A stretch of 64,000 nt of DNA, taken from assembly GCF_902170565.1 (NCBI RefSeq), contig NZ_CABHXX010000095.1, positions 248,001 through 312,000 on the forward strand, in the 5' to 3' direction. Below, piece by piece: positions 1-64,000 of the stretch (position 1 is the stretch's first letter; each line of letters begins with the position of its first letter). The notes under the pieces were generated by a model that did no database searches, was not told where the DNA came from, and was given only the letters and a program-made list of their open reading frames with translations. Source of the stretch: Yersinia thracica (GTDB lineage Bacteria > Pseudomonadota > Gammaproteobacteria > Enterobacterales > Enterobacteriaceae). Made by a program: the position numbers and the translations under genes.

Positions 1-1947
1 ATTGTTATCACGGCTTGAGTTATCACGGCTTGAGTTATCACGGCTTGAGTTATCACGATTGGAGTTATCGCGACCTTCACGTGGCGTGCGGTCACCGCGA
101 TCTTTACGGTTATTATTCTGGCGACGAGGATTACGGCGATCATTGCGACGATTTTCGCTATTTTCCGTTTTCTCAACTTCGACCGGTTTAATTTCTTCTG
201 CTGATGTGCCGAATATACCTTTCAGGCCACTGAGCAGACGGCTGAAGAAACCAGGTTGTTCATCCGTCGCAACAGTTTTCTGTGGTGCAACAGTTGGCTT
301 AACAGGCGTAGCTGTAGGGGCTGACTCTGGCGGCACTTCAGTTGGCAGAGAGAAAGTCGCCAACGCCGGTTGCTCTGGGCGTTTACGCTCAATAGTCGCT
401 TCTTCCAGCGGTTGCGCCATTTCTGCTTCATGCAGTTGTGGCAACAAATAGCTGAGAGTCGGGACTTCTTCGCCTTTGCGTACGCGAAGCACCGAGTAAT
501 GCGGCGTTTGCATTTGATCGTTTGGCACGATCACTGCACGTACACCACCCTGGCGTTTTTCGATGGCATTGACGGATTCACGTTTTTCGTTCAACAGATA
601 CGAAGCAATTTGTACCGGCACAATCGCGTGAACTTCATGAGTATTTTCTTTCAGCGCTTCTTCTTCAATCAAACGCAGAATAGAAAGTGACAGGGATTCG
701 TTGTCACGTACAGTACCGGTACCGCTACAGCGTGGGCATACATGGTGGCTTGACTCACCCAGTGACGGGCTGAGGCGCTGGCGGGACATTTCCAGTAAAC
801 CGAAGCGGGAAATGCGGCCAATCTGGATACGCGCACGATCCTGACGGACGGCATCGCGCAAACGGTTTTCCACTTCACGCTGGTGGCGAACCGGTGTCAT
901 ATCGATAAAGTCGATGACAATCAGGCCACCCAAGTCGCGTAGACGTAATTGGCGAGCAATCTCATCGGCAGCTTCAAGGTTGGTATTGAATGCGGTTTCT
1001 TCGATATCACCACCACGCGTTGCTCGCGCGGAGTTAATATCAATCGCCGTCAGCGCTTCGGTAGTGTCAATAACAATCGAACCGCCGGAAGGCAGACGCA
1101 CTTCGCGTTGGAAGGCAGATTCAATCTGTGACTCAATTTGGTAGTGACTGAATAATGGAATTTCACCACTATACAATTTAATTTTGCTGCTGAAATCCGG
1201 GCGGCCGAGCGCGGCGATATGCTCTTTAGCCAGTTCGAGAACTTTAGGGTTATCTATCAGGATTTCGCCGATGTCCGGGCGCAGATAATCACGGAAAGCA
1301 CGGACAATCACGTTACTTTCCTGATGGATCAGGAATGGTGCAGGGCGACCTTCAGCGGCTTTTTTAATCGCATCCCAATGCTTCAGACGGAATGATAAGT
1401 CCCATTGCAGCGCATCAGCAGATTTACCGACACCGGCGGTACGCACAATCAGGCCCATGCCGTCAGGCAATTGCAGGGAGGATAGGGCTTCTTTCAGTTC
1501 AGTGCGGTCATCACCCTCGATACGGCGAGAAATACCCCCGGCCCGTGGGTTGTTTGGCATCAGAACTAAATAACTACCTGCCAGGCTGATGAAAGTCGTG
1601 AGTGCGGCACCTTTATTACCGCGTTCTTCTTTATCAACCTGAACAATAACTTCCTGGCCTTCGCGCAGCACATCTTTGATGTTTGGGCGGCCATGAGAGG
1701 AATAATTACTAGGGAAATATTCGCGAGATATTTCTTTTAATGGGAGAAAACCATGTCGTTCAGCGCCGTAATCAACAAAAGCGGCTTCCAGACTAGGTTC
1801 GATTCGAGTGATTTTACCTTTGTAAATATTCGCTTTTTTCTGTTCATGACCTGGGCTTTCAATATCCAAATCATACAGCCGCTGTCCATCTACAAGGGCA
1901 ACACGCAACTCTTCTTGCTGAGTGGCGTTAATCAACATTCTTTTCAT
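1..1947 (-). CDS. rne: Ribonuclease E, N-terminal 649 codons (runs off window)
   Basis: Endoribonuclease that starts mRNA decay, processes rRNA and tRNA precursors and scaffolds the degradosome at the inner membrane. Reading the minus strand from ATG at 1947 gives [21 protein letters not shown], the family start, followed by the S1 and catalytic regions. The Zn-link Cys-Pro-Arg-Cys lies near position 730 (codons about 404-407). An amphipathic membrane-anchor segment, [13 protein letters not shown], is encoded near 205-246. The arginine-rich segment after it ends in repeats (see 4-62). The C-terminal scaffold lies outside the window, so there is no stop codon. Divergent from rluC, as in E. coli. 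Confidence 0.97.
4..62 (-). repeat. 15-bp in-frame tandem repeat in rne
   Basis: About four copies of the 15-bp unit GAGTTATCACGGCTT (plus-strand reading), the last ones diverged. On the minus strand it encodes repeated NSSRD pentapeptides in the low-complexity Arg/Asn-rich region just after the membrane-anchor helix of RNase E. The period is a multiple of three, so copy-number change would keep the frame. Confidence 0.9.
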
Positions 1948-2522
1948 CTTTAACTTACTCGTTATTTTTACATTGTCATTAGAACTGCGGGCAAAATAAC
2001 CTCATGGTCGGGTAAACCGATGACCCCGAGTCTTCTAGCAAAGCCGTCAACCTCACGGTTGTCGCCTGCATAGGGGCGCATTATTTCGGTAAGCCTGTGT
2101 TTCTTTCTGAAAAACAGCGCTTTTTATATAAAGGGTAGCTTCTGAATATAAGACAACAGAGCCTTACCCACTTGCCGACCAAGCTGCAACCCGCAGCCCG
2201 CTAATTGCTTGATTTCACATTACGTCTTACGCCATTGCTGCGTTTTTGCGTGATCAGGCAAAGTTTATTATTCCACAAGTCTCTTGGTCTAACGAGAATC
2301 AACGCAGAATTAAACACATTATTCCATTGCTGACACTGATATAGCAAGATGACTTTACCTGTCTAGGTAAAGATTCTTTTACTGTATTCACAGTGTTGGC
2401 GGCTATCGTTGTCTTATTAAACAATAAATGCACGCAAACGTTATCTTTAAATAGCCAGATTGACAGTTAAGCACAGAAAAAGGGGTGGCGCTAATTCCTC
2501 GGTGTATTTAGAATCGCGTCCC
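1948..2522. promoter_or_regulatory. rne/rluC divergent intergenic region with long rne leader
   Basis: 575 bases without a convincing gene between the divergent starts of rne (1947) and rluC (2523). In E. coli rne has a structured leader of about 360 nt through which RNase E autoregulates its own mRNA; position and length suit the same role here (inference). A perfect hairpin CTTTACCT-gtct-AGGTAAAG sits at 2353-2372, followed by ATTCTTTT. I could not place promoters with confidence. Confidence 0.6.
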
Positions 2523-3482
2523 ATGAAAACGAATAATCCAGTAGTACAATTAATCACCATTTCTGCCGACGAAGCCGGTCAGCGGATCGATAACTTTTTG
2601 CTCACTAAATTGAAAGGTGTGCCAAAGAGTATGATTTACCGCATCGTGCGCAAAGGTGAGGTTCGAGTTAATAAAGGGCGCATTAAGCCAGAATATAAAT
2701 TGGCTGACGGTGATGTGGTGCGTGTGCCGCCAGTGCGAGTTGCTGAACGCGAAGAAATTCAGGTATCAGCTAAACTTGATAAAGTTGCCGCGCTAGCTGA
2801 TTGCATTCTATTTGAAGATGATTATCTCTTAGTGCTGAACAAACCTTCCGGTACTGCCGTCCATGGCGGTAGCGGTTTAAGTTTCGGGGTGATTGAAGCA
2901 TTACGCGCCCTGCGCCCTGAAGCGCGTTTCCTGGAATTGGTTCACCGTCTTGACCGTGATACCTCCGGTGTTTTATTGGTGGCAAAAAAACGTTCAGCTT
3001 TGCGTTCCTTACATGAGCAACTGCGCTTGAAAGGAATGCAGAAAGATTATTTGGCTTTGGTGCGCGGGCAATGGCAATCACATTGCAAAGCCGTGCAAGC
3101 GCCTTTGCTGAAGAATATTATGCAAAGTGGTGAGCGCATGGTGAAAGTCAGTAGCGAGGGCAAACCATCCGAAACCCGCTTTAAAATAGAAGAGCGTTTT
3201 GAGCATGCCACACTGGTTAAAGCTAGCCCGATTACCGGCCGAACACACCAGATTCGTGTCCATGCGCTGCATGCTGGCCACCCGATCGCTTTTGACGATC
3301 GTTATGGTGACCGTGAGTTTGATGCTCAATTACAGGGCACTGGGTTACATCGTTTATTCTTACATGCCGCCGCTTTACGTTTTGAACACCCAAATACCGG
3401 TGAAACTATGCGCATTGAAGCACCGCTGGATAATCAATTGCGCCATTGTCTTGCGGTATTACGCAAAAAAGCCGCTATTTAA
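2523..3482 (+). CDS. rluC: 23S rRNA pseudouridine(955/2504/2580) synthase
   Basis: Isomerises three uridines in 23S rRNA near the peptidyl-transferase centre. The protein has an N-terminal S4 RNA-binding domain (about residues 15-75) and the RluA-type catalytic domain with HRLDRDTSG, whose Asp is the catalytic residue. ATG at 2523 is chosen because it gives [10 protein letters not shown], matching the E. coli start; the open frame extends 63 bases further upstream without family similarity. 319 residues is normal for RluC. Divergent from rne and convergent with maf. Confidence 0.96.
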
Positions 3483-3528
3483 AACGGCCCGATCAGTTTT
3501 ACAGCCGTCAGTTTTAAAGCTATCAGTT

Positions 3529-4110
3529 TTAAAGTAGAGGATTCACCCCTTGCTCAATTAACATTTGGGTGAGGGCGATTAACGGCAGGCCGATGAGCGT
3601 ATTTGGATCACGGCCTGACAATTTATCAAATAAGGTGATGCCCAAACCTTCACTTTTAAAACTGCCCGCGCAATTCCACGGTTGTTCCCGCGATAAATAA
3701 CCTTCAATTTCTGCACTATTCAAGGTGCGGAAATAAACATCAAAAGTTTCACAAAGACAACTATGGCTATTAGTGGCAGTGTTTAGCAGCGCCAGTCCGG
3801 TATAAAAAGTGACACATTGCCCACTGGCTTGGTGTAATTGTTTGACAGCATTGGCGTGATTATGAGGTTTGCCGATGATAGCCCCGTTGATAACACACAC
3901 TTGATCAGAACCAATTATCAAGTGTTGTGGGTAATGTGCAGCCAGTGCTTGGGCTTTCGCTTGTGCCAAACGCTGCACCAATGCGCTCGCGGTTTCAGCA
4001 GGCATTGGGGTTTCATCGGTTTCTGGTGCGGCAGTGATAAAAGGCAATTGCAGCTTTTCCAGTAATGCGCGGCGGTATGACGAGGTTGAAGCAAGGACTA
4101 ATTGCGGCAT
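3529..4110 (-). CDS. yceF: Maf-family nucleotide pyrophosphatase (7-methyl-GTP type, YceF)
   Basis: House-cleaning enzyme of the Maf/HAM1 fold that hydrolyses non-canonical nucleotides; the YceF branch prefers 7-methyl-GTP. Visible motifs are the N-terminal [11 protein letters not shown] loop, the ETDET segment, IIGSDQVC and the CAGSFKSEG region. The ATG at 4110 gives MPQLVLAS, the family start, with GGAA upstream; in-frame ATGs at 4122 and 4149 would add 4 or 13 residues that relatives lack. It lies convergent with rluC and divergent from yceD, the usual enterobacterial arrangement. Confidence 0.95.
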
Positions 4111-4251
4111 AATATTTTCCATAAACCGTGGCGTAATTGAATCAGACATTTTAAACTGTCTGCCGCTTCGGAAGCGAATATTGGTGAAAGGTGCAGTAAA
4201 ACGGCCTTTTTCTTTGACTCTATGTCGTTACAAAGTTAATATGCGCGCCCT

Positions 4252-4955
<704 letters not shown>

Positions 4956-4988
4956 GTAGTACTTGCTAATCTTTAGCAAGGCGATACC

Positions 4989-6023
4989 TTGACTTGTCTA
5001 ACCCTAGCGTTAGATGCAATGGGTGGGGATTTCGGTCCCCACGTCACAGTGCCTGCTTCATTGCAGGCACTGGCCTCTAATCCAAAGTTAAAACTCCTGC
5101 TGGTCGGGAACCCCGACGCCATCACTCCGTTACTTGTTAATGCCGATCCTTTGTTGCTGGAGAGGTTACAGGTAATCTCCGCTGAGCATGTTATTGCCAG
5201 CGATGCTAAACCCTCACAAGCTATTCGTGCCAGCCGTGGTACCTCCATGCGTATAGCACTGGAGTTGGTTAAAAACGGTGATGCAGTAGCCTGTGTGAGT
5301 GCAGGGAATACAGGAGCATTGATGGGGTTGGCGAAGATGCTTATTAAGCCATTGGATGGGATAGAGCGCCCGGCATTGATGACAGTTATCCCCAATCAGC
5401 AGCGCAACAAGACTGTGGTACTGGATTTGGGGGCCAACGTTGAATGTGATAGCACGATGCTGGTGCAATTTGCCGTCATGGGTTCGGTGATGGCAGAAGA
5501 AGTTGTTGGCATAAAAAACCCGCGTGTTGCTTTGCTCAATATTGGCGAAGAAGAGAGCAAGGGGTTAGATAATATCCGCGAAGCCGCCGCAGTATTAAAA
5601 AATACACCGGCGATCAACTATATTGGTTATCTGGAAGGCAATGATTTGCTGACAGGCAAGACTGATGTGATGGTTTGTGACGGCTTCGTGGGTAACGTCA
5701 CTCTAAAGACCATGGAAGGTGTGATAAGAATGTTCTTGTCATTGCTCAAATCATCGGGCGACGGCAAAAAACAGTCCTGGTGGCTTAAACTTATTGGCCG
5801 TTGGCTACAAAAACGTGTGGCTAAGCGGTTCGGTCATTTGAACCCCGACCAGTATAATGGCGCATGTCTGTTAGGATTACGGGGCATCGTAATCAAGAGC
5901 CATGGCGCTGCGAATCAACGTGCATTTGCAGTGGCTATCGAACAGGCTGTGCAGGCGGTGCAGCGGCAAGTCCCACAACGGATTGCAGCGCGCCTTGAAG
6001 CGGTTTTACCCAAGAGTGACTGA
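4989..6023 (+). CDS. plsX: Phosphate acyltransferase PlsX
   Basis: Converts acyl-ACP and phosphate to acyl-phosphate for phospholipid synthesis, acting at the membrane surface. The protein shows the family start [21 protein letters not shown], the conserved [13 protein letters not shown] and [13 protein letters not shown] segments, and a C-terminal [17 protein letters not shown] helix. The start is a TTG at 4989 with AAGG seven bases upstream; it reproduces the family N-terminus. 344 residues is normal. Six bases separate it from fabH. Confidence 0.96.
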
Positions 6024-6029
6024 TCGTAC

Positions 6030-6980
6030 ATGTATACTAAGATTCTCGGTACGGGGAGTTATCTGCCCGTACAAGTGCGCAGTAATGCTGATTTAGAAAA
6101 AATGGTGGATACGTCGGACGAGTGGATTGTCACTCGGACAGGTATTCGTGAACGGCGTATTGCTGGTCTTGATGAAACTGTGGCGACAATGGGTTTCCAC
6201 GCAGCTGAAAAAGCGCTGGAGATGGCCGGTATTGCTAAAGACGATATCGGGCTGATTATCGTTGCCACTACCTCTTCAAGCCATGCTTTCCCAAGCTCGG
6301 CCTGTCAGGTGCAGCAAATGCTGGGCATCAAAGATGCGGCCTCTTTTGATTTGGCTGCCGCTTGTGCTGGTTTTACCTATGCACTGAGTGTTGCTGATCA
6401 GTACGTGAAAAGTGGTGCAGTCAAACATGCTATCGTCATTGGTTCAGATGTTCTTTCTCGTGCACTGAATCCTGAAGATCGTGGCACGATTATTCTGTTC
6501 GGTGATGGTGCTGGTGCAGTGGTACTTGGTGCATCTGAGCAACCCGGTATTATGTCTACGCATTTACATGCTGATGGCCGTTATGGCGACTTGCTCGCTT
6601 TACCGTATCCAGACCGTCAGCAAGACCAACCAGCCTATGTCACGATGGCGGGTAATGAAGTGTTTAAAGTTGCGGTGACTGAACTTGCTCACATTGTGGA
6701 CGAGACCTTGCAGGCCAATAATCTGGATCGCTCAGCGCTGGATTGGCTAGTGCCGCATCAGGCTAACCTGCGGATTATTAGCGCAACGGCTAAAAAATTA
6801 GGCATGGGGATGGAGAAAGTGGTCATCACTCTCGATCGTCATGGCAACACTTCTGCAGCATCCGTACCGGCGGCACTTGACGAAGCCGTGCGAGATGGGC
6901 GTATTCAACGTGGGCAGTTAGTGCTGCTGGAAGCGTTTGGCGGCGGCTTTACCTGGGGCTCGGCGCTGGTTCGCTTTTGA
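6030..6980 (+). CDS. fabH: 3-oxoacyl-ACP synthase III (KASIII)
   Basis: Condenses acetyl-CoA with malonyl-ACP to start type II fatty acid synthesis in the cytoplasm. The thiolase-fold protein has the active-site Cys in AAACAGFTY (about residue 112), His in VPHQANLRI and Asn in [10 protein letters not shown]. The N-terminus [15 protein letters not shown] and 316-residue length fit the family. It is the second gene in plsX-fabH-fabD-fabG-acpP-fabF. Its final codons form the first unit of the repeat that leads into fabD. Confidence 0.97.
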
Positions 6981-7049
6981 TTTAACAGGGTTTCTTTGAT
7001 TAACAGAGTTTCTTTGATTTAACAGGGCCTCTTTAATTTAACAGGAAAG
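6976..7049 (+). repeat. Four tandem 18-19 bp repeats in the fabH-fabD gap
   Basis: Four imperfect copies of TTTGATTTAACAGGGTTTC at 6976-6994, 6995-7012, 7013-7031 and 7032-7049. The first contains the fabH stop codon and the last (AACAGGAAAG) supplies the fabD ribosome-binding site. The array is the whole intergenic spacer. Confidence 0.9.
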
Positions 7050-7053
7050 TAAA

Positions 7054-7983
7054 ATGTCGAAATTTGCTTGTGTTTTTCCAGGCCAGGGATCTCAATCTCT
7101 TGGTATGCTGGCCGATTTGGCCGCACAATTTCCGATAGTTGAAGAGACTTTCAGTGAAGCATCTTCAGTTCTGGGTTACGATCTCTGGCAGTTAGTACAA
7201 CAAGGCCCGGCTGAAGAATTGAATAAAACCTGGCAGACGCAACCGGCATTGCTGACGGCATCTGTTGCTATCTGGCGTGTTTGGCAGCATCAAGGCGGCA
7301 AACTGCCGGCGATGATGGCGGGCCATAGCTTGGGTGAATACTCAGCTCTGGTGTGTGCCGGCGTACTGGATTTCAAACAGGCGGTTCGCCTGGTTGAATT
7401 ACGCGGTAAATTGATGCAGGAAGCGGTACCGGAAGGCACCGGTGCCATGTACGCAATTATTGGTTTGGATAATGAATCCATCGCCAAAGCGTGCGAAGAA
7501 TCAGCACTTGGGCAGGTTGTCTCGCCAGTCAACTTTAACTCACCGGGTCAGGTCGTTATTGCCGGTAATAAAGATGCGGTAGAGCGCGCAGGTGCGGCTT
7601 GTAAAGCAGCCGGTGCGAAACGCGCCTTACCTCTGCCAGTCAGCGTGCCATCTCATTGTGCATTGATGAAACCTGCGGCAGATAAACTGGCTGTCGCACT
7701 GGAAGAGATTGAATTCCAGGCACCGTTATTCCCGGTGGTGAACAACGTCGATGTGAAAACTGAAGTGTCGCCAGAGGCTATCCGTAGCGCGCTGGTGCGT
7801 CAGTTATATAATCCGGTACGTTGGACTGAAAGTGTGGAATTCATGGCGTCAGAAGGCGTTGAGCTACTGTTAGAGTTTGGGCCGGGTAAAGTATTGACTG
7901 GTTTGACTAAGCGCATCGTGGATACTTTAGTTGCAGCACCGGTAAACGATGTTGCCACGCTGACCAACGCGCACGAAAACTAA
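7054..7983 (+). CDS. fabD: Malonyl-CoA-ACP transacylase
   Basis: Transfers malonyl groups from CoA to acyl carrier protein. The catalytic Ser lies in the GHSLGEYSAL motif (about residue 92), the N-terminus has the oxyanion element FPGQGSQ, and the second catalytic region VPSHCALM carries the His near residue 201. 309 residues is typical. The ribosome-binding site is AGGAAAG, the end of the repeat array, 7052 upstream of the ATG at 7054. fabG follows after 14 bases. Confidence 0.97.
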   Translation: MSKFACVFPGQGSQSLGMLADLAAQFPIVEETFSEASSVLGYDLWQLVQQGPAEELNKTWQTQPALLTASVAIWRVWQHQGGKLPAMMAGHSLGEYSALVCAGVLDFKQAVRLVELRGKLMQEAVPEGTGAMYAIIGLDNESIAKACEESALGQVVSPVNFNSPGQVVIAGNKDAVERAGAACKAAGAKRALPLPVSVPSHCALMKPAADKLAVALEEIEFQAPLFPVVNNVDVKTEVSPEAIRSALVRQLYNPVRWTESVEFMASEGVELLLEFGPGKVLTGLTKRIVDTLVAAPVNDVATLTNAHEN

Positions 7984-7997
7984 GAAAAGAGGATAAC

Positions 7998-8732
7998 ATG
8001 AGCTTCGAAGGTAAAATTGCGCTAGTCACTGGCGCTAGCCGCGGTATTGGCCGTGCGATTGCAGAATTATTAGCTGAGCGTGGTGCCCGTGTTATTGGTA
8101 CGGCGACCAGCGAAAAGGGCGCTGAAGCCATCAGCGCCTACTTGGGCGACCAAGGTAAAGGTTTAATGCTGAATGTCGTGGATCCCGCGTCAATCGAGTC
8201 AGTACTGGCAACGATTCGTGCGGAATTTGGCGAAGTCGACATTTTAGTGAATAATGCAGGTATTACGCGTGATAACCTGCTGATGCGCATGAAGGATGAA
8301 GAGTGGCAAGATATTATTGACACCAATCTAACTTCCGTGTTCCGCCTATCAAAAGCGGTAATGCGCGCTATGATGAAAAAGCGGTTTGGGCGTATCATCA
8401 CCATCGGTTCTGTAGTTGGGACAATGGGCAATGCAGGGCAGGTTAACTACGCGGCAGCTAAAGCGGGTCTGATCGGTTTTAGCAAGTCTTTGGCGCGTGA
8501 GGTTGCTTCACGTGGCATTACTGTCAACGTTGTGGCACCTGGCTTTATTGAGACTGACATGACGACGGCGTTGACAGATGATCAACGCGCAGGCATTTTA
8601 GCCCAAGTACCAGCTAACCGGCTTGGGCAAGCTAAAGAAATTGCCAGCGCTGTTGCATTTTTAGCCTCTGACGAGGCCAGCTACATCTCTGGTGAAACGT
8701 TACATGTCAATGGCGGCATGTATATGATTTAA
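7998..8732 (+). CDS. fabG: 3-oxoacyl-ACP reductase
   Basis: NADPH-dependent reduction of beta-ketoacyl-ACP in the elongation cycle. It is a short-chain dehydrogenase/reductase with the cofactor loop TGASRGIGRAIAE near residue 12, NNAGITRD, the catalytic Ser in IGSVVG, and YAAAK (Tyr and Lys about residues 151 and 155). It ends GGMYMI as in E. coli and has 244 residues. AAAAGAGGA precedes the ATG. A 153-base gap with promoter-like sequence separates it from acpP. Confidence 0.97.
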   Translation: MSFEGKIALVTGASRGIGRAIAELLAERGARVIGTATSEKGAEAISAYLGDQGKGLMLNVVDPASIESVLATIRAEFGEVDILVNNAGITRDNLLMRMKDEEWQDIIDTNLTSVFRLSKAVMRAMMKKRFGRIITIGSVVGTMGNAGQVNYAAAKAGLIGFSKSLAREVASRGITVNVVAPGFIETDMTTALTDDQRAGILAQVPANRLGQAKEIASAVAFLASDEASYISGETLHVNGGMYMI

Positions 8733-8812
8733 AAATCACGAAAGTATTTGCGTTATTTGAGGTAAAAACCGCAAAATAGCGTAAAATCGTGGTTTGACCA
8801 GCCGAGATTTAG

Positions 8813-8840
8813 TTGCATCTTTTTCAACATTTTATACACT
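8813..8840 (+). promoter_or_regulatory. Candidate sigma-70 promoter for acpP
   Basis: TTGCAT at 8813-8818 and TACACT at 8835-8840 are separated by 16 bases, about 45 bases upstream of the acpP ATG. In E. coli acpP has its own strong promoter in this gap in addition to operon read-through. The match is moderate and untested. Confidence 0.45.
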
Positions 8841-8885
8841 ACGAAAACCATCGCGAAAGCGAGTTTTGATAGGAAATTTAAGAGT

Positions 8886-9122
8886 ATGAGCACTATCGAA
8901 GAACGCGTTAAGAAAATCATCGTTGAACAACTGGGTGTTAAAGAAGACGAAGTGAAGAACAGTGCTTCTTTCGTTGAAGATCTTGGCGCAGATTCTCTGG
9001 ACACCGTTGAGCTGGTAATGGCTCTGGAAGAAGAATTCGACACTGAGATTCCAGACGAAGAAGCAGAGAAAATCACTACTGTTCAGGCAGCTATTGATTT
9101 TATCAACGCTAACCAGCAGTAA
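8886..9122 (+). CDS. acpP: Acyl carrier protein
   Basis: Acidic four-helix carrier of growing acyl chains, also a partner of many lipid A and other biosynthetic enzymes. The phosphopantetheine attachment Ser lies in the [12 protein letters not shown] motif (Ser37 counting Met as 1). 78 residues, almost identical to E. coli: begins [18 protein letters not shown] and ends IDFINANQQ. It is followed by a perfect terminator hairpin before fabF, which is probably why acpP can be expressed far above its neighbours. Confidence 0.98.
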
Positions 9123-9152
9123 GCGAACATGCTTTAAGTTTGGATAGATAGT

Positions 9153-9184
9153 TAGGCGGTCATTCGACCGCCTAAGTTTTTTTT
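9153..9184 (+). terminator. Rho-independent terminator between acpP and fabF
   Basis: Perfect 10-bp stem TTAGGCGGTC / GACCGCCTAA with a four-base loop, followed by G and seven T residues. It lies 31 bases after the acpP stop and should partly separate acpP from fabF transcription. Confidence 0.92.
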
Positions 9185-9219
9185 GCCCTAGTGTAATTTT
9201 CCCTCCCTGGAGGACAACC

Positions 9220-10458
9220 GTGTCTAAGCGTCGAGTTGTTGTGACTGGACTGGGCATGTTGTCTCCTGTCGGTAATACAGTAGAATCCACATGGAACGCT
9301 GTTCTTGCCGGGCAGAGTGGCATCAGCCTGATCGACCATTTTGATACTACAGACTATGCAACGAAATTTGCTGGCTTAGTAAAAGATTTTAATTGTGAAG
9401 ATTACATTTCGCGTAAAGATGCACGCAAAATGGATGCTTTCATACAGTACGGTGTCGCGGCTGGCATGCAAGCTATGCAAGACTCCGGGCTTGAAGTGAC
9501 AGAAGCCAATGCTCCTCGTATCGGTGCCGCGATTGGTTCCGGTATTGGTGGGTTGGGTCTGATTGAAGAGAACCACACCTCATTGGTGAAAGGCGGGCCG
9601 CGTAAAATTAGCCCATTCTTCGTGCCTTCAACCATTGTTAATATGATTGCCGGCCACCTGACCATTATGTTCGGTATGCGTGGGCCAAGCATTTCTATTG
9701 CTACGGCATGTACTTCTGGCGTTCACAACATCGGGCAAGCGGCTCGTATCATTGCTTACAATGATGCTGACGTTATGCTGGCCGGTGGGGCTGAAAAAGC
9801 CAGTACACCATTGGGTGTCGGTGGTTTTGGGGCTGCTCGTGCATTGTCTACTCGCAACGATAATCCGCAGGCTGCCAGTCGCCCTTGGGATAAAGACCGT
9901 GATGGTTTCGTTCTGGGTGATGGTGCAGGCATGATGGTGCTGGAAGAGTACGAACACGCGAAAAAACGTGGTGCAAAAATCTATGCTGAAGTTGTTGGGT
10001 TTGGGATGAGCAGCGATGCTTACCATATGACCTCTCCACCGGAAGACGGTTCTGGTGCAGCTCTGGCAATGGTGAATGCGTTGCGTGATGCGGGTGTGAC
10101 CCCCTCTCAAATCGGCTATATCAATGCCCACGGCACGTCAACTCCTGCTGGCGATAAAGCCGAAACGCAGGCAGTTAAGTCTGTATTTGGTGGAGACACC
10201 AAAGTGATGGTCAGTTCCACCAAATCCATGACTGGGCACTTGTTAGGTGCAGCAGGCGCGGTTGAGTCTATCTTTACGGTATTAGCGCTGCGTGATCAGG
10301 CTATTCCGGCAACCATTAACCTGGATAACCCAGATGAAGGTTGTGATTTGGACTTTGTTCCGGGTGCTGCTCGCCAGGTAACAGATTTGGAATACACCCT
10401 GTGTAACTCCTTCGGTTTCGGTGGTACTAACGGCTCTTTGGTGTTCCGTAAGGTATAG
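9220..10458 (+). CDS. fabF: 3-oxoacyl-ACP synthase II (KASII)
   Basis: Elongating condensing enzyme that makes cis-vaccenate precursors and controls thermal adaptation of membrane lipids. The Cys-His-His triad is seen as [12 protein letters not shown] (Cys about residue 163), [11 protein letters not shown] and [12 protein letters not shown]. The start is GTG at 9220 with GGAGG nine bases upstream, giving [14 protein letters not shown] as in E. coli. 412 residues. It is followed by a palindromic repeat and then a terminator. Confidence 0.97.
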
Positions 10459-10477
10459 CATTCACTGCTCAAAAGTC

Positions 10478-10596
10478 TGCTGACAAAGTCAAATGAAGGG
10501 GAGTCGTGCCGTTGGGGCCGTAGTCGCGTAAGCGACCGGAGCGGCTCTGGGTGCGGTAAACCCATCACTCACTGAGCTATCAGCAGCTTTGTCATT
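10478..10596. repeat. Palindromic intergenic repeat (YPAL-like), intact copy
   Basis: About 120 bp bounded by TGACAAAG (10481-10488) and CTTTGTCA (10587-10594), with an inner hairpin GTCGC-gtaa-GCGAC. A second copy, split by an IS110 element, occurs at 34955-34999 plus 36223-36296. Size, palindromic nature and position next to a terminator resemble the Yersinia palindromic (YPAL) elements; the family name is from memory and needs a search. It sits between fabF and its terminator and would be transcribed. Confidence 0.7.
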
Positions 10597-10601
10597 AACC
10601 T

Positions 10602-10625
10602 AAGACCCGGTTTTCCGGGTCTTTT
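10602..10625 (+). terminator. Terminator of the fab operon
   Basis: Perfect 9-bp stem AAGACCCGG / CCGGGTCTT with a TTTT loop, followed by TTA. It lies downstream of the palindromic repeat after fabF. Confidence 0.88.
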
Positions 10626-10807
10626 ATTTGCTTAACAAGCACCCGTCATAACATCCTTCCATAAAAATTGTCTCAATAAGAGACAAATCTGAAAACAGCC
10701 ACAGCTTTAAATCTGATACTGTCAGCAGATAGAATTTATATTTATGGGCAATATCTATAGCCTAATTGAATATAGAGCCAAGATGCCCCCATTTAAAGAG
10801 AATCTGA

Positions 10808-11614
10808 ATGTTCTGGATTAATGGTGTTGAACAAAATTTGATTTCAGCTTCAGACCGCTCAGTGCAGTTTGGTGATGGCTGTTTTACTACCGCCAGAGTC
10901 TCCGATGGTCGTGTCGTGTGGCTGGATAAGCACATATTGCGTTTGCAACAGGCGGCTGAGCGGCTATTAATGCCCGTTGTAAATTGGAATGCATTGAGCA
11001 AGGAAATGGTTGAGGCAGCAAATCATACTGAAGACGGCGTACTGAAAGTGATTATCAGCCGGGGAAGCGGCGGTCGAGGCTACAGTGGCACGGCATGTCA
11101 GCATCCCACACGAATTATTTCTCTTGGTGATTGTCCGGTTCATTACCATAACTGGCGTGAACGAGGTATTGCTCTGGCACTCAGCCCGATATTGTTAGCC
11201 CGTAACCCATTGCTGGCCGGGGTTAAGCACTTGAATCGCCTGGAACAAGTCTTGATCCGCGCGCATCTTGACCAGACAACGGCGGATGAAGCGCTGGTGC
11301 TTGACACTGAAGGCATGCTGGTGGAATGCTGTGCGGCTAACTTATTCTGGCGCGAAGGGGATAAAATATTTACCCCAGACCTGTGCCAATCAGGTGTAAA
11401 TGGCATTATGCGCCAACGAATAATTACTTGTCTGGCCGCTCATGGTCGGCAAGTGGAGATTGTGGCACAACCGGTGAGTGTGTTGGCAGATGCAGATGAA
11501 GTTCTCGTGTGTAACGCGCTGATGCCGATATTACCGGTAAATCGCGCCGAAGAGTGGGTTTATCACTCACGTCAGTTGTTTGATTTCTTAAATCTTCATT
11601 GCTGCGAAATATAA
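10808..11614 (+). CDS. pabC: Aminodeoxychorismate lyase
   Basis: PLP-dependent fold-type IV enzyme that splits 4-amino-4-deoxychorismate into p-aminobenzoate and pyruvate for folate synthesis. The protein starts MFWINGVEQNLISASDRSVQFGDGCFTTARV; the PLP-binding Lys lies in AGVKHLNRLEQV (about residue 140), with ECCAANLFW and SGVNGIMRQ downstream. 268 residues is normal. It follows the fab terminator, and a 7-bp hairpin TTGTCTC-aataa-GAGACAA lies in the 180-base gap before it. mltG follows. Confidence 0.95.
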   Translation: MFWINGVEQNLISASDRSVQFGDGCFTTARVSDGRVVWLDKHILRLQQAAERLLMPVVNWNALSKEMVEAANHTEDGVLKVIISRGSGGRGYSGTACQHPTRIISLGDCPVHYHNWRERGIALALSPILLARNPLLAGVKHLNRLEQVLIRAHLDQTTADEALVLDTEGMLVECCAANLFWREGDKIFTPDLCQSGVNGIMRQRIITCLAAHGRQVEIVAQPVSVLADADEVLVCNALMPILPVNRAEEWVYHSRQLFDFLNLHCCEI

Positions 11615-11674
11615 GCTTTATGGGGATTTTGATTTTTGTACCAATGATACCTTTAATTTGAAGATGGCCGTCCG

Positions 11675-12700
11675 ATGAAAATAAAAAGCACCAGAGCATT
11701 AATCCTTTTTGTCGCTATCTGTTTGGGATTGCTGCTGTTGGGTTACCAAAGAGTACAACATTTCGCCGATCAGCCTTTGGCTATCCAACAAGAAACTTTC
11801 TTCAAACTTCCTGCTGGCACCGGGCGAGTGGCGCTAGAGAACTTGCTGCACCGTGATGGTCTGATTAAAAACACCCGCTGGTTCCCATGGCTGCTGCGCA
11901 GTGAGCCAGAGTTAGCCAAATTCAAGGCGGGGACTTATCGTTTTACCCCCGGAATGACGGTGCGCGGCATGCTAGAACTGCTCGCCAGCGGCAAAGAAGC
12001 GCAATTTACCGTGCGCTTTATTGAAGGTAAGCGGCTGCGTGATTGGATGGATGAATTACAACAGTCAAAATATATAAAGCATGTATTGGATGGAAAGAGT
12101 GATGCTGAAATCGCGCTATTGCTGGGGTTGAAAGACAGTGAACACCCAGAAGGCTGGCTCTACCCGGATACCTATTCCTATACCGCTGGCACCACTGATT
12201 TGGCATTACTCAAACGTGCCCATGTGAAAATGGAAAAAACAGTCGATGAAATCTGGCAAGGACGCGATAAATCATTGCCTTACAAAACCCCAGGCGACTT
12301 AGTCACTATGGCGTCCATCATCGAGAAAGAAACGGCAGTCAATGAAGAACGAACCAAAGTGGCGTCGGTGTTTATCAACCGTTTACGCATTGGTATGCGC
12401 CTGCAAACGGACCCAACCGTCATCTATGGCATGGGGAATAACTATAATGGCAACATTAGTCGTAAAGACTTAGATACCCCAACGCCTTATAATACCTATG
12501 TGATATCCGGCTTGCCGCCGACGCCAATTGCAATGCCGGGGTTGGCATCGCTCGCGGCTGCCGCTCATCCGGCTAAAACTGCTTATCTCTATTTTGTGGC
12601 AGACGGCAAGGGCGGCCATACTTTTACCACCAATTTAGCCAGCCATAACCAAGCGGTGCGGGTTTATCGTCAATCGCTAAAGGATAAAAATGAACAGTAA
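11675..12700 (+). CDS. mltG: Endolytic peptidoglycan transglycosylase MltG
   Basis: Inner-membrane lytic transglycosylase thought to terminate nascent glycan strands. A single N-terminal membrane segment (about residues 8-25) is followed by a LysM-like part and the YceG catalytic domain with the Glu in [10 protein letters not shown] and the conserved [10 protein letters not shown] and [12 protein letters not shown] motifs. 341 residues. Its 3' end overlaps the tmk start by 11 bases, so the pair is translationally coupled. Confidence 0.95.
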
Positions 12701-13328
12701 ATTTATCGTTATTGAGGGGCTTGAAGGGGCAGGGAAAACCACCGCCAGAGACACCGTGGTGGCCACGCTGCATGCCCAAGGGATTAACGATATTGTCTTC
12801 ACCCGGGAGCCGGGTGGAACGCCGCTGGCAGAAAAACTGCGCGACCTGATTAAGCAAGGCATTGACGGCGAAGTTCTGACAGATAAAGCCGAAGTGCTGA
12901 TGCTGTATGCTGCCCGAGTGCAATTGGTTGAAAATGTGATTAAACCTGCGCTGGCGCGCGGCAGTTGGGTGGTGGGCGATCGCCATGATTTGTCATCGCA
13001 AGCTTATCAAGGCGGTGGACGCGGGATTGATAGCAACCTCATGGCATCTCTGCGTGACACCGTATTAGGTGAATTTCGCCCAGACCTGACACTGTATCTC
13101 GATTTGCCGCCGGTGCTTGGACTGGCGCGCGCGCGGGCTCGTGGTGAATTAGATAGGATTGAACAAGAGTCATTGGCCTTTTTTGAACGCACCCGCGCAC
13201 GCTATCTTGAATTGGCCGCAGCAGATTCCAGCATCAAAACTATTGATGCATCTCAACCACTTGAGCAAGTCAGTGAATCTATTAGCCGGGTACTGAAACA
13301 ATGGCTGACCCGCCGAGAAACCGCGTAA
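12690..13328 (+). CDS. tmk: Thymidylate kinase
   Basis: Phosphorylates dTMP to dTDP. The P-loop [11 protein letters not shown] lies near residue 10, followed by the DRX-type motif [17 protein letters not shown] and the LID-region arginines in [11 protein letters not shown]. 212 residues, typical. It overlaps mltG by 11 bases upstream and shares one base with holB downstream (TAATG). Confidence 0.96.
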
Positions 13329-14329
13329 TGAAATGGTATCCATGGCTTACCGCGCCTTACCGTCAGTGGGTAGGGCAGCAGACTGCCGGGCGTGGTCATC
13401 ATGCATTATTACTGCATTCTTTGCCCGGAAATGGCGAGGAAGCGCTGATTTATGGTATCAGCCGTTGGTTAATGTGCCAGCAGCGGCAAGGCGAGAAAAG
13501 CTGTGGCGAATGCCATAGTTGCCGCTTGATGTTGGCGGGTAACCACCCAGACTGGTACGTGCTGGCACCGGAGAAAGGTAAAAACAGCATCGGTGTAGAG
13601 TTGGTGCGCCAACAGATTGAAAAACTCTATTCTCATGCTCAGCAGGGCGGGGCAAAAGTGGTGTGGTTACCCCATGCCGAGTCGCTGACTGATGCGGCGG
13701 CCAATGCGCTACTCAAAACGCTGGAAGAGCCGCCAGAGAAAACCTATTTTCTGCTCGATTGCCATCAACCCGCCAGTTTATTAGCAACATTACGCAGCCG
13801 CTGCTTTTACTGGCATCTGGCCTGCCCGGATACCGCGCTCAGCTTGCAATGGCTGCAACGGCAAATTCCGGCAGAACCAATTTCGATGCTGTCGGCACTT
13901 AAATTAAGCGAGGGTGCGCCGTTGGCGGCTGAGCGCTTGCTCCAACCCGAACTCTGGGCCATCAGAACGGCCTTGTGTAGCGCGCTGAGCGGCGCCCTGA
14001 ACAGTTCGGATTTACTGTCGCTATTACCGCAGCTTAATCATGAAGATGCCCCAGCGCGCCTGCAATGGCTCTCTTCATTGGTGCTGGATGCTTTGAAGTG
14101 GCAGCAAGGTGCGGGTGAGTTTGCGGTTAATCAGGACCAATTGCCGTTGGTGCAGCAATTGGCACAGATGGTCACGACACCTATATTACTTCATTCAGCC
14201 AAGGCGCTGGGCCATTGCCGGCATCAATTGTTATCCGTGGTCGGTGTCAATCGTGAGTTATTACTCACCGAGCTTTTGCTTAACTGGGAAAGCGCCCTGA
14301 CCACGGGGTCTTACTCCACATCACTTTAA
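13328..14329 (+). CDS. holB: DNA polymerase III subunit delta'
   Basis: Clamp-loader subunit of the replicative polymerase. It has the AAA+ fold with the four-Cys zinc module CGECHSC preceded by MCQQ (about residues 50-66), the sensor-like LLKTLEEPPE and LRSRC motifs, and a helical C-terminal collar domain. ATG at 13328 gives [16 protein letters not shown], matching the E. coli start MRWYPWL; an in-frame ATG at 13301 lies inside tmk and is not used. 333 residues. The start overlaps the tmk stop. Confidence 0.95.
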   Translation: MKWYPWLTAPYRQWVGQQTAGRGHHALLLHSLPGNGEEALIYGISRWLMCQQRQGEKSCGECHSCRLMLAGNHPDWYVLAPEKGKNSIGVELVRQQIEKLYSHAQQGGAKVVWLPHAESLTDAAANALLKTLEEPPEKTYFLLDCHQPASLLATLRSRCFYWHLACPDTALSLQWLQRQIPAEPISMLSALKLSEGAPLAAERLLQPELWAIRTALCSALSGALNSSDLLSLLPQLNHEDAPARLQWLSSLVLDALKWQQGAGEFAVNQDQLPLVQQLAQMVTTPILLHSAKALGHCRHQLLSVVGVNRELLLTELLLNWESALTTGSYSTSL

Positions 14330-14340
14330 TTGAGTTTAAT

Positions 14341-15141
14341 ATGTTGTTAATAGATTCTCACTGTCATCTTGATAGCCTTGATTACCAGACGCTACACAGC
14401 AGCGTCGATGATGTATTAGCCAAAGCGAAGGCACGGGATGTGGGTTTTGTGCTCGCCGTAGCCACCACATTACCGGGCTTCTCAGCCATGACTGCACTTA
14501 TCGGTGAGAGAGAAAACGTGGCGTTTTCATGTGGCGTTCATCCACTGAATCTCGATGGCGGCTATGATTTTCAGCAGCTTGAGAGTTTGGCCGTGGCAGA
14601 TAATGTGGTGGCAATGGGGGAAACTGGGCTGGATTACTTCTATCAGCAAGACAATATCCCACTGCAACAAGCTTCGTTTCGTGAACACATTCGGATTGGG
14701 CGCAAGTTAAATAAACCCGTGATTGTGCATACCCGCGATGCGCGCGAAGACACGCTCGCCATCTTGCGTGAAGAACAGGCGCAAGAGTGTGGTGGGGTTT
14801 TACACTGCTTTACAGAAGATAAAGCGACCGCAGCGACCTTATTGGACCTCGGTTTTTATATCTCTTTCTCGGGTATTCTCACTTTCCGCAATGCGGAGCA
14901 ACTACGTGATGTTGCGCGCTATGTGCCGTTAGACCGGTTGCTGGTCGAAACCGATTCGCCGTATTTGGCACCGGTTCCGCATCGTGGTAAAGAGAACCAA
15001 CCTGCCTATGTCCGTGATGTTGCAGAGTATATGGCAGTTCTCAAAGGCGTCAGTCTTGAATCCTTGGCTCAAGCCACCACGGATAACTTCTGCCGGTTAT
15101 TTCATCTGGACTCGTCAATACTCCCCAGCAAAATGCGCTAA
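14341..15141 (+). CDS. ycfH: TatD-family metal-dependent hydrolase YcfH
   Basis: TIM-barrel metal hydrolase of the TatD family, likely a DNase or phosphoesterase; the physiological substrate of YcfH is not established. Metal ligands are visible: DSHCHLD at the N-terminus, GETGLDYFY, PVIVHTRDA, LHCFTE and the final VETDSPYLAP. 266 residues. Last gene of the pabC-mltG-tmk-holB-ycfH run, 11 bases after holB. A hairpin CTCACCC-gatttatt-GGGTGAG follows at about 15200-15221. Confidence 0.93.
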   Translation: MLLIDSHCHLDSLDYQTLHSSVDDVLAKAKARDVGFVLAVATTLPGFSAMTALIGERENVAFSCGVHPLNLDGGYDFQQLESLAVADNVVAMGETGLDYFYQQDNIPLQQASFREHIRIGRKLNKPVIVHTRDAREDTLAILREEQAQECGGVLHCFTEDKATAATLLDLGFYISFSGILTFRNAEQLRDVARYVPLDRLLVETDSPYLAPVPHRGKENQPAYVRDVAEYMAVLKGVSLESLAQATTDNFCRLFHLDSSILPSKMR

Positions 15142-15231
15142 TTTCCTTAATAATACTTTTTTTTAAGCTCGTAATTAATCCCCGAAACGAGTAATGTTCT
15201 CACCCGATTTATTGGGTGAGGGCAGCGACTA

Positions 15232-15260
15232 TTGACACTTTTTTACAAAAAATGCGCTAT
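15232..15260 (+). promoter_or_regulatory. Candidate ptsG promoter
   Basis: TTGACA at 15232-15237 and CGCTAT at 15255-15260 are spaced by 17 bases. This gives a ptsG leader of about 190 nt. In E. coli ptsG is under Mlc repression and CRP activation; I did not find a convincing Mlc site by eye. A short hairpin GGGTG-ctttaga-CACCC at about 15352-15367 lies inside the leader. Confidence 0.55.
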
Positions 15261-15434
15261 CTGAAGCAAATTAAGCGCTTTCTTGAAAGAAACGTGACTG
15301 CCATCAAACATTAAGCAGGCTATTTATTTTACTCTTCGTAAAAATTAAAGGGGTGCTTTAGACACCCTGATTCGCAAAGGCTTACTCCCCCCTTTGTAAT
15401 GCCAATAAACGCGAGAAAAAGCAGTAAAAGCACT

Positions 15435-15447
15435 ATTACTCAGGAGC
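15435..15447 (+). promoter_or_regulatory. Candidate SgrS-type sRNA pairing site over the ptsG ribosome-binding site
   Basis: ATTACTCAGGAGC just upstream of the ptsG ATG keeps the ACTCAGGAGC core that SgrS pairs with in E. coli ptsG mRNA to block translation during sugar-phosphate stress. The core also contains the ribosome-binding site, so its conservation alone is weak evidence. No SgrS gene is seen in the window. Confidence 0.45.
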
Positions 15448-15457
15448 TCACTCAACT

Positions 15458-16891
15458 ATGTTTAAGAACGCATTTGCAAACCTGCAAAAGGTCGGTAAAT
15501 CGCTAATGCTACCGGTGTCCGTGTTACCCATTGCAGGTATTCTGCTGGGTGTCGGGTCCGCGAATTTTAGCTGGCTACCATCGGTAGTCTCTCACGTAAT
15601 GGCAGAAGCGGGCGGTTCCGTTTTTGCTAACATGGCATTGATTTTTGCTATTGGCGTTGCACTCGGCTTTACCAATAACGACGGTGTATCCGCGTTGGCG
15701 GCAGTTGTTGCATACGGCATCATGGTGAAAACCATGGCGGTGGTAGCACCATTGGTCTTGCATCTGCCGGCAGAAGAAATTGCTGCCAAGCATTTAGCGG
15801 ATACTGGGGTACTGGGCGGGATCATTGCAGGTTCAATAGCGGCCTACATGTTTAACCGCTTCTATCGTATTCAGTTACCTGAATATCTGGGCTTCTTCGC
15901 GGGCAAACGCTTCGTTCCGATTATCTCTGGTTTCACAGCGATCTTCGTGGGCGTGATTTTGTCCTTCGTATGGCCGCCAATCGGTACTGCTATCCAGACT
16001 TTCTCTCAGTGGGCAGCATATCAGAACTCCGTAGTCGCTTTTGGTATCTACGGCGTAGTAGAACGTGCATTGGTTCCATTCGGTTTACACCACATCTGGA
16101 ACGTACCATTCCAAATGCAAATTGGTGAATACACCAACGCAGCGGGCCAGGTATTCCACGGTGACATTCCACGTTACATGGCTGGTGACCCAACTGCGGG
16201 TAAACTGTCTGGTGGCTTCCTGTTCAAAATGTATGGTCTACCCGCCGCAGCCATTGCCATTTGGCATTCTGCTAAGCCGGAAAACCGGGCGAAAGTGGGC
16301 GGGATCATGATCTCCGCAGCACTGACCTCATTCCTGACCGGTATCACCGAGCCAATCGAATTCTCCTTCATGTTCGTGGCGCCAATTTTGTATGTTATCC
16401 ATGCAATTCTGGCCGGTCTGGCTTTCCCAATCTGTATCCTGCTTGGGATGCGCGATGGTACCAGCTTCTCCCACGGTCTGATTGACTTCATTGTACTGAG
16501 TGGCAACAGCAGCCGTATCTGGTTGTTCCCGCTGGTGGGTATCTGCTACGGTCTGGTGTACTACACCATCTTCCGAGTGCTGATCGCTAAACTGAATTTG
16601 AAAACTCCGGGTCGTGAAGACACGACGACAGAGCAAACTGTACAGGGTGGCACTGAAATGTCAGCAGCATTGGTGGAAGCCTTTGGTGGTAAAGAAAACA
16701 TCACTAACTTGGATGCATGTATCACTCGTTTGCGTGTCAGCGTTGCGGATATTTCCAAAGTTGACCAAGCGGGTCTGAAGAAATTGGGTGCTGCGGGCGT
16801 AGTGGTTGCAGGCTCAGGTGTTCAGGCTATCTTCGGGACGAAATCTGATAACCTGAAAACTGATATGGACGAATACATTCGTAACCATTAA
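15458..16891 (+). CDS. ptsG: PTS glucose-specific EIICB component
   Basis: Inner-membrane glucose transporter that phosphorylates the sugar during uptake, receiving phosphate from EIIA-Glc. The N-terminal EIIC part (about residues 1-370) has ten or so membrane segments and the [11 protein letters not shown] motif; the C-terminal EIIB domain has the phosphorylated Cys in ACITRLRV (about residue 422). [24 protein letters not shown] is the family start. 477 residues, no truncation. It stands alone between its promoter and a perfect terminator. Confidence 0.97.
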
Positions 16892-16910
16892 TTCAGGTCT
16901 GGGGAGTACA

Positions 16911-16938
16911 AAAGGGAGGCGAAAGCCTCCCTTTTTTT
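16911..16938 (+). terminator. ptsG terminator
   Basis: Perfect 10-bp stem AAAGGGAGGC / GCCTCCCTTT with a GAAA loop and a T run. Its right half is repeated exactly at 20081-20099. Confidence 0.95.
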
Positions 16939-16942
16939 GTGT
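16924..16942 (+). repeat. 19-bp direct repeat, left copy (possible attachment site)
   Basis: AGCCTCCCTTTTTTTGTGT, the right arm of the ptsG terminator, is found again without mismatch at 20081-20099. The two copies bracket 3.1 kb of phage and toxin-antitoxin remnants, the arrangement expected of an integrated element that used the terminator as its attachment site. Confidence 0.75.
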
Positions 16943-16992
16943 ATTTTACGTTGATTTTATTGAATTATTTATTTTCACTGTCCACATTGTGA

Positions 16993-17508
16993 CCTCCACT
17001 CAAAGATTGACCACCTTCAGATACAAAATTATTGGCGCACCGAGGCTGGATACGCTGCCAGTGGCAAACCAGAATGCCATTTTTGCCCGCGAATTGAAGG
17101 CGTTTGCTTATATCAGTGCCAACGGCGGCAAAACCATTGCGGAGGCCAAACTTTACCGCAAGAACTTTCTTCAGCGCGAAGTGATGGTGATTTACCCCCG
17201 ACTGGCTGGCCTATGACAGCGAGGCAAAAGCAACGTTGTGGTGCTGGCACCGGCTTATGCGTTGGGGTTCCCGCACCGGCGAGGAAGAGGTGTTTATTTT
17301 CGAAAGTTATACCCGCACTGCGCAGATCCTGATGGATACCATTGCGGAAGCCCATTTCTATTATATTGACAAGCCGTTAACGCCGTCACTGGCGAAAGAT
17401 GTTATCGACAGCATCAACCGCAAATTGTCGGCCTATGTTACCGCACCTCCGGCAGCAGAGGGGCTGGTAGTGATATCACTGGGTAAAAAATTATTTTATT
17501 ACAGATAG
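16993..17508 (+). pseudogene. Phage P2-type tail sheath (FI) remnant
   Basis: Two reading frames carry pieces of a contractile-tail sheath protein. The first has the LDT...ELKAFAYISANGGKTIAEA and YRKNFLQRE segments; the second continues [16 protein letters not shown], then [30 protein letters not shown] and [14 protein letters not shown]. These correspond to consecutive parts of P2 gpFI, with a frameshift near 17190 and sequence missing between the blocks and near the C-terminus. No intact start. Non-functional. Confidence 0.75.
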
Positions 17509-17544
17509 ATAGTGAAAGGCACTTAGTCGTCAGATCCATGATGA

Positions 17545-17675
17545 CTACCTCTTTGGTAGGGGGACTAATCACCACCAAGAGACGCTAACCTCAGAGGGTG
17601 GTGAACTGGGCGGGGTTAGCGTAACCGGCTACCAAAGAACCCGGCGCATCTTGCGATGCCCCCACCCAGTTCACC
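17545..17675. ncRNA. Candidate structured RNA in the phage remnant
   Basis: Dense nested complementarity: an 11-bp perfect pair GGTGAACTGGG (17600-17610) / CCCAGTTCACC (17665-17675) extended by GGGG/CCCC; an inner hairpin GCATC-ttgc-GATGC (17646-17659); CCGG/CCGG (17625-17628, 17641-17644); an upstream hairpin CTACC-tcttt-GGTAG (17545-17559); and two alternative long-range pairs, TCTTTGGTAG/CTACCAAAGA (17550-17559, 17629-17638) and GCTAACC/GGTTAGC (17584-17590, 17614-17620). No open frame fits. A phage antisense RNA of the C4 type is one possibility, unverified. Confidence 0.45.
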
Positions 17676-18611
17676 GTTTCTTACATATTACCGGTGTCAC
17701 TGTGCCCGCACATAATAGCCGTGTCTACGGTTGTGCGCTTTGGTAAATTCCGGGACGCTAATCCCGACAGCGGATTTTGCCGCTGCGGCGTGACTATAGC
17801 CCAGCGAAGTTCTGCCATGCAATCAGCCAACATCGCCTGTTAAAAGTAGGGATTTAGTTAGCCACTTAATGACAAATTTGTGCCAGTTCTTTATCGCTCA
17901 GATCGGTCAACTTCATGACTTTAGTGCGGTCATAACCATCTGACCGTCGAATTAATAAGCGTTTCTTAGTCGGCGGTGTTTAGGTGGTCACCTTGATATT
18001 TCCGTCTCCATAGGTGTAATAGCTCGCATTTGAAATCCCTTGGACTTGTATTTATTCTGTTTTTTTGGCTCACAATAAATGCAAATGAAACTCGTCATAT
18101 CGGCAACCCCGCCGGGGTCTACCACCAACAGGGAGAAATGAGAGTGAAAAAGTGAGGGTAACTGAGCAGCATGAAAAATCATCGGTACTTTTATTGAAAA
18201 TAACATGGGCGGTTAACTGGCGATATTTCCCTCAAAAACGGAGTATTAATCACAAATATACTCTTTTCGATTGCAATCAATCATCTGCCTTTGCCATTGT
18301 AGCTTGCATTTTAGACAGGATGGCTTGCGCCTCTTGCCCTGCGCTTTTACTTGTTTTCTGATGGGAGGATGACCAGGAGAAGCAGCAGGAACACTTATAT
18401 TACACTTCAGTCATATTACTTAGTGTATCGCACAGGTTGCTCAGGTTCCTGCTTACAATTCCGCACAGGTATACTTTTTGATGGCAGCAGCTGGACGTTA
18501 AGTCAGGTGCCTGATGATTGAGGGATAAATTTGCGCCCTTGATTTTTGGCAGTCGAGGCGTAACCTATTAATTATAAAAAAGTTTACTTTTTTTGATGAG
18601 TACTTAATTAA
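17676..18611. other. Degenerate accessory DNA without an intact gene
   Basis: Low-coding stretch of 0.9 kb. A short minus-strand frame at 17866-17979 without a start codon ends in LTDLSDKELAQICH and looks like the tail of a lost gene. A 6-bp inverted repeat TACACT/AGTGTA lies near 18402-18427. The remainder shows nothing I can identify. Confidence 0.5.
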
Positions 18612-19142
18612 ATGGCTATTATACTAAATATATTTGACGATGGTTATATATTCCAAGACAACTTTTACAACAAACACTCAGAACAACCGACATTCACAAA
18701 TCGGCTTAATATTTCGGCTCATGGGACAAGGGATGGCGGTATCATTATTAATGGCAACCGATTCAATGCACACCAACTTTTGAGTTTTCTCAGGCAACGC
18801 GTTGTAAATATAAGCCAATATAACTACATAAGGCTAGCTTGTTGCTTCTCAGCTCATGGTGGAGAAAACTCTCTTGCATTTCTCTTATCTCAAATTATTC
18901 CATTTGCCTATATCAAGGGGTATATGGGTGGAGTTGATACTTTATGTCAACCAGACATTATTAACAGAGAGCTACACCAATATGGAATACATCAAGCGAG
19001 CATTTTTCTAACAAACGCTATGCTGATGGGGTCGTTTGTAGAAAAAAATCATCCCGAATTTCACTCGATAGTGTTCTTTAATGGATCATATAAGCATGAA
19101 AAAATATTTAATCTTTACGGGGAGGAAATTATTCATGAGTAA
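18612..19142 (+). CDS. Orphan protein with caspase-like (clan CD) His-Gly / Cys pattern
   Basis: 176-residue protein of unknown function, low in GC compared with its neighbours. It carries ISAHGTRDGG (His37-Gly38) and, 39 residues later, RLACCFSAHGG (Cys77/Cys78), each after a hydrophobic strand. This spacing resembles the catalytic dyad of caspase-fold peptidases such as C80 or CHAT domains, but that is inference from pattern alone. No signal peptide and only a weak ribosome-binding site (GATGAG) upstream. A small effector or toxin is possible; it could also be the surviving piece of a larger protein. Confidence 0.5.
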   Translation: MAIILNIFDDGYIFQDNFYNKHSEQPTFTNRLNISAHGTRDGGIIINGNRFNAHQLLSFLRQRVVNISQYNYIRLACCFSAHGGENSLAFLLSQIIPFAYIKGYMGGVDTLCQPDIINRELHQYGIHQASIFLTNAMLMGSFVEKNHPEFHSIVFFNGSYKHEKIFNLYGEEIIHE

Positions 19143-19262
19143 GTGTAATGGTTTGCATTTGAAAACATTAGCCCCCAGTACCCTATTCAGCCAATGAGCA
19201 TTATTTGATTTTGTAGCTCAGGTGAGCCACAATGGATTCTCCAACTAAAAGGAGGTTTTACT

Positions 19263-19544
19263 ATGGCCGCAAATGCTTTTGTTCGTGCTCGTATAGACGA
19301 AACCCTAAAAAATGAAGCCGCTGCTGTGCTTGCTGGCATGGGTTTAACCGTATCCGATCTGGTGCGGATAACCTTGACCAAAGTTGCCCGAGAAAAAGCG
19401 CTTCCGTTTGATTTGCGTATTCCTAACGAACTTACCGCTAAAACTATTGCCAACAGCGAGAAAGGTGTCGATGTCCATAAAGCAAAGGATGCTGATGATT
19501 TGCTTCGCTTCGAAAGGACAGGAAGCCATTCTGATCTATTCTAA
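19263..19544 (+). pseudogene. DinJ antitoxin fused in frame to the tail of a YafQ toxin (deletion remnant)
   Basis: The first 78 or so residues are a DinJ/RelB antitoxin: MAANAFVRARIDETLKNEAA, then GMGLTVSDLVRITLTKVA and the GVDVHKAKDADDL end. Instead of the usual short DinJ C-terminus the frame continues LLRFERTGSHSDLF and stops; that is the C-terminal motif of YafQ (E. coli has LLRFERTGTHAALFG). The body of the toxin gene is missing, so an internal deletion has joined antitoxin start to toxin end. A strong AAGGAGG site precedes the ATG, so the fusion may still be made. Confidence 0.75.
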
Positions 19545-20064
19545 AATTCCAGACTATCCGCATCATAATGATAGAGCGCTATCCATCCTGTCTGACTGGC
19601 GAGTTGATGGTTCATCCGCGCCGCCTTGGTATTACTAAGATCGAATAAATTTTCGCTGGCGAGGAGATATTGTGGATCGGTTTGCAGGGTGACTGCTGCT
19701 GTGTTGCTGACTTTAAAAATAATACGAATCAGTTGGGTACGACCACTGCCTTCCTGCATTTTCGGCTTAAGACTTGATGCAGTGCGCATCAGTAGCGCAA
19801 ATCATAGGGTGGCGGGCTAAATTTGATGTCCATAATAGCCAGCTCGGAAAAATCTTTTTCCATCTCAATAAATTGGTCGTCATTAGTAATGCCGAATTTA
19901 TTGATTAACCCCTGGCTGTTCAGATAGGTATAAGGATCTGGGCCGTCACCGTATTTATCGCTGTCTTTTTTTGTGATACCGGGCAATGGACGGGCGGGGT
20001 AATCCATCACGATAACGTGCAGGGTATAGCGGTATTCGAAAGCGGTGCGGCCGGATAATATCAT
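19541..20064 (-). pseudogene. Fic-family protein, frameshifted remnant
   Basis: Minus-strand pieces of a Fic/Doc adenylyltransferase. The upstream piece (20064-19789) has DKYGDGPDPYTYL, LINKFGITNDDQF and a PPPYDLRY end, typical of Fic N-terminal regions. The downstream piece (19789-19541), in another frame, has MQEGSGRTQLIR, a degraded version of the HPFxEGNGRT active-site loop. The middle of the domain and the catalytic His are lost. It runs convergent with the dinJ-yafQ remnant. Confidence 0.65.
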
Positions 20065-20080
20065 CAGGCCGGTGAGTATC

Positions 20081-20099
20081 AGCCTCCCTTTTTTTGTGT
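20081..20099 (+). repeat. 19-bp direct repeat, right copy
   Basis: Exact copy of 16924-16942. Here the left arm of the ptsG terminator hairpin is absent, so this copy is not a terminator; it marks the far end of the decayed element. Confidence 0.75.
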
Positions 20100-20143
20100 T
20101 CAGAAAGGCTTTTAATGGACATACTTCATTGAGTTAGGGGAGT

Positions 20144-21058
20144 TTACGTGTTTTTAAACTTCCTGATGAGTAATCTCTGCCCCGGGAAATCGATCAGTAC
20201 GGCAAATTTGTTGAGGAAGTTATTGCCGATTAATCCATCAGTGTCCATTTGGTTGAATACCCCGTCTAGCAACACCGCATTAAAACTAATCTCTTTTGTA
20301 CCCATTTCGTTAAGTTGGAAATCTGATGCCACACAACCTTCCATTTCTATATCCCCGATCAATGTTTGGCAAGGGAGACTGACAACCGCAGATTCAAGCC
20401 GTTCTTTCCAAAATACAGATACAGTAGCCCCAGTATCTAAAACCATATTGTATTCTTTAGCATTTTTAGAAATTTTGAGTTCGATCCCTTCTGGCGTCAG
20501 CCGCAATGGTAATGCTATCCAACCATCAGCCATGTTAATGCCTAATGCTTGGGTATTATCCGCAACAGACAGAAGCTGGCTTTTATAGTTAATAAGTACC
20601 GCTTTTTCCTTGAATAAGTCCAAGCCCATGACCATCGAGTTACGGGGTGCTGTTTTCGGGGTGAGAGCCAGCCCCCAGGGACTGAATGTAACACCTTTAA
20701 CATTCTTAAATGTCATGCCATTGATCGAAAGTTGAGGGATATAAAACTTTTCATTGAAAAGCACTTTTCCTGCCAGATCGATAGAGCGGCGTTTTCCCTC
20801 AACGGGCACCAATCCTGGAAGTTGCGCCATAACTTCTTTGGTTAAATGCAGCCCCATTTCGGACCCCGTATCAATTGAAAATGATTGGCGTAAACCATTG
20901 ATTTCAACACTGACCACAGGTACTGCCGTATCATCCCACTCAAAAGGCATATGCATGACTTTTTCTGGTGCGATGGCGCTGAGTGCAGCCGGAGTGGCAA
21001 CAGAAGATAAGAGAACAAATGTCATCGCGGTAATGTGTTTATTAGGTAAAAAGTGCAT
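20144..21058 (-). CDS. Secreted two-DTG aspartyl protease of the RiPP cluster
   Basis: 304-residue protein with an N-terminal signal peptide (hydrophobic AMTFVLLSSVATPAALSA) and two retropepsin-like lobes: SIDTGSE (Asp63) with GLDLF downstream and VLDTGAT (Asp208) with IGNNFL downstream. That is the layout of a single-chain aspartyl protease acting in the periplasm or outside. ATG at 21058 is used because it begins the signal peptide; the gene overlaps the exporter gene by 17 bases, so it is the last gene of the xye operon. A role in trimming the exported peptide is inferred from context; self-protection is an alternative. Confidence 0.8.
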   Translation of the reverse strand: MHFLPNKHITAMTFVLLSSVATPAALSAIAPEKVMHMPFEWDDTAVPVVSVEINGLRQSFSIDTGSEMGLHLTKEVMAQLPGLVPVEGKRRSIDLAGKVLFNEKFYIPQLSINGMTFKNVKGVTFSPWGLALTPKTAPRNSMVMGLDLFKEKAVLINYKSQLLSVADNTQALGINMADGWIALPLRLTPEGIELKISKNAKEYNMVLDTGATVSVFWKERLESAVVSLPCQTLIGDIEMEGCVASDFQLNEMGTKEISFNAVLLDGVFNQMDTDGLIGNNFLNKFAVLIDFPGQRLLIRKFKNT

Positions 21059-23180
21059 AAGGACTTTCCTTTTCCATTTCAGAGTTCCTGCTGAGATCAA
21101 ACACCCGGTCCGCCATGGCAATCATTGTTGGGCGGTGGGCGACAAAAATTCGAGTTATTTTCAATGCGCGTATCGAATCATTAATTCGGGCTTCGTTATC
21201 GACATCCAGGTCACTGGTTGCTTCGTCAAGAAATAATATACGTGGGCGTTTGTACAAGGCGCGCGCCAAAGAAATACGCTGACGTTGCCCACCTGAAAGG
21301 GCATTCCCCATGTCACCGACCATGGTTTCGTACTTCATCGGCATGGTTTCAATTTCAGTATGAATTGAAGCAAGTCGGGCACATTCAAACACCCACTCAT
21401 ACTCAGGCTGTACATCAAATGAACTGATATTTTCAAGTAAAGACCCTGCAAACAGTTTGTCTTCCTGTAACACGTAGGCGATATGTTTGCGGTAGGTACC
21501 CAGGCCTAATTGCCGTATGTCTACGCCATCCAATAAAATAGAACCGCTTTTTGGTGGGGCTAAACCGCCCAGAGTTTTAAGAAGGGTCGATTTTCCACAG
21601 CCTGATGGCCCGACAATGGCAACACTTTCCCCCGCCTTGATAGACAGGCAAACATCTTCAAATACGGCTGGCTCGCCGTCCCCATAGCGATAACTCAGGC
21701 CTTTAACTTCAATACTGCCCGCAAAGAGGCCAGGCGTGACCAAATCTGCCCCGTCGGTATCTGTATCCTGTTCAGGTGTGGCAAGTGCGACTTCTGAAAG
21801 GCGTTCACTGTGCATATCAATCAAGCGGAGTTTGGTAATCGAGTCAATGACGCGGATGGTGCGAGTGACATACATGTCCGAGTAAATCAAGAACGCAAAC
21901 AGCATACCTGTGGTGAGGGGGCCTTCATCAATTAGCTTTGCCCCCAGCCATAATGTTATTGCGGAAGACAGCCCGATTAACAGCAAGCCCACCGTCTGTG
22001 TTGCCAGGTCTATTTTAAACAGGTAGATTTTTGCATTAGCTTCATTGATAACCAGATTGAGCCAATCAGTACGCCGACGTTCTGCCAAATTGAAAATTTT
22101 GACGCACGCGATGCCGCGCACTGTTTCGAGGAAATGTGACTGTTGCTTTGCCTCATGGGCAATCGCCTCCAAATTGGCGGAACGATAGGCGCTGAAAAGA
22201 AAAAATTTGATAACAGCATAGATAATGGATATCAACACGGCGATTGCCGCCAGATGGCCATTGTAAGCCCACATCAAAAATAACAAACCAATGACCACCA
22301 CAATATCCAACAGCGACGCAACCATATCGGCGGTAAATGCATCCTGTACTACTGACAGTGAGTTAAAGCGCGACCTGACATCGCCGACATGACGCTTTTC
22401 GAAGTAGGAAACAGGCAAGCGGATTAAATGACTAAAAAGTCCAGAATTCCATTGAATACCCAATGTGTATTTAACTGACATAACCGTCCAGGCGCGAATT
22501 ATGCTGAGCAAAGCGCGAAAGATTAATAAGGCAATAATTCCCCAGGTTATCAGTGATACAAAATTGATATCGCCGGATCTTAATGCCATGTCGACGGTGA
22601 ATTGAGCAGCCATCGGAACGGTCAGAGCAAGAAGTTCGATACACAATGAGAGGGCCAATATATGCGCTAAAGCACGTGACAGGCCGGATACGTTTTTGAA
22701 CATATCCAGCAGGCGGATGGTCTTTTTTTCAGTCCGACGTTGGAAATGCTGATTAGGCCAAATTTCCAGTGCGATGCCGGTAAAGTGTTGAGATAACTCA
22801 GTCAGAGAGATTTTTCTCTCACCTCTGGCTGGATCAATAATAGTGGCCCCGTGGCGAGAAAACTTCTTTAGTACCACAAAATGGTTAAACGACCAGTGTA
22901 GGATACACGGTGTTTTGAGTTGTCGGGCTGCATCTAAATCGGCTTGAACAGGACGTGACCCCAAGGATAAGCGATCTGCCAGCTCAATAAGATTGCGTAG
23001 ACTCATGCCTTTCAGAGACACTTGATAATGTTTACGCAGCGCCTGGAGATCTATATTAAGGCCATAATAACCCGCAATCATTGCTATGCATGCCAACCCA
23101 CACTCCGTTGCCTCTGTTTGCATCACCACGGGTAGGCGCTGTCGAAGAGCCTCAAAGTAACCTTTCATGGCAATTATCAT
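21042..23180 (-). CDS. Peptidase-containing ABC exporter (C39 type)
   Basis: 712-residue bacteriocin-type exporter that cleaves double-glycine leaders while exporting the peptide. The N-terminal C39 peptidase has QTEATECGLAC (Cys27), FNHFVV (His100) and IIDPARG (Asp116), so it looks active. A six-helix membrane domain (about 155-440) follows, then the ATPase with GPSGCGKST, LSGGQRQR and ILFLDEATSDLD. The start at 23180 overlaps the hlyD stop as ATGA, which indicates coupling. Partner of the adjacent HlyD-type adaptor. Confidence 0.93.
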   Translation of the reverse strand: MIIAMKGYFEALRQRLPVVMQTEATECGLACIAMIAGYYGLNIDLQALRKHYQVSLKGMSLRNLIELADRLSLGSRPVQADLDAARQLKTPCILHWSFNHFVVLKKFSRHGATIIDPARGERKISLTELSQHFTGIALEIWPNQHFQRRTEKKTIRLLDMFKNVSGLSRALAHILALSLCIELLALTVPMAAQFTVDMALRSGDINFVSLITWGIIALLIFRALLSIIRAWTVMSVKYTLGIQWNSGLFSHLIRLPVSYFEKRHVGDVRSRFNSLSVVQDAFTADMVASLLDIVVVIGLLFLMWAYNGHLAAIAVLISIIYAVIKFFLFSAYRSANLEAIAHEAKQQSHFLETVRGIACVKIFNLAERRRTDWLNLVINEANAKIYLFKIDLATQTVGLLLIGLSSAITLWLGAKLIDEGPLTTGMLFAFLIYSDMYVTRTIRVIDSITKLRLIDMHSERLSEVALATPEQDTDTDGADLVTPGLFAGSIEVKGLSYRYGDGEPAVFEDVCLSIKAGESVAIVGPSGCGKSTLLKTLGGLAPPKSGSILLDGVDIRQLGLGTYRKHIAYVLQEDKLFAGSLLENISSFDVQPEYEWVFECARLASIHTEIETMPMKYETMVGDMGNALSGGQRQRISLARALYKRPRILFLDEATSDLDVDNEARINDSIRALKITRIFVAHRPTMIAMADRVFDLSRNSEMEKESPYALFT

Positions 23181-24460
23181 GCGGCTTCTCCAGAGTGACC
23201 TTGAACCCTGTGACGAGCACTTTTGAGGGGCAAAAGAAGCCATTCATAGAGCGGCCGTTTTCTAATGAAAACATCTGTTTTAACACCGATCCCTGGCCGC
23301 AAAGGGTAAGTTTCCCCCGCCATCACTACCCTGTTGTTTTTGGGGCTGATGCGTACTTGAAAATAGTGTCGTGGGGACTGCTGGGCTTGCTCGCCATCCC
23401 TGCTTAAGTGCTGTTTGACTGAGGTGGTGGATATTGATCTGACAATGCCGTCATATTGACCAAACCATTGGTAGGGATAGGCGTCGAACCGTAATCTTAC
23501 GGTCTGGCCTTCACGCAACTCGCCGATGGCGTCAGCGGTGGCGAAGATTTCCACTTCAGCTTGCCCTGATGTTGGCACAACACTGGCTAACTCCTGGGTT
23601 GCTCGAATAGTGTTGCCGGTTAATCCTGTAATGCCGGTTAACCGGCCTTCGATCGGAGACGTTATTTGCAACTCCCGCTGCTCTTCAGTAGAAACTAAAT
23701 CCAGATCCAAGCGTGCAGTTTGACGGCGTAGATTCTCCAGCGAAGCATCAAGTTCAGTTTGGATTGCTGCTAGTCGTGCTTTTATGTTGACGGTTTCTCC
23801 TTGCAACTTTACCTTTTCGCGCTGATAGGTCTTGAATTGAACGGAGGCACTGTAGTATTCAGAACGACGGCCCATATATTCCGTTTCAAGGGCAATTCCT
23901 TGGCGAACCAATTCTTTGAAATGCTGTGCTTTTTCCAATAGCCACGATGTTTGTTGTGCAGATTTGCCAATCAAATCATCCATTTTTTGCTGCTCGGCTT
24001 CCTTATTTTTCAAACTTAAAAGGAGAAAGTTTCGCTCGATATCTGCTGCCGCAGATTTGAGTTTTGTCTCCCGTTCAATGGCCGTTTTCTGCGATTTTAG
24101 CGCTGCTGCTTTCTCATCACTTGTTCTGCCAAACTCTGTCTGCGTTTCCATATTGACGATATAAATCACGTCGCCCGCGCGAACGGTTTTCCCTTCTTCA
24201 GCCAGACTGCGGACAATAACGCCATCCCGTGGGGCGGTTATTCGTGCCACGGCAGGGTGATGGACAACAGACCCCGTGAGATGGGTTTTTTGGGTGTAAG
24301 TCCCCATCACCAGGAATGCTATCAAGCAGGCAATAAGCGCCAGAGCAAGTATTGCCCAAATAGAAGCGCCTATTGGGATATTGACTTGTGGATTACCCAG
24401 CCAGTGATGTGCTTTGTGCTCTATCGCTTCCTGTCTGAAAATCGCAGATTTATTGATCAA
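23177..24460 (-). CDS. HlyD-family membrane fusion protein
   Basis: Periplasmic adaptor that links the C39 exporter to an outer-membrane channel. One membrane segment near residues 30-52 (AILALALIACLIAFLVMG), a lipoyl/barrel half (ITAPRDGVIVRSL), a long coiled coil (about 130-270) and the second half with TSPIEGRLTGITG and LRFDAYPYQWFGQYDG. Start is TTG at 24460, with GGGAG nine bases upstream; no better in-frame start exists. 427 residues. No TolC-like gene is present, so a chromosomal TolC is presumably shared. Confidence 0.9.
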   Translation of the reverse strand: MINKSAIFRQEAIEHKAHHWLGNPQVNIPIGASIWAILALALIACLIAFLVMGTYTQKTHLTGSVVHHPAVARITAPRDGVIVRSLAEEGKTVRAGDVIYIVNMETQTEFGRTSDEKAAALKSQKTAIERETKLKSAAADIERNFLLLSLKNKEAEQQKMDDLIGKSAQQTSWLLEKAQHFKELVRQGIALETEYMGRRSEYYSASVQFKTYQREKVKLQGETVNIKARLAAIQTELDASLENLRRQTARLDLDLVSTEEQRELQITSPIEGRLTGITGLTGNTIRATQELASVVPTSGQAEVEIFATADAIGELREGQTVRLRFDAYPYQWFGQYDGIVRSISTTSVKQHLSRDGEQAQQSPRHYFQVRISPKNNRVVMAGETYPLRPGIGVKTDVFIRKRPLYEWLLLPLKSARHRVQGHSGEAA

Positions 24461-24494
24461 TTTACAGGCGCTCCCTCACCATATGTTCCAAAAC

Positions 24495-25679
24495 TTATCG
24501 CCCAATTGCTGTCATAATGCGCTCTTCCTTGATGCCCATATTGAGTAGGTGTGCAGCGGCGCGGCTGAGGAAACTTCTCATGGAATAGCAATAAACAGAC
24601 TTGCGGTCGAAGCGGGTTTCAGGTGAAAAACGATTCATAATACGACCTCCAGCACAGACGTTTTCCCAAATGCAACCGTTGCATTCATGGGGCAGAGCTT
24701 GGCCGACTGACGCGTACTCCTGGAACTGAGGGCTATTAAGTGCATCAGTTAGGCTGATTTCAGAAACATGACCAATGGGATTGAAAATTCTGTCTGATGT
24801 GGCGCGTAAGGTATCATCCACACGAATAAAACCATCTGAACCCACGGTGAATGCGTATGCCCCAGTGGCGCTGGGTGAATGCCCTAAAATTCCTTGATGC
24901 TTTGTACCGAGCAAATGAGCTAAGTGTGTTTGAAAAAGGCGGACAAAAATATTAGGGTTGCTGTCCTTGAACCATTCATCCAAAGCTTCATTTAGGAAGC
25001 GGCTAATACCAACAGGGTCAATATTAGTGTCATGATAACAATCGTCTGGCACCAGAAAATCAAAACCATAAACCTTTAATTCGTCCACAAAATGACGATA
25101 TATCTCAGCACCATTTGCTTGAGCATTCGCGACACATAAAACCCCCGGTGCCGATGGAATACGGCCTTGCTTATGAGCATGTTGGAGTATACGCAAACCA
25201 CGCACTGTCGCCTCGTAAGTGCTACGCCCTTTGGTATCTAAACGATGCCTGTCATTAATATGTTTCGGGCCATCAATAGAAATACTTGCGTTCACAGAAT
25301 ATTTTTCAAATAGTGATATCCATTCTTCATCAATAAGTGTGCCGTTAGTTTGCAATGCGAATCTGATATTAGTCTTCGAGTATCTTCCTGTCAGTAATCG
25401 CTCACACATTTTGGCGAAGTTTTCTTTTTTCATCAATAACGGTTCCCCCCCATGGAAATCAATTTGTAGGGTACCGATTTTATATTCCCGACATGCTGTG
25501 TGAAGAAATTCAGCTAAGTCATTAATGTTTCTATCTGACAATCTGGCGGGGCTGTTATTAGCCGCCGGATTACCTTTATTGAATACATAGCAATAATCAC
25601 AATTAATATTACAGCGTTCGCTTATTTTTAATATTATTTCAAGGTGTTGGATGCTTTGAATGTTTAATTGATTGACCAT
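24495..25679 (-). CDS. xyeB: Radical SAM/SPASM peptide maturase, XyeB family
   Basis: 394-residue radical SAM enzyme. The SAM-cluster motif CNINCDYC (Cys23, Cys27, Cys30) lies near the N-terminus and the C-terminal SPASM domain has CNGCIWENVC (Cys333, 336, 342) and Cys364 for auxiliary clusters. Enzymes of the XyeB family join an aromatic ring carbon to the beta carbon of the residue two positions later, making three-residue cyclophanes. ATG at 25679 with GGAGT upstream is preferred over an upstream in-frame start that overlaps xyeA. It lies 83 bases after xyeA, separated by a hairpin. Confidence 0.92.
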   Translation of the reverse strand: MVNQLNIQSIQHLEIILKISERCNINCDYCYVFNKGNPAANNSPARLSDRNINDLAEFLHTACREYKIGTLQIDFHGGEPLLMKKENFAKMCERLLTGRYSKTNIRFALQTNGTLIDEEWISLFEKYSVNASISIDGPKHINDRHRLDTKGRSTYEATVRGLRILQHAHKQGRIPSAPGVLCVANAQANGAEIYRHFVDELKVYGFDFLVPDDCYHDTNIDPVGISRFLNEALDEWFKDSNPNIFVRLFQTHLAHLLGTKHQGILGHSPSATGAYAFTVGSDGFIRVDDTLRATSDRIFNPIGHVSEISLTDALNSPQFQEYASVGQALPHECNGCIWENVCAGGRIMNRFSPETRFDRKSVYCYSMRSFLSRAAAHLLNMGIKEERIMTAIGR

Positions 25680-25733
25680 AACTTTGCACTCCTTTCCAGA
25701 TGATAAATCTCTGGATTTTTGCGGGCCTGAGTA

Positions 25734-25754
25734 AGGGCCGCCATAAGCGGCCCT
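25734..25754 (-). promoter_or_regulatory. Hairpin between xyeA and xyeB
   Basis: Perfect 8-bp GC-rich stem AGGGCCGC / GCGGCCCT with a 5-base loop, 8 bases after the xyeA stop. In the transcript it is followed by a short A-rich stretch, not a T run, so it looks like an mRNA-stability or attenuation element rather than a full terminator. It would favour more precursor than enzyme. Confidence 0.6.
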
Positions 25755-25762
25755 CGGTGAGA

Positions 25763-25918
25763 TTAAAAACTTTTTGGCCAGTTTACAAAAGCATTCACCC
25801 AACCGCCTGCTATCTTGTCGAGAATACTGTCTGCAAGATGCTGAGGTTGACTCTTTTTAGTATTACAAATGTTAATGACTGTCTTAGTTTCATTGATTTC
25901 TTTTTGTAAGCGAGACAT
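25763..25918 (-). CDS. xyeA: RiPP precursor peptide, XyeA family
   Basis: 51-codon gene. The leader (residues 1-39) begins MSRLQKEINE and ends LDKIAGG, a double-glycine site suited to the C39 exporter in the same operon. The 12-residue core WVNAFVNWPKSF contains three aromatic-x-N/K motifs, WVN, FVN and WPK, the substrates of XyeB-type cyclophane formation. GGAGG lies 8-12 bases before the ATG. The single leader Cys18 has no obvious role. The family (Xenorhabdus, Yersinia, Erwinia) is known; the product of this copy is predicted, not demonstrated. Confidence 0.93.
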   Translation of the reverse strand: MSRLQKEINETKTVINICNTKKSQPQHLADSILDKIAGGWVNAFVNWPKSF

Positions 25919-26102
25919 AGTTTATTCCTCCATTGATTACGAGTGCCAATAGATGAATGATTGGCAGTCCATTAAGGAAAGCATTTTTAACCAGTCTTGT
26001 TCCTGAGTTATGAAAATAAATCAACCATATAAATTTAATATTGTGATTAAATGTAGTAACCCACTCTCTTACTTTCCTTGCAAGAGAAATATCATTTTGC
26101 AC
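25890..26102 (-). CDS. Doubtful 70-codon frame overlapping the xyeA start
   Basis: MQNDISLARKVREWVTTFNH begins at 26102 with GGAG ten bases upstream and ends inside xyeA in another frame (29-base overlap). It has a hydrophobic stretch (LPIIHLLALVI) but no recognised similarity. It may be a translated leader for xyeA or simply an open frame in AT-rich DNA. Confidence 0.2.
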   Translation of the reverse strand: MQNDISLARKVREWVTTFNHNIKFIWLIYFHNSGTRLVKNAFLNGLPIIHLLALVINGGINYVSLTKRNQ

Positions 26103-26307
26103 GGTTCTCCGTCAAGAAATAATAATTATTTATTTTCCTCGCTTAATGGAAGTGGTTAAATAACGTTGTTAAATGATGAAGTTAATTATAGATGTTAATA
26201 TGAGCTGATATTTTTATATTTAATTTAAATTAAATATCCATATAAAAGAAACTCACTGCCTTTTATTTAATTAATGTTTATTTTGAATGAATTCTGGTTA
26301 TTCACCA
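25919..26307 (-). promoter_or_regulatory. AT-rich region upstream of the xye operon
   Basis: 389 bases between the sgrR-like stop and xyeA, strongly AT-rich, the likely promoter region of the five-gene operon. On the minus strand TTGACG with GATATT 16 bases later (near 26112-26085) is a weak promoter candidate. AT-richness is the usual setting for H-NS silencing (inference). Apart from the doubtful 25890-26102 frame I see no gene. Confidence 0.45.
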
Positions 26308-28098
26308 TTATTCCGGTTCCAGCCAGGTTGTTTGAAAATCAAACCAACCCAGATTATTGAGGTGTGCACCTTGGGCGTGTTCGGGGGCTTTTAGGCGCAT
26401 CCAGTGGTGGAATAAAGGTTGTAACCAACCCCCGGCTATCACCTCCCTGATTAGCTGCTCGCTGCTAAGGGTTTGGTTGCGCCAATCATGCAGATAAGCT
26501 TGTAAACTTGCTTCGTCACCACCAGTAATAGATTGGCGCAGCAGCGGGGAGCCCAATAACCATGCGCCAACATTCCATTCTTCGGGAACCGCAAAGTTTA
26601 CTGTGCCTAGCCATAAATCGACATTGGCCTCGCCCTTGGCCCAAGTGATGTAATCCAGCTGTATGACGGCCAATTTAATCCCTTGAGCGGCCAGAATATG
26701 AGTCATTTCAGTGACCAGCATCGCGTATTCTGGGTGCTGAGCATGATAAGCCAGAGTTAGCACCGGCCTATCCTCTGATTCTACCGCGCTGTCAATGGGG
26801 AACGGAGGGCACTCATCCCCTGAATCTATGCCGTGAAACCAGGTGGGTAAGACACTGGTAGCGGGTACCCAGAAGGGGCGAATGGGCTCAATTAGGCGTT
26901 GGATGAGATGATAAGGATTAAGCGTTTTTCGCAACCAGCGGCGCTGTTTAATGCTGTGCCAGTGCGGTGAGCGGCTGTCACACAGCAAAAAATATCCGCC
27001 GCGCTCCAGAAACATTTCTTGCGTTGAGTCTGAGGGTTTACCGGTCAGGCTGGCGGCAGAGCCAGATACATAGTCAATATCACTGATACTGGAGCTTAAC
27101 CAGGTGGCACTTTGGATATTTGCCATGCTCAATTGCTCTGATAGCACAGCGGGCGTGCCGGAGGGCGGGCGGGCTAAATCCGGGAAGATAAGCACTTCAA
27201 CTTCATCCAGCAGGCCACGAAAACCAAAATAGTGGTCAAAGGATTTCATCTGCAAGTGCCAGTCACCATTTTCAGCCACTCGGTAAGGCCCGGTTCCCAC
27301 CGGGTGAGAAGCAAAATCCGGCTGTGCGGCATGATTTTCCGGCAAAATCAGGGCGCTGTGATGGGCCAGTAGCTGGGGAAAGCGGGGATCCGGCTGATTA
27401 AGTTCAATCACCACACTGAGTGGCCCGTGCTGACTCACTTTTTGAATATGCGAAAACAGCGGTAAAGTTGCACAGCGGGTTAATGAACTGACCACATCAC
27501 GGCTGGAAAGCTCTCGACCATCATGGAATTGCACCGCTGGACGTAAATAAAAACGCCAGTGTAATGGGTCGAGCATCCGCCATTTGTGGGCTAAATCGGT
27601 TGTGACCTCGCCGTCTTCCTCTTTTATCCGTGTCAGTCCGTTAAAAATTTGTCGGACTAAGTGCAATTCAGAGCGGCGTAAGGGCGTACCGGGGTAAAGA
27701 TTTGACATAGTGCGGTAGTAGGGGATGCGCAGGGCTTGATAGTCATCGCGTATCCGATACCCTAACTTGGCCCGCAGCAGTGGGGTAATCAGCTGTTTAT
27801 CTTCCCCTAATAAGGCAATGGCTTCATTAAAACCGCCGGAATCCAATAACTGTTCCGCTTTTTCAATTAAAAGTTGATGAGTATTCCGCAATAGTTGCAA
27901 ATGTGACCGGCGGCCACGACCCGCTTCTGCTTGCCATATTAGCCAGCCTGCTTGTTGCATTTGAACCAGTAATGTCCGCATATGGCGCTTGGTGCAGCTA
28001 AGTTTATCCGCGAGTTCTTGCAGTGTAATCTCAACCGGTTGTATCCCAACCTGATTGAGTAATCGCAAATATTGTTGTTCAAGGCGGCGGCTGGTCAT
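26308..28098 (-). CDS. SgrR-family transcriptional regulator with solute-binding domain
   Basis: 596-residue protein resembling E. coli SgrR along its length: an N-terminal winged helix (LQELADKLSCTKRHMRTLLVQMQQAGWLIWQ split over residues 29-60), an AEAGRGRRS link, and a C-terminal family-5 solute-binding domain (RRSELHLVRQIFNGLTRI, LHWRFYLRPAVQFHDGRE, HPVGTGPYRV, NNLGWFDFQT). Such proteins sense a small molecule and regulate transcription. ATG at 28098 aligns with the SgrR start; a TTG 24 bases upstream is possible. Divergent from the AroE-like gene, its likely target. No SgrS RNA is seen in the 149-base gap. Confidence 0.85.
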   Translation of the reverse strand: MTSRRLEQQYLRLLNQVGIQPVEITLQELADKLSCTKRHMRTLLVQMQQAGWLIWQAEAGRGRRSHLQLLRNTHQLLIEKAEQLLDSGGFNEAIALLGEDKQLITPLLRAKLGYRIRDDYQALRIPYYRTMSNLYPGTPLRRSELHLVRQIFNGLTRIKEEDGEVTTDLAHKWRMLDPLHWRFYLRPAVQFHDGRELSSRDVVSSLTRCATLPLFSHIQKVSQHGPLSVVIELNQPDPRFPQLLAHHSALILPENHAAQPDFASHPVGTGPYRVAENGDWHLQMKSFDHYFGFRGLLDEVEVLIFPDLARPPSGTPAVLSEQLSMANIQSATWLSSSISDIDYVSGSAASLTGKPSDSTQEMFLERGGYFLLCDSRSPHWHSIKQRRWLRKTLNPYHLIQRLIEPIRPFWVPATSVLPTWFHGIDSGDECPPFPIDSAVESEDRPVLTLAYHAQHPEYAMLVTEMTHILAAQGIKLAVIQLDYITWAKGEANVDLWLGTVNFAVPEEWNVGAWLLGSPLLRQSITGGDEASLQAYLHDWRNQTLSSEQLIREVIAGGWLQPLFHHWMRLKAPEHAQGAHLNNLGWFDFQTTWLEPE

Positions 28099-28247
28099 AA
28101 AAGAGGAACCTAATTGAGTCAAACTCAGCAGTTTTATATCTCATCTTTTTAGCCGATAATTTTCTCTACAGCAAGCATTTGTGTCCCCAGCACTTTTTAT
28201 CAGGACGGGGCCACAGATAAAGCGCCAGGATTATTTGAGGTAAGAAA

Positions 28248-29069
28248 ATGACCCGCTACTTAAATAAAGACACCCAAGTGTGTATTTCTCTGGCCGCCAG
28301 ACCCAGTAACTTTGGCACCCGTTTTCATAACTTTTTGTATGATGCTTTAGACCTCGATTATCTGTATAAGGCCTTTACCTCCACGGATCTGGCCGCGGCG
28401 ATTGGCGGTGTGCGGGCATTGGGCTTCCGAGGTTGTGCCATTTCAATGCCTTTTAAAGAGGCGGTTATCCCGATGATTGATGAGCTGGACGCCTCTGCGG
28501 CAGCGATTAATTCAGTGAATACATTGGTGAATACGAATGGTTACCTGAAAGCCTATAACACCGACTATATCGCCATCGCGAAATTGCTACAGCGCTATCA
28601 AGTGCCTGCAGAAACCGTTTTTGCACTGCGTGGCAGTGGTGGGATGGCGAAGGCGGTGGCTTTTGCGCTAAAAAATGCGGGGTTTAAGCAAGGGTTTATT
28701 ATTGCGACTAATGAAAAAACCGGTCAGAAACTCGCCGAGCAATCTGGTTATATTTATCAGCCCGATATGCAGGGTGTACCAGCCGATATGTTGATCAATG
28801 CCACGCCGGTGGGGATGCAGGGGGGGAAAGATGCTGATAGCATGGCGTTTACTGAAGCTGAGGTGGCGCGGGCTAAGGTGATTTTTGATGTGGTGGCCAT
28901 GCCAGCTATTACCCCACTAATCAGTTATGCTAAAGCACAAGGAAAAACCATTATTACTGGTGCTGAAGTCTTTGCTATTCAGGCAGTTGAGCAATTTGTG
29001 CTGTATACTGGTATTCGCCCGGATCACGCTTTGTTTGAAAAAGCAGCGGCTTATGCCCGCGCTCAATGA
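28248..29069 (+). CDS. Shikimate dehydrogenase-like protein (AroE-like)
   Basis: 273-residue member of the shikimate/quinate dehydrogenase family. The substrate-binding half has SMPFKEAV (catalytic Lys) and INSVNTLV plus NTDYIAI (catalytic Asp); the nucleotide half has RGSGGMAKAV and INATPVGMQGG. It is closer in style to the SdhL/YdiB-like branches than to housekeeping AroE, and its real substrate is uncertain. GAGGTAAG precedes the ATG. It is divergent from the SgrR-like regulator. Confidence 0.85.
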   Translation: MTRYLNKDTQVCISLAARPSNFGTRFHNFLYDALDLDYLYKAFTSTDLAAAIGGVRALGFRGCAISMPFKEAVIPMIDELDASAAAINSVNTLVNTNGYLKAYNTDYIAIAKLLQRYQVPAETVFALRGSGGMAKAVAFALKNAGFKQGFIIATNEKTGQKLAEQSGYIYQPDMQGVPADMLINATPVGMQGGKDADSMAFTEAEVARAKVIFDVVAMPAITPLISYAKAQGKTIITGAEVFAIQAVEQFVLYTGIRPDHALFEKAAAYARAQ

Positions 29070-29144
29070 TTGAGGTTGAAATCAATAGAAATTGTCGCTC
29101 ATACTACGCATTCCCCATTTTTATCATGATCAAGGAAATGCGTT

Positions 29145-29501
29145 ATGGCCGAAGAAACGATTTTCAGCAAAATTATTCGCCGTGAAATCCCTGCCGACGT
29201 GGTTTACCAGGATGAATTGGTCACCGCGTTTCGTGATATCGCCCCACAGGCACCCACCCATATTTTAATCATTCCTAATATTCTTATCCCAACTGTGAAT
29301 GATGTCACAGCAGAACACGAAGCAACATTGGGTCGAATGATCACGGTGGCTGCTAAACTTGCAGAGCAGGAAGGTATTGCTGAAGATGGATATCGTCTGA
29401 TTATCAACTGCAACAAGCATGCCGGGCAGGTGGTTTACCATATCCACATGCATTTGGTCGGTGGCCGTGATTTGGGGTCATTGCTATCACATAAGTCATA
29501 G
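29145..29501 (+). CDS. hinT: Purine nucleoside phosphoramidase HinT
   Basis: Histidine-triad hydrolase of nucleoside phosphoramidates and aminoacyl-adenylates. The HIT motif HIHMHLVGG is near the C-terminus (about residues 99-107), with the N-terminal [21 protein letters not shown] element. 118 residues, as in E. coli (119). It re-enters the conserved hinT-ycfL-lpoB-thiK-nagZ-ycfP-ndh order after the accessory stretch. Confidence 0.96.
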
Positions 29502-29533
29502 CATGATTTTTTGAGTTTAATTGAGGTAAGCCT

Positions 29534-29959
29534 ATGCGCCCTGTAAAGGCGTTTTTATTACCGCTGACGCATTTATTACCGCTAACGCATTTATTACCGC
29601 TAATTGTGTTCGCGTGTATAGCGACATTGCTGGGGTGCAGCAGCCCGAAAGGGATTGCGGTGAATAAGCAGCAAACGGTGGTAATGGATTCGTCAGTATT
29701 AACGGCGGGCATTTTGGCTTCTCAACCGGCAATTTCAACCTCCGATGGTCATAATGTGGCGCGCTCGGTGATGACCAATAGCCAGAATAAACCGATAAAA
29801 ATAAACTACCGCTTTTATTGGTATGATGCGCAGGGCTTAGACGTGCCGCCACTGGAAGCGCCACGGTCTATTATTATTGAGCCAGACAATGATGTTGAAA
29901 TTCAATCAGTTAATAATAATTTTAATGCACGCAGTGCGCGTGTTTATCTATTCTTATAG
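29534..29959 (+). CDS. ycfL: YcfL family lipoprotein
   Basis: 141-residue predicted lipoprotein of unknown function, conserved upstream of lpoB. The signal peptide ends in the lipobox LLGCSS (Cys about residue 36) and is lengthened by a repeated LLPLTH motif encoded by an 18-bp tandem repeat. The mature domain has a beta-rich YcfL fold (KINYRFYWYDAQGLDV). GAGG lies seven bases before the ATG. It is 20 bases upstream of lpoB. Confidence 0.9.
   Translation: MRPVKAFLLPLTHLLPLTHLLPLIVFACIATLLGCSSPKGIAVNKQQTVVMDSSVLTAGILASQPAISTSDGHNVARSVMTNSQNKPIKINYRFYWYDAQGLDVPPLEAPRSIIIEPDNDVEIQSVNNNFNARSARVYLFL
29555..29603 (+). repeat. 18-bp tandem repeat in the ycfL signal peptide
   Basis: TTATTACCGCTGACGCAT at 29555-29572, a one-mismatch copy at 29573-29590 and a partial third copy from 29591. 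It encodes LLPLTH-LLPLTH-LLPL in the hydrophobic core of the signal peptide. Confidence 0.9.
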
Positions 29960-29979
29960 CCACACTTTGGAGTGGGACA

Positions 29980-30561
29980 ATGAAAAGGTATTTATCTGTG
30001 GCTCTGGCGGCACTGGTGCTGACGGGGTGTATAACTCAGCCACCGGTTCAGCCAACTACGCCACCAGTGACCATCGAACCCGTTACGCCCCCTGTGACTG
30101 AAACGCCTCCGCCGGTTGACACTGTGCCGCCACCGCCCAAAATGCAGCAGCCGACTGATTGGGCCGCCAGCGTAGAACCCTTAGTTGCGCAAATGGTGAA
30201 CAGCAATGATGTAACAAACGGCAGTATATTGCTCCTTGATAGCGTCAAAAATAATACCAATGGCGCGCTGCAAACGGCGAAAGCGACCTCGGCCTTACAT
30301 CAAGTGCTGTCATCAAATAAAAAGTTTGTATTGATCTCGCCGCAGCAATTAGCTGTCGCTAAGCAAACTTTAGGGTTATCGGAAGAAGATAGTCTCGGTT
30401 CGCGCAGCAAAGCTATTGGCCTGGCTCGCTATGTCGGTGCTCAGTATGTGTTGTACAGCGATGTCAGTGGTGATGTGAAGTCACCGACCATTAAAATGCA
30501 ACTGATGCAGGCGCAAACCGGCGAAATCATCTGGTCAGGTAATGGTCCAGTTAATCGCTGA
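29980..30561 (+). CDS. lpoB: Penicillin-binding protein activator LpoB
   Basis: Outer-membrane lipoprotein that crosses the periplasm and activates PBP1b during septal peptidoglycan synthesis. The signal peptide MKRYLSVALAALVLTGC ends in the lipidated Cys17; a flexible Pro/Thr-rich linker (about residues 20-50) is followed by the globular domain with DWAASVEPLVAQMV and GLARYVGAQYVLYSDVSGD. 193 residues, with the linker slightly variable as usual. The 3' end overlaps thiK by 20 bases. Confidence 0.94.
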   Translation: MKRYLSVALAALVLTGCITQPPVQPTTPPVTIEPVTPPVTETPPPVDTVPPPPKMQQPTDWAASVEPLVAQMVNSNDVTNGSILLLDSVKNNTNGALQTAKATSALHQVLSSNKKFVLISPQQLAVAKQTLGLSEEDSLGSRSKAIGLARYVGAQYVLYSDVSGDVKSPTIKMQLMQAQTGEIIWSGNGPVNR

Positions 30562-31474
30562 TTCTTCTCTGTATGCGCTAATTGACAGTATAAGACCCGC
30601 GGCGAACACCGCCGGCGGTCTTATAAATGCCGCCGATTTTATTAAGGCAGATTGGCACATTAGCCCGGTGTCTGGCCTGACCGGTGAAAGTTGGCGCATT
30701 GTTTATCCATCAAGTATTCATTCATTAGACACTGGGCCAAATATTGATTGGCTGGCGCGTGAGCAATCAGTCCAGAAAACTCAGTTAGGTGTGGACCGAC
30801 GACGGGAGCGCAAGTTATTGCGGCATGTCGCGGGTTGCCATTTAGCTCCGGCGATTATTGCAGCAAATCAGCACTGGCTAGTGGTCAATTGGCTTGAAGG
30901 TGACGTTGTCACTAGCGCGCAATTCATTGAATTATCAGTTAATGGTCAGTTGGCACAGCTATTAACCCGTTTGCATCATTTACCTCCCAGTGGTTATCGT
31001 CTGGATCTCTGTGCTCAGCTTATCCGTTATGCCCGGCAGATTGATGCCAAACGTCTTTCACCCAGTTGGTTACGGTTACATCGGGATTTTTTACGCCGAT
31101 CACAGCCCCAACCCTTAAAACTGGCGCCTCTGCATATGGATGTTCACCCAGGCAATCTGTTGGCAACATCAACTGGCCTCAAACTAATTGATTGGGAATA
31201 TGCTGCTGATGGCGATATCGCCCTTGATATTGCCGCCTTGTTTTGTGGCAATGATTGGTCAGCGCCGCAGCAACAGGTTTTTTTACAGCACTATTGCGGC
31301 AATGAGCAGGGTTACCATGATATTGACCGCCTATCCCGCCAGGTGCGGCGCTGGTTGCCGTGGGTTGATTACCTGATGCTGATGTGGTTTGAGGTGCGCT
31401 GGCAGCAGACCGGCAACAGTGAATTTTTGCAATGGGCCGCGCCGTTGCGCCAAAAGTTTAATTTATCATTTTGA
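30542..31474 (+). CDS. thiK: Thiamine kinase
   Basis: Phosphorylates salvaged thiamine to thiamine phosphate. Aminoglycoside-phosphotransferase fold with the Brenner motif [11 protein letters not shown] (catalytic Asp) and the metal-binding [15 protein letters not shown]. 310 residues, longer at the N-terminus than E. coli ThiK (274), so the start is uncertain; the ATG at 30542 inside the end of lpoB is the only good in-frame candidate and suggests coupling. Confidence 0.88.
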
Positions 31475-31538
31475 TTTTATTTCCAACTATTCCCCAAAGA
31501 GCAGCTTCAAGAACGAAGGGGAATTATGTGAGGTTGTT

Positions 31539-32594
31539 GTGGGTCCAGTAATGTTAGACGTTGCCAGCTATGAGCTGGATGCAGAAGAACGTGAGATTTT
31601 AAAGCACCCGCTGGTGGGCGGCTTGATTTTATTCAGCCGCAATTTTCATGATGCCGAGCAATTACATGAGTTAGTCCGCCAGATCCGGGCGGCATCTCAC
31701 ACGCGTTTAGTGGTGGCAGTTGACCAGGAAGGGGGGCGGGTACAGCGTTTTCGTGATGGTTTTACTCGTCTGCCTGCGGCCCAGTCTTTTGCCGCAATTA
31801 ATGATGCAGCCACGGCGGCGCAGTTGGCACAAGAGGCGGGCTGGTTGATGGCCGCCGAAATGATATCAATGGATATTGATATTAGCTTTGCCCCAGTTCT
31901 GGACATTGGTCATGTCAGCGCCGCCATCGGTGAGCGCTCATTCCACAGTGACCCGCAGCAAGCGCAGAATATGGCCGAGTGCTTTATTCGTGGGATGCAC
32001 AGCGCAGGGATGAAAACGACCGGTAAGCACTTCCCAGGACATGGGGCGGTGGCGGCTGATTCACATAAAGAAACACCGCGGGATAATCGCCCACTGGCAG
32101 AAATCCTCACACATGATATGGTTATATTTCGCGAACTGATCGCGCGGGGATTACTGGATGCCATCATGCCCGCTCACGTGATTTATACTGAAGCTGATGC
32201 GCGGCCTGCTAGTGGGTCGGCCTATTGGCTCCAAAATATATTGCGTCAAGAGTTAGGGTTCGAGGGCATCATTTTCTCTGATGACTTGTCGATGGAAGGC
32301 GCGGCTATCATGGGCAGCTACGCCGAGCGTGGGCAAGCTTCTCTGGATGCTGGCTGCGATATGATTTTGGTGTGTAATAACCGTCAGGGCGCAGTGAGTG
32401 TGTTAGATAACCTGTCTCCAGTCAAAGCAGACCAACTCACAGGCTTGTATCATTCTGGACAGTTTGACCGTCAGGCGTTGATGGCATCATCGCGTTGGCA
32501 GCAGGCGAATAAGGCATTAACGGCACTCAGCGAACGTTGGGATGAACATAAGAGCCTATTGGGAAGTTATATACCCAATAAGTCGCGAGGATAA
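31539..32594 (+). CDS. nagZ: Beta-N-acetylglucosaminidase NagZ
   Basis: Cytoplasmic glycoside hydrolase family 3 enzyme that removes GlcNAc from anhydro-muropeptides in peptidoglycan recycling, which indirectly controls AmpC induction. It has [19 protein letters not shown] (catalytic His loop) and the nucleophile Asp in [10 protein letters not shown]. The GTG at 31539 gives [21 protein letters not shown] as in E. coli, with GAGG just upstream; the frame is open further but unrelated. 351 residues. ycfP follows after two bases. Confidence 0.94.
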
Positions 32595-32596
32595 AT

Positions 32597-33139
32597 ATGA
32601 TAATTTATTTACATGGTTTTGATTCCAACAGCCCGGGTAATCACGAGAAAGTCCTGCAATTACAATTCATTGACCCGGATGTGCGTTTTATCAGCTACAG
32701 CACTTTGCATCCTCGCCATGATATGCAGCATTTGCTGAAAGAAGTGGATAAAGCTATTCAGCAGGGCGGAGATGCCAAGTCATTGATTTGTGGTGTGGGG
32801 TTAGGGGGCTTTTGGGCTGAACGTATTGGTTTCCTGTGTGGGATCCGCCAGGTTGCATTCAATCCAAATCTTTATCCGCAAAACAATATGAACGGCAAGA
32901 TTGATCGCCCGGAAGAGTATGTGGATATTGCCAGTAAGTGTGTCAGTGATTTCCGTGAGAAAAACCGTGACCGTTGCCTGGTGGTGCTGTCGCGCAATGA
33001 TGAAATGCTCGATAGCCAAGTGACCGCCGGTGATCTGCACCCTTATTATGAAATTGTCTGGGATGAGAAACAGAGCCACAAGTTTAAAGATCTTTCTCCT
33101 CATCTTCAGCGGATCAAGGCATTTAAAACACTGGGTTAG
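32597..33139 (+). CDS. ycfP: YcfP, UPF0227 alpha/beta hydrolase-like protein
   Basis: 180-residue protein of the UPF0227 family with an alpha/beta-hydrolase-like start [19 protein letters not shown] and a [13 protein letters not shown] segment where a nucleophile elbow would be; the usual Ser is replaced by Gly/Leu, so catalysis is uncertain. Function unknown. Two bases after nagZ, so co-transcribed. Confidence 0.9.
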
Positions 33140-33171
33140 TCATGCCCGTTATGCTTAAAGCAGCATTCAAA

Positions 33172-33213
33172 CACTTGCCGCCTTCCTGCAACTCGAATGA
33201 CCTCGGGTATATA
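33172..33213 (-). repeat. ERIC fragment (one end only)
   Basis: Read on the minus strand, ATATACCCGAGGTCATTCGA followed by GTTGCAGGAAGGCGGCAAG corresponds to the left end of the complete element at 40859-40986. The central and right parts are missing, so this is a truncated copy after ycfP. Confidence 0.7.
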
Positions 33214-33276
33214 GTCAAATTAATCGGTGTTTTGTTAAAGATTGGTTAATTGCAAAACTCATGATTCTGTGCAATT

Positions 33277-33320
33277 TGGCTTGAAAAAAGAGTTTCATTT
33301 GCTTTTTTCAGGCCATTTTT
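33277..33320 (+). terminator. Likely terminator after ycfP
   Basis: 14-bp stem TGGCTTGAAAAAAG / CTTTTTTCAGGCCA with one T-G wobble and an 11-base loop, followed by TTTTT. It would end the hinT-ycfP transcript before the ndh promoter. Confidence 0.75.
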
Positions 33321-33449
33321 ATGACTAAAAATCGCAAAATAGCGCTTTACTTCCCCTCTAATAGAAAATTTATAAACTGTGACTAAGCGCTAACTATTTG
33401 AATCTTATTCCAGAAAAAATCCCTATGCTGGCACTTTAATCAAAAAAAA

Positions 33450-33463
33450 TTGATATATATCAA
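33450..33463 (+). promoter_or_regulatory. FNR site upstream of ndh
   Basis: TTGATatatATCAA, a perfect FNR box. A promoter with TTGGTA (33467-33472) and TGATAT (33490-33495) would put its centre near -46. FNR represses ndh anaerobically in E. coli, so the same control is expected. An inverted repeat TTTGGT-atg-ACCAAA follows immediately. Confidence 0.85.
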
Positions 33464-33598
33464 TTTTGGTATGACCAAATAACCCTGCATGATATTCTGA
33501 CGTTAGTTTATTGAATTAGCATCAGTGAACCCTATGTTATCTAAGGATATTATTCATTTACCCTTAGCTAACAATTGGTTCACATTTAGGGGGTCATT

Positions 33599-34903
33599 TT
33601 GACAACGGCGAAGAAAAAAATCGTTATTATTGGTGGTGGTGCTGGCGGTCTTGAGCTAGCAACCAGTCTGGGCCATAAACTGGGCCGCAGCAAAAAAGCC
33701 GAGATTGTGCTGGTTGACCGCAATCATAGCCATCTGTGGAAACCACTGCTGCATGAAGTCGCGACCGGTTCTCTGGATGATGGTGTTGATGCATTGAGCT
33801 ACCTGGCTCATGCGCGTAACCATTACTTTAATTTCCAGTTGGGTTCGTTAACTGACATCAATCGTGAAACTAAAACCCTTAGTCTGGCTGAAATTTGCGA
33901 TGAGCACGGCGATGTGCTGGTGACCCAACGCGAATTAACCTATGACATTTTAGTGGTTGCGCTGGGCAGTACCTCGAATGATTTCGGTACACCGGGTGTG
34001 AAAGATAACTGTATTTTCCTTGATAACCCGCATCAGGCGCACCGTTTCCATAATGAAATGCTCAACCTGTTCCTGAAGTATTCAGCGCAACCGGGTGACA
34101 AAGGCAAAGTTAATATCGCGATTGTTGGCGGCGGGGCCACCGGTGTGGAACTGTCTGCTGAGCTGCACAATGCGGTCAAACAGTTGCATAGCTACGGTTT
34201 TGAGGGCTTGGACAATCAAGCGCTGAATGTCACTTTGGTGGAGGCGGGTGAACGTATTTTGCCAGCATTGCCGCCACGTATTTCAGCTGCTGCGCATCAG
34301 GAACTGATTAAACTTGGCGTCCGGGTATTGACCAAAACTATGGTGACCAGCGCTGATAAAAAGGGCCTGAATACTAAAGACGGCGAGTTTATTAATGCTG
34401 ATCTGATGGTCTGGGCGGCGGGTATCAAAGCACCGGACTTTATGAAAGATATCGCCGGGCTGGAAACCAACCGTATCAATCAGTTAGTGGTGGAGCCGAC
34501 ACTGCAAACCACCCGTGATCCGAATATCTTTGCTATTGGTGACTGTGCTTCTTGCCCACAACCTAGTGGTGGTTTTGTACCGCCACGCGCGCAGTCAGCA
34601 CATCAAATGGCCAGCCGCTGCTACAGTAATATTCTGGCATTGCTTAATGAGCAACCTTTGAAGCCATACATTTATAAAGACCATGGTTCATTGGTATCAC
34701 TGTCTAAGTTTAGTACTGTTGGTAGCTTGATGGGTAACCTGATGCGCGGTTCTATGATGGTGGAAGGCCGTGTTGCCCGTATTGTTTACATCTCGCTGTA
34801 TCGGATGCATCAAGTGGCATTACATGGCTATACCAAGACGGGCTTGATGATGCTGGTGGGCGGGATTAACCGGGTGATACGCCCGCGCCTGAAACTCCAC
34901 TAA
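33599..34903 (+). CDS. ndh: NADH:quinone oxidoreductase type II
   Basis: Single-subunit, non-proton-pumping NADH dehydrogenase bound to the inner-membrane surface. Two dinucleotide-binding motifs are seen: [18 protein letters not shown] for FAD near the N-terminus and [17 protein letters not shown] for NADH near residue 175; AIGDCASC and the C-terminal amphipathic region follow. 434 residues. The start is TTG at 33599 after AGGGGG, as in E. coli ndh. Confidence 0.96.
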
Positions 34904-35023
34904 TTCTCCTCGCAAAAAACCGCTGCCAGTTAATTATGGCGGCGGTTTCTGGTTGCTGATAAAGTCAACTGAAGGGGAATCGTGCCGTTGGGGTCGTAGT
35001 AACCGTCTTGCTTGTCAACACGT

Positions 35024-36013
35024 TTACTCTGTCACCATTCCGTAATCTTGACTATATGGCTGCTGCGTATGCAGCACGCCATAGCAAAGATGCACCAACT
35101 TCCGCATCGCCGCTCCCAAAGCCTGCATTTTTGCCTTGCCTTTGAGTAACAGCCGTTCATATTGATTTTTTACATGCATATTCTTACTTATCGCTGTTAA
35201 TGCAGCCATATATAGTTTTGCCCTGATTTTTGACGGGCCTGTCTTCGATAACCGGCTTTTTCCACGCACCGAACTCCCTGAACGCCGCTCTATCGGTACA
35301 ACACCCAGATAAGCCGCGGCCTGCGATGCACTTTCAAACGTATTTCCCCGCAGCTCTGCCAACATATTAAGCCCTGTCTGGGCGCCCACGCCATTTATCG
35401 AGGTCAGTAGCGCAAGGTCATCTTTCAGCCCCGGATGATTATCCACATGCTTTGATATCAGGGACTCTATTCTTGCCAGTTCATCTTTGAGATGATTTAT
35501 CATCAAAGACAGTGACATCATGACCTCTTCCGGCGCTTGTGTTGAACTCAATGTTTTCACACGATTTTCTGTGCGTAATTTGTCTTCCAACAACACATCA
35601 CGATGTTGAAGTAATGCCCTGAGCTTTCTGACTTCTTCTGACGGGGGCTGCCATTCCTGCGGCTGTTTCAGGCTGCTGTAACAGGCTAAAACATAGGCAT
35701 CAACCTTATCGGTTTTCGTTAAAATCCCCATTCCTTTGGCAAACTCACGAATTCGGCAGGGATTAACGACCGACACACTGACCCCTGCTCTATGCAGACC
35801 ATACGCTAAGTGTTCGTGATAAATACCGGTGGCTTCCATAACGATACGCGCCTGTTTTGGCTCGCGTTTTTGCATCACCAACCAGTTTATGACTGCCTCT
35901 GCCGATGAGATGCCATTGGGTAATGATTTTGTTTTTCGTTTACCGTCCAGTCCATCAGCCAACAAACAGATATCCAGTTTTGCCTTACTGACATCAATCC
36001 CAACGTGATACAT
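35024..36013 (-). CDS. IS110-family DEDD recombinase
   Basis: 329-residue transposase/recombinase. The N-terminal RuvC-like DEDD domain has VGIDVSKAKLDI, IVMEATGIYHE and KTDKVDAYVLA; a coiled-coil linker (about 150-200) leads to the C-terminal Tnp domain with LLTSINGVGAQTG, AAYLGVVPIERRSGSSVRG and the conserved Ser. These enzymes use a bridge RNA from the element's own end to pair donor and target. GGAGG sits before the ATG. Intact and possibly active. Confidence 0.95.
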   Translation of the reverse strand: MYHVGIDVSKAKLDICLLADGLDGKRKTKSLPNGISSAEAVINWLVMQKREPKQARIVMEATGIYHEHLAYGLHRAGVSVSVVNPCRIREFAKGMGILTKTDKVDAYVLACYSSLKQPQEWQPPSEEVRKLRALLQHRDVLLEDKLRTENRVKTLSSTQAPEEVMMSLSLMINHLKDELARIESLISKHVDNHPGLKDDLALLTSINGVGAQTGLNMLAELRGNTFESASQAAAYLGVVPIERRSGSSVRGKSRLSKTGPSKIRAKLYMAALTAISKNMHVKNQYERLLLKGKAKMQALGAAMRKLVHLCYGVLHTQQPYSQDYGMVTE

Positions 36014-36022
36014 GGTTTACCT

Positions 36023-36210
36023 CCTTTCACAGAAACCATCACGCCTGTTTTGCTTGTTCATTCAGAGTCATAGCTCTTGGTAACCGTTCAAGATTTATGC
36101 TGGCGTGAAAGGTGAAACAGAGGGTTTTTTCTACGACTCAAGGTTTTCCCTTAGCGGCGTTTTGATGAAACTCTCTCTGTTTCAGTGTGGTGATAGCTAA
36201 TCACCACAGG
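36023..36210 (-). ncRNA. Predicted bridge RNA of the IS110 element
   Basis: Reading toward the recombinase: a 5' hairpin GTGGTGAT-tagct-ATCACCAC (36207-36187); a first large loop closed by TGAAACAGAG/CTCTGTTTCA (36184-36175 with 36122-36113); a second large loop closed by GGCGTGA/TCACGCC (36108-36102 with 36045-36039). The first loop carries GTCGTAG, complementary to target CTACGAC, and CGCCGCT, close to target CGTCGCT. The second carries ACGGTTAC, equal to the donor end ACGGTTAC, and ACAAG, complementary to donor CTTGT. This is the target-loop/donor-loop plan known from IS621. Confidence 0.75.
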
Positions 36211-36296
36211 GTCTAAGATACAAGCGACGTAAGTCGCCGGAGCGCCCCCAGGTGCGGTAAACCCTTCCTCACTGAGTGATAAGCGGAGTCGTCATC

Positions 36297-36622
36297 AACT
36301 TCACAATTGCGCACGTTTTGCTAAAGCTATTCGCACGTAATGTCAAATTTTCAGCATAAAACTCTACAGCAATAAATCACCGCAGTCAGATTCCTCCTAA
36401 ACACATTCATTCACACCTATTATCTGGGTGTTTCGTCCATTTATCTTATTGCTAGGTTGAAGCACATTGTGCAGACTTCTTCGTAGAAACACACGGCGAG
36501 TCACGCACGCCGTAATCCGGGAATAAGGGGTAGCCCTGAATGCCGGATGCTGTCAGGCCTTTGTTTTCATTTTGAAGCTCTGGGGCAGAAGATGCGTGGT
36601 AACACTTTCAGGAGGATTTCCT
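36297..36622 (+). promoter_or_regulatory. ycfJ upstream region
   Basis: 326 bases with no convincing open frame. A short inverted repeat CGGCG/CGCCG lies near 36493-36512. I could not place a promoter with confidence; nothing else is recognised. Confidence 0.35.
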
Positions 36623-37162
36623 GTGAACAAATCAATGTTAGCAGGTGTGGGTATCGGTATTGCGGCTGCTTTGGGAATTGCCGCTGTCGCGAGTATGAAT
36701 GTCTTCTCCGGCGCGCCGCAATATGCACAAGTTCTTGCTGCGACACCGATTAAAGAGACGATAAAAACGCCTCGTCAGGAATGCCGTAATGTGACAGTGA
36801 CACACCGTAAGCCGGTGCAGGACGAAAATCAAATTGCGGGTTCAGTCTTGGGTGCTGTTGCCGGTGGCGTTCTGGGCCATCAGGTAGGTGGCGGCCGGGG
36901 TAAAGATATTGCGACAGTTGCTGGCGCGCTGGCAGGCGGATATGCCGGTAACCGCGTCCAAAGTAATATGCAGGACAGTGATACTTACACCACCACCCAA
37001 CAACGTTGCCAAACTGTTTACGATAAGTCACAGAAAATGTTGGGATATGACGTAACCTACAAAATTGGTAATCAGCAGGGAAAAATTCGCATGGATCGTG
37101 ATCCAGGCACGCAGATTCCAATCGATAAAAATGGTCAACTGATACTGAACAAACAAGCATAA
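36623..37162 (+). CDS. ycfJ: YcfJ, glycine-zipper (2TM) outer-membrane-associated protein
   Basis: 179-residue protein of unknown function, induced in biofilms in E. coli. GTG at 36623 is chosen: it has AGGAGG seven bases upstream and gives MNKSMLAGVGIGIAAALG, the family start; the open frame extends upstream from 36572 without similarity. A hydrophobic N-terminus, the conserved TPRQECRNVTVTHRKPVQDEN stretch (split at 20), and glycine-zipper repeats SVLGAVAGGVLGHQVGGG / AGALAGGYAGN follow. Convergent with mfd across a strong terminator. Confidence 0.92.
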   Translation: MNKSMLAGVGIGIAAALGIAAVASMNVFSGAPQYAQVLAATPIKETIKTPRQECRNVTVTHRKPVQDENQIAGSVLGAVAGGVLGHQVGGGRGKDIATVAGALAGGYAGNRVQSNMQDSDTYTTTQQRCQTVYDKSQKMLGYDVTYKIGNQQGKIRMDRDPGTQIPIDKNGQLILNKQA

Positions 37163-37257
37163 TACAAAATTTGTTGTCCAAGACCTTGTATCAAGAACCC
37201 GCGGTATAGTGTTAATTCTGATCGCTTAACATGATTTTTAAGCGAGTGGCATTAACA

Positions 37258-37293
37258 TTAGCGCGGGTTTCTCACCGCTGAAACCCGCGCTAA
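37258..37293. terminator. Terminator between convergent ycfJ and mfd
   Basis: Perfect 14-bp stem TTAGCGCGGGTTTC / GAAACCCGCGCTAA with an 8-base loop, followed by CCTTTT on the plus strand. Its position between convergent genes suggests use from either side. Confidence 0.8.
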
Positions 37294-37303
37294 CCTTTTG
37301 ATA

Positions 37304-40300
37304 TTAAGCCACTCTATGCTGAGCAAATGCCGCCAGCAGTTCACTGATAAACTTCAACCGCTGTGTCCGATCAGTTAAATCCTGGATAAATTTCAGTTTG
37401 GCTGGCCCTTCCAGACGGTATATCTGTGGTTGGCGTTGCAGCAAACCAATCAAATAAACCGGGTCCACTTTGTTCTTATCACCAAACTCGATAAAGCCAC
37501 CGCGTTCATTACCTTCAATACGTTTGATACCCAATTTCTGGGCCTGTTGGCGCAATTCTGCTGTATGCAACAGATAGCGGGCTGCATCGGGCAGTTTACC
37601 AAAGCGGTCAATCAGCTCGACTTTCAACTCATCAAGTTCAGTTTCACTGCGCGCACTGGCGATTCGCTTATAAAACGAAAGCCGGATATTCACATCAGGA
37701 ATAAAGTCTTCCGGCAGCAGCACTGGCATACGCATTTCAATCTCGGTCTGATTGCTGGTCAAATCTTCCAGCGACGGCTCTCTGCCTTCTTTCAGCGCAT
37801 CAACCGCGCTTTCCAGTAATTCCATATACAGAGAGAAACCGATGGTGGTCATTTGGCCACTTTGATCTTCACCTAATAGCTCACCGGCCCCACGAATCTC
37901 AAGGTCATGAGTTGCCAGGGCAAAACCAGCACCGAGATCTTCCAGTGACGCAATTGCCTCTAGCCGTTTTTTGGCATCGGTGGTCATGGCTTTCGGGTTC
38001 GGCGTGAGCAAGTAAGCATAGGCCTGATGGTGGGAACGCCCAACCCGGCCGCGCAATTGGTGCAACTGCGCCAGACCAAAGTGATCGGCGCGCTCGATGA
38101 TAATGGTATTGGCGCTCGGAATATCAATGCCGGTTTCAATAATGGTGGTACAGACCAACACGTTAAAACGCTGATGATGGAAATCATTCATCACCCGCTC
38201 CAGATCCCGCTCACGCATCTGGCCGTGGCCGATGGCAATGCGCGCCTCCGGCACTAATTCAGCGAGTCGCTGGGTGGCTTTTTCGATATTTTCCACGTCG
38301 TTATACAGGTAATAAACCTGCCCGCCACGGAGAATTTCGCGCAGAATCGCCTCGCGCACCACCAAGCTATCATACTCACGGACAAAGGTTTTTACCGCCA
38401 GACGGCGCGCGGGCGGGGTGGCAATAATGGATAAATCACGCATGCCGCTCATTGCCATATTCAATGTGCGCGGAATTGGCGTGGCGGTGAGGGTTAAAAT
38501 GTCGACATCGGCGCGCATCGCCTTGATTCGCTCTTTGTGGCGTACCCCAAAGCGGTGCTCTTCATCGACAACCAACAGCCCAAGGTCTTGCCAGCGCAAA
38601 TCAGTTTGCAGCAATTTGTGGGTGCCAATAATAATATCGACTTTCCCTTCAGCCGCTTGTTCCAAAATCACTTGCTGCTCTTTGGCGCTGCGGAAGCGGG
38701 ACATCATTTCAATCCGCACCGGCCAGGTAGCAAAACGGTCGCGGAAGTTGTCAAAATGCTGTTGGGCCAGCAGGGTGGTCGGCACCAAGACCGCCACTTG
38801 CTTATTATTCGCCACCGCCAGGAAAGCCGCTCGCATAGCCACTTCGGTTTTACCGAAACCGACATCCCCACACACCAGGCGGTCCATAGCCAGTGGCCGG
38901 CACATATCACTGAGCACCGCATTGATGGCCTGTTCCTGATCCGGCGTGGTTTCGAATGGGAAGCTTTGGCAAAACAGCTGATACTGTTCTTTATCCAACT
39001 TGAATTTAAAGCCCGATTTAGCGGCGCGCTGTGCATAGATATCCAGCAGTTCGGCGGCCACATCACGCACTTTCTCGGCGGCTTTCTGCCGGGCGCGGCT
39101 CCAGGCCTCACCACCCAATTTATGCAGCGGTGCATTATCATCGGCTCCGCCGGAATAGCGGCTGATCAGGTGTAATGAGGAGACCGGCACATAGAGTTTA
39201 TCTTCACCGGCATAGGTCAATATTAGGTATTCAGCTTTAATGCCGCCCGCTTCTAAGGTGGTCAGGCCCAGATAGCGGCCAACACCGTGTTCCAGATGCA
39301 CCACCGGCTGGCCGGGGCGCAACTCCGCCAAATTGCGGATCAGAGTATCGGTGTTGATGGTGCGGCGATTATCTTGACGGCGGCGGCTCACGCGCTCGCC
39401 CAGCAAGTCACTTTCGCAAATCAGCGCTAATTGTTTTTCGCGGTCGAGGAAGCCGCGTTCAGCGGCACCAATCATCAGATAATGACCGGGGGCGCTAGCC
39501 TGAGCTAACTCGGTTATCAAGGTCGGGCTGATTTTTATCCGCGCCAGCAGGTCTTGCAGGGTTTCGCGCCGCCCCTCACTTTCCACCGAGAACACCACGC
39601 TACCGCTGAATGACTCAATAAAGCGCCGCAGATTATCCAACGGTGCTTTTTGCTGCGCCTGTACCGCTAAATCGGGCAGCGCTTGATAAAGTAAGTTGGT
39701 ATTGGCGGTTTTTGCTGGTAATTCTGCCGTTTTAAACTGAACTCGCGGCCACTCTTTTAGCTCACTAAAGAGTGAATCCACCCGCAACCATAAGGTTTCT
39801 GGGGCCAGCAATGGGCGCATCGGGTCAATACGGCGGCTTTCATAGCGCTGGTTAACATCCAACCAGAAACGCTCTGCCGAGTTTTCCAAATCACCGGTAT
39901 TGATCAATAAGGTATTTTCAGGCAAATAGCTAAAAAGTGTCGGTAATGGCTGGCTGAAGAACAGCGGCTGCCAATATTCAATACCAGCAGGCCAGATGCC
40001 TTTGCTCACTTGCTGGTAAATATATTCTGCATCACGGCGCACTTCAAACTGTTCCCGCCATTGGCTGCGGAATAATTCAATGGCGATTTTATCTATCGGG
40101 AATTCATGAGCGGGCAGTAAATTTATGTGCTCAACTTCTGACAGTGTGCGCTGTGAATCCACATCAAATACACGCAAACTATCAATATCATCATCAAAAA
40201 AATCAATGCGATAGGGTTCTTCACTGCCCATCGGATACAAATCAAGCAAGGCCCCACGGGTGGCGAACTCGCCGTGTTCCATGACCTGATCGACACTGCG

Positions 40301-40750
40301 ATATCCTGCTTGTTCAAGCTGAGCGCGCAACTTATCCCGTGATAGATGCTGGCCTTTTTTCATCACCAACGCATGGCCATGCAGGAATGCGTGCGGGCAA
40401 ACCCGTTGCATCAAAGTATTAATCGGGAGAATAATAACGCCGCGTTCCATAGTCGGAAGGTGATACAAACAGGAAAGGCGCGCCGAAATAATATCCTGAT
40501 GAGGAGAAAAACTGTCGTAAGGCAGTGTTTCCCAGTCGGAGAGGGTATTCACCGGACGAGGGGAAAACTGCTGAATCTCATCACGCAGCCGCAGTGCCGT
40601 TTGCATCTCCGGGGTAATTAACATTACCGGGCCATCATGGCGCTCAATGATTTCTGCACACTCGACGGCGCAAGCTGAACCAGTCAACTGACCTAACTGG
40701 CGGGTGTCGCCACGGCGCGTCGGCAATGAATAACGATGTTGTTGGGACAT
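37304..40750 (-). CDS. mfd: Transcription-repair coupling factor Mfd
   Basis: Removes RNA polymerase stalled at DNA lesions and recruits UvrA. 1148 residues with the family order: UvrB-like N-terminal domain, RNA-polymerase-interacting domain (GQPVVHLEHGVGRYLGL), and the translocase with DRLVCGDVGFGKTEVAMRAAF (Walker A), VVDEEHRFG (DEEH box), LTLTATPIPRTL and the TRG-region, then the TRCF C-terminal domain. Full length with no frameshift. Divergent from lolC across an ERIC element. Confidence 0.97.
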   Translation of the reverse strand: MSQQHRYSLPTRRGDTRQLGQLTGSACAVECAEIIERHDGPVMLITPEMQTALRLRDEIQQFSPRPVNTLSDWETLPYDSFSPHQDIISARLSCLYHLPTMERGVIILPINTLMQRVCPHAFLHGHALVMKKGQHLSRDKLRAQLEQAGYRSVDQVMEHGEFATRGALLDLYPMGSEEPYRIDFFDDDIDSLRVFDVDSQRTLSEVEHINLLPAHEFPIDKIAIELFRSQWREQFEVRRDAEYIYQQVSKGIWPAGIEYWQPLFFSQPLPTLFSYLPENTLLINTGDLENSAERFWLDVNQRYESRRIDPMRPLLAPETLWLRVDSLFSELKEWPRVQFKTAELPAKTANTNLLYQALPDLAVQAQQKAPLDNLRRFIESFSGSVVFSVESEGRRETLQDLLARIKISPTLITELAQASAPGHYLMIGAAERGFLDREKQLALICESDLLGERVSRRRQDNRRTINTDTLIRNLAELRPGQPVVHLEHGVGRYLGLTTLEAGGIKAEYLILTYAGEDKLYVPVSSLHLISRYSGGADDNAPLHKLGGEAWSRARQKAAEKVRDVAAELLDIYAQRAAKSGFKFKLDKEQYQLFCQSFPFETTPDQEQAINAVLSDMCRPLAMDRLVCGDVGFGKTEVAMRAAFLAVANNKQVAVLVPTTLLAQQHFDNFRDRFATWPVRIEMMSRFRSAKEQQVILEQAAEGKVDIIIGTHKLLQTDLRWQDLGLLVVDEEHRFGVRHKERIKAMRADVDILTLTATPIPRTLNMAMSGMRDLSIIATPPARRLAVKTFVREYDSLVVREAILREILRGGQVYYLYNDVENIEKATQRLAELVPEARIAIGHGQMRERDLERVMNDFHHQRFNVLVCTTIIETGIDIPSANTIIIERADHFGLAQLHQLRGRVGRSHHQAYAYLLTPNPKAMTTDAKKRLEAIASLEDLGAGFALATHDLEIRGAGELLGEDQSGQMTTIGFSLYMELLESAVDALKEGREPSLEDLTSNQTEIEMRMPVLLPEDFIPDVNIRLSFYKRIASARSETELDELKVELIDRFGKLPDAARYLLHTAELRQQAQKLGIKRIEGNERGGFIEFGDKNKVDPVYLIGLLQRQPQIYRLEGPAKLKFIQDLTDRTQRLKFISELLAAFAQHRVA

Positions 40751-40858
40751 AAGCAGTTAAACAGTCTCTTTATCAGGACGAGTTATCTCGGCGGCTATCC
40801 TAGCACGTGAGAAGACATAGCCACAGACTGGCGCTCTTATTTGCAATAAAAGCCGGAG

Positions 40859-40986
40859 ATATATCCAATAGATCTCAAGGTGCAGGAAGGCGGCAAGCGA
40901 GAAAATCCCGATGAGCTTACTAAAGTAAGTGATTCGGGTAAACGAGCGCGGCCAACACGCCTGTAACTTGAAAGATGAAGGATATA
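40859..40986. repeat. ERIC element between mfd and lolC
   Basis: About 128 bp with inverted ends TATATCC...GGATATA. The core GATGAGCTTACTAAAGTAAG followed by TGATTCGGGTAAACGAGCG matches the conserved ERIC centre. It lies in the upstream regions of both divergent genes and could form a long hairpin. Confidence 0.85.
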
Positions 40987-41069
40987 GGCGGTTAATGGTT
41001 CCATAAAGCGGTAGTACCCTTTATTATCCTTGATCACTTTGCTTTAGCAACAGGATCTAAACAGATTTC

Positions 41070-42272
41070 ATGTATCAACCTGTCGCATTATTTATTGGCC
41101 TGCGTTATATGCGCGGGCGTGCATCTGACCGCTTTGGTCGGTTTGTTTCATGGCTGTCTACCATTGGCATCACTCTGGGAGTGATGGCATTGATCACCGT
41201 ACTATCTGTGATGAATGGTTTTGAGCGCGATTTGCAGAATAACATTTTGGGGCTGATGCCACAGGCGCTAATTACCACGCCACAAGGTTCTCTCGACCCG
41301 AACAAAATGCCTGCTTCATCACTGAAATCACTGACGGGCGTCACCGACGTCGTACCATTGACCACCGCCGATGTGGTGCTACAAAGTGCGCGCAATCTAG
41401 CCGCTGGGGTGATGCTGGGGGTTGACCCCAATCAGCATGAGCCTCTGAGTGACTACCTGGTCAATGTGCATCTAAAGGATTTACAACCGGGGAGCTACAA
41501 TATCATCCTCGGTGAAAAATTGGCCGGTCAATTGGGGGTTAAACGCGGTGAAACACTGCGTTTGATGGTGCCGAGTGCCAGCCAATTTACCCCCATGGGG
41601 CGTATTCCCAGCCAGCGCTTGTTCAATATTATTGGAACATTCGCCGCTGACAGTGAGGTAGATGGCTATCAAATGTTGGTTAATCAGCAGGATGCATCAC
41701 GCCTAATGCGCTACCCCGCGGGTAACATTACCGGCTGGCGTTTATTCCTTTCACAGCCGCTGGCCGTCGATAGTTTGGGTCAACAAGCTTTGCCCGAGGG
41801 GATGGTATGGAAAGATTGGCGCGAGCGTAAAGGCGAGCTTTTCCAGGCAGTCCGGATGGAAAAAAACATGATGGGGCTGTTACTTAGCCTGATTATTGCT
41901 GTCGCGGCCTTTAATATCATTACCTCGCTCGGCCTGTTAGTGATGGAAAAACAGGGCGAAGTGGCTATTTTACAAACCCAAGGGCTAAGTCGCCGGCAAA
42001 TTATGCTGGTGTTTATGGTGCAGGGGGCCACCGCTGGGGTGATTGGTGCCTTGCTGGGTGCTGGGCTTGGCATCTTACTTGCCAGCCAATTGAACACCAT
42101 TATTCCAGTTCTCGGCTTATTGATTGATGGTGCCAGCTTGCCGGTCGAGATTAACCCGGTTCAGGTGACCGTGATTGCTTTGTTGGCGATGGCGATTGCT
42201 TTGCTTTCTACGCTTTACCCTTCCTGGCGCGCTGCCGCCGCACAACCTGCCGAGGCTTTACGCTATGAGTAA
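41070..42272 (+). CDS. lolC: Lipoprotein-releasing ABC transporter permease LolC
   Basis: Inner-membrane subunit of the LolCDE complex that hands outer-membrane lipoproteins to LolA. It has the family plan: one N-terminal membrane segment (about 25-47), a large periplasmic domain with the LolA-binding hook, and three C-terminal segments (FtsX-type, [24 protein letters not shown] onward). 400 residues. lolD begins inside its last codons (42265), so the two are coupled. Confidence 0.96.
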
Positions 42273-42969
42273 TCATCCTTTATTACAGTGCTTAAACCTG
42301 TGTAAACGCTATCAGGAAGGCCAACTGTATACCGACGTGTTGCGCAATGTGTCGTTTACCATTGAAGCCGGTGAGCTGATGGCGATTGTCGGCAGTTCTG
42401 GTTCGGGTAAAAGTACCTTATTACATTTGTTAGGTGGGCTGGATTCCCCCACCTCCGGCGAAGTGATTTATCAAGGGCGTTCACTGAATCAAATGTCCTC
42501 TACCGCAAAAGCTGAGTTGCGCAATCGCGAGTTAGGTTTTATCTATCAATTCCACCATTTGCTACCCGATTTCACTGCATTGGAAAATGTGGCGATGCCG
42601 CTATTGATTGGCGGTGCGAAACCGAGCGAAGCGCAGGATAAAGCCCACGCCATGTTGGCGGCGGTGGGGTTGGAAAAACGCAGTAAACATCGCCCGTCGG
42701 AGTTATCTGGCGGTGAACGTCAGCGGGTGGCGATTGCGCGTTCACTGGTCAATAACCCGTCGCTGGTGCTGGCCGATGAACCGACCGGTAACCTTGACCA
42801 GCGGAATGCCGATAGCATCTTTAATTTGTTAGGTGAATTGAATGTTCGTCAAGGGACGGCATTTTTAGTCGTCACCCACGATTTGCAATTGGCTAAGCGC
42901 ATGAGCCGCCAGTTGGAAATGCGTGACGGTCAGCTACAGCAACATTTGACGTTGGTGGGGGCGCAATAG
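42265..42969 (+). CDS. lolD: Lipoprotein-releasing ABC transporter ATPase LolD
   Basis: Cytoplasmic ATPase of LolCDE. Walker [13 protein letters not shown], the LolD-specific [20 protein letters not shown], signature [15 protein letters not shown] and Walker [13 protein letters not shown] are all present. ATG at 42265 overlaps the lolC end by eight bases and gives [19 protein letters not shown]; the upstream extension in the same frame lies inside lolC. 234 residues. Confidence 0.96.
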
Positions 42970-44228
42970 TGGCGATGGGAATGGGCGTTTCGCCACTTTC
43001 ACTGTTAATCGGTTTACGTTTTAGCCGTGGCCGCCGTCGCGGCGGCATGGTGTCACTGATTTCGGTGATATCTACCTTGGGCATTGCCCTGGGTGTTGCG
43101 GTGCTGATCGTCGGCTTAAGTGCAATGAACGGCTTCGAACGTGAGCTAAAAAACCGTATTTTGGCGGTGGTGCCTCATGGTGAAATTGCGGTCGTCAATC
43201 AGCCATTTAGCAGCTGGGCACAAACTCTACAGCGGATTGAAAAAGTGCCCGGTATTGTGGCGGCGGCACCTTATATCAAATTCACCGGCTTGATTGAAAA
43301 TGCCACTCAATTACGTGCGGTAGAGGTCAAAGGGGTTGATCCTGAGGGCGAGCAGCATCTCAGTGCATTACCCAGTTTTGTCCTTGACCATGCTTGGGAT
43401 AATTTCAAAGCTGGTCAGCAGCAGATTATTTTAGGTAAAGGTCTGGCCGATGCGCTGGGTGTGAAGCAGGGGTCATGGCTGACGGTGATGATCCCCAATA
43501 GCGACCCTGAGATGAAATTGCTGCAACCTAAGCGCATTCGCTTGCAGGTAGCGGGCGTTTTTCAATTGAGCGGACAACTGGATCATAGCCTGGCATTGGT
43601 GCCTTTAAGTGATGCCCAGCAATATCTGGATATGGGTGACAGTGTCACTGGTATAGCCATCAAGGTGGATGATGTCTACAACGCCAATCAACTGGTGCGC
43701 AGCGCCGGTGAAGTTTCCAATGCTTATGTTTATATCAGCAGTTGGATTGGCACCTATGGCTATATGTATCGCGATATTCAAATGATCCGTACTATCATGT
43801 ATTTAGCTATGGTGCTGGTGATTGGGGTGGCCAGTTTTAACATTGTCTCCACACTGGTCATGGCCGTTAAAGATAAAAGCAGCGATATTGCAGTTTTGCG
43901 CACATTAGGGGCTAAAGATGGCCTCATTCGCGCCATTTTTATGTGGTATGGCTTGCTGGCGGGGCTTATCGGCAGTGTTAGCGGGACGGTGGTGGGGGTG
44001 ATTGTTTCTTTGCAATTAACCAACATTATCCGTGGGTTAGAAAAACTGGTCGGGCACCAATTTTTGTCGGGCGATATATACTTCATCGACTTTTTACCGT
44101 CAGAATTACACTGGTTTGATGTGGCCTGTGTGCTGGCAACCGCGTTGGTGTTGAGCTTAATTGCCAGTTGGTATCCGGCTCGTCGTGCCAGCCGTATTGA
44201 TCCGGCGCGGGTGTTGAGCGGACAATAG
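42969..44228 (+). CDS. lolE: Lipoprotein-releasing ABC transporter permease LolE
   Basis: Second membrane subunit of LolCDE, binding the lipoprotein substrate. FtsX-type topology like LolC, with the N-terminal [20 protein letters not shown] and C-terminal [20 protein letters not shown]. The GTG start at 42969 shares its first base with the lolD stop. 419 residues, a few more at the N-terminus than E. coli; the in-frame ATG at 42975 is an alternative start. Its last five codons (with stop) are tandemly repeated downstream. Confidence 0.95.
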
Positions 44229-44288
44229 TTGAGTGGACAATAGTTGAGTGGACAATAGTTGAGTGGACAATAGTTGAGTGGACAATAG
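44214..44288 (+). repeat. Five 15-bp tandem copies of the lolE tail and stop codon
   Basis: TTGAGTGGACAATAG at 44229-44243, 44244-44258, 44259-44273 and 44274-44288, preceded by the lolE end itself (44214-44228, one mismatch). Each unit reads LSGQ-stop in the lolE frame. A partial sixth unit follows at 44289. Confidence 0.95.
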
Positions 44289-44369
44289 TTGAGCTGGCAA
44301 TAAAATAATCTAAAAATAAGTCAAATTGACAATAATTTCTCTGGACAATAATGGGTAAGGGGCAAGCTT

Positions 44370-45281
44370 ATGTATTACGGTTTTGATATGGGTGGCACCA
44401 AAATTGAGTTAGGTGTTTTTGATGCTAACCTGCAACGAATCTGGCATAAGCGGGTCCCTACGCCGCGTGAGGATTATCGACAACTACTGCAAACGTTGCA
44501 GGATTTAACGCTGGAAGCTGATGAATTTTGTGGGGTTAAAGGCAGCGTAGGTATTGGTATTCCCGGTTTGCCAAATGCGGATGATGGCACGGTGTTCACG
44601 GCGAATGTGCCCGCGGCAATGGGCCAATCCTTACAAAGTGACCTTTCCACATTAATTGGGCGCGAAGTTCGCATTGATAATGATGCCAACTGCTTTGCAC
44701 TGTCTGAAGCTTGGGACCCTGAATTCCGTGGTTATCCTACGGTATTAGGGTTGATTCTCGGCACGGGTGTCGGCGGCGGTCTGATTGTGAATGGCAGCAT
44801 TGTCAGTGGGCGGAACCATATCACGGGCGAATTTGGTCATTTTCGTTTGCCGGTAGATGCGCTGGATATTCTCGGAGCCGATATTCCACGGGTGCCTTGT
44901 GGTTGTGGCCATAACGGCTGTATTGAGAATTACATTTCAGGGCGCGGCTTTGAATGGATGTATAAACACTTCAATCAGCAATCCTTGCCCGCGACTGAAA
45001 TCATTGCTAACTATAATGACGGTGAATCCAAGGCTGTGGCGCATGTTGAGCGCTTTATGGATGTACTGGCGGTATGCCTGGGCAATTTATTAACCATGCT
45101 GGATCCCCATTTGGTGGTGATTGGCGGGGGATTATCCAATTTCGAGCACATTTATCAGGAACTGCCAAAACGCTTACCTCAGCATTTATTGCGAGTAGCC
45201 CGCTTGCCGCGCATTGAAAAAGCGCGTTATGGTGATGCGGGCGGTGTTCGTGGGGCGGCGTTCCTGCATTTGTCTAAGTAA
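44370..45281 (+). CDS. nagK: N-acetylglucosamine kinase
   Basis: ROK-family kinase that phosphorylates GlcNAc freed during peptidoglycan recycling, complementing NagZ in the same window. It shows the ATP motif [12 protein letters not shown], the catalytic region [21 protein letters not shown] and the ROK zinc site [15 protein letters not shown]. 303 residues. It lies downstream of the lolE repeat array and upstream of cobB, the E. coli order. Confidence 0.96.
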
Positions 45282-45324
45282 TAGTCGTTATTATCAATAA
45301 TGTTACCCATAAAAGGTAAAAGTT

Positions 45325-46161
45325 ATGCGCATTCGCCATCGGCTATGTCGGTTTCGCAAGAATAAACAATTGCGGCATCAACGTTTTCGCTCCCGTATTT
45401 TTCATCGAGACAGTGCCGCAACTTCAGAAATGAAGAAGCCATTTGTGGTGGTTCTGACCGGGGCTGGTATCTCGGCTGAATCGGGCATTCGGACTTTCCG
45501 TGCGGCGGATGGTTTGTGGGAAGAGCATCAGGTGGAGGATGTTGCGACCCCGGAAGGCTATCGCCGTGACTCTGAACTGGTTCAAGCTTTTTATAATGCA
45601 CGCCGCCGTCAGTTACAGCAGCCCGATATCGCGCCGAATGCCGCCCACTTTGCACTCGCTGATTTAGAAGCGGTGCTGGGTGATAACTTTGTGCTGGTTA
45701 CTCAGAATATAGATAATTTGCATGAGAGGGCGGGTAGCAAACGCGTTATTCATATGCATGGCGAACTACTGAAAGTCCGCTGTACGCAGTCTGGTCAAGT
45801 GCTGGACTGGCCGGGTGACCTCAGTGCGGACGAGCGCTGCCATTGTTGCCAATTTCCATCCCCCTTGCGCCCCCATATTGTGTGGTTTGGTGAAATGCCG
45901 ATGGGAATGGATGAAATTTATCAGGCGCTGGCTGAAGCTGATTTCTTTATTTCGATTGGCACTTCCGGGCATGTCTATCCCGCCGCCGGGTTTGTTCATG
46001 AATCAAGCTTGCACGGCGCTCATACCGTCGAGTTAAATCTGGAGCCTAGTCAAGTCGAGAGCCAGTTTGATGAAAAACACTACGGTTTAGCCAGTAAAGT
46101 GGTGCCAGAATATGTGCGCGAATTTTTAACCACCCGTGGCGAGAATCGCCAAGGCGACTAA
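45325..46161 (+). CDS. cobB: NAD-dependent protein deacylase CobB (sirtuin)
   Basis: Sirtuin that removes acetyl and succinyl groups from lysines, including that of acetyl-CoA synthetase. NAD-binding [15 protein letters not shown], catalytic His in VIHMHGEL, zinc Cys pairs (CTQ... and CHCC) and [13 protein letters not shown] are present. The ATG at 45325 gives the long enterobacterial form with the arginine-rich N-terminal tail ([20 protein letters not shown]); an internal ATG at 45430 would give the short form. 278 residues. The stop codon abuts an ERIC element. Confidence 0.94.
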
Positions 46162-46286
46162 TTACCCTGCTTAATTGGTGCCGCAGTGTTGTTAGCGGCT
46201 CTCACTCACCCGAATCACTGACTTAAGTCAGCTCATCGGGGTTTGCTCGTTGGCTGCCTAGCTGCAACGCCAATTACTTGGGTAAT
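46161..46286. repeat. Complete ERIC element after cobB
   Basis: 126 bp with exact inverted ends ATTACCC (46161-46167) and GGGTAAT (46280-46286) and the core CCGAATCACTGACTTAAGTC, then AGCTCATCGGGG, in reverse orientation to the copy at 40859. It begins at the cobB stop codon. Confidence 0.92.
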
Positions 46287-46338
46287 ACTCTGCTTAATTG
46301 GTGCCGCAGCGTTGTTAGCGGCACTCACTCATTCATTC
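46287..46338. repeat. Partial second ERIC copy in tandem
   Basis: CTGCTTAATTGGTGCCGCAG with CGTTGTTAGCGGCACTCACTC repeats the first 45 or so bases of the preceding ERIC with few changes, then diverges. A direct tandem one-and-a-third arrangement. Confidence 0.85.
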
Positions 46339-46412
46339 AAACACTCGGTGTTGTTCCTATATTGCTTTTTTATTCTGACTTAAGTTTGTCTAAAACTGAC
46401 CTGACGCAATAT

Positions 46413-46426
46413 TTGATGGTGATCAC
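46413..46426 (+). promoter_or_regulatory. FNR site upstream of pepT
   Basis: TTGATggtgATCAC, one mismatch from the FNR consensus, 40 bases before the pepT ATG. pepT is induced anaerobically through FNR in Salmonella and E. coli, so activation is expected. A -10-like CATAAT or TATTAT follows (46432-46452), but I cannot fix the start point. Confidence 0.65.
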
Positions 46427-46465
46427 TTCCCCATAATGATATTCACTATTATGAAGGTGGGAACC

Positions 46466-47701
46466 ATGGACAAATTACTCGACCGCTTTTTCAACTATGT
46501 TTCTTTTGATACCCAAGCAAAAGCCAATGTAAAATCCGTGCCGAGCACTGAAGGGCAGCGCAAGCTGGCTCTGGCGTTGCAACAGGAGTTGCTGTCGCTG
46601 GGGTTTTCTCAGGTTAATTTGAGTGACCACGGCTGTGTGATGGCAACATTGCCTGCAAATGTTGCCTGGCCGGTCCCCACGGTTGGTTTTATTGCTCATC
46701 TCGACACTTCACCCGATTTCTCGGGGAAAAATGTTAATCCACAGATTGTAGAAAACTACCGTGGTGGTGATATTGCTTTGGGAATAGGTGATGAGGTTCT
46801 GTCCCCGGTCATGTTCCCCGTCCTGCATCAATTGCTTGGGCACACCTTGATTACCACTGACGGTAAGACCCTATTAGGTGCGGACGATAAAGCGGGCATT
46901 GCGGAAATTATCACCGCCATGGTGCGCTTAAAGCACAATAATGTTCCTCATGGGGATATCCGTATCGCATTCACGCCAGATGAAGAAGTGGGGAAGGGCG
47001 CGCGCTTCTTTAATGTGGCGGAGTTTGATGCCCAATGGGCTTATACCGTGGATGGCGGCGGTGTCGGCGAACTCGAGTTTGAGAATTTTAATGCGGCTGC
47101 GGTGACAATAAAAATTGTCGGTAACAATGTTCATCCTGGGAGTGCTAAAGGGGTGATGGTGAATGCACTGTCGCTGGCAACCCGTTTCCATCAGGAATTA
47201 CCGGCGAATGAAACCCCTGAATGTACAGAGGGTTATGACGGCTTTTATCATCTGCAAAGCATTAAAGGCTCGGTTGAACGGGCAGAAATGCACTATATCG
47301 TGCGCGATTTTAACCGCGATGGATTTGAAGCTCGCAAGAAGAATATGGTAGATATCGCCAAGCGGGTTGGTAAAGGTTTACACCGTGACTGTTATATCGA
47401 AATCGTTATGGATGATAGTTATTACAATATGCGTGAGCATATTATTAAGCATCCACATATCATTGAGATAGCACAGCAGGCGATGCGTGATTGCGATATC
47501 ACGCCGATTATGAAGCCAATCCGTGGTGGTACTGACGGCGCTCAGCTATCTTTCATGGGTTTACCTTGCCCCAATATCTTTACCGGCGGCTATAATTATC
47601 ATGGTAAACATGAGTTTATAACATTGGAAGGGATGGAAAAAGCGGTGGCGGTTATCATGAGAATTGCTGAATTGACGGCCAAACGGGCTAAAGAGTCATA
47701 A
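46466..47701 (+). CDS. pepT: Peptidase T (tripeptidase)
   Basis: Zinc aminotripeptidase of the M20 family. Metal and catalytic motifs are visible: [52 protein letters not shown] and [13 protein letters not shown] at 46466 gives [20 protein letters not shown] as in E. coli, after AGGTGGG; the upstream in-frame ATG at 46436 would add ten residues. 411 residues. Monocistronic with an FNR box and its own terminator. Confidence 0.95.
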
Positions 47702-47718
47702 ATCTGGCCGGCTGTTAA

Positions 47719-47745
47719 AACGCCCCGTTTATCGGGGCGTTTGTG
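47719..47745 (+). terminator. pepT terminator
   Basis: Perfect 9-bp stem AACGCCCCG / CGGGGCGTT with a TTTAT loop, between convergent pepT and roxA. Confidence 0.85.
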
Positions 47746-47761
47746 TGATAAGTCCGAAATA

Positions 47762-48883
47762 TTAGTCGTTAAAATACCAATAGCCGCTGTTCACCAGTGC
47801 GGTCAGCATGGCCAGGAAGGACGGATCTTCCAGCGCATCACCCAACTTCTGCGCATCAACACTGAAGTGCTGACATAATGCATCAGCGGCTGATAAGTGC
47901 GGCGTATTAATCAATTCACCATTAGCAAAACACTGGTCACCAATACGCAGAACACGCAGGCCAGCAAGTCTTTGTAATTCTTCGCCTTGTTGGAGTAATT
48001 CATAGACATCACCCGCCTGATAAGGGGGTTCTGGTGGGGCGATATCCAGCTCATGGCGTGATTGAGAAATAAATTCGCCAAACCAGTTTTGGAACTCAGC
48101 CGGTTGCTGGACTAAATCGAGCATCATGGTGCGAAGTTTATCGACTTCTTGTGGCAGCACTTCGGCTGGATGTTCCCGCAATTGCAAGTCCGGATCGCTG
48201 TAGCGATAACTGCCCAACTCGCGAGAAAGCACATAGTCAGCAAAACCGCTGACCAGTTCACGGCCATTAGGTGCACGGAAACCGACTGAGTAATTCAACG
48301 CATTTTCAAGAGCATAGCCTTCATGAGGGAAGCCCGGTGGAATATAGAGAATATCGCCCGGCTCCATTTCTTCATCAATAATGGCGTCGAATGGCCCGAC
48401 TTGCAGCAAGTCCGGATGGGGGCAATGCTGCTTCATTTCCGTTTTCTCACCGACCCGCCAGCGACGACGGCCCGTGCCTTGAATGATAAAAACGTCATAT
48501 TGGTCAAAATGCGGGCCAACACCCCCACCAGGGACAGAGAACGAAATCATTAAATCATCCATCCGCCAGTCAGAAAGCTTGCGGAATGGGCGCATTAAAG
48601 CGGCTGCGGGTTCATGCCAATGATCAACCGCCTGTACCAACAGCGACCAATTAGTTTCACCTAAGTGATCAAAACTCTCAAATGGGCCATGGCTTACTTG
48701 CCAGCGACCCTCTTCATGGCTCACCAGGCGGCTATCGACTTCATTTTCCATTGCTAAACCAGCAAGCTCATCGGGCGAAAGAGGATCAATAAAGTTTGTA
48801 AAGCCACGTTTGAGGATGACGGGGCGTTTCTGCCAATAGCGCTGTAGAAAATCGGGCCAATCGAGATTGAGTTGGTAATCCAT
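47762..48883 (-). CDS. roxA: 50S ribosomal protein L16 arginine 3-hydroxylase
   Basis: Fe(II)/2-oxoglutarate JmjC-type oxygenase (YcfD) that hydroxylates an Arg of L16. The iron-binding HxD lies in VGPHFDQYDVF (about residues 125-127) with the distal His further on (PPGFPHEGYAL); a C-terminal dimerisation and winged-helix part completes it. 373 residues. It is transcribed in the same direction as phoQ, 84 bases downstream. Confidence 0.94.
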   Translation of the reverse strand: MDYQLNLDWPDFLQRYWQKRPVILKRGFTNFIDPLSPDELAGLAMENEVDSRLVSHEEGRWQVSHGPFESFDHLGETNWSLLVQAVDHWHEPAAALMRPFRKLSDWRMDDLMISFSVPGGGVGPHFDQYDVFIIQGTGRRRWRVGEKTEMKQHCPHPDLLQVGPFDAIIDEEMEPGDILYIPPGFPHEGYALENALNYSVGFRAPNGRELVSGFADYVLSRELGSYRYSDPDLQLREHPAEVLPQEVDKLRTMMLDLVQQPAEFQNWFGEFISQSRHELDIAPPEPPYQAGDVYELLQQGEELQRLAGLRVLRIGDQCFANGELINTPHLSAADALCQHFSVDAQKLGDALEDPSFLAMLTALVNSGYWYFND

Positions 48884-48967
48884 GTTTATTCCAGGATAGG
48901 GGGTGAACTTGCCTGTGATTATAACGGATGCCTGCCATTAGTATCAGGGGTTGGCGGGCAAATTTTA

Positions 48968-50422
48968 TTAATCAGCGTGATAATCATTTTGCTGGCCAAA
49001 GGTCACCATCATCCTTGCGCCACCTAAGTGGCTTTCAGTGATGGTTATCTTACCGTGATACTGTTCAATAATTTCAGCGGCAACGGACAATCCAAGCCCT
49101 TGCCCCGGGCGTAAAGTGTCCACGCGTTGGCCGCGTTGGAAAATTAATTGCCGTTTACTTTCAGGAATGCCCGGCCCATCGTCGTCAATGACAATAGTGA
49201 GCTGCTTCTCTGAGTGTAGGGCGGTTATTTCGACAAATTCCAGGCAATATTTGCACGCGTTTTCCAGAACATTGCCCATCACTTCCATGAAGTCATTCCG
49301 TTCGCCGAGGAAAGTCACTTCAGGCGAGATGTCCAACGTCAATACCACGCCTTTGCGTTGATACACTTTATTTAGCGCACTGCACAAGCTATCGAGTAGG
49401 GCGGGAACAGAATGAATCTCACGAATCAATACGTTATGTTCAGAACGCATGCTGGCCCGATGCAGATAATAACCAATTTGCTGAGAGATACGACTTATCT
49501 GCTCGAGCATGATAGGTTCGACCTCTTCAATAGTTGTCTGCTTACCGGTGCGTAAAGAGCGCAAAGTTGTTTGCAATACTGCCAGTGGCGTTTTGAGACT
49601 ATGAGTCAGGTCTGAGAGTGTCGTGCGGTATTTGGTATAACGCTGGCGTTCATTGGTGAGCAAAATATTGAGATTTCGGACCAAACTTTGCAATTCACGA
49701 GGTGGATTCTCATCCAATTGTTCGCGCTCACCTTTTTCTAACTGATTTATCTGGCTGACCAGTGCTTTAATCGGTCTTAGGCTCCAATAGGCGGCAAGCC
49801 AAAGCAAGGGAACAACTAACAGTAAATTTGCCAGTAAGACATAGCTAAACCAGTTCCAAACCAAGTCTGAGCGCTGCAATTCCTGCGGAATAGTATCGAC
49901 AACTACAATGGTGAGCTGCGGTAAGCGGGATGTTGCGGGATAAGTATTCACGGATACGGAGTGAGTTAACGCGCTGTTGTCGGTATCGTCATATTTTTTG
50001 AGCTGGTCTTGTGCTTTCGGATTATCACCCAGCATCATGCTACTGATATGTGTTCCGGTATCCAACTCATAAAACCCCGGTTTTTGTAACCAGCTTTTTT
50101 CGATATGAGACTCAAGTTCGGGCACATGCCGCTGACGCCACAGGATATTGCCATCTTTATCATAAATCAGAACCAGAGTTGGGATATTCAGCTCAAGCTC
50201 AGGCGGCACTGAGATGCTAAGCCTATTATTTTGCCATTGGGCCAGACTGAAAAATAAGTTACTTTCGCCACGATGTGCGCTGAATGTATTTTTATCAAAA
50301 CTGACAATATAGCCGACGACGGCGACCATACCATAAGATAACGACAGCGCCAGAATGACGCCAGCTGTCGCCATAAGAAACCGTGCGCGAAGAGAGAAGG
50401 GTTTGTTATTTTTCCTGAGCAT
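48968..50422 (-). CDS. phoQ: Sensor histidine kinase PhoQ
   Basis: Inner-membrane sensor of low magnesium, acidic pH and cationic peptides. Two membrane segments (about 17-38 and 195-215) flank a PhoQ-type PAS sensor domain; HAMP, the phosphoacceptor His in [12 protein letters not shown] (about residue 277) and the ATP lid [12 protein letters not shown] with [12 protein letters not shown] follow. 484 residues. Five bases after phoP, so co-transcribed. Confidence 0.96.
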
Positions 50423-50427
50423 GATGT

Positions 50428-51099
50428 CTAGTTGGCGTCAAAACGGTACCCTTGACCACGGATGGTTGTAATCACCTCTCCTTCATGTTTTGCCTGCATT
50501 TTTTTACGCAAACGCCCCATTAATACGTCAATAGTGTGGCTTTCGCGGAGTTCTGCATCAGGATAGAGTTGCAGCATTAATGTATCTTTGCTGACAACCT
50601 TTCCGGCATTACGAATCAGGGTTTCAATGATAGTGTATTCGAAGGCAGTCAGTTTAATCTGTTGCTGATTGACGCACAACTCTCGCCGTGAGAGATCAAT
50701 CTGAAACGGAGGGAATTCAATCACCTGAGAGGCTAAACCAATATTACGCCGCATTAATGCTTGCATCCGCGCAATGACTTCCTCCAGATGAAAAGGTTTG
50801 GTCACGTAATCATCGGCACCGGCTTCCAGCACCGCAACTTTATCTTGCCAACTTTCCCGAGCAGTGAGCACCAGAATCGGCAGATTTGTTTGATGGCTGC
50901 GCCAGCGACGGATAAGGCTCAACCCATCTTCACCCGGTAAGCCAAGGTCAATAATGGCGATATCAGGAGCATGCTCTTGCAAGAAATAGTCTGCTTCTTT
51001 GGCATCTTCTGCGGCGTCTACCTGATGGCCCATTTCACGCATTTGCACCGTAAGATGGTGACGCAACAAAGCATTATCTTCGACAACTAAAACCCGCAT
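50428..51099 (-). CDS. phoP: Response regulator PhoP
   Basis: OmpR-type regulator. The receiver domain has the phosphorylated Asp in [11 protein letters not shown] (Asp51) with conserved Thr (LVLTARE) and Lys (YVTKPF); the C-terminal winged helix ends [15 protein letters not shown]. 223 residues. In enterobacteria it controls lipid A modification, magnesium uptake and virulence functions. First gene of phoPQ, with a short inverted repeat in its leader. Confidence 0.97.
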
Positions 51100-51125
51100 A
51101 CCACATTCCTCGATAAGACATTAAT

Positions 51126-51146
51126 CGGGTAATCTAATATTACCCG
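51126..51146 (-). promoter_or_regulatory. Inverted repeat in the gap upstream of phoP
   Basis: CGGGTAAT-ctaat-ATTACCCG, 8-bp perfect stem, 27 bases before the phoP ATG and 25 after the end of the outer-membrane protein gene. No T run follows in the minus direction, so it is either a weak terminator or a leader/operator structure. Confidence 0.5.
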
Positions 51147-51170
51147 ACAAGTAAAAATTAAAACAGTGAC

Positions 51171-51794
51171 TTAGAAAGCGTAACGTAAACCGACTTGCAT
51201 CGCCTGATCACTGACTTTCCAGTTATGGTAGGTATAACCCACTTCAGCAGCCAAGCTTTCTGTTAGAGCGTAGTCAGTGGTTATTCGCGCTTCATGGAAA
51301 GCGCGGTCATCATAGCTTGCCAGACGGTAGGCAACGTCCAGACCGATATCTTGTGATAATTTGCTTTTAATACCAATTTCACCGGTAACACTATTGTAAG
51401 TATTCGTTTTTTCACCGTTTTTGCTGGCATCAAATACCATGGCGTGGCGGCTGCCGCCGACCAAAGTATAAACATCAATATTGGGTGAGAATGGCATATG
51501 GTAGCCCAGACCCAATATGGCTTCTGCCAGACCCCGGTCACTATTGACAATGCTGCTTATACGACCATCAATAAACAAGTCGTTATCAAAACCATAGCCG
51601 CCATTCAAATAAATGCCACCCATGTTACGGTTGCCAACCTGGCTGTAATTACTCTGATTAAATTGCTTATCAAAACGTTCATTACTACTGATTGAACCAT
51701 ATTGCAGGCCACCGGCGACATAAGTGTAATCAGCGGCAATGGCGGTAGTGCAAGTCCCTATCAGGGCGAGAGAAAGTAGTGTTTTCTTCAACAT
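51171..51794 (-). CDS. Outer-membrane beta-barrel protein
   Basis: 207 residues with a clear signal peptide (MLKKTLLSLALIGTCTTAIAA) and an eight-stranded barrel pattern: alternating strands such as YTYVAGGLQYGSI, GGIYLNGGYGFDNDLFIDGRI, EAILGLGYHM, GLDVAYRLASYDD, AAEVGYTYHNWKVSDQ and a C-terminal strand ending in Phe (QVGLRYAF). It resembles OmpX/Ail-size porin-like proteins but I cannot assign it to Ail. Directly upstream of phoP in the same direction; GGAG ten bases before the ATG. Confidence 0.8.
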   Translation of the reverse strand: MLKKTLLSLALIGTCTTAIAADYTYVAGGLQYGSISSNERFDKQFNQSNYSQVGNRNMGGIYLNGGYGFDNDLFIDGRISSIVNSDRGLAEAILGLGYHMPFSPNIDVYTLVGGSRHAMVFDASKNGEKTNTYNSVTGEIGIKSKLSQDIGLDVAYRLASYDDRAFHEARITTDYALTESLAAEVGYTYHNWKVSDQAMQVGLRYAF

Positions 51795-51913
51795 AATGAG
51801 AATAGCTCCAGTGATTGTAACGTCCTTTTGACATCATCAGTATTATCAATGACAACAGCTAAACCGGGGCTAAACAGGGGCAGTACGCGGAGGAATAAGA
51901 AAAATAGGGGGTT

Positions 51914-51943
51914 ATACAGGTGGCGTTGGTTCACCACCTGTAT
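51914..51943 (-). terminator. Probable purB terminator
   Basis: Perfect 10-bp stem ATACAGGTGG / CCACCTGTAT with a 10-base loop, 15 bases after the purB stop. In the minus direction it is followed by AACCCCCTATTTTTC, a weak T run. Confidence 0.55.
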
Positions 51944-51957
51944 TTGAGACTAAAGCA

Positions 51958-53980
<2,023 letters not shown>

Positions 53981-54023
53981 GGTTACTCCTGTAAACGTTC
54001 TGGTTCACGTATTAGTTGTTGGA

Positions 54024-55145
54024 TTAGTTTGCGGCTGAACCAATCAGCGGGTAACGCTCTTCAATAATACCGCCACCGAGGCAAACTTCGCCTTGATAGA
54101 AAACAGCCGATTGACCGGGTGTTACTGCCGCCACGGGTTCATCAAACCGAACCTCAACACGCTCGTCATCCAAAGGTGTCACGGTGCAAGGAATGTCCTG
54201 TTGGCGATAACGGGTTTTCACCACACAGCGGAAAGCGGCGGTGACCGGCTCTCTATCTACCCAATGTAATTGTTGGGCAATCAGCCCGACAGACATTAAA
54301 CGCGGATGTTCGTGCCCCTGCGCCACCAGCAAGATGTTATTGGCAACATCTTTATCCACAACATACCATGGGTCATCGCCACCTTCTTTGGTACCGCCAA
54401 TGCCTAAACCTTTGCGTTGGCCCAGCGTGTGATACATCAAACCCTGATGTTCACCCACATGTTGGCCGTCTACGGTCATGATTGGGCCGGGTTGAGCGGG
54501 CAGATAGCGGCCGAGAAAATCACGGAATTTGCGCTCACCGATAAAGCAAATGCCGGTAGAGTCTTTTTTCTTGGCGGTGACCAGGTCAAGTTGTTCAGCA
54601 ATGTGGCGAACTTCGGGTTTTTCTAATTCCCCAACCGGGAACAGGCTTTGAGCCAGCTGTTCGTGACTTAAGGTGTAGAGGAAATAGCTTTGGTCTTTAT
54701 TGCCATCAAGGCCACGGAGCAAACGGCTTTTACCCTCAACATCCTGACGACGGACATAGTGACCGGTAGCAATATAGTCCGCGCCCAAGTCTTCGGCGGC
54801 GAATTCCAAGAATGCTTTAAATTTGATTTCTTTATTACACAGAATATCGGGGTTGGGGGTACGCCCGGCCTTGTATTCTTCAAGGAACAATTCGAACACA
54901 TTATCCCAGTATTCTGCGGCAAAATTGACGGTGTGCAACTCCATGCCCAGTTTGTCACATACTGCTTGAGCATCGGCCAGATCGGTCGCTGCAGAGCAAT
55001 ATTCTTCGCCATCATCCTCTTCCCAGTTCTTCATGAACAAGCCGGCAACTTGGTAACCCTGTTGCTGAAGCAGGTAGGCGGAAACGGAAGAATCGACACC
55101 GCCGGACATACCGACGATTACTTTTTTCTGGCTGTTATCTGACAT
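54024..55145 (-). CDS. mnmA: tRNA 2-thiouridylase MnmA
   Basis: Thiolates U34 in tRNA for Glu, Gln and Lys using sulfur relayed from IscS/Tus. PP-loop [10 protein letters not shown], catalytic Cys in [13 protein letters not shown] (about 102) and in [13 protein letters not shown] (about 199). ATG at 55145 gives [16 protein letters not shown]; the in-frame ATG at 55214 would add 23 residues without similarity. 373 residues. First gene of mnmA-hflD-purB. Confidence 0.96.
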
Positions 55146-55352
55146 GGGAGTCTCACTAACGTAAATACCTAAAGCCCCTGCGATGGCGGTGGCGGATGAT
55201 ATTATCCGACTCATTTCTCAGCGCGGGTGAGGCATTATAAAAACAAGCGCCGGATTTTATCACGTTGTTTGCTTCACTGCATGGTTGTTTACTTCACAGC
55301 ATAGTGGATCCTCAGCCTGAGCAAAATTAGCTGAATAAATCAAATCTGCTGT

Positions 55353-55799
55353 TTATAGCGGCCAGTTAAATGAGCCAACCAGATCAAGCGAATAGCGCTC
55401 GGGCTGTTGGTAACAGCGGATACTCTCAGCAACCAGCGGCGAGCGTAAATTATCTGATTGCAATATTTCATCTGCAGTGAGCCAGTGGCAGCAGTCGATA
55501 TCGTCATCTTGAGGGGCGGTGGCGACGGGTTCTTCCAGCTCAATCACAAAAGCGAAGCGGAGAAACGGAGTTTTATCCGGCGCAATCCACTGATGCATAC
55601 GCAGAAAAGATTGCGGGTTGGCTCGAATGCCGGTTTCTTCCCACAGTTCCCTTTCGGCGGCCTGCACCAGGGTTTCATCGGCTTCTAAATGACCCGCCGG
55701 TTGATTCCATAACTTTTTGCCGTTGATAGTCTCCTCAACAACTAAAAATTTCCCGTTAGCATGCACGACACAAGCCACAGTCACATGGGGCTTAAACAT
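55353..55799 (-). CDS. nudJ: Nudix phosphatase NudJ
   Basis: Nudix hydrolase acting on thiamine pyrimidine pyrophosphate and nucleoside di/triphosphates. The Nudix box is [23 protein letters not shown] (split here: [15 protein letters not shown], then ELWEETGI). 148 residues. Its start overlaps the rluE end by 8 bases. Confidence 0.94.
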
Positions 55800-56418
55800 G
55801 GTTTATCTCCTTCCATTCGCCGGGCTGTAGGTTGCCCAAGCTTAAATTTCCCATACTAAAACGTATCAGACGCAGGGTAGGGAAGCCAATATGGGCGGTC
55901 ATTCTGCGAACTTGTCGGTTGCGCCCTTCAAAAAGGGTTATTTTTAGCCAGCTTGTAGGAATGGTTTTGCGCTCCCTAATGGGCGGGTTACGCGGCCATA
56001 ACCACTCTGGTTCGCTGACTAATTCGGCACCTGCGGGTAAAGTGGGGCCGTCTTTTAAGGTCATCCCGGCCCTTAACTGACTGAGCGCATCATCGCCCGG
56101 CACCCCTTCGACTTGTACAAAATAAACTTTACCGGTTTTCTGGGCGGGCTGCGTGAGCCTGGCTTGTAATTTGCCATCATTGGTTAAAACCAGCAAACCT
56201 TCGCTATCACGATCGAGTCGGCCCGCCGCATAAACATCACTAAAAGGGATAAATTCCTTCAAAGTTGAGCGCCCAGACTCATCAGTAAATTGCGGTAACA
56301 CATCAAAAGGCTTGTTGAATAACAGTACGCGACGTGGGGCAATAGGCTTGATTTGTTTCTCCTGTGTCTTGGTGCTGAATCGGTTAACTTTGTGATTTTT
56401 AACAGAGAATTTATTCAT
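55792..56418 (-). CDS. rluE: 23S rRNA pseudouridine(2457) synthase
   Basis: RsuA-family pseudouridine synthase without the S4 domain. The catalytic Asp is in [18 protein letters not shown], and the family motif [20 protein letters not shown] follows. 208 residues with a short basic N-terminal tail. Divergent from icd, co-transcribed with nudJ. Confidence 0.95.
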
Positions 56419-56548
56419 GATTATTGCGATTCCGAATGATTAGCGCATTATACCTCAATCTGTTTCGGATTGGCGTGGAACGAATATTCAAGTAGTATTG
56501 ACACGAATCTTACAAGGCATTAACAAAATTGCGCTGAAGGAGAGGTTG

Positions 56549-57802
56549 ATGGAAAGCAAAGTAGTGGTTCCGGCAGAAGGTCATAAAATTACTGTCGATG
56601 CTCAGGGTAAACTGGTTGTTCCGCATAATCCGATCATTCCATTTATTGAAGGTGATGGCATTGGCGTCGATGTGACCCCAGCCATGATCAACGTGGTAGA
56701 TGCTGCGGTTAAGAAAGCCTATAAAGGTGAGCGTAAAATCTCCTGGATGGAAATCTATACCGGTGAGAAATCAACACATGTTTATGGCAAAGATGTTTGG
56801 CTGCCAGAAGAAACATTGGATCTGATTCGTGAATATCGCGTTGCCATTAAAGGCCCATTAACCACGCCAGTGGGCGGCGGTATTCGTTCTCTGAACGTTG
56901 CTTTGCGCCAACAACTCGACTTGTATGTGTGTCTGCGCCCAGTGCGTTATTACGAGGGAACTCCAAGCCCGGTAAAACATCCTGAATTGACCAATATGGT
57001 GATTTTCCGTGAAAATGCGGAAGACATCTATGCGGGTATTGAATGGAAAGCGGGCTCACCAGAAGCTGAAAAAGTGATTAAGTTCCTGCGTGAAGAGATG
57101 GGTGTGAAGAAAATCCGTTTCCCTGAACAATGTGGTATTGGTGTGAAACCTTGTTCAGAAGAAGGGACTAAGCGCTTGGTTCGTGCTGCCATTGAGTACG
57201 CCATTACCAACGATCGTGAATCAGTTACTCTGGTTCATAAAGGCAACATTATGAAATTCACTGAAGGCGCATTTAAAGACTGGGGTTACCAGTTAGCGCG
57301 TGAGGAATTTGGTGGTGAGCTGATCGATGGCGGCCCATGGGTTAAAATCAAGAATCCAAACAACGGTAAAGACATCATTATTAAAGATGTTATTGCCGAT
57401 GCATTCCTGCAACAAATTTTGCTGCGCCCAGCTGAATATGATGTCATCGCCTGTATGAACCTGAATGGCGATTACATTTCTGATGCCTTGGCTGCACAGG
57501 TCGGCGGTATCGGTATTGCCCCTGGCGCTAACATTGGTGATGAATGCGCATTGTTTGAAGCAACCCACGGCACGGCACCAAAGTATGCTGGTCAGGATAA
57601 GGTGAACCCAGGCTCTATCATTCTGTCTGCAGAAATGATGCTGCGTCACATGGGCTGGTTCGAAGCCGCTGATTTGATTATCAAAGGCACTCAAGGCGCG
57701 ATTCAGGCCAAGACAGTGACTTATGATTTCGAGCGCTTGATGGACGGCGCTAAACTGTTGAAATGTAGTGAATTTGGCGACGCCATTATTCAACACATGT
57801 AA
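56549..57802 (+). CDS. icd: Isocitrate dehydrogenase (NADP+)
   Basis: TCA-cycle enzyme producing 2-oxoglutarate. The substrate-binding and AceK-phosphorylated Ser lies in [13 protein letters not shown] (about Ser114), with the metal-binding [19 protein letters not shown] and NADP region [13 protein letters not shown] at 56549 ([16 protein letters not shown]) after AAGGAGAGG is used rather than 56498. 417 residues. Followed by a terminator. Confidence 0.97.
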
Positions 57803-57822
57803 TTCAGCAAGTTAAGCTATAT

Positions 57823-57853
57823 CTCACGGGGGCGCCAGCTTCCGTGAGTTTTT
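57823..57853 (+). terminator. icd terminator
   Basis: CTCACGG...CCGTGAG with an inner GCGC/GC pairing, followed by TTTTT. Confidence 0.85.
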
Positions 57854-58096
57854 GTTCCTCCTAAGTCACCTCACAAACTCTGCTGCAGTACATTCAGCTA
57901 ATTCTGCAACTGTGTGGATAAATCAATGAATGAGCTGTGACCCGCCATAATAATATGAAGAAAATATTTGACTGGTCAGGTTAACTCTTTATCCTTTACG
58001 GCAAAGTTATTTAGCATATGTATTTCATTTAATCACCAGAACTTAAGAAATTATAAATATTTTTTTATTTTCTCTCTTAAAACAGAGGTTTATATT

Positions 58097-58957
58097 GTGA
58101 CGAAGGATGTGGAAATCGTTAAAGCACGGCATCCGTTAGATAAGCAGCACATCAAACTGACTTATGTAACCCATTTTTACTGTAATCAGGGAAATATGGA
58201 TTCCGTTGAGTCTTTGTTGAAGGAATATGAATCTTACCCTGACGATATTAAGGATGCGGTAGAGTTTGTCATTGTCGATGATTGCTCCCCCTTAGAGTAT
58301 GAAGTAAAAGATTATGATTTAAATTTCACGTGGTTAAGAATAACTACTGATATCCAGTGGAACCAAGCGGGTTCGCGTAATTTGGGTGTAACTTACGCTA
58401 AATCCGATAAAATCATCATTACTGATTTAGACTGTTTGCTGCCAGAAGATACCCTGCGTTATTTGGTTAATGCGCGTAATCCTGGGCGCTCACTGTATCG
58501 CATCTACCGTACGGATGAAAAAACCGGCAAAGCCTACCGCGGCCATCCCAATTTGTTCTTCATGTCCAGAGCGCGATTCTTCAGACTTTATGGCTATGAC
58601 GAAGAATTCGCCGGCCATTACGGTTCGGAAGATTACCGTTTTGTGAAGTTCCATAAAGACCATGGCACCACACCGCGCTATCTACCGAAGCAATATCGCT
58701 GTATTGAACGTAATGTTGATAGGAAGAAAAGCTACCATTCTCTGGATCGCGATTTGACGCACAATGCGCCTATTGATGATCGCAAGAAGAATGAAATTTC
58801 CCTATTTGGGGCGGAATATGGTCATAGCCGAATATTCCTTAACTTTAATTGGGAAATCAAAAAAGTGCATTCACGCCCACCAACAGTCCCCGAACGTAAG
58901 GGCTGGTGGCGGCCATTATGGTGGTTCCGTTACCTGTTCCGTTCACTCGCGGCATAA
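58097..58957 (+). CDS. Glycosyltransferase family 2-like protein
   Basis: 286-residue GT-A fold protein with VTHFYCNQGNMDSVESLL at the start, the nucleotide-binding VIVDDCSPLEYEV, QAGSRNLGVTYAKSD and the metal DxD as ITDLDCLLPED. GYDEEFAGHYGSEDYRF is the acceptor-side motif. GTG at 58097 after AGAGG is the likely start, since the upstream part of the open frame is AT-rich and unlike the family. No membrane anchor. It may add a sugar to lipopolysaccharide core or a capsule; the acceptor is unknown. Confidence 0.8.
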   Translation: MTKDVEIVKARHPLDKQHIKLTYVTHFYCNQGNMDSVESLLKEYESYPDDIKDAVEFVIVDDCSPLEYEVKDYDLNFTWLRITTDIQWNQAGSRNLGVTYAKSDKIIITDLDCLLPEDTLRYLVNARNPGRSLYRIYRTDEKTGKAYRGHPNLFFMSRARFFRLYGYDEEFAGHYGSEDYRFVKFHKDHGTTPRYLPKQYRCIERNVDRKKSYHSLDRDLTHNAPIDDRKKNEISLFGAEYGHSRIFLNFNWEIKKVHSRPPTVPERKGWWRPLWWFRYLFRSLAA

Positions 58958-58980
58958 CGGCATTTATCTAAAATATTTCT

Positions 58981-59012
58981 CATAACCAGTCAGTGTATAC
59001 TGATTGGTTATG
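58981..59012. repeat. Imperfect palindrome between the two polysaccharide genes
   Basis: CATAACCAgTCAG-tgtata-CTGAtTGGTTATG, a 13-bp stem with one mismatch, without a T run. A weak terminator or an operator for the next gene. Confidence 0.5.
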
Positions 59013-59090
59013 TCATAGATTGGGGCTGCGATACTGGGTACCAGTGCGCCACGCGGCTTCTCTTGGTTATTAATCTGAAGTGAGTGACTT

Positions 59091-60329
59091 ATGATTTCTC
59101 CTGCTACCTTGCCCAGTTCACCACCAGCGCATCGCTATGTTGGTATTTTGTCTTGTGTAACTGCATTTTTGTTAGGTATTGGTTTACCCACTTCTAATTT
59201 TATAATGAACTTGTCGATGGTATTGGCTTTAATCTGTTTACTGCTGAGCCGCGATACACGTTATGTGAAAGTTTTAGTAAAAAACCCGCTGATTTGGTTA
59301 CCTGCAATCATGTTTTTGCTGCTGGCACTATCTTTGCTTTGGCAGCACAATCTGTATGGCAAAGTGATGGTCGGCAAGTATTCCAAGCTGTTGTATATCT
59401 TGCCATTGGCGATGTTTTTCATTCTTTCTCGCTCACTTGCTCGCTATTTCGCCAAAGGTTTTTTACTGGCCAATGCCGTGATCCTGGCCGCCAGTCTCTG
59501 GGTCGGTGTTCTTCATATGCCGTTGGGCCATATTGACCCCTTAAATCCGACGGTATTTAAGTTACAAATCACACATAACTTCTTTATGGCCTTAGCGGCG
59601 GTGATATGGCTTTCTTTAGCATTCCGCAGCCATGGGCTTAAACGCTGGGGCTATGCGCTACTGGTGTGTCTGGCGGTCTATAACATTGTGTTTATGGTGC
59701 AGGGCAGAACTGGCTATGTTGCATTGGTGGCTGCTTTTGGGGTGTGGGGGCTGCTGTCATTATCACCCCGTCAGCGTTTGGGGATGCTGGTGGGAGCATT
59801 TATCGTCGCAGTTATCGTGCTGGTGGTGCCAAACCGTGCAGTTGAACGGCTACATCAAGGTGTCACTGAAGTTCAAACCTGCTTGTCGGCCGCCCACCAG
59901 GAGGATAAAGAATCTTGCGACAGTTCGATGGGGATGCGCACGTCATTTATGCTTGAATCTGTCAGGCTGATAGAGTCAGCGCCTATTTTAGGGCATGGCG
60001 CTGGGGGCTTTTGGTTCAGTCTTTCACAAAGCGAATATAGCATAAACCCGCACAATGAATATTTAATGCAAACTGTGCAATCCGGAATAGTCGGTTTAGC
60101 CTTATTCCTCGGGTGGATGTGGTGTTATTTCCGTTCTGCCTGGCGTTTACCAACACACATTAGAAATGTGTTGGTAGCATTGCTCTGTGCTTATTTGGCT
60201 TGTCACCTGTTTAATTCCTTCTTACTCGACTCTTCAGAAGGGCACTTATTTATCATTCTTACGGCGATTGTGGCCAGTTATTCAGCACTGCCGCCTAAAG
60301 AACGCGAAGAAATAGAGCAAACAGAATAA
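59091..60329 (+). CDS. O-antigen ligase/polymerase-like membrane protein (WaaL type)
   Basis: 412 residues with about ten to twelve membrane segments and a large periplasmic loop before the last four, the plan of O-antigen ligases. Conserved features are VQGRTGYVALV, the GHGAGGFWFSL region and HNEYLMQTVQSGIVG (the catalytic His of WaaL-like proteins). Yersinia carries several WaaL-like proteins, so whether this one joins O-antigen, core or another glycan to lipid A-core is open. It follows the glycosyltransferase and precedes its own terminator. Confidence 0.82.
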   Translation: MISPATLPSSPPAHRYVGILSCVTAFLLGIGLPTSNFIMNLSMVLALICLLLSRDTRYVKVLVKNPLIWLPAIMFLLLALSLLWQHNLYGKVMVGKYSKLLYILPLAMFFILSRSLARYFAKGFLLANAVILAASLWVGVLHMPLGHIDPLNPTVFKLQITHNFFMALAAVIWLSLAFRSHGLKRWGYALLVCLAVYNIVFMVQGRTGYVALVAAFGVWGLLSLSPRQRLGMLVGAFIVAVIVLVVPNRAVERLHQGVTEVQTCLSAAHQEDKESCDSSMGMRTSFMLESVRLIESAPILGHGAGGFWFSLSQSEYSINPHNEYLMQTVQSGIVGLALFLGWMWCYFRSAWRLPTHIRNVLVALLCAYLACHLFNSFLLDSSEGHLFIILTAIVASYSALPPKEREEIEQTE

Positions 60330-60361
60330 AACTCGGAATAAAGAGTGTGTAAATCTAGAGA

Positions 60362-60391
60362 GCAGGTACCCACAGTGGCACCTGTTTTTTT
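60362..60391 (+). terminator. Terminator after the ligase-like gene
   Basis: CAGGTaCC-cacagt-GGcACCTG with a following run of seven T residues. Confidence 0.8.
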
Positions 60392-60397
60392 ATCCGT

Positions 60398-60574
60398 TTA
60401 GTTTGATACTTCCGGTGGTGAGCTAAAGTTTAAGTTGTTGTATCCCTCTTGAAAACCAAACAACTCAAATAACTCATAAGCCGTTGAATACATATGATAG
60501 GGCGAAAAAAACAACCAGGCAAAAAGTGATAATAAAATCATAATGCCAACCAGTAGGATTTTATCAAGCAGCAC
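60398..60574 (-). CDS. Small membrane protein, 58 residues (GTG start)
   Basis: GTG at 60574 with a strong AAGGAGG site four bases before it opens a 58-codon frame: one membrane segment (ILLVGIMILLSLFAWLFFS, near residues 6-24) and a polar tail ending SSPPEVSN. Not recognised. The good ribosome-binding site and tight fit before the converging terminator support a real gene. Upstream lies a palindrome-rich region with a CRP-like site. Confidence 0.6.
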   Translation of the reverse strand: MLLDKILLVGIMILLSLFAWLFFSPYHMYSTAYELFELFGFQEGYNNLNFSSPPEVSN

Positions 60575-60683
60575 TTTTCCTCCTTATATTATTTGAGCCA
60601 ATAAACTTGTCACATTGACTCATTATGTCAACTGCGCACTGTCGCATAACGATAACGTAAAACCATATTAAAGCATGGGCAGG

Positions 60684-60729
60684 GTTAACGAATATTAAGT
60701 GATCTTCGTCACGTAATTGAGTCGTTAAC
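60684..60729. promoter_or_regulatory. Nested palindrome with CRP-like core
   Basis: GTGA-tcttcg-TCAC (60699-60712), a CRP-type core, sits at the centre of an outer inverted repeat GTTAACG (60684-60690) / CGTTAAC (60723-60729). A second palindrome TTGACtcattatGTCAA lies at 60615-60631, between it and the small membrane-protein gene. Confidence 0.5.
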
Positions 60730-60945
60730 GTTAATATTGGCGCTCAACATCACGAAATGCATGAGATTTATATCAATATAGAGGATGAAAAAGAGCCGAA
60801 ACCAAAACGACTTTTCAGTTATGTCCATCACAGAACTGCATTAGCATCAAGTGGATGATGGATTATATTGCCGCTTTGATTCGTTGATGATAACTATCTT
60901 ACTGTTATTGATTAACCGGAGCGGTGGTATTGACTGGCGCTATCA

Positions 60946-60971
60946 ATAAAAAGCCCTCATGAGTGAGGGCT
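60946..60971 (-). terminator. Terminator of the 86-codon gene
   Basis: In the minus direction AGCCCTCA-ctca-TGAGGGCT (perfect 8-bp stem, 60971-60952) followed by TTTTATT. Confidence 0.9.
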
Positions 60972-60976
60972 AGAGG

Positions 60977-61237
60977 CTAACAGTTGGCTTTATCATCAGC
61001 TTCATCAATCAGGCCGTTGGCTATCTTGCTCGCATCAAGATAACGGGAAGAACTTAAAATCCCATTAAGTGTTTCTCGCACACTGAACAAAAATTGATCA
61101 TTGTCTGATTCGTTAGCACATTCAACCATTAATGCGATAAGCAAAGCTTCATGGGCGATCAAATGATCTTCACCAGGTAAGTTTGCATCAGTGCCACCTT
61201 GCTGGGCGCGGACAGATGTTTGATTAAGTGATGACAT
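60977..61237 (-). CDS. Uncharacterised 86-residue acidic protein
   Basis: Begins MSSLNQTSVRAQQGGTDANL, acidic and helical in its second half, ending in EADDKANC. No signal peptide or membrane segment. A strong AGGAG site lies before the ATG and a perfect terminator follows immediately, so it is expressed as a single-gene unit. Not recognised. Confidence 0.75.
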   Translation of the reverse strand: MSSLNQTSVRAQQGGTDANLPGEDHLIAHEALLIALMVECANESDNDQFLFSVRETLNGILSSSRYLDASKIANGLIDEADDKANC

Positions 61238-61410
61238 AAAACTCCTTGTTTAATAATTGAATAACCACCCACCCACTATAGCGGGGTTTCTGTTTATTGC
61301 TATGACAGATGAATGTTCTGCCATAGCATCCATAACAGATAATGTGCTGGTGGTACTCAATTACTCAATTTATTCACGCTATTTCAACAGGATATTATGG
61401 ATAAAGCCCC

Positions 61411-62970
61411 TTATTTTACTGGGCGATAGATACGGACGGCCGCAGTGAGGCGCAGGGTGCGGTGGGCTAACTCTTCTGCCGCACTGGCATACTGTTCCAC
61501 CATGGCGGAATTTTGATGTGTCATTTGGTCTAATTGACCAATCGACTGGCTAATTTGGCCAAGAGCTTGTGTCTGCTCATAGGTTGAGGTACTGATTTCA
61601 CGGATTAAAGTGGAAACCTGACCGGCTTGTTGAACAATATTATCCATGGTAGCACCGGCATTTTGGACTAATTTACTCCCATCGCGAACCCGCTCCACAC
61701 TCGTTTCAATGAGGTGCTTAATTTCTTTTGCCGCAGTGGAGGAACGTTGAGCCAAATGGCGAACTTCACTGGCAACCACGGCGAAGCCACGGCCTTGTTC
61801 ACCGGCCCTTGCAGCTTCAACCGCCGCATTAAGTGCTAAAATATTGGTTTGGAAAGCAATGCCCTCAATCACACTGATAATATCGACAATACGATGACTG
61901 GAATCATTTATCGTGCCCATGGTATTAATCACCTGATGCATTAACTCACTACCGCGTTCCGCCGCATGGCTGCTCATCGCGGCTAATGATGTCGTCTCAT
62001 TGGCGCTATTGGCGCTGTTTTGGACGGTTGCGACGAGTTGTTCAGTCGCACTGACAATATGTTGTAGATTGGCGGTAGCTTGTTCGGTCCGAACTTTTAA
62101 CTCACGATTCCCTGCCGCAATGTCACTGCTGGCCGTATTAATACCATCGACCTGGCCACTGACGTCATCTGTCAGAGAGCGGAGGTTTAATCCCAACTGA
62201 TTGACGCTACGCATTAAATAGCCGATTTCATCAACACGATTCAGTTGCACATAATCACCGGCTTGCCCGGAGGAGACATCTTGTGCTTGCTGCAAAATCG
62301 CGGCAATTGGGCGGGCGACCTGGCGCTCCAACCAAAATGAGGTAATTAAGCTACTGAAAAGAGTAGCTATTCCCAGCCCCAGTAAGGGCAAACCGGTCAC
62401 TCCAATCCCCATCGCCGCCAAAGTCGGTAGCAGCGCGGCAGTCAATAATGCACCGCGCAAACGCCAACGTAAGGACAGAGTTTGAAATAATGAAAGGAAA
62501 GATAATACGCCAGTGCGGACAATCAGCCCGCGATACAATGCAATGCGGCGTTGCTTAGCTTTACCAGAGTTAAAATCGGCATACAATGCTTCAGCTTGTT
62601 TAATTTCTTCGCGGGTTGGCGCAATTCGCACTGAAATATAGCCGGTCAAACGGTCTTTATGGAGCAGCGGGGTAGCATTGGCGCGTACCCAATAATAGTC
62701 ACCATTTTCACGACGATTTTTGACCAATGATGACCAGGATAAACCCGCATTCAAAGTCCGCCACATATCAGCAAAGGCCGCGGGGGGCATATCCGGGTGC
62801 CGCACCATATTGTGAGGTTGACCCAGCAAGTTCTGATATTCAAAGCCACTGGCACGCACAAAGGCAGCATTGGCATAGGTGATATTACCGTGAATATCAG
62901 TGGTAGACTGCAAGGTGGTATCGCGATCAATAGGATACTCCTGCCGGTTGACAGGTTTGTTCACTCGCAT
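61411..62970 (-). CDS. aer: Aerotaxis receptor Aer-like methyl-accepting protein
   Basis: 519 residues: N-terminal PAS domain (about 20-110, with [21 protein letters not shown] split in relatives' FAD site), a membrane hairpin (about 165-215), a HAMP-like region ([15 protein letters not shown]) and the signalling domain with the hallmark hairpin [21 protein letters not shown] in two parts around residue 385. It signals redox or oxygen state to CheA/CheW. A FliA promoter lies upstream, so it belongs to the flagellar regulon. Confidence 0.9.
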
Positions 62971-63030
62971 AATAACCTCAGTAAATGGGGGATTTCATTT
63001 ATAACAATGGAATACAATAATTACTGAGAG

Positions 63031-63057
63031 TCATCGGCAGTCGTAGAGAAAACTTTA
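63031..63057 (-). promoter_or_regulatory. FliA (sigma-28) promoter of aer
   Basis: Minus strand TAAAGTTT, 11 bases, GCCGATGA: the flagellar class-3 consensus with a single change (GCCGATAA expected). It lies about 60 bases before the aer start codon. Confidence 0.9.
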
Positions 63058-63950
63058 TGCCTTTATTAATATAAAATATCAATGCCCTATAAAGGTGCTT
63101 TTTATTAGTCTTATTGCGCTTATTTAGTGCATTTTACTATTTATAAAAATATGAATTTTGCTTAATTCATTATTTAATCTTAATCTTAATTTGGTTTTTA
63201 AAATAACCATGTTGTAAATATATATGATATAAAACAGTTGTTTATGTTATTTTTGATTGAGTTTTTTAATGTTTAATTGGTGAGTTTTTTAAATGAGTGT
63301 TTGTTTGCTTTTCTATTTGTCTGTAATTGAGATTAAATATGCATGGTTTTTACTTAAAAGTTACATAATGTGATGTTTGTTGGGGGTTTGCTTTGCAATA
63401 TTTGTTAATGATGAATATCACAATAATCATTTGTTACAGTTGCCCGACATATCAATCTTAATAATATTAATTAGGCATAAAAGTCCCCGCAGATGCAGGG
63501 ATAGAAAAGTTAAAGAGCGATAATGACGGCTGAATCAAAGTAAATGCTCCTAAATTCGAGAACAAGAAGCAGAGATAACTTGCCATTAAGCGCTGTTTAT
63601 ATATACAGTATTTGGTAATGAAAACAGACAGCAAAACACCCATCTGTTTTTTAATTGGATGATTGGTGTGTAAGAAAAGAACGTTATTGAGATAAAAAAT
63701 ACAGGGAAACGGCGAAGAGTGATGGAGGACTTAGTCGGGGGAAGTCGATAATTTTTAATTATAATTAATAACTAAATAATTGCTTTATCATATATGTATC
63801 GCTCATTAATTCCTCTATTGTGAATCCCTTAATATCGTCTATCGCGAGTAAATTGTTTATCTAATCAGAGGCGCAGCATCATAAAGCGCCAGTCCGTAGC
63901 TATCGGCCAATCCATAGCTATTGATATTGTATCTATAACAAGGATTAAAA
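63058..63950. other. AT-rich intergenic region without a recognised gene
   Basis: Nearly 0.9 kb with no convincing frame on either strand, very AT-rich to about 63480. A small hairpin CCCcGCA-ga-TGCaGGG lies near 63484-63500. Before the metY-like gene a direct imperfect repeat CCGTAGCTATCGGCC / CCATAGCTATTG occurs at 63894-63923. No MetJ box is evident by eye. Confidence 0.5.
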
Positions 63951-64000
63951 ATGAAATTAGAAACATTATCTATTCATGCCGGTTATTCACCAGACCCCAC
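63951..64000 (+). CDS. O-acetylhomoserine sulfhydrylase-like protein, first codons
   Basis: ATG at 63951 with AAGGA upstream gives MKLETLSIHAGYSPDPT, the typical start of PLP-dependent Cys/Met metabolism enzymes of the MetY type. Only 16 codons are in the window, so the assignment rests on this motif. Confidence 0.7.
   Translation, partial: MKLETLSIHAGYSPDP

Follow-up and report, generated by a model that had tools for sequence, protein, structure and literature searches.

What does a compact run of five minus-strand genes in Yersinia thracica make, how did it come to lie where it does, and how would a producing cell withstand its product? We addressed these questions in a 64,000-nt stretch of the genome (contig NZ_CABHXX010000095.1, positions 248,001-312,000), called the window below, from an assembly of 4.31 Mb in 140 contigs (coded G000). 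A sequence-only reading had described five close or overlapping genes on the minus strand, and all five reading frames proved intact and tightly packed from 25918 to 20144. The first is xyeA (25763-25918), a 51-codon precursor gene with an ATG start and, as that reading had noted, GGAGG shortly upstream. It is followed by xyeB (24495-25679; ATG start, 394 aa), encoding a radical SAM/SPASM cyclophane-forming maturase, and by genes for an HlyD-family periplasmic adaptor (23177-24460; 427 aa, TTG start assumed), a C39 peptidase-ABC exporter, or PCAT (21042-23180; 712 aa), and a two-lobed pepsin-like aspartyl protease with a signal-peptide-like start (20144-21058; 304 aa). The adaptor and exporter genes overlap by 4 bases and the exporter and protease genes by 17 bases. 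Compared with six relatives, the four long genes had dN/dS ratios of 0.05-0.18 (rough values, with dS mostly above 1), and by these ratios the operon genes appear to be under purifying selection.

Searched against the XyeA and XyeB families, as the same reading had proposed, the 51- and 394-residue proteins both scored above the curated NCBIfam cut-offs. XyeA reached 90.3 bits with TIGR04495 (cut-off 33) and covered 50 of 50 profile positions, while XyeB reached 723.8 bits with TIGR04496 (cut-off 450) over profile positions 1-383 of 385. The CxxxCxxC motif and SPASM cysteines claimed for the maturase are present as C23-C27-C30 and as C333, C336, C342 and C364; the match to the Pfam SPASM model was 17.6, below the cut-off of 21.5, and that to the profile of the darobactin maturase DarE was 75.6 bits against a cut-off of 650. 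Pfam domain matches backed the adaptor, C39 exporter and aspartyl protease identities. The adaptor matched PF13437 above cut-off (E 2.5e-18) and TIGR01843 at E 2e-35, yet under the curated cut-off. The exporter has PF03412 (Peptidase_C39, E 5e-39), PF00664 and PF00005, all above cut-off, which is the domain set of a PCAT; it matches PCAT1 (4ry2) at E 6e-91, and the Cys, His and Asp of an intact C39 triad can be read in it, as had been claimed. The protease matched Pfam Asp_protease_2, a retropepsin-like family (E 2e-13), and has a pepsin-like predicted fold whose two lobes each carry a catalytic D-T-G, with both Asp kept (D63, D208). It shares the two-lobed fold and the two catalytic Asp with pepsin-type aspartyl proteases and with 9iy9, a putative Bacteroides fragilis endopeptidase, but is only 10-16% identical to them.

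The window operon has in common with known XyeA/XyeB RiPPs (xenorceptides, triceptides, XncA/XncB) the precursor and maturase families, a GG leader, aromatic-X-X motifs, an adaptor and a C39 exporter; those systems usually include an aspartyl protease too, and the same five gene types occur in Photorhabdus, Xenorhabdus, Serratia and Sodalis loci. It is an XYE-type (xenorceptide, triceptide class) RiPP operon and no new kind of system; its interest lies in an apparent allele swap and in the question of self-protection. The operons of Photorhabdus heterorhabditis and P. australis (L023, L024) have the same order as the window, A-B-HlyD-ABC-protease, with identities of 73% for XyeB, 79% for ABC and 56-57% for the protease, but their cores differ (WVNAYARWTKRF and WVNAYARWTNRF) and the fetched loci, unlike the window, had no sgrR, ptsG or hinT match. 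In Xenorhabdus, Serratia and Sodalis the order is instead A-B-protease-HlyD-ABC (X. griffiniae differs again, with the protease last), and their HlyD is only 24-34% identical to that of the window. The XyeB tree left out G007, S. rubidaea and Martelella, where the pieces are short. Three XyeB relatives (L031-L033) have short upstream precursors with no blast match to XyeA, ending in GWVRASWTKSF (Providencia, L033), TWFKLDWKKSF (X. griffiniae, L032) and GWVNSFAKWCLRF (MAG, L031).

The XyeA leader ends in ..ILDKIAGG and is followed by a predicted core of 12 residues, WVNAFVNWPKSF, with the motifs WVN, FVN and WPK, giving a GG leader and an aromatic-X-X core (..IAGG / WVNAFVNWPKSF). Residues I, L and L stand at -4, -7 and -12 before the core, and these positions are hydrophobic in all 15 precursors tabulated; they are the leader positions marked for C39 exporters in the part of PMC10885120 available to us. 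The exact core is new among the copies compared, the nearest listed core being that of Xenorhabdus sp. BG5 (WVNAFANWSKSF), and Pro inside the third motif is found in the window only and is absent from 20 other precursor copies (21 compared, some broken). XncB, the described enzyme of the group, is reported to bond Trp C6 with the C-beta of Arg or Asn, and Phe C4 with the C-beta of Asn, and Lys is not among the acceptors named for it in the available part of the source (PMC11002830). Because the mid-motif Pro is unique among the copies and Lys is not named as an XncB acceptor, the W-P-K ring may stay open.

In the pathway that we propose, XyeA would be made with a 39-residue leader, and XyeB would join an aromatic ring carbon to the beta-carbon two residues on, forming up to three 3-residue cyclophanes, predicted at W1-N3, F5-N7 and W8-K10. 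The [M+H]+ calculated for the core is 1494.753, falling to 1492.737, 1490.722 and 1488.706 for one, two and three cyclophanes. The C39-ABC exporter would cut behind Gly-Gly and carry the core peptide out of the cell, working with the HlyD adaptor and presumably also TolC. The pepsin-like protease would most likely trim or clear the peptide or its leader, probably in the periplasm.

The spacer between xyeA and xyeB (25680-25762, minus strand) contains a stem-loop, AGGGCCGC-TTATG-GCGGCCCT, with a fold of -29.2 kcal/mol. A hairpin was predicted in all 14 of the xyeA-xyeB spacers folded (selected copies), whose sequences are unlike; z values against mononucleotide shuffles ran from -1.6 to -7.1, so that some are weak. 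Going by these fold predictions, the stem-loop is perhaps a partial terminator or an mRNA stabiliser, and the spacer hairpin may leave the precursor message more abundant than that of the maturase. A candidate operon promoter (26088-26115, minus strand; TTGACG, 16 bases, GATATT) matched at 9 of 12 in a scan that gave 22 matches for the region overall versus 22.5 in shuffles, which is no excess; TTGAC upstream of xyeA is invariant in 8 of 8 aligned Yersinia copies. An open reading frame ahead of xyeA (25890-26102, 70 aa) was considered as a sixth gene and rejected, as it has stops in G016, G002, G007, G024 and G005; only the window, G020 and G013 have the frame open, and its GTG falls within the promoter-like stretch.

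Among 25 Yersinia genomes, 9 have XyeA; in a sample of 394 genomes from the order (its own included), 4 gave a match at E <= 0.001, 3 of them above the cut-off. No near plasmid copy was found in the plasmid collection, where the best match was Xenorhabdus bovienii at 52.6%. The operon is whole in five Yersinia genomes (the window, G002, G005, G016 and G024) and broken in four. In G020 a frameshift interrupts xyeA and the other genes are open; in G007 the start of xyeA is disturbed, both xyeB and the adaptor gene are broken and the exporter gene is cut; G013 has a stop in xyeA and has lost most of the stretch from xyeB to ABC; and G001 has lost most of xyeB, the adaptor gene and the start of the exporter gene.

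The sequence-only reading had placed the operon between ptsG and hinT; the direct upstream neighbour is not hinT but a paralogue of sgrR (26308-28122). Of the 25 Yersinia genomes, 17 carry this paralogue at full length, and all 25 have another sgrR copy, 50-52% identical over residues 5-318. The paralogue precedes the operon in 8 of the 9 carriers (only the sgrR end is left in G005), and ptsG lies within a few kb of the other operon end in 7 of the 9, being about 33 kb off in G002. In G001 no sgrR, aroE-like, hinT or ptsG match was found within 7.7 kb before xyeA (L063). Seven genomes (G003, G006, G008, G010, G011, G015 and G019) have an empty site, where about 65-115 bases lacking any operon gene separate sgrR from ptsG. 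The gap widens to about 400 bases in G021 and, in G014, to about 1.1 kb that include a Fic-like fragment; hinT comes next after ptsG in G009 and G022, and the two are separated in G012 by a remnant of the aroE-like gene. This survey left out G017, G018 and G023, and in G004 the site is split over contigs.

A decayed prophage remnant sits between the window operon and ptsG. Beside ptsG are two phage tail sheath fragments (16989-17508; PHROG 23), decayed prophage remnants. The minus strand at 17594-17799 matched C4 antisense RNA, its targets a1/b1, and isrK, probably the remnant of a P4/P1-like immunity region. A 176-residue protein (18612-19142) has no NCBIfam or PHROG match and a sub-threshold Pfam match, a DinJ/RelB-type antitoxin gene lies at 19263-19544, and a mixed remnant at 19789-20064 gave a weak phage tail-terminator match and then one to Fic that was also weak, at E 0.005 and under the cut-off; similar pieces lie near ptsG in G014 and G016. 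No tRNA was found in the window.

How the operon came to this site was suggested by comparing identities inside and outside it. Between the window and G020, sgrR is 93.1% identical, ptsG 96.9% and an unlinked 5.3-kb bamA locus 98.3%, while inside the operon the values are 73.8% for xyeB, 79.4% for HlyD, 84.6% for ABC and 75.3% for the protease; the drop occurs at the sgrR end. Between G020 and G007, sgrR, ptsG and the bamA locus are 85.8%, 93.1% and 94.2% identical, and xyeB, HlyD, ABC and the protease 90.7%, 88.9%, 90.2% and 85.9% (G007 is part-deleted and some spans are short). In five-row trees, each with full support, the flanks pair the window with G020 and the operon pairs G020 with G007 (100/100); at the bamA locus, too, the window adjoins G020, along with G013, apart from G023. 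By AU tests, the flanks reject G020 with G007 (p-AU 4e-5) and the operon rejects the window with G020 (p-AU 7e-6; ABC alone 0.0025), in tests that were chosen after the identities were known and in which two of the five rows, G020 and G007, are decaying operons. Because the two groupings conflict, they point to allelic replacement, and the simplest reading of these comparisons is that a divergent, working operon reached the window lineage from a distant relative, and that decaying ones persisted in the lineage's close relatives. The resident operon would have been swapped for the divergent allele via the conserved sgrR and ptsG flanks.

We consider it unlikely that the operon was instead inherited vertically and evolved fast in the window lineage with no replacement. 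The operon genes do generally diverge more than the flanks, and the window ABC is still nearest those of G020 and G007 (84.6% and 82.8%, versus 78-80% for others), but it is the topology that differs and not rate alone, the loss of identity is located at the sgrR end, and dS between the window and G020 is 2.2 for xyeB versus 0.8 for ABC. The protease of G020 and G013 is also less alike (85.6%) than their bamA locus (97.0%), so allelic exchange may have occurred more than once.

The product is probably an antibiotic against rival Gram-negative bacteria. It would most likely enter the lateral gate of BamA in such rivals, mimicking the C-terminal beta-signal, and blockade of BamA would stop outer-membrane protein assembly. 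We infer BamA inhibition as the best mechanism because the core tail is like that of darobactin and because xenorceptide A2 is reported, in the available part of a review, to be a BamA inhibitor (PMC12971899); this is an extrapolation from one relative, and the review's reference for the A2 statement, in the part available, looks wrong. The window tail WPKSF resembles the darobactin tail WNWSKSF, and 16 of 21 family cores end, like darobactin, in aromatic-x-[K/R]-x-F; the terminal Phe of the darobactin W-S-K-S-F end is said to matter in the available part of PMC8694152. The tail of P. heterorhabditis SF41 XyeA is WTKRF (L023), and the same part of PMC8694152 prints darobactin B of P. heterorhabditis VMG as WNWTKRF. 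This likeness may reflect convergence on one target, BamA, or, since the tails vary little, it may be chance.

Darobactin (DarA/DarE) is also radical SAM cross-linked and active against Gram-negative bacteria, with a W-x-K-x-F core end, but it belongs to different precursor and maturase families, has an ether and a C-C link, and has leaders that end ITA, not GG, as printed in the available part of the source. DarE was above cut-off in 14 of the 25 Yersinia genomes. In the window genome the C-terminal part of DarE lies at a contig end (C42, 6216-6836; L179) and no darobactin precursor match was found, so this genome may have lost its darobactin cluster, or the assembly may have divided it. In G020 and G013 the darobactin precursors are 94% matches to a published Y. 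enterocolitica one, and the window species, which lies beside these two at the bamA locus, probably belongs near that group; the precursor of G023 equals a Y. pseudotuberculosis one.

Each of the 25 Yersinia genomes, the window genome included, has one BamA above the family cut-off. None of the darobactin-resistance changes listed in the available part of PMC10135246, at G429, T434, E435, G443, Q445, A705 and G807 (E. coli numbering, counted on an alignment), was found in any of the 25. Position 394, the eighth on the list, is Tyr, not Phe, in all of them, operon carriers and non-carriers alike, columns 675, 679 and 680 are private to the window, and no BamA column marks the operon carriers. 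That last result, together with the unusual W-P-K motif, would also fit a triceptide with a target other than BamA, such as a signal, a metal-binding peptide or a narrow bacteriocin-like peptide acting on another receptor. We regard this as rather improbable given the report on xenorceptide A2 and the darobactin-like ends of most family cores.

With BamA as the proposed target, a producer BamA that lacks the listed resistance residues leaves self-protection unexplained, and immunity must lie elsewhere, in export, in the protease or in low natural sensitivity. The aspartyl protease might itself be the immunity factor, destroying peptide that re-enters the periplasm: it has the signal-peptide-like N-terminus, predicted fold and catalytic Asp for such a role, leader removal is already provided for by the C39 protease of the exporter, and the producer BamA looks ordinary. 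Trimming or leader clearance would fit equally well, however, and the XyeB loci of Vibrio sagamiensis (L028) and MAG L039 gave no aspartyl protease, so that its presence next to XyeB is not universal. Literature searches for XncE, XyeE or 3-CyFE, or for aspartyl protease with RiPP terms, turned up, among the papers listed, nothing on the protease and no precedent for such a role. An immunity role is a tentative idea, to which we give a minor share of our confidence. A broader reading, in which the Yersinia XYE locus is an antibiotic exchange cassette, lost by decay and regained when homologous replacement across sgrR and ptsG brings in a working operon whose core differs, with the protease as the immunity factor for a sensitive-looking BamA, we hold to be doubtful.

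The account that we favor, and consider likely as a whole, is an XYE cyclophane operon with a BamA-targeting peptide, a periplasmic trimming or clearing protease, and allelic replacement. BamA inhibitors are sought as Gram-negative antibiotics, and the operon adds one natural core with an uncommon Pro in a cyclophane motif. Two further questions become open to testing: what lets producers survive when their BamA is ordinary, and whether such operons are swapped like alleles among related Yersinia.
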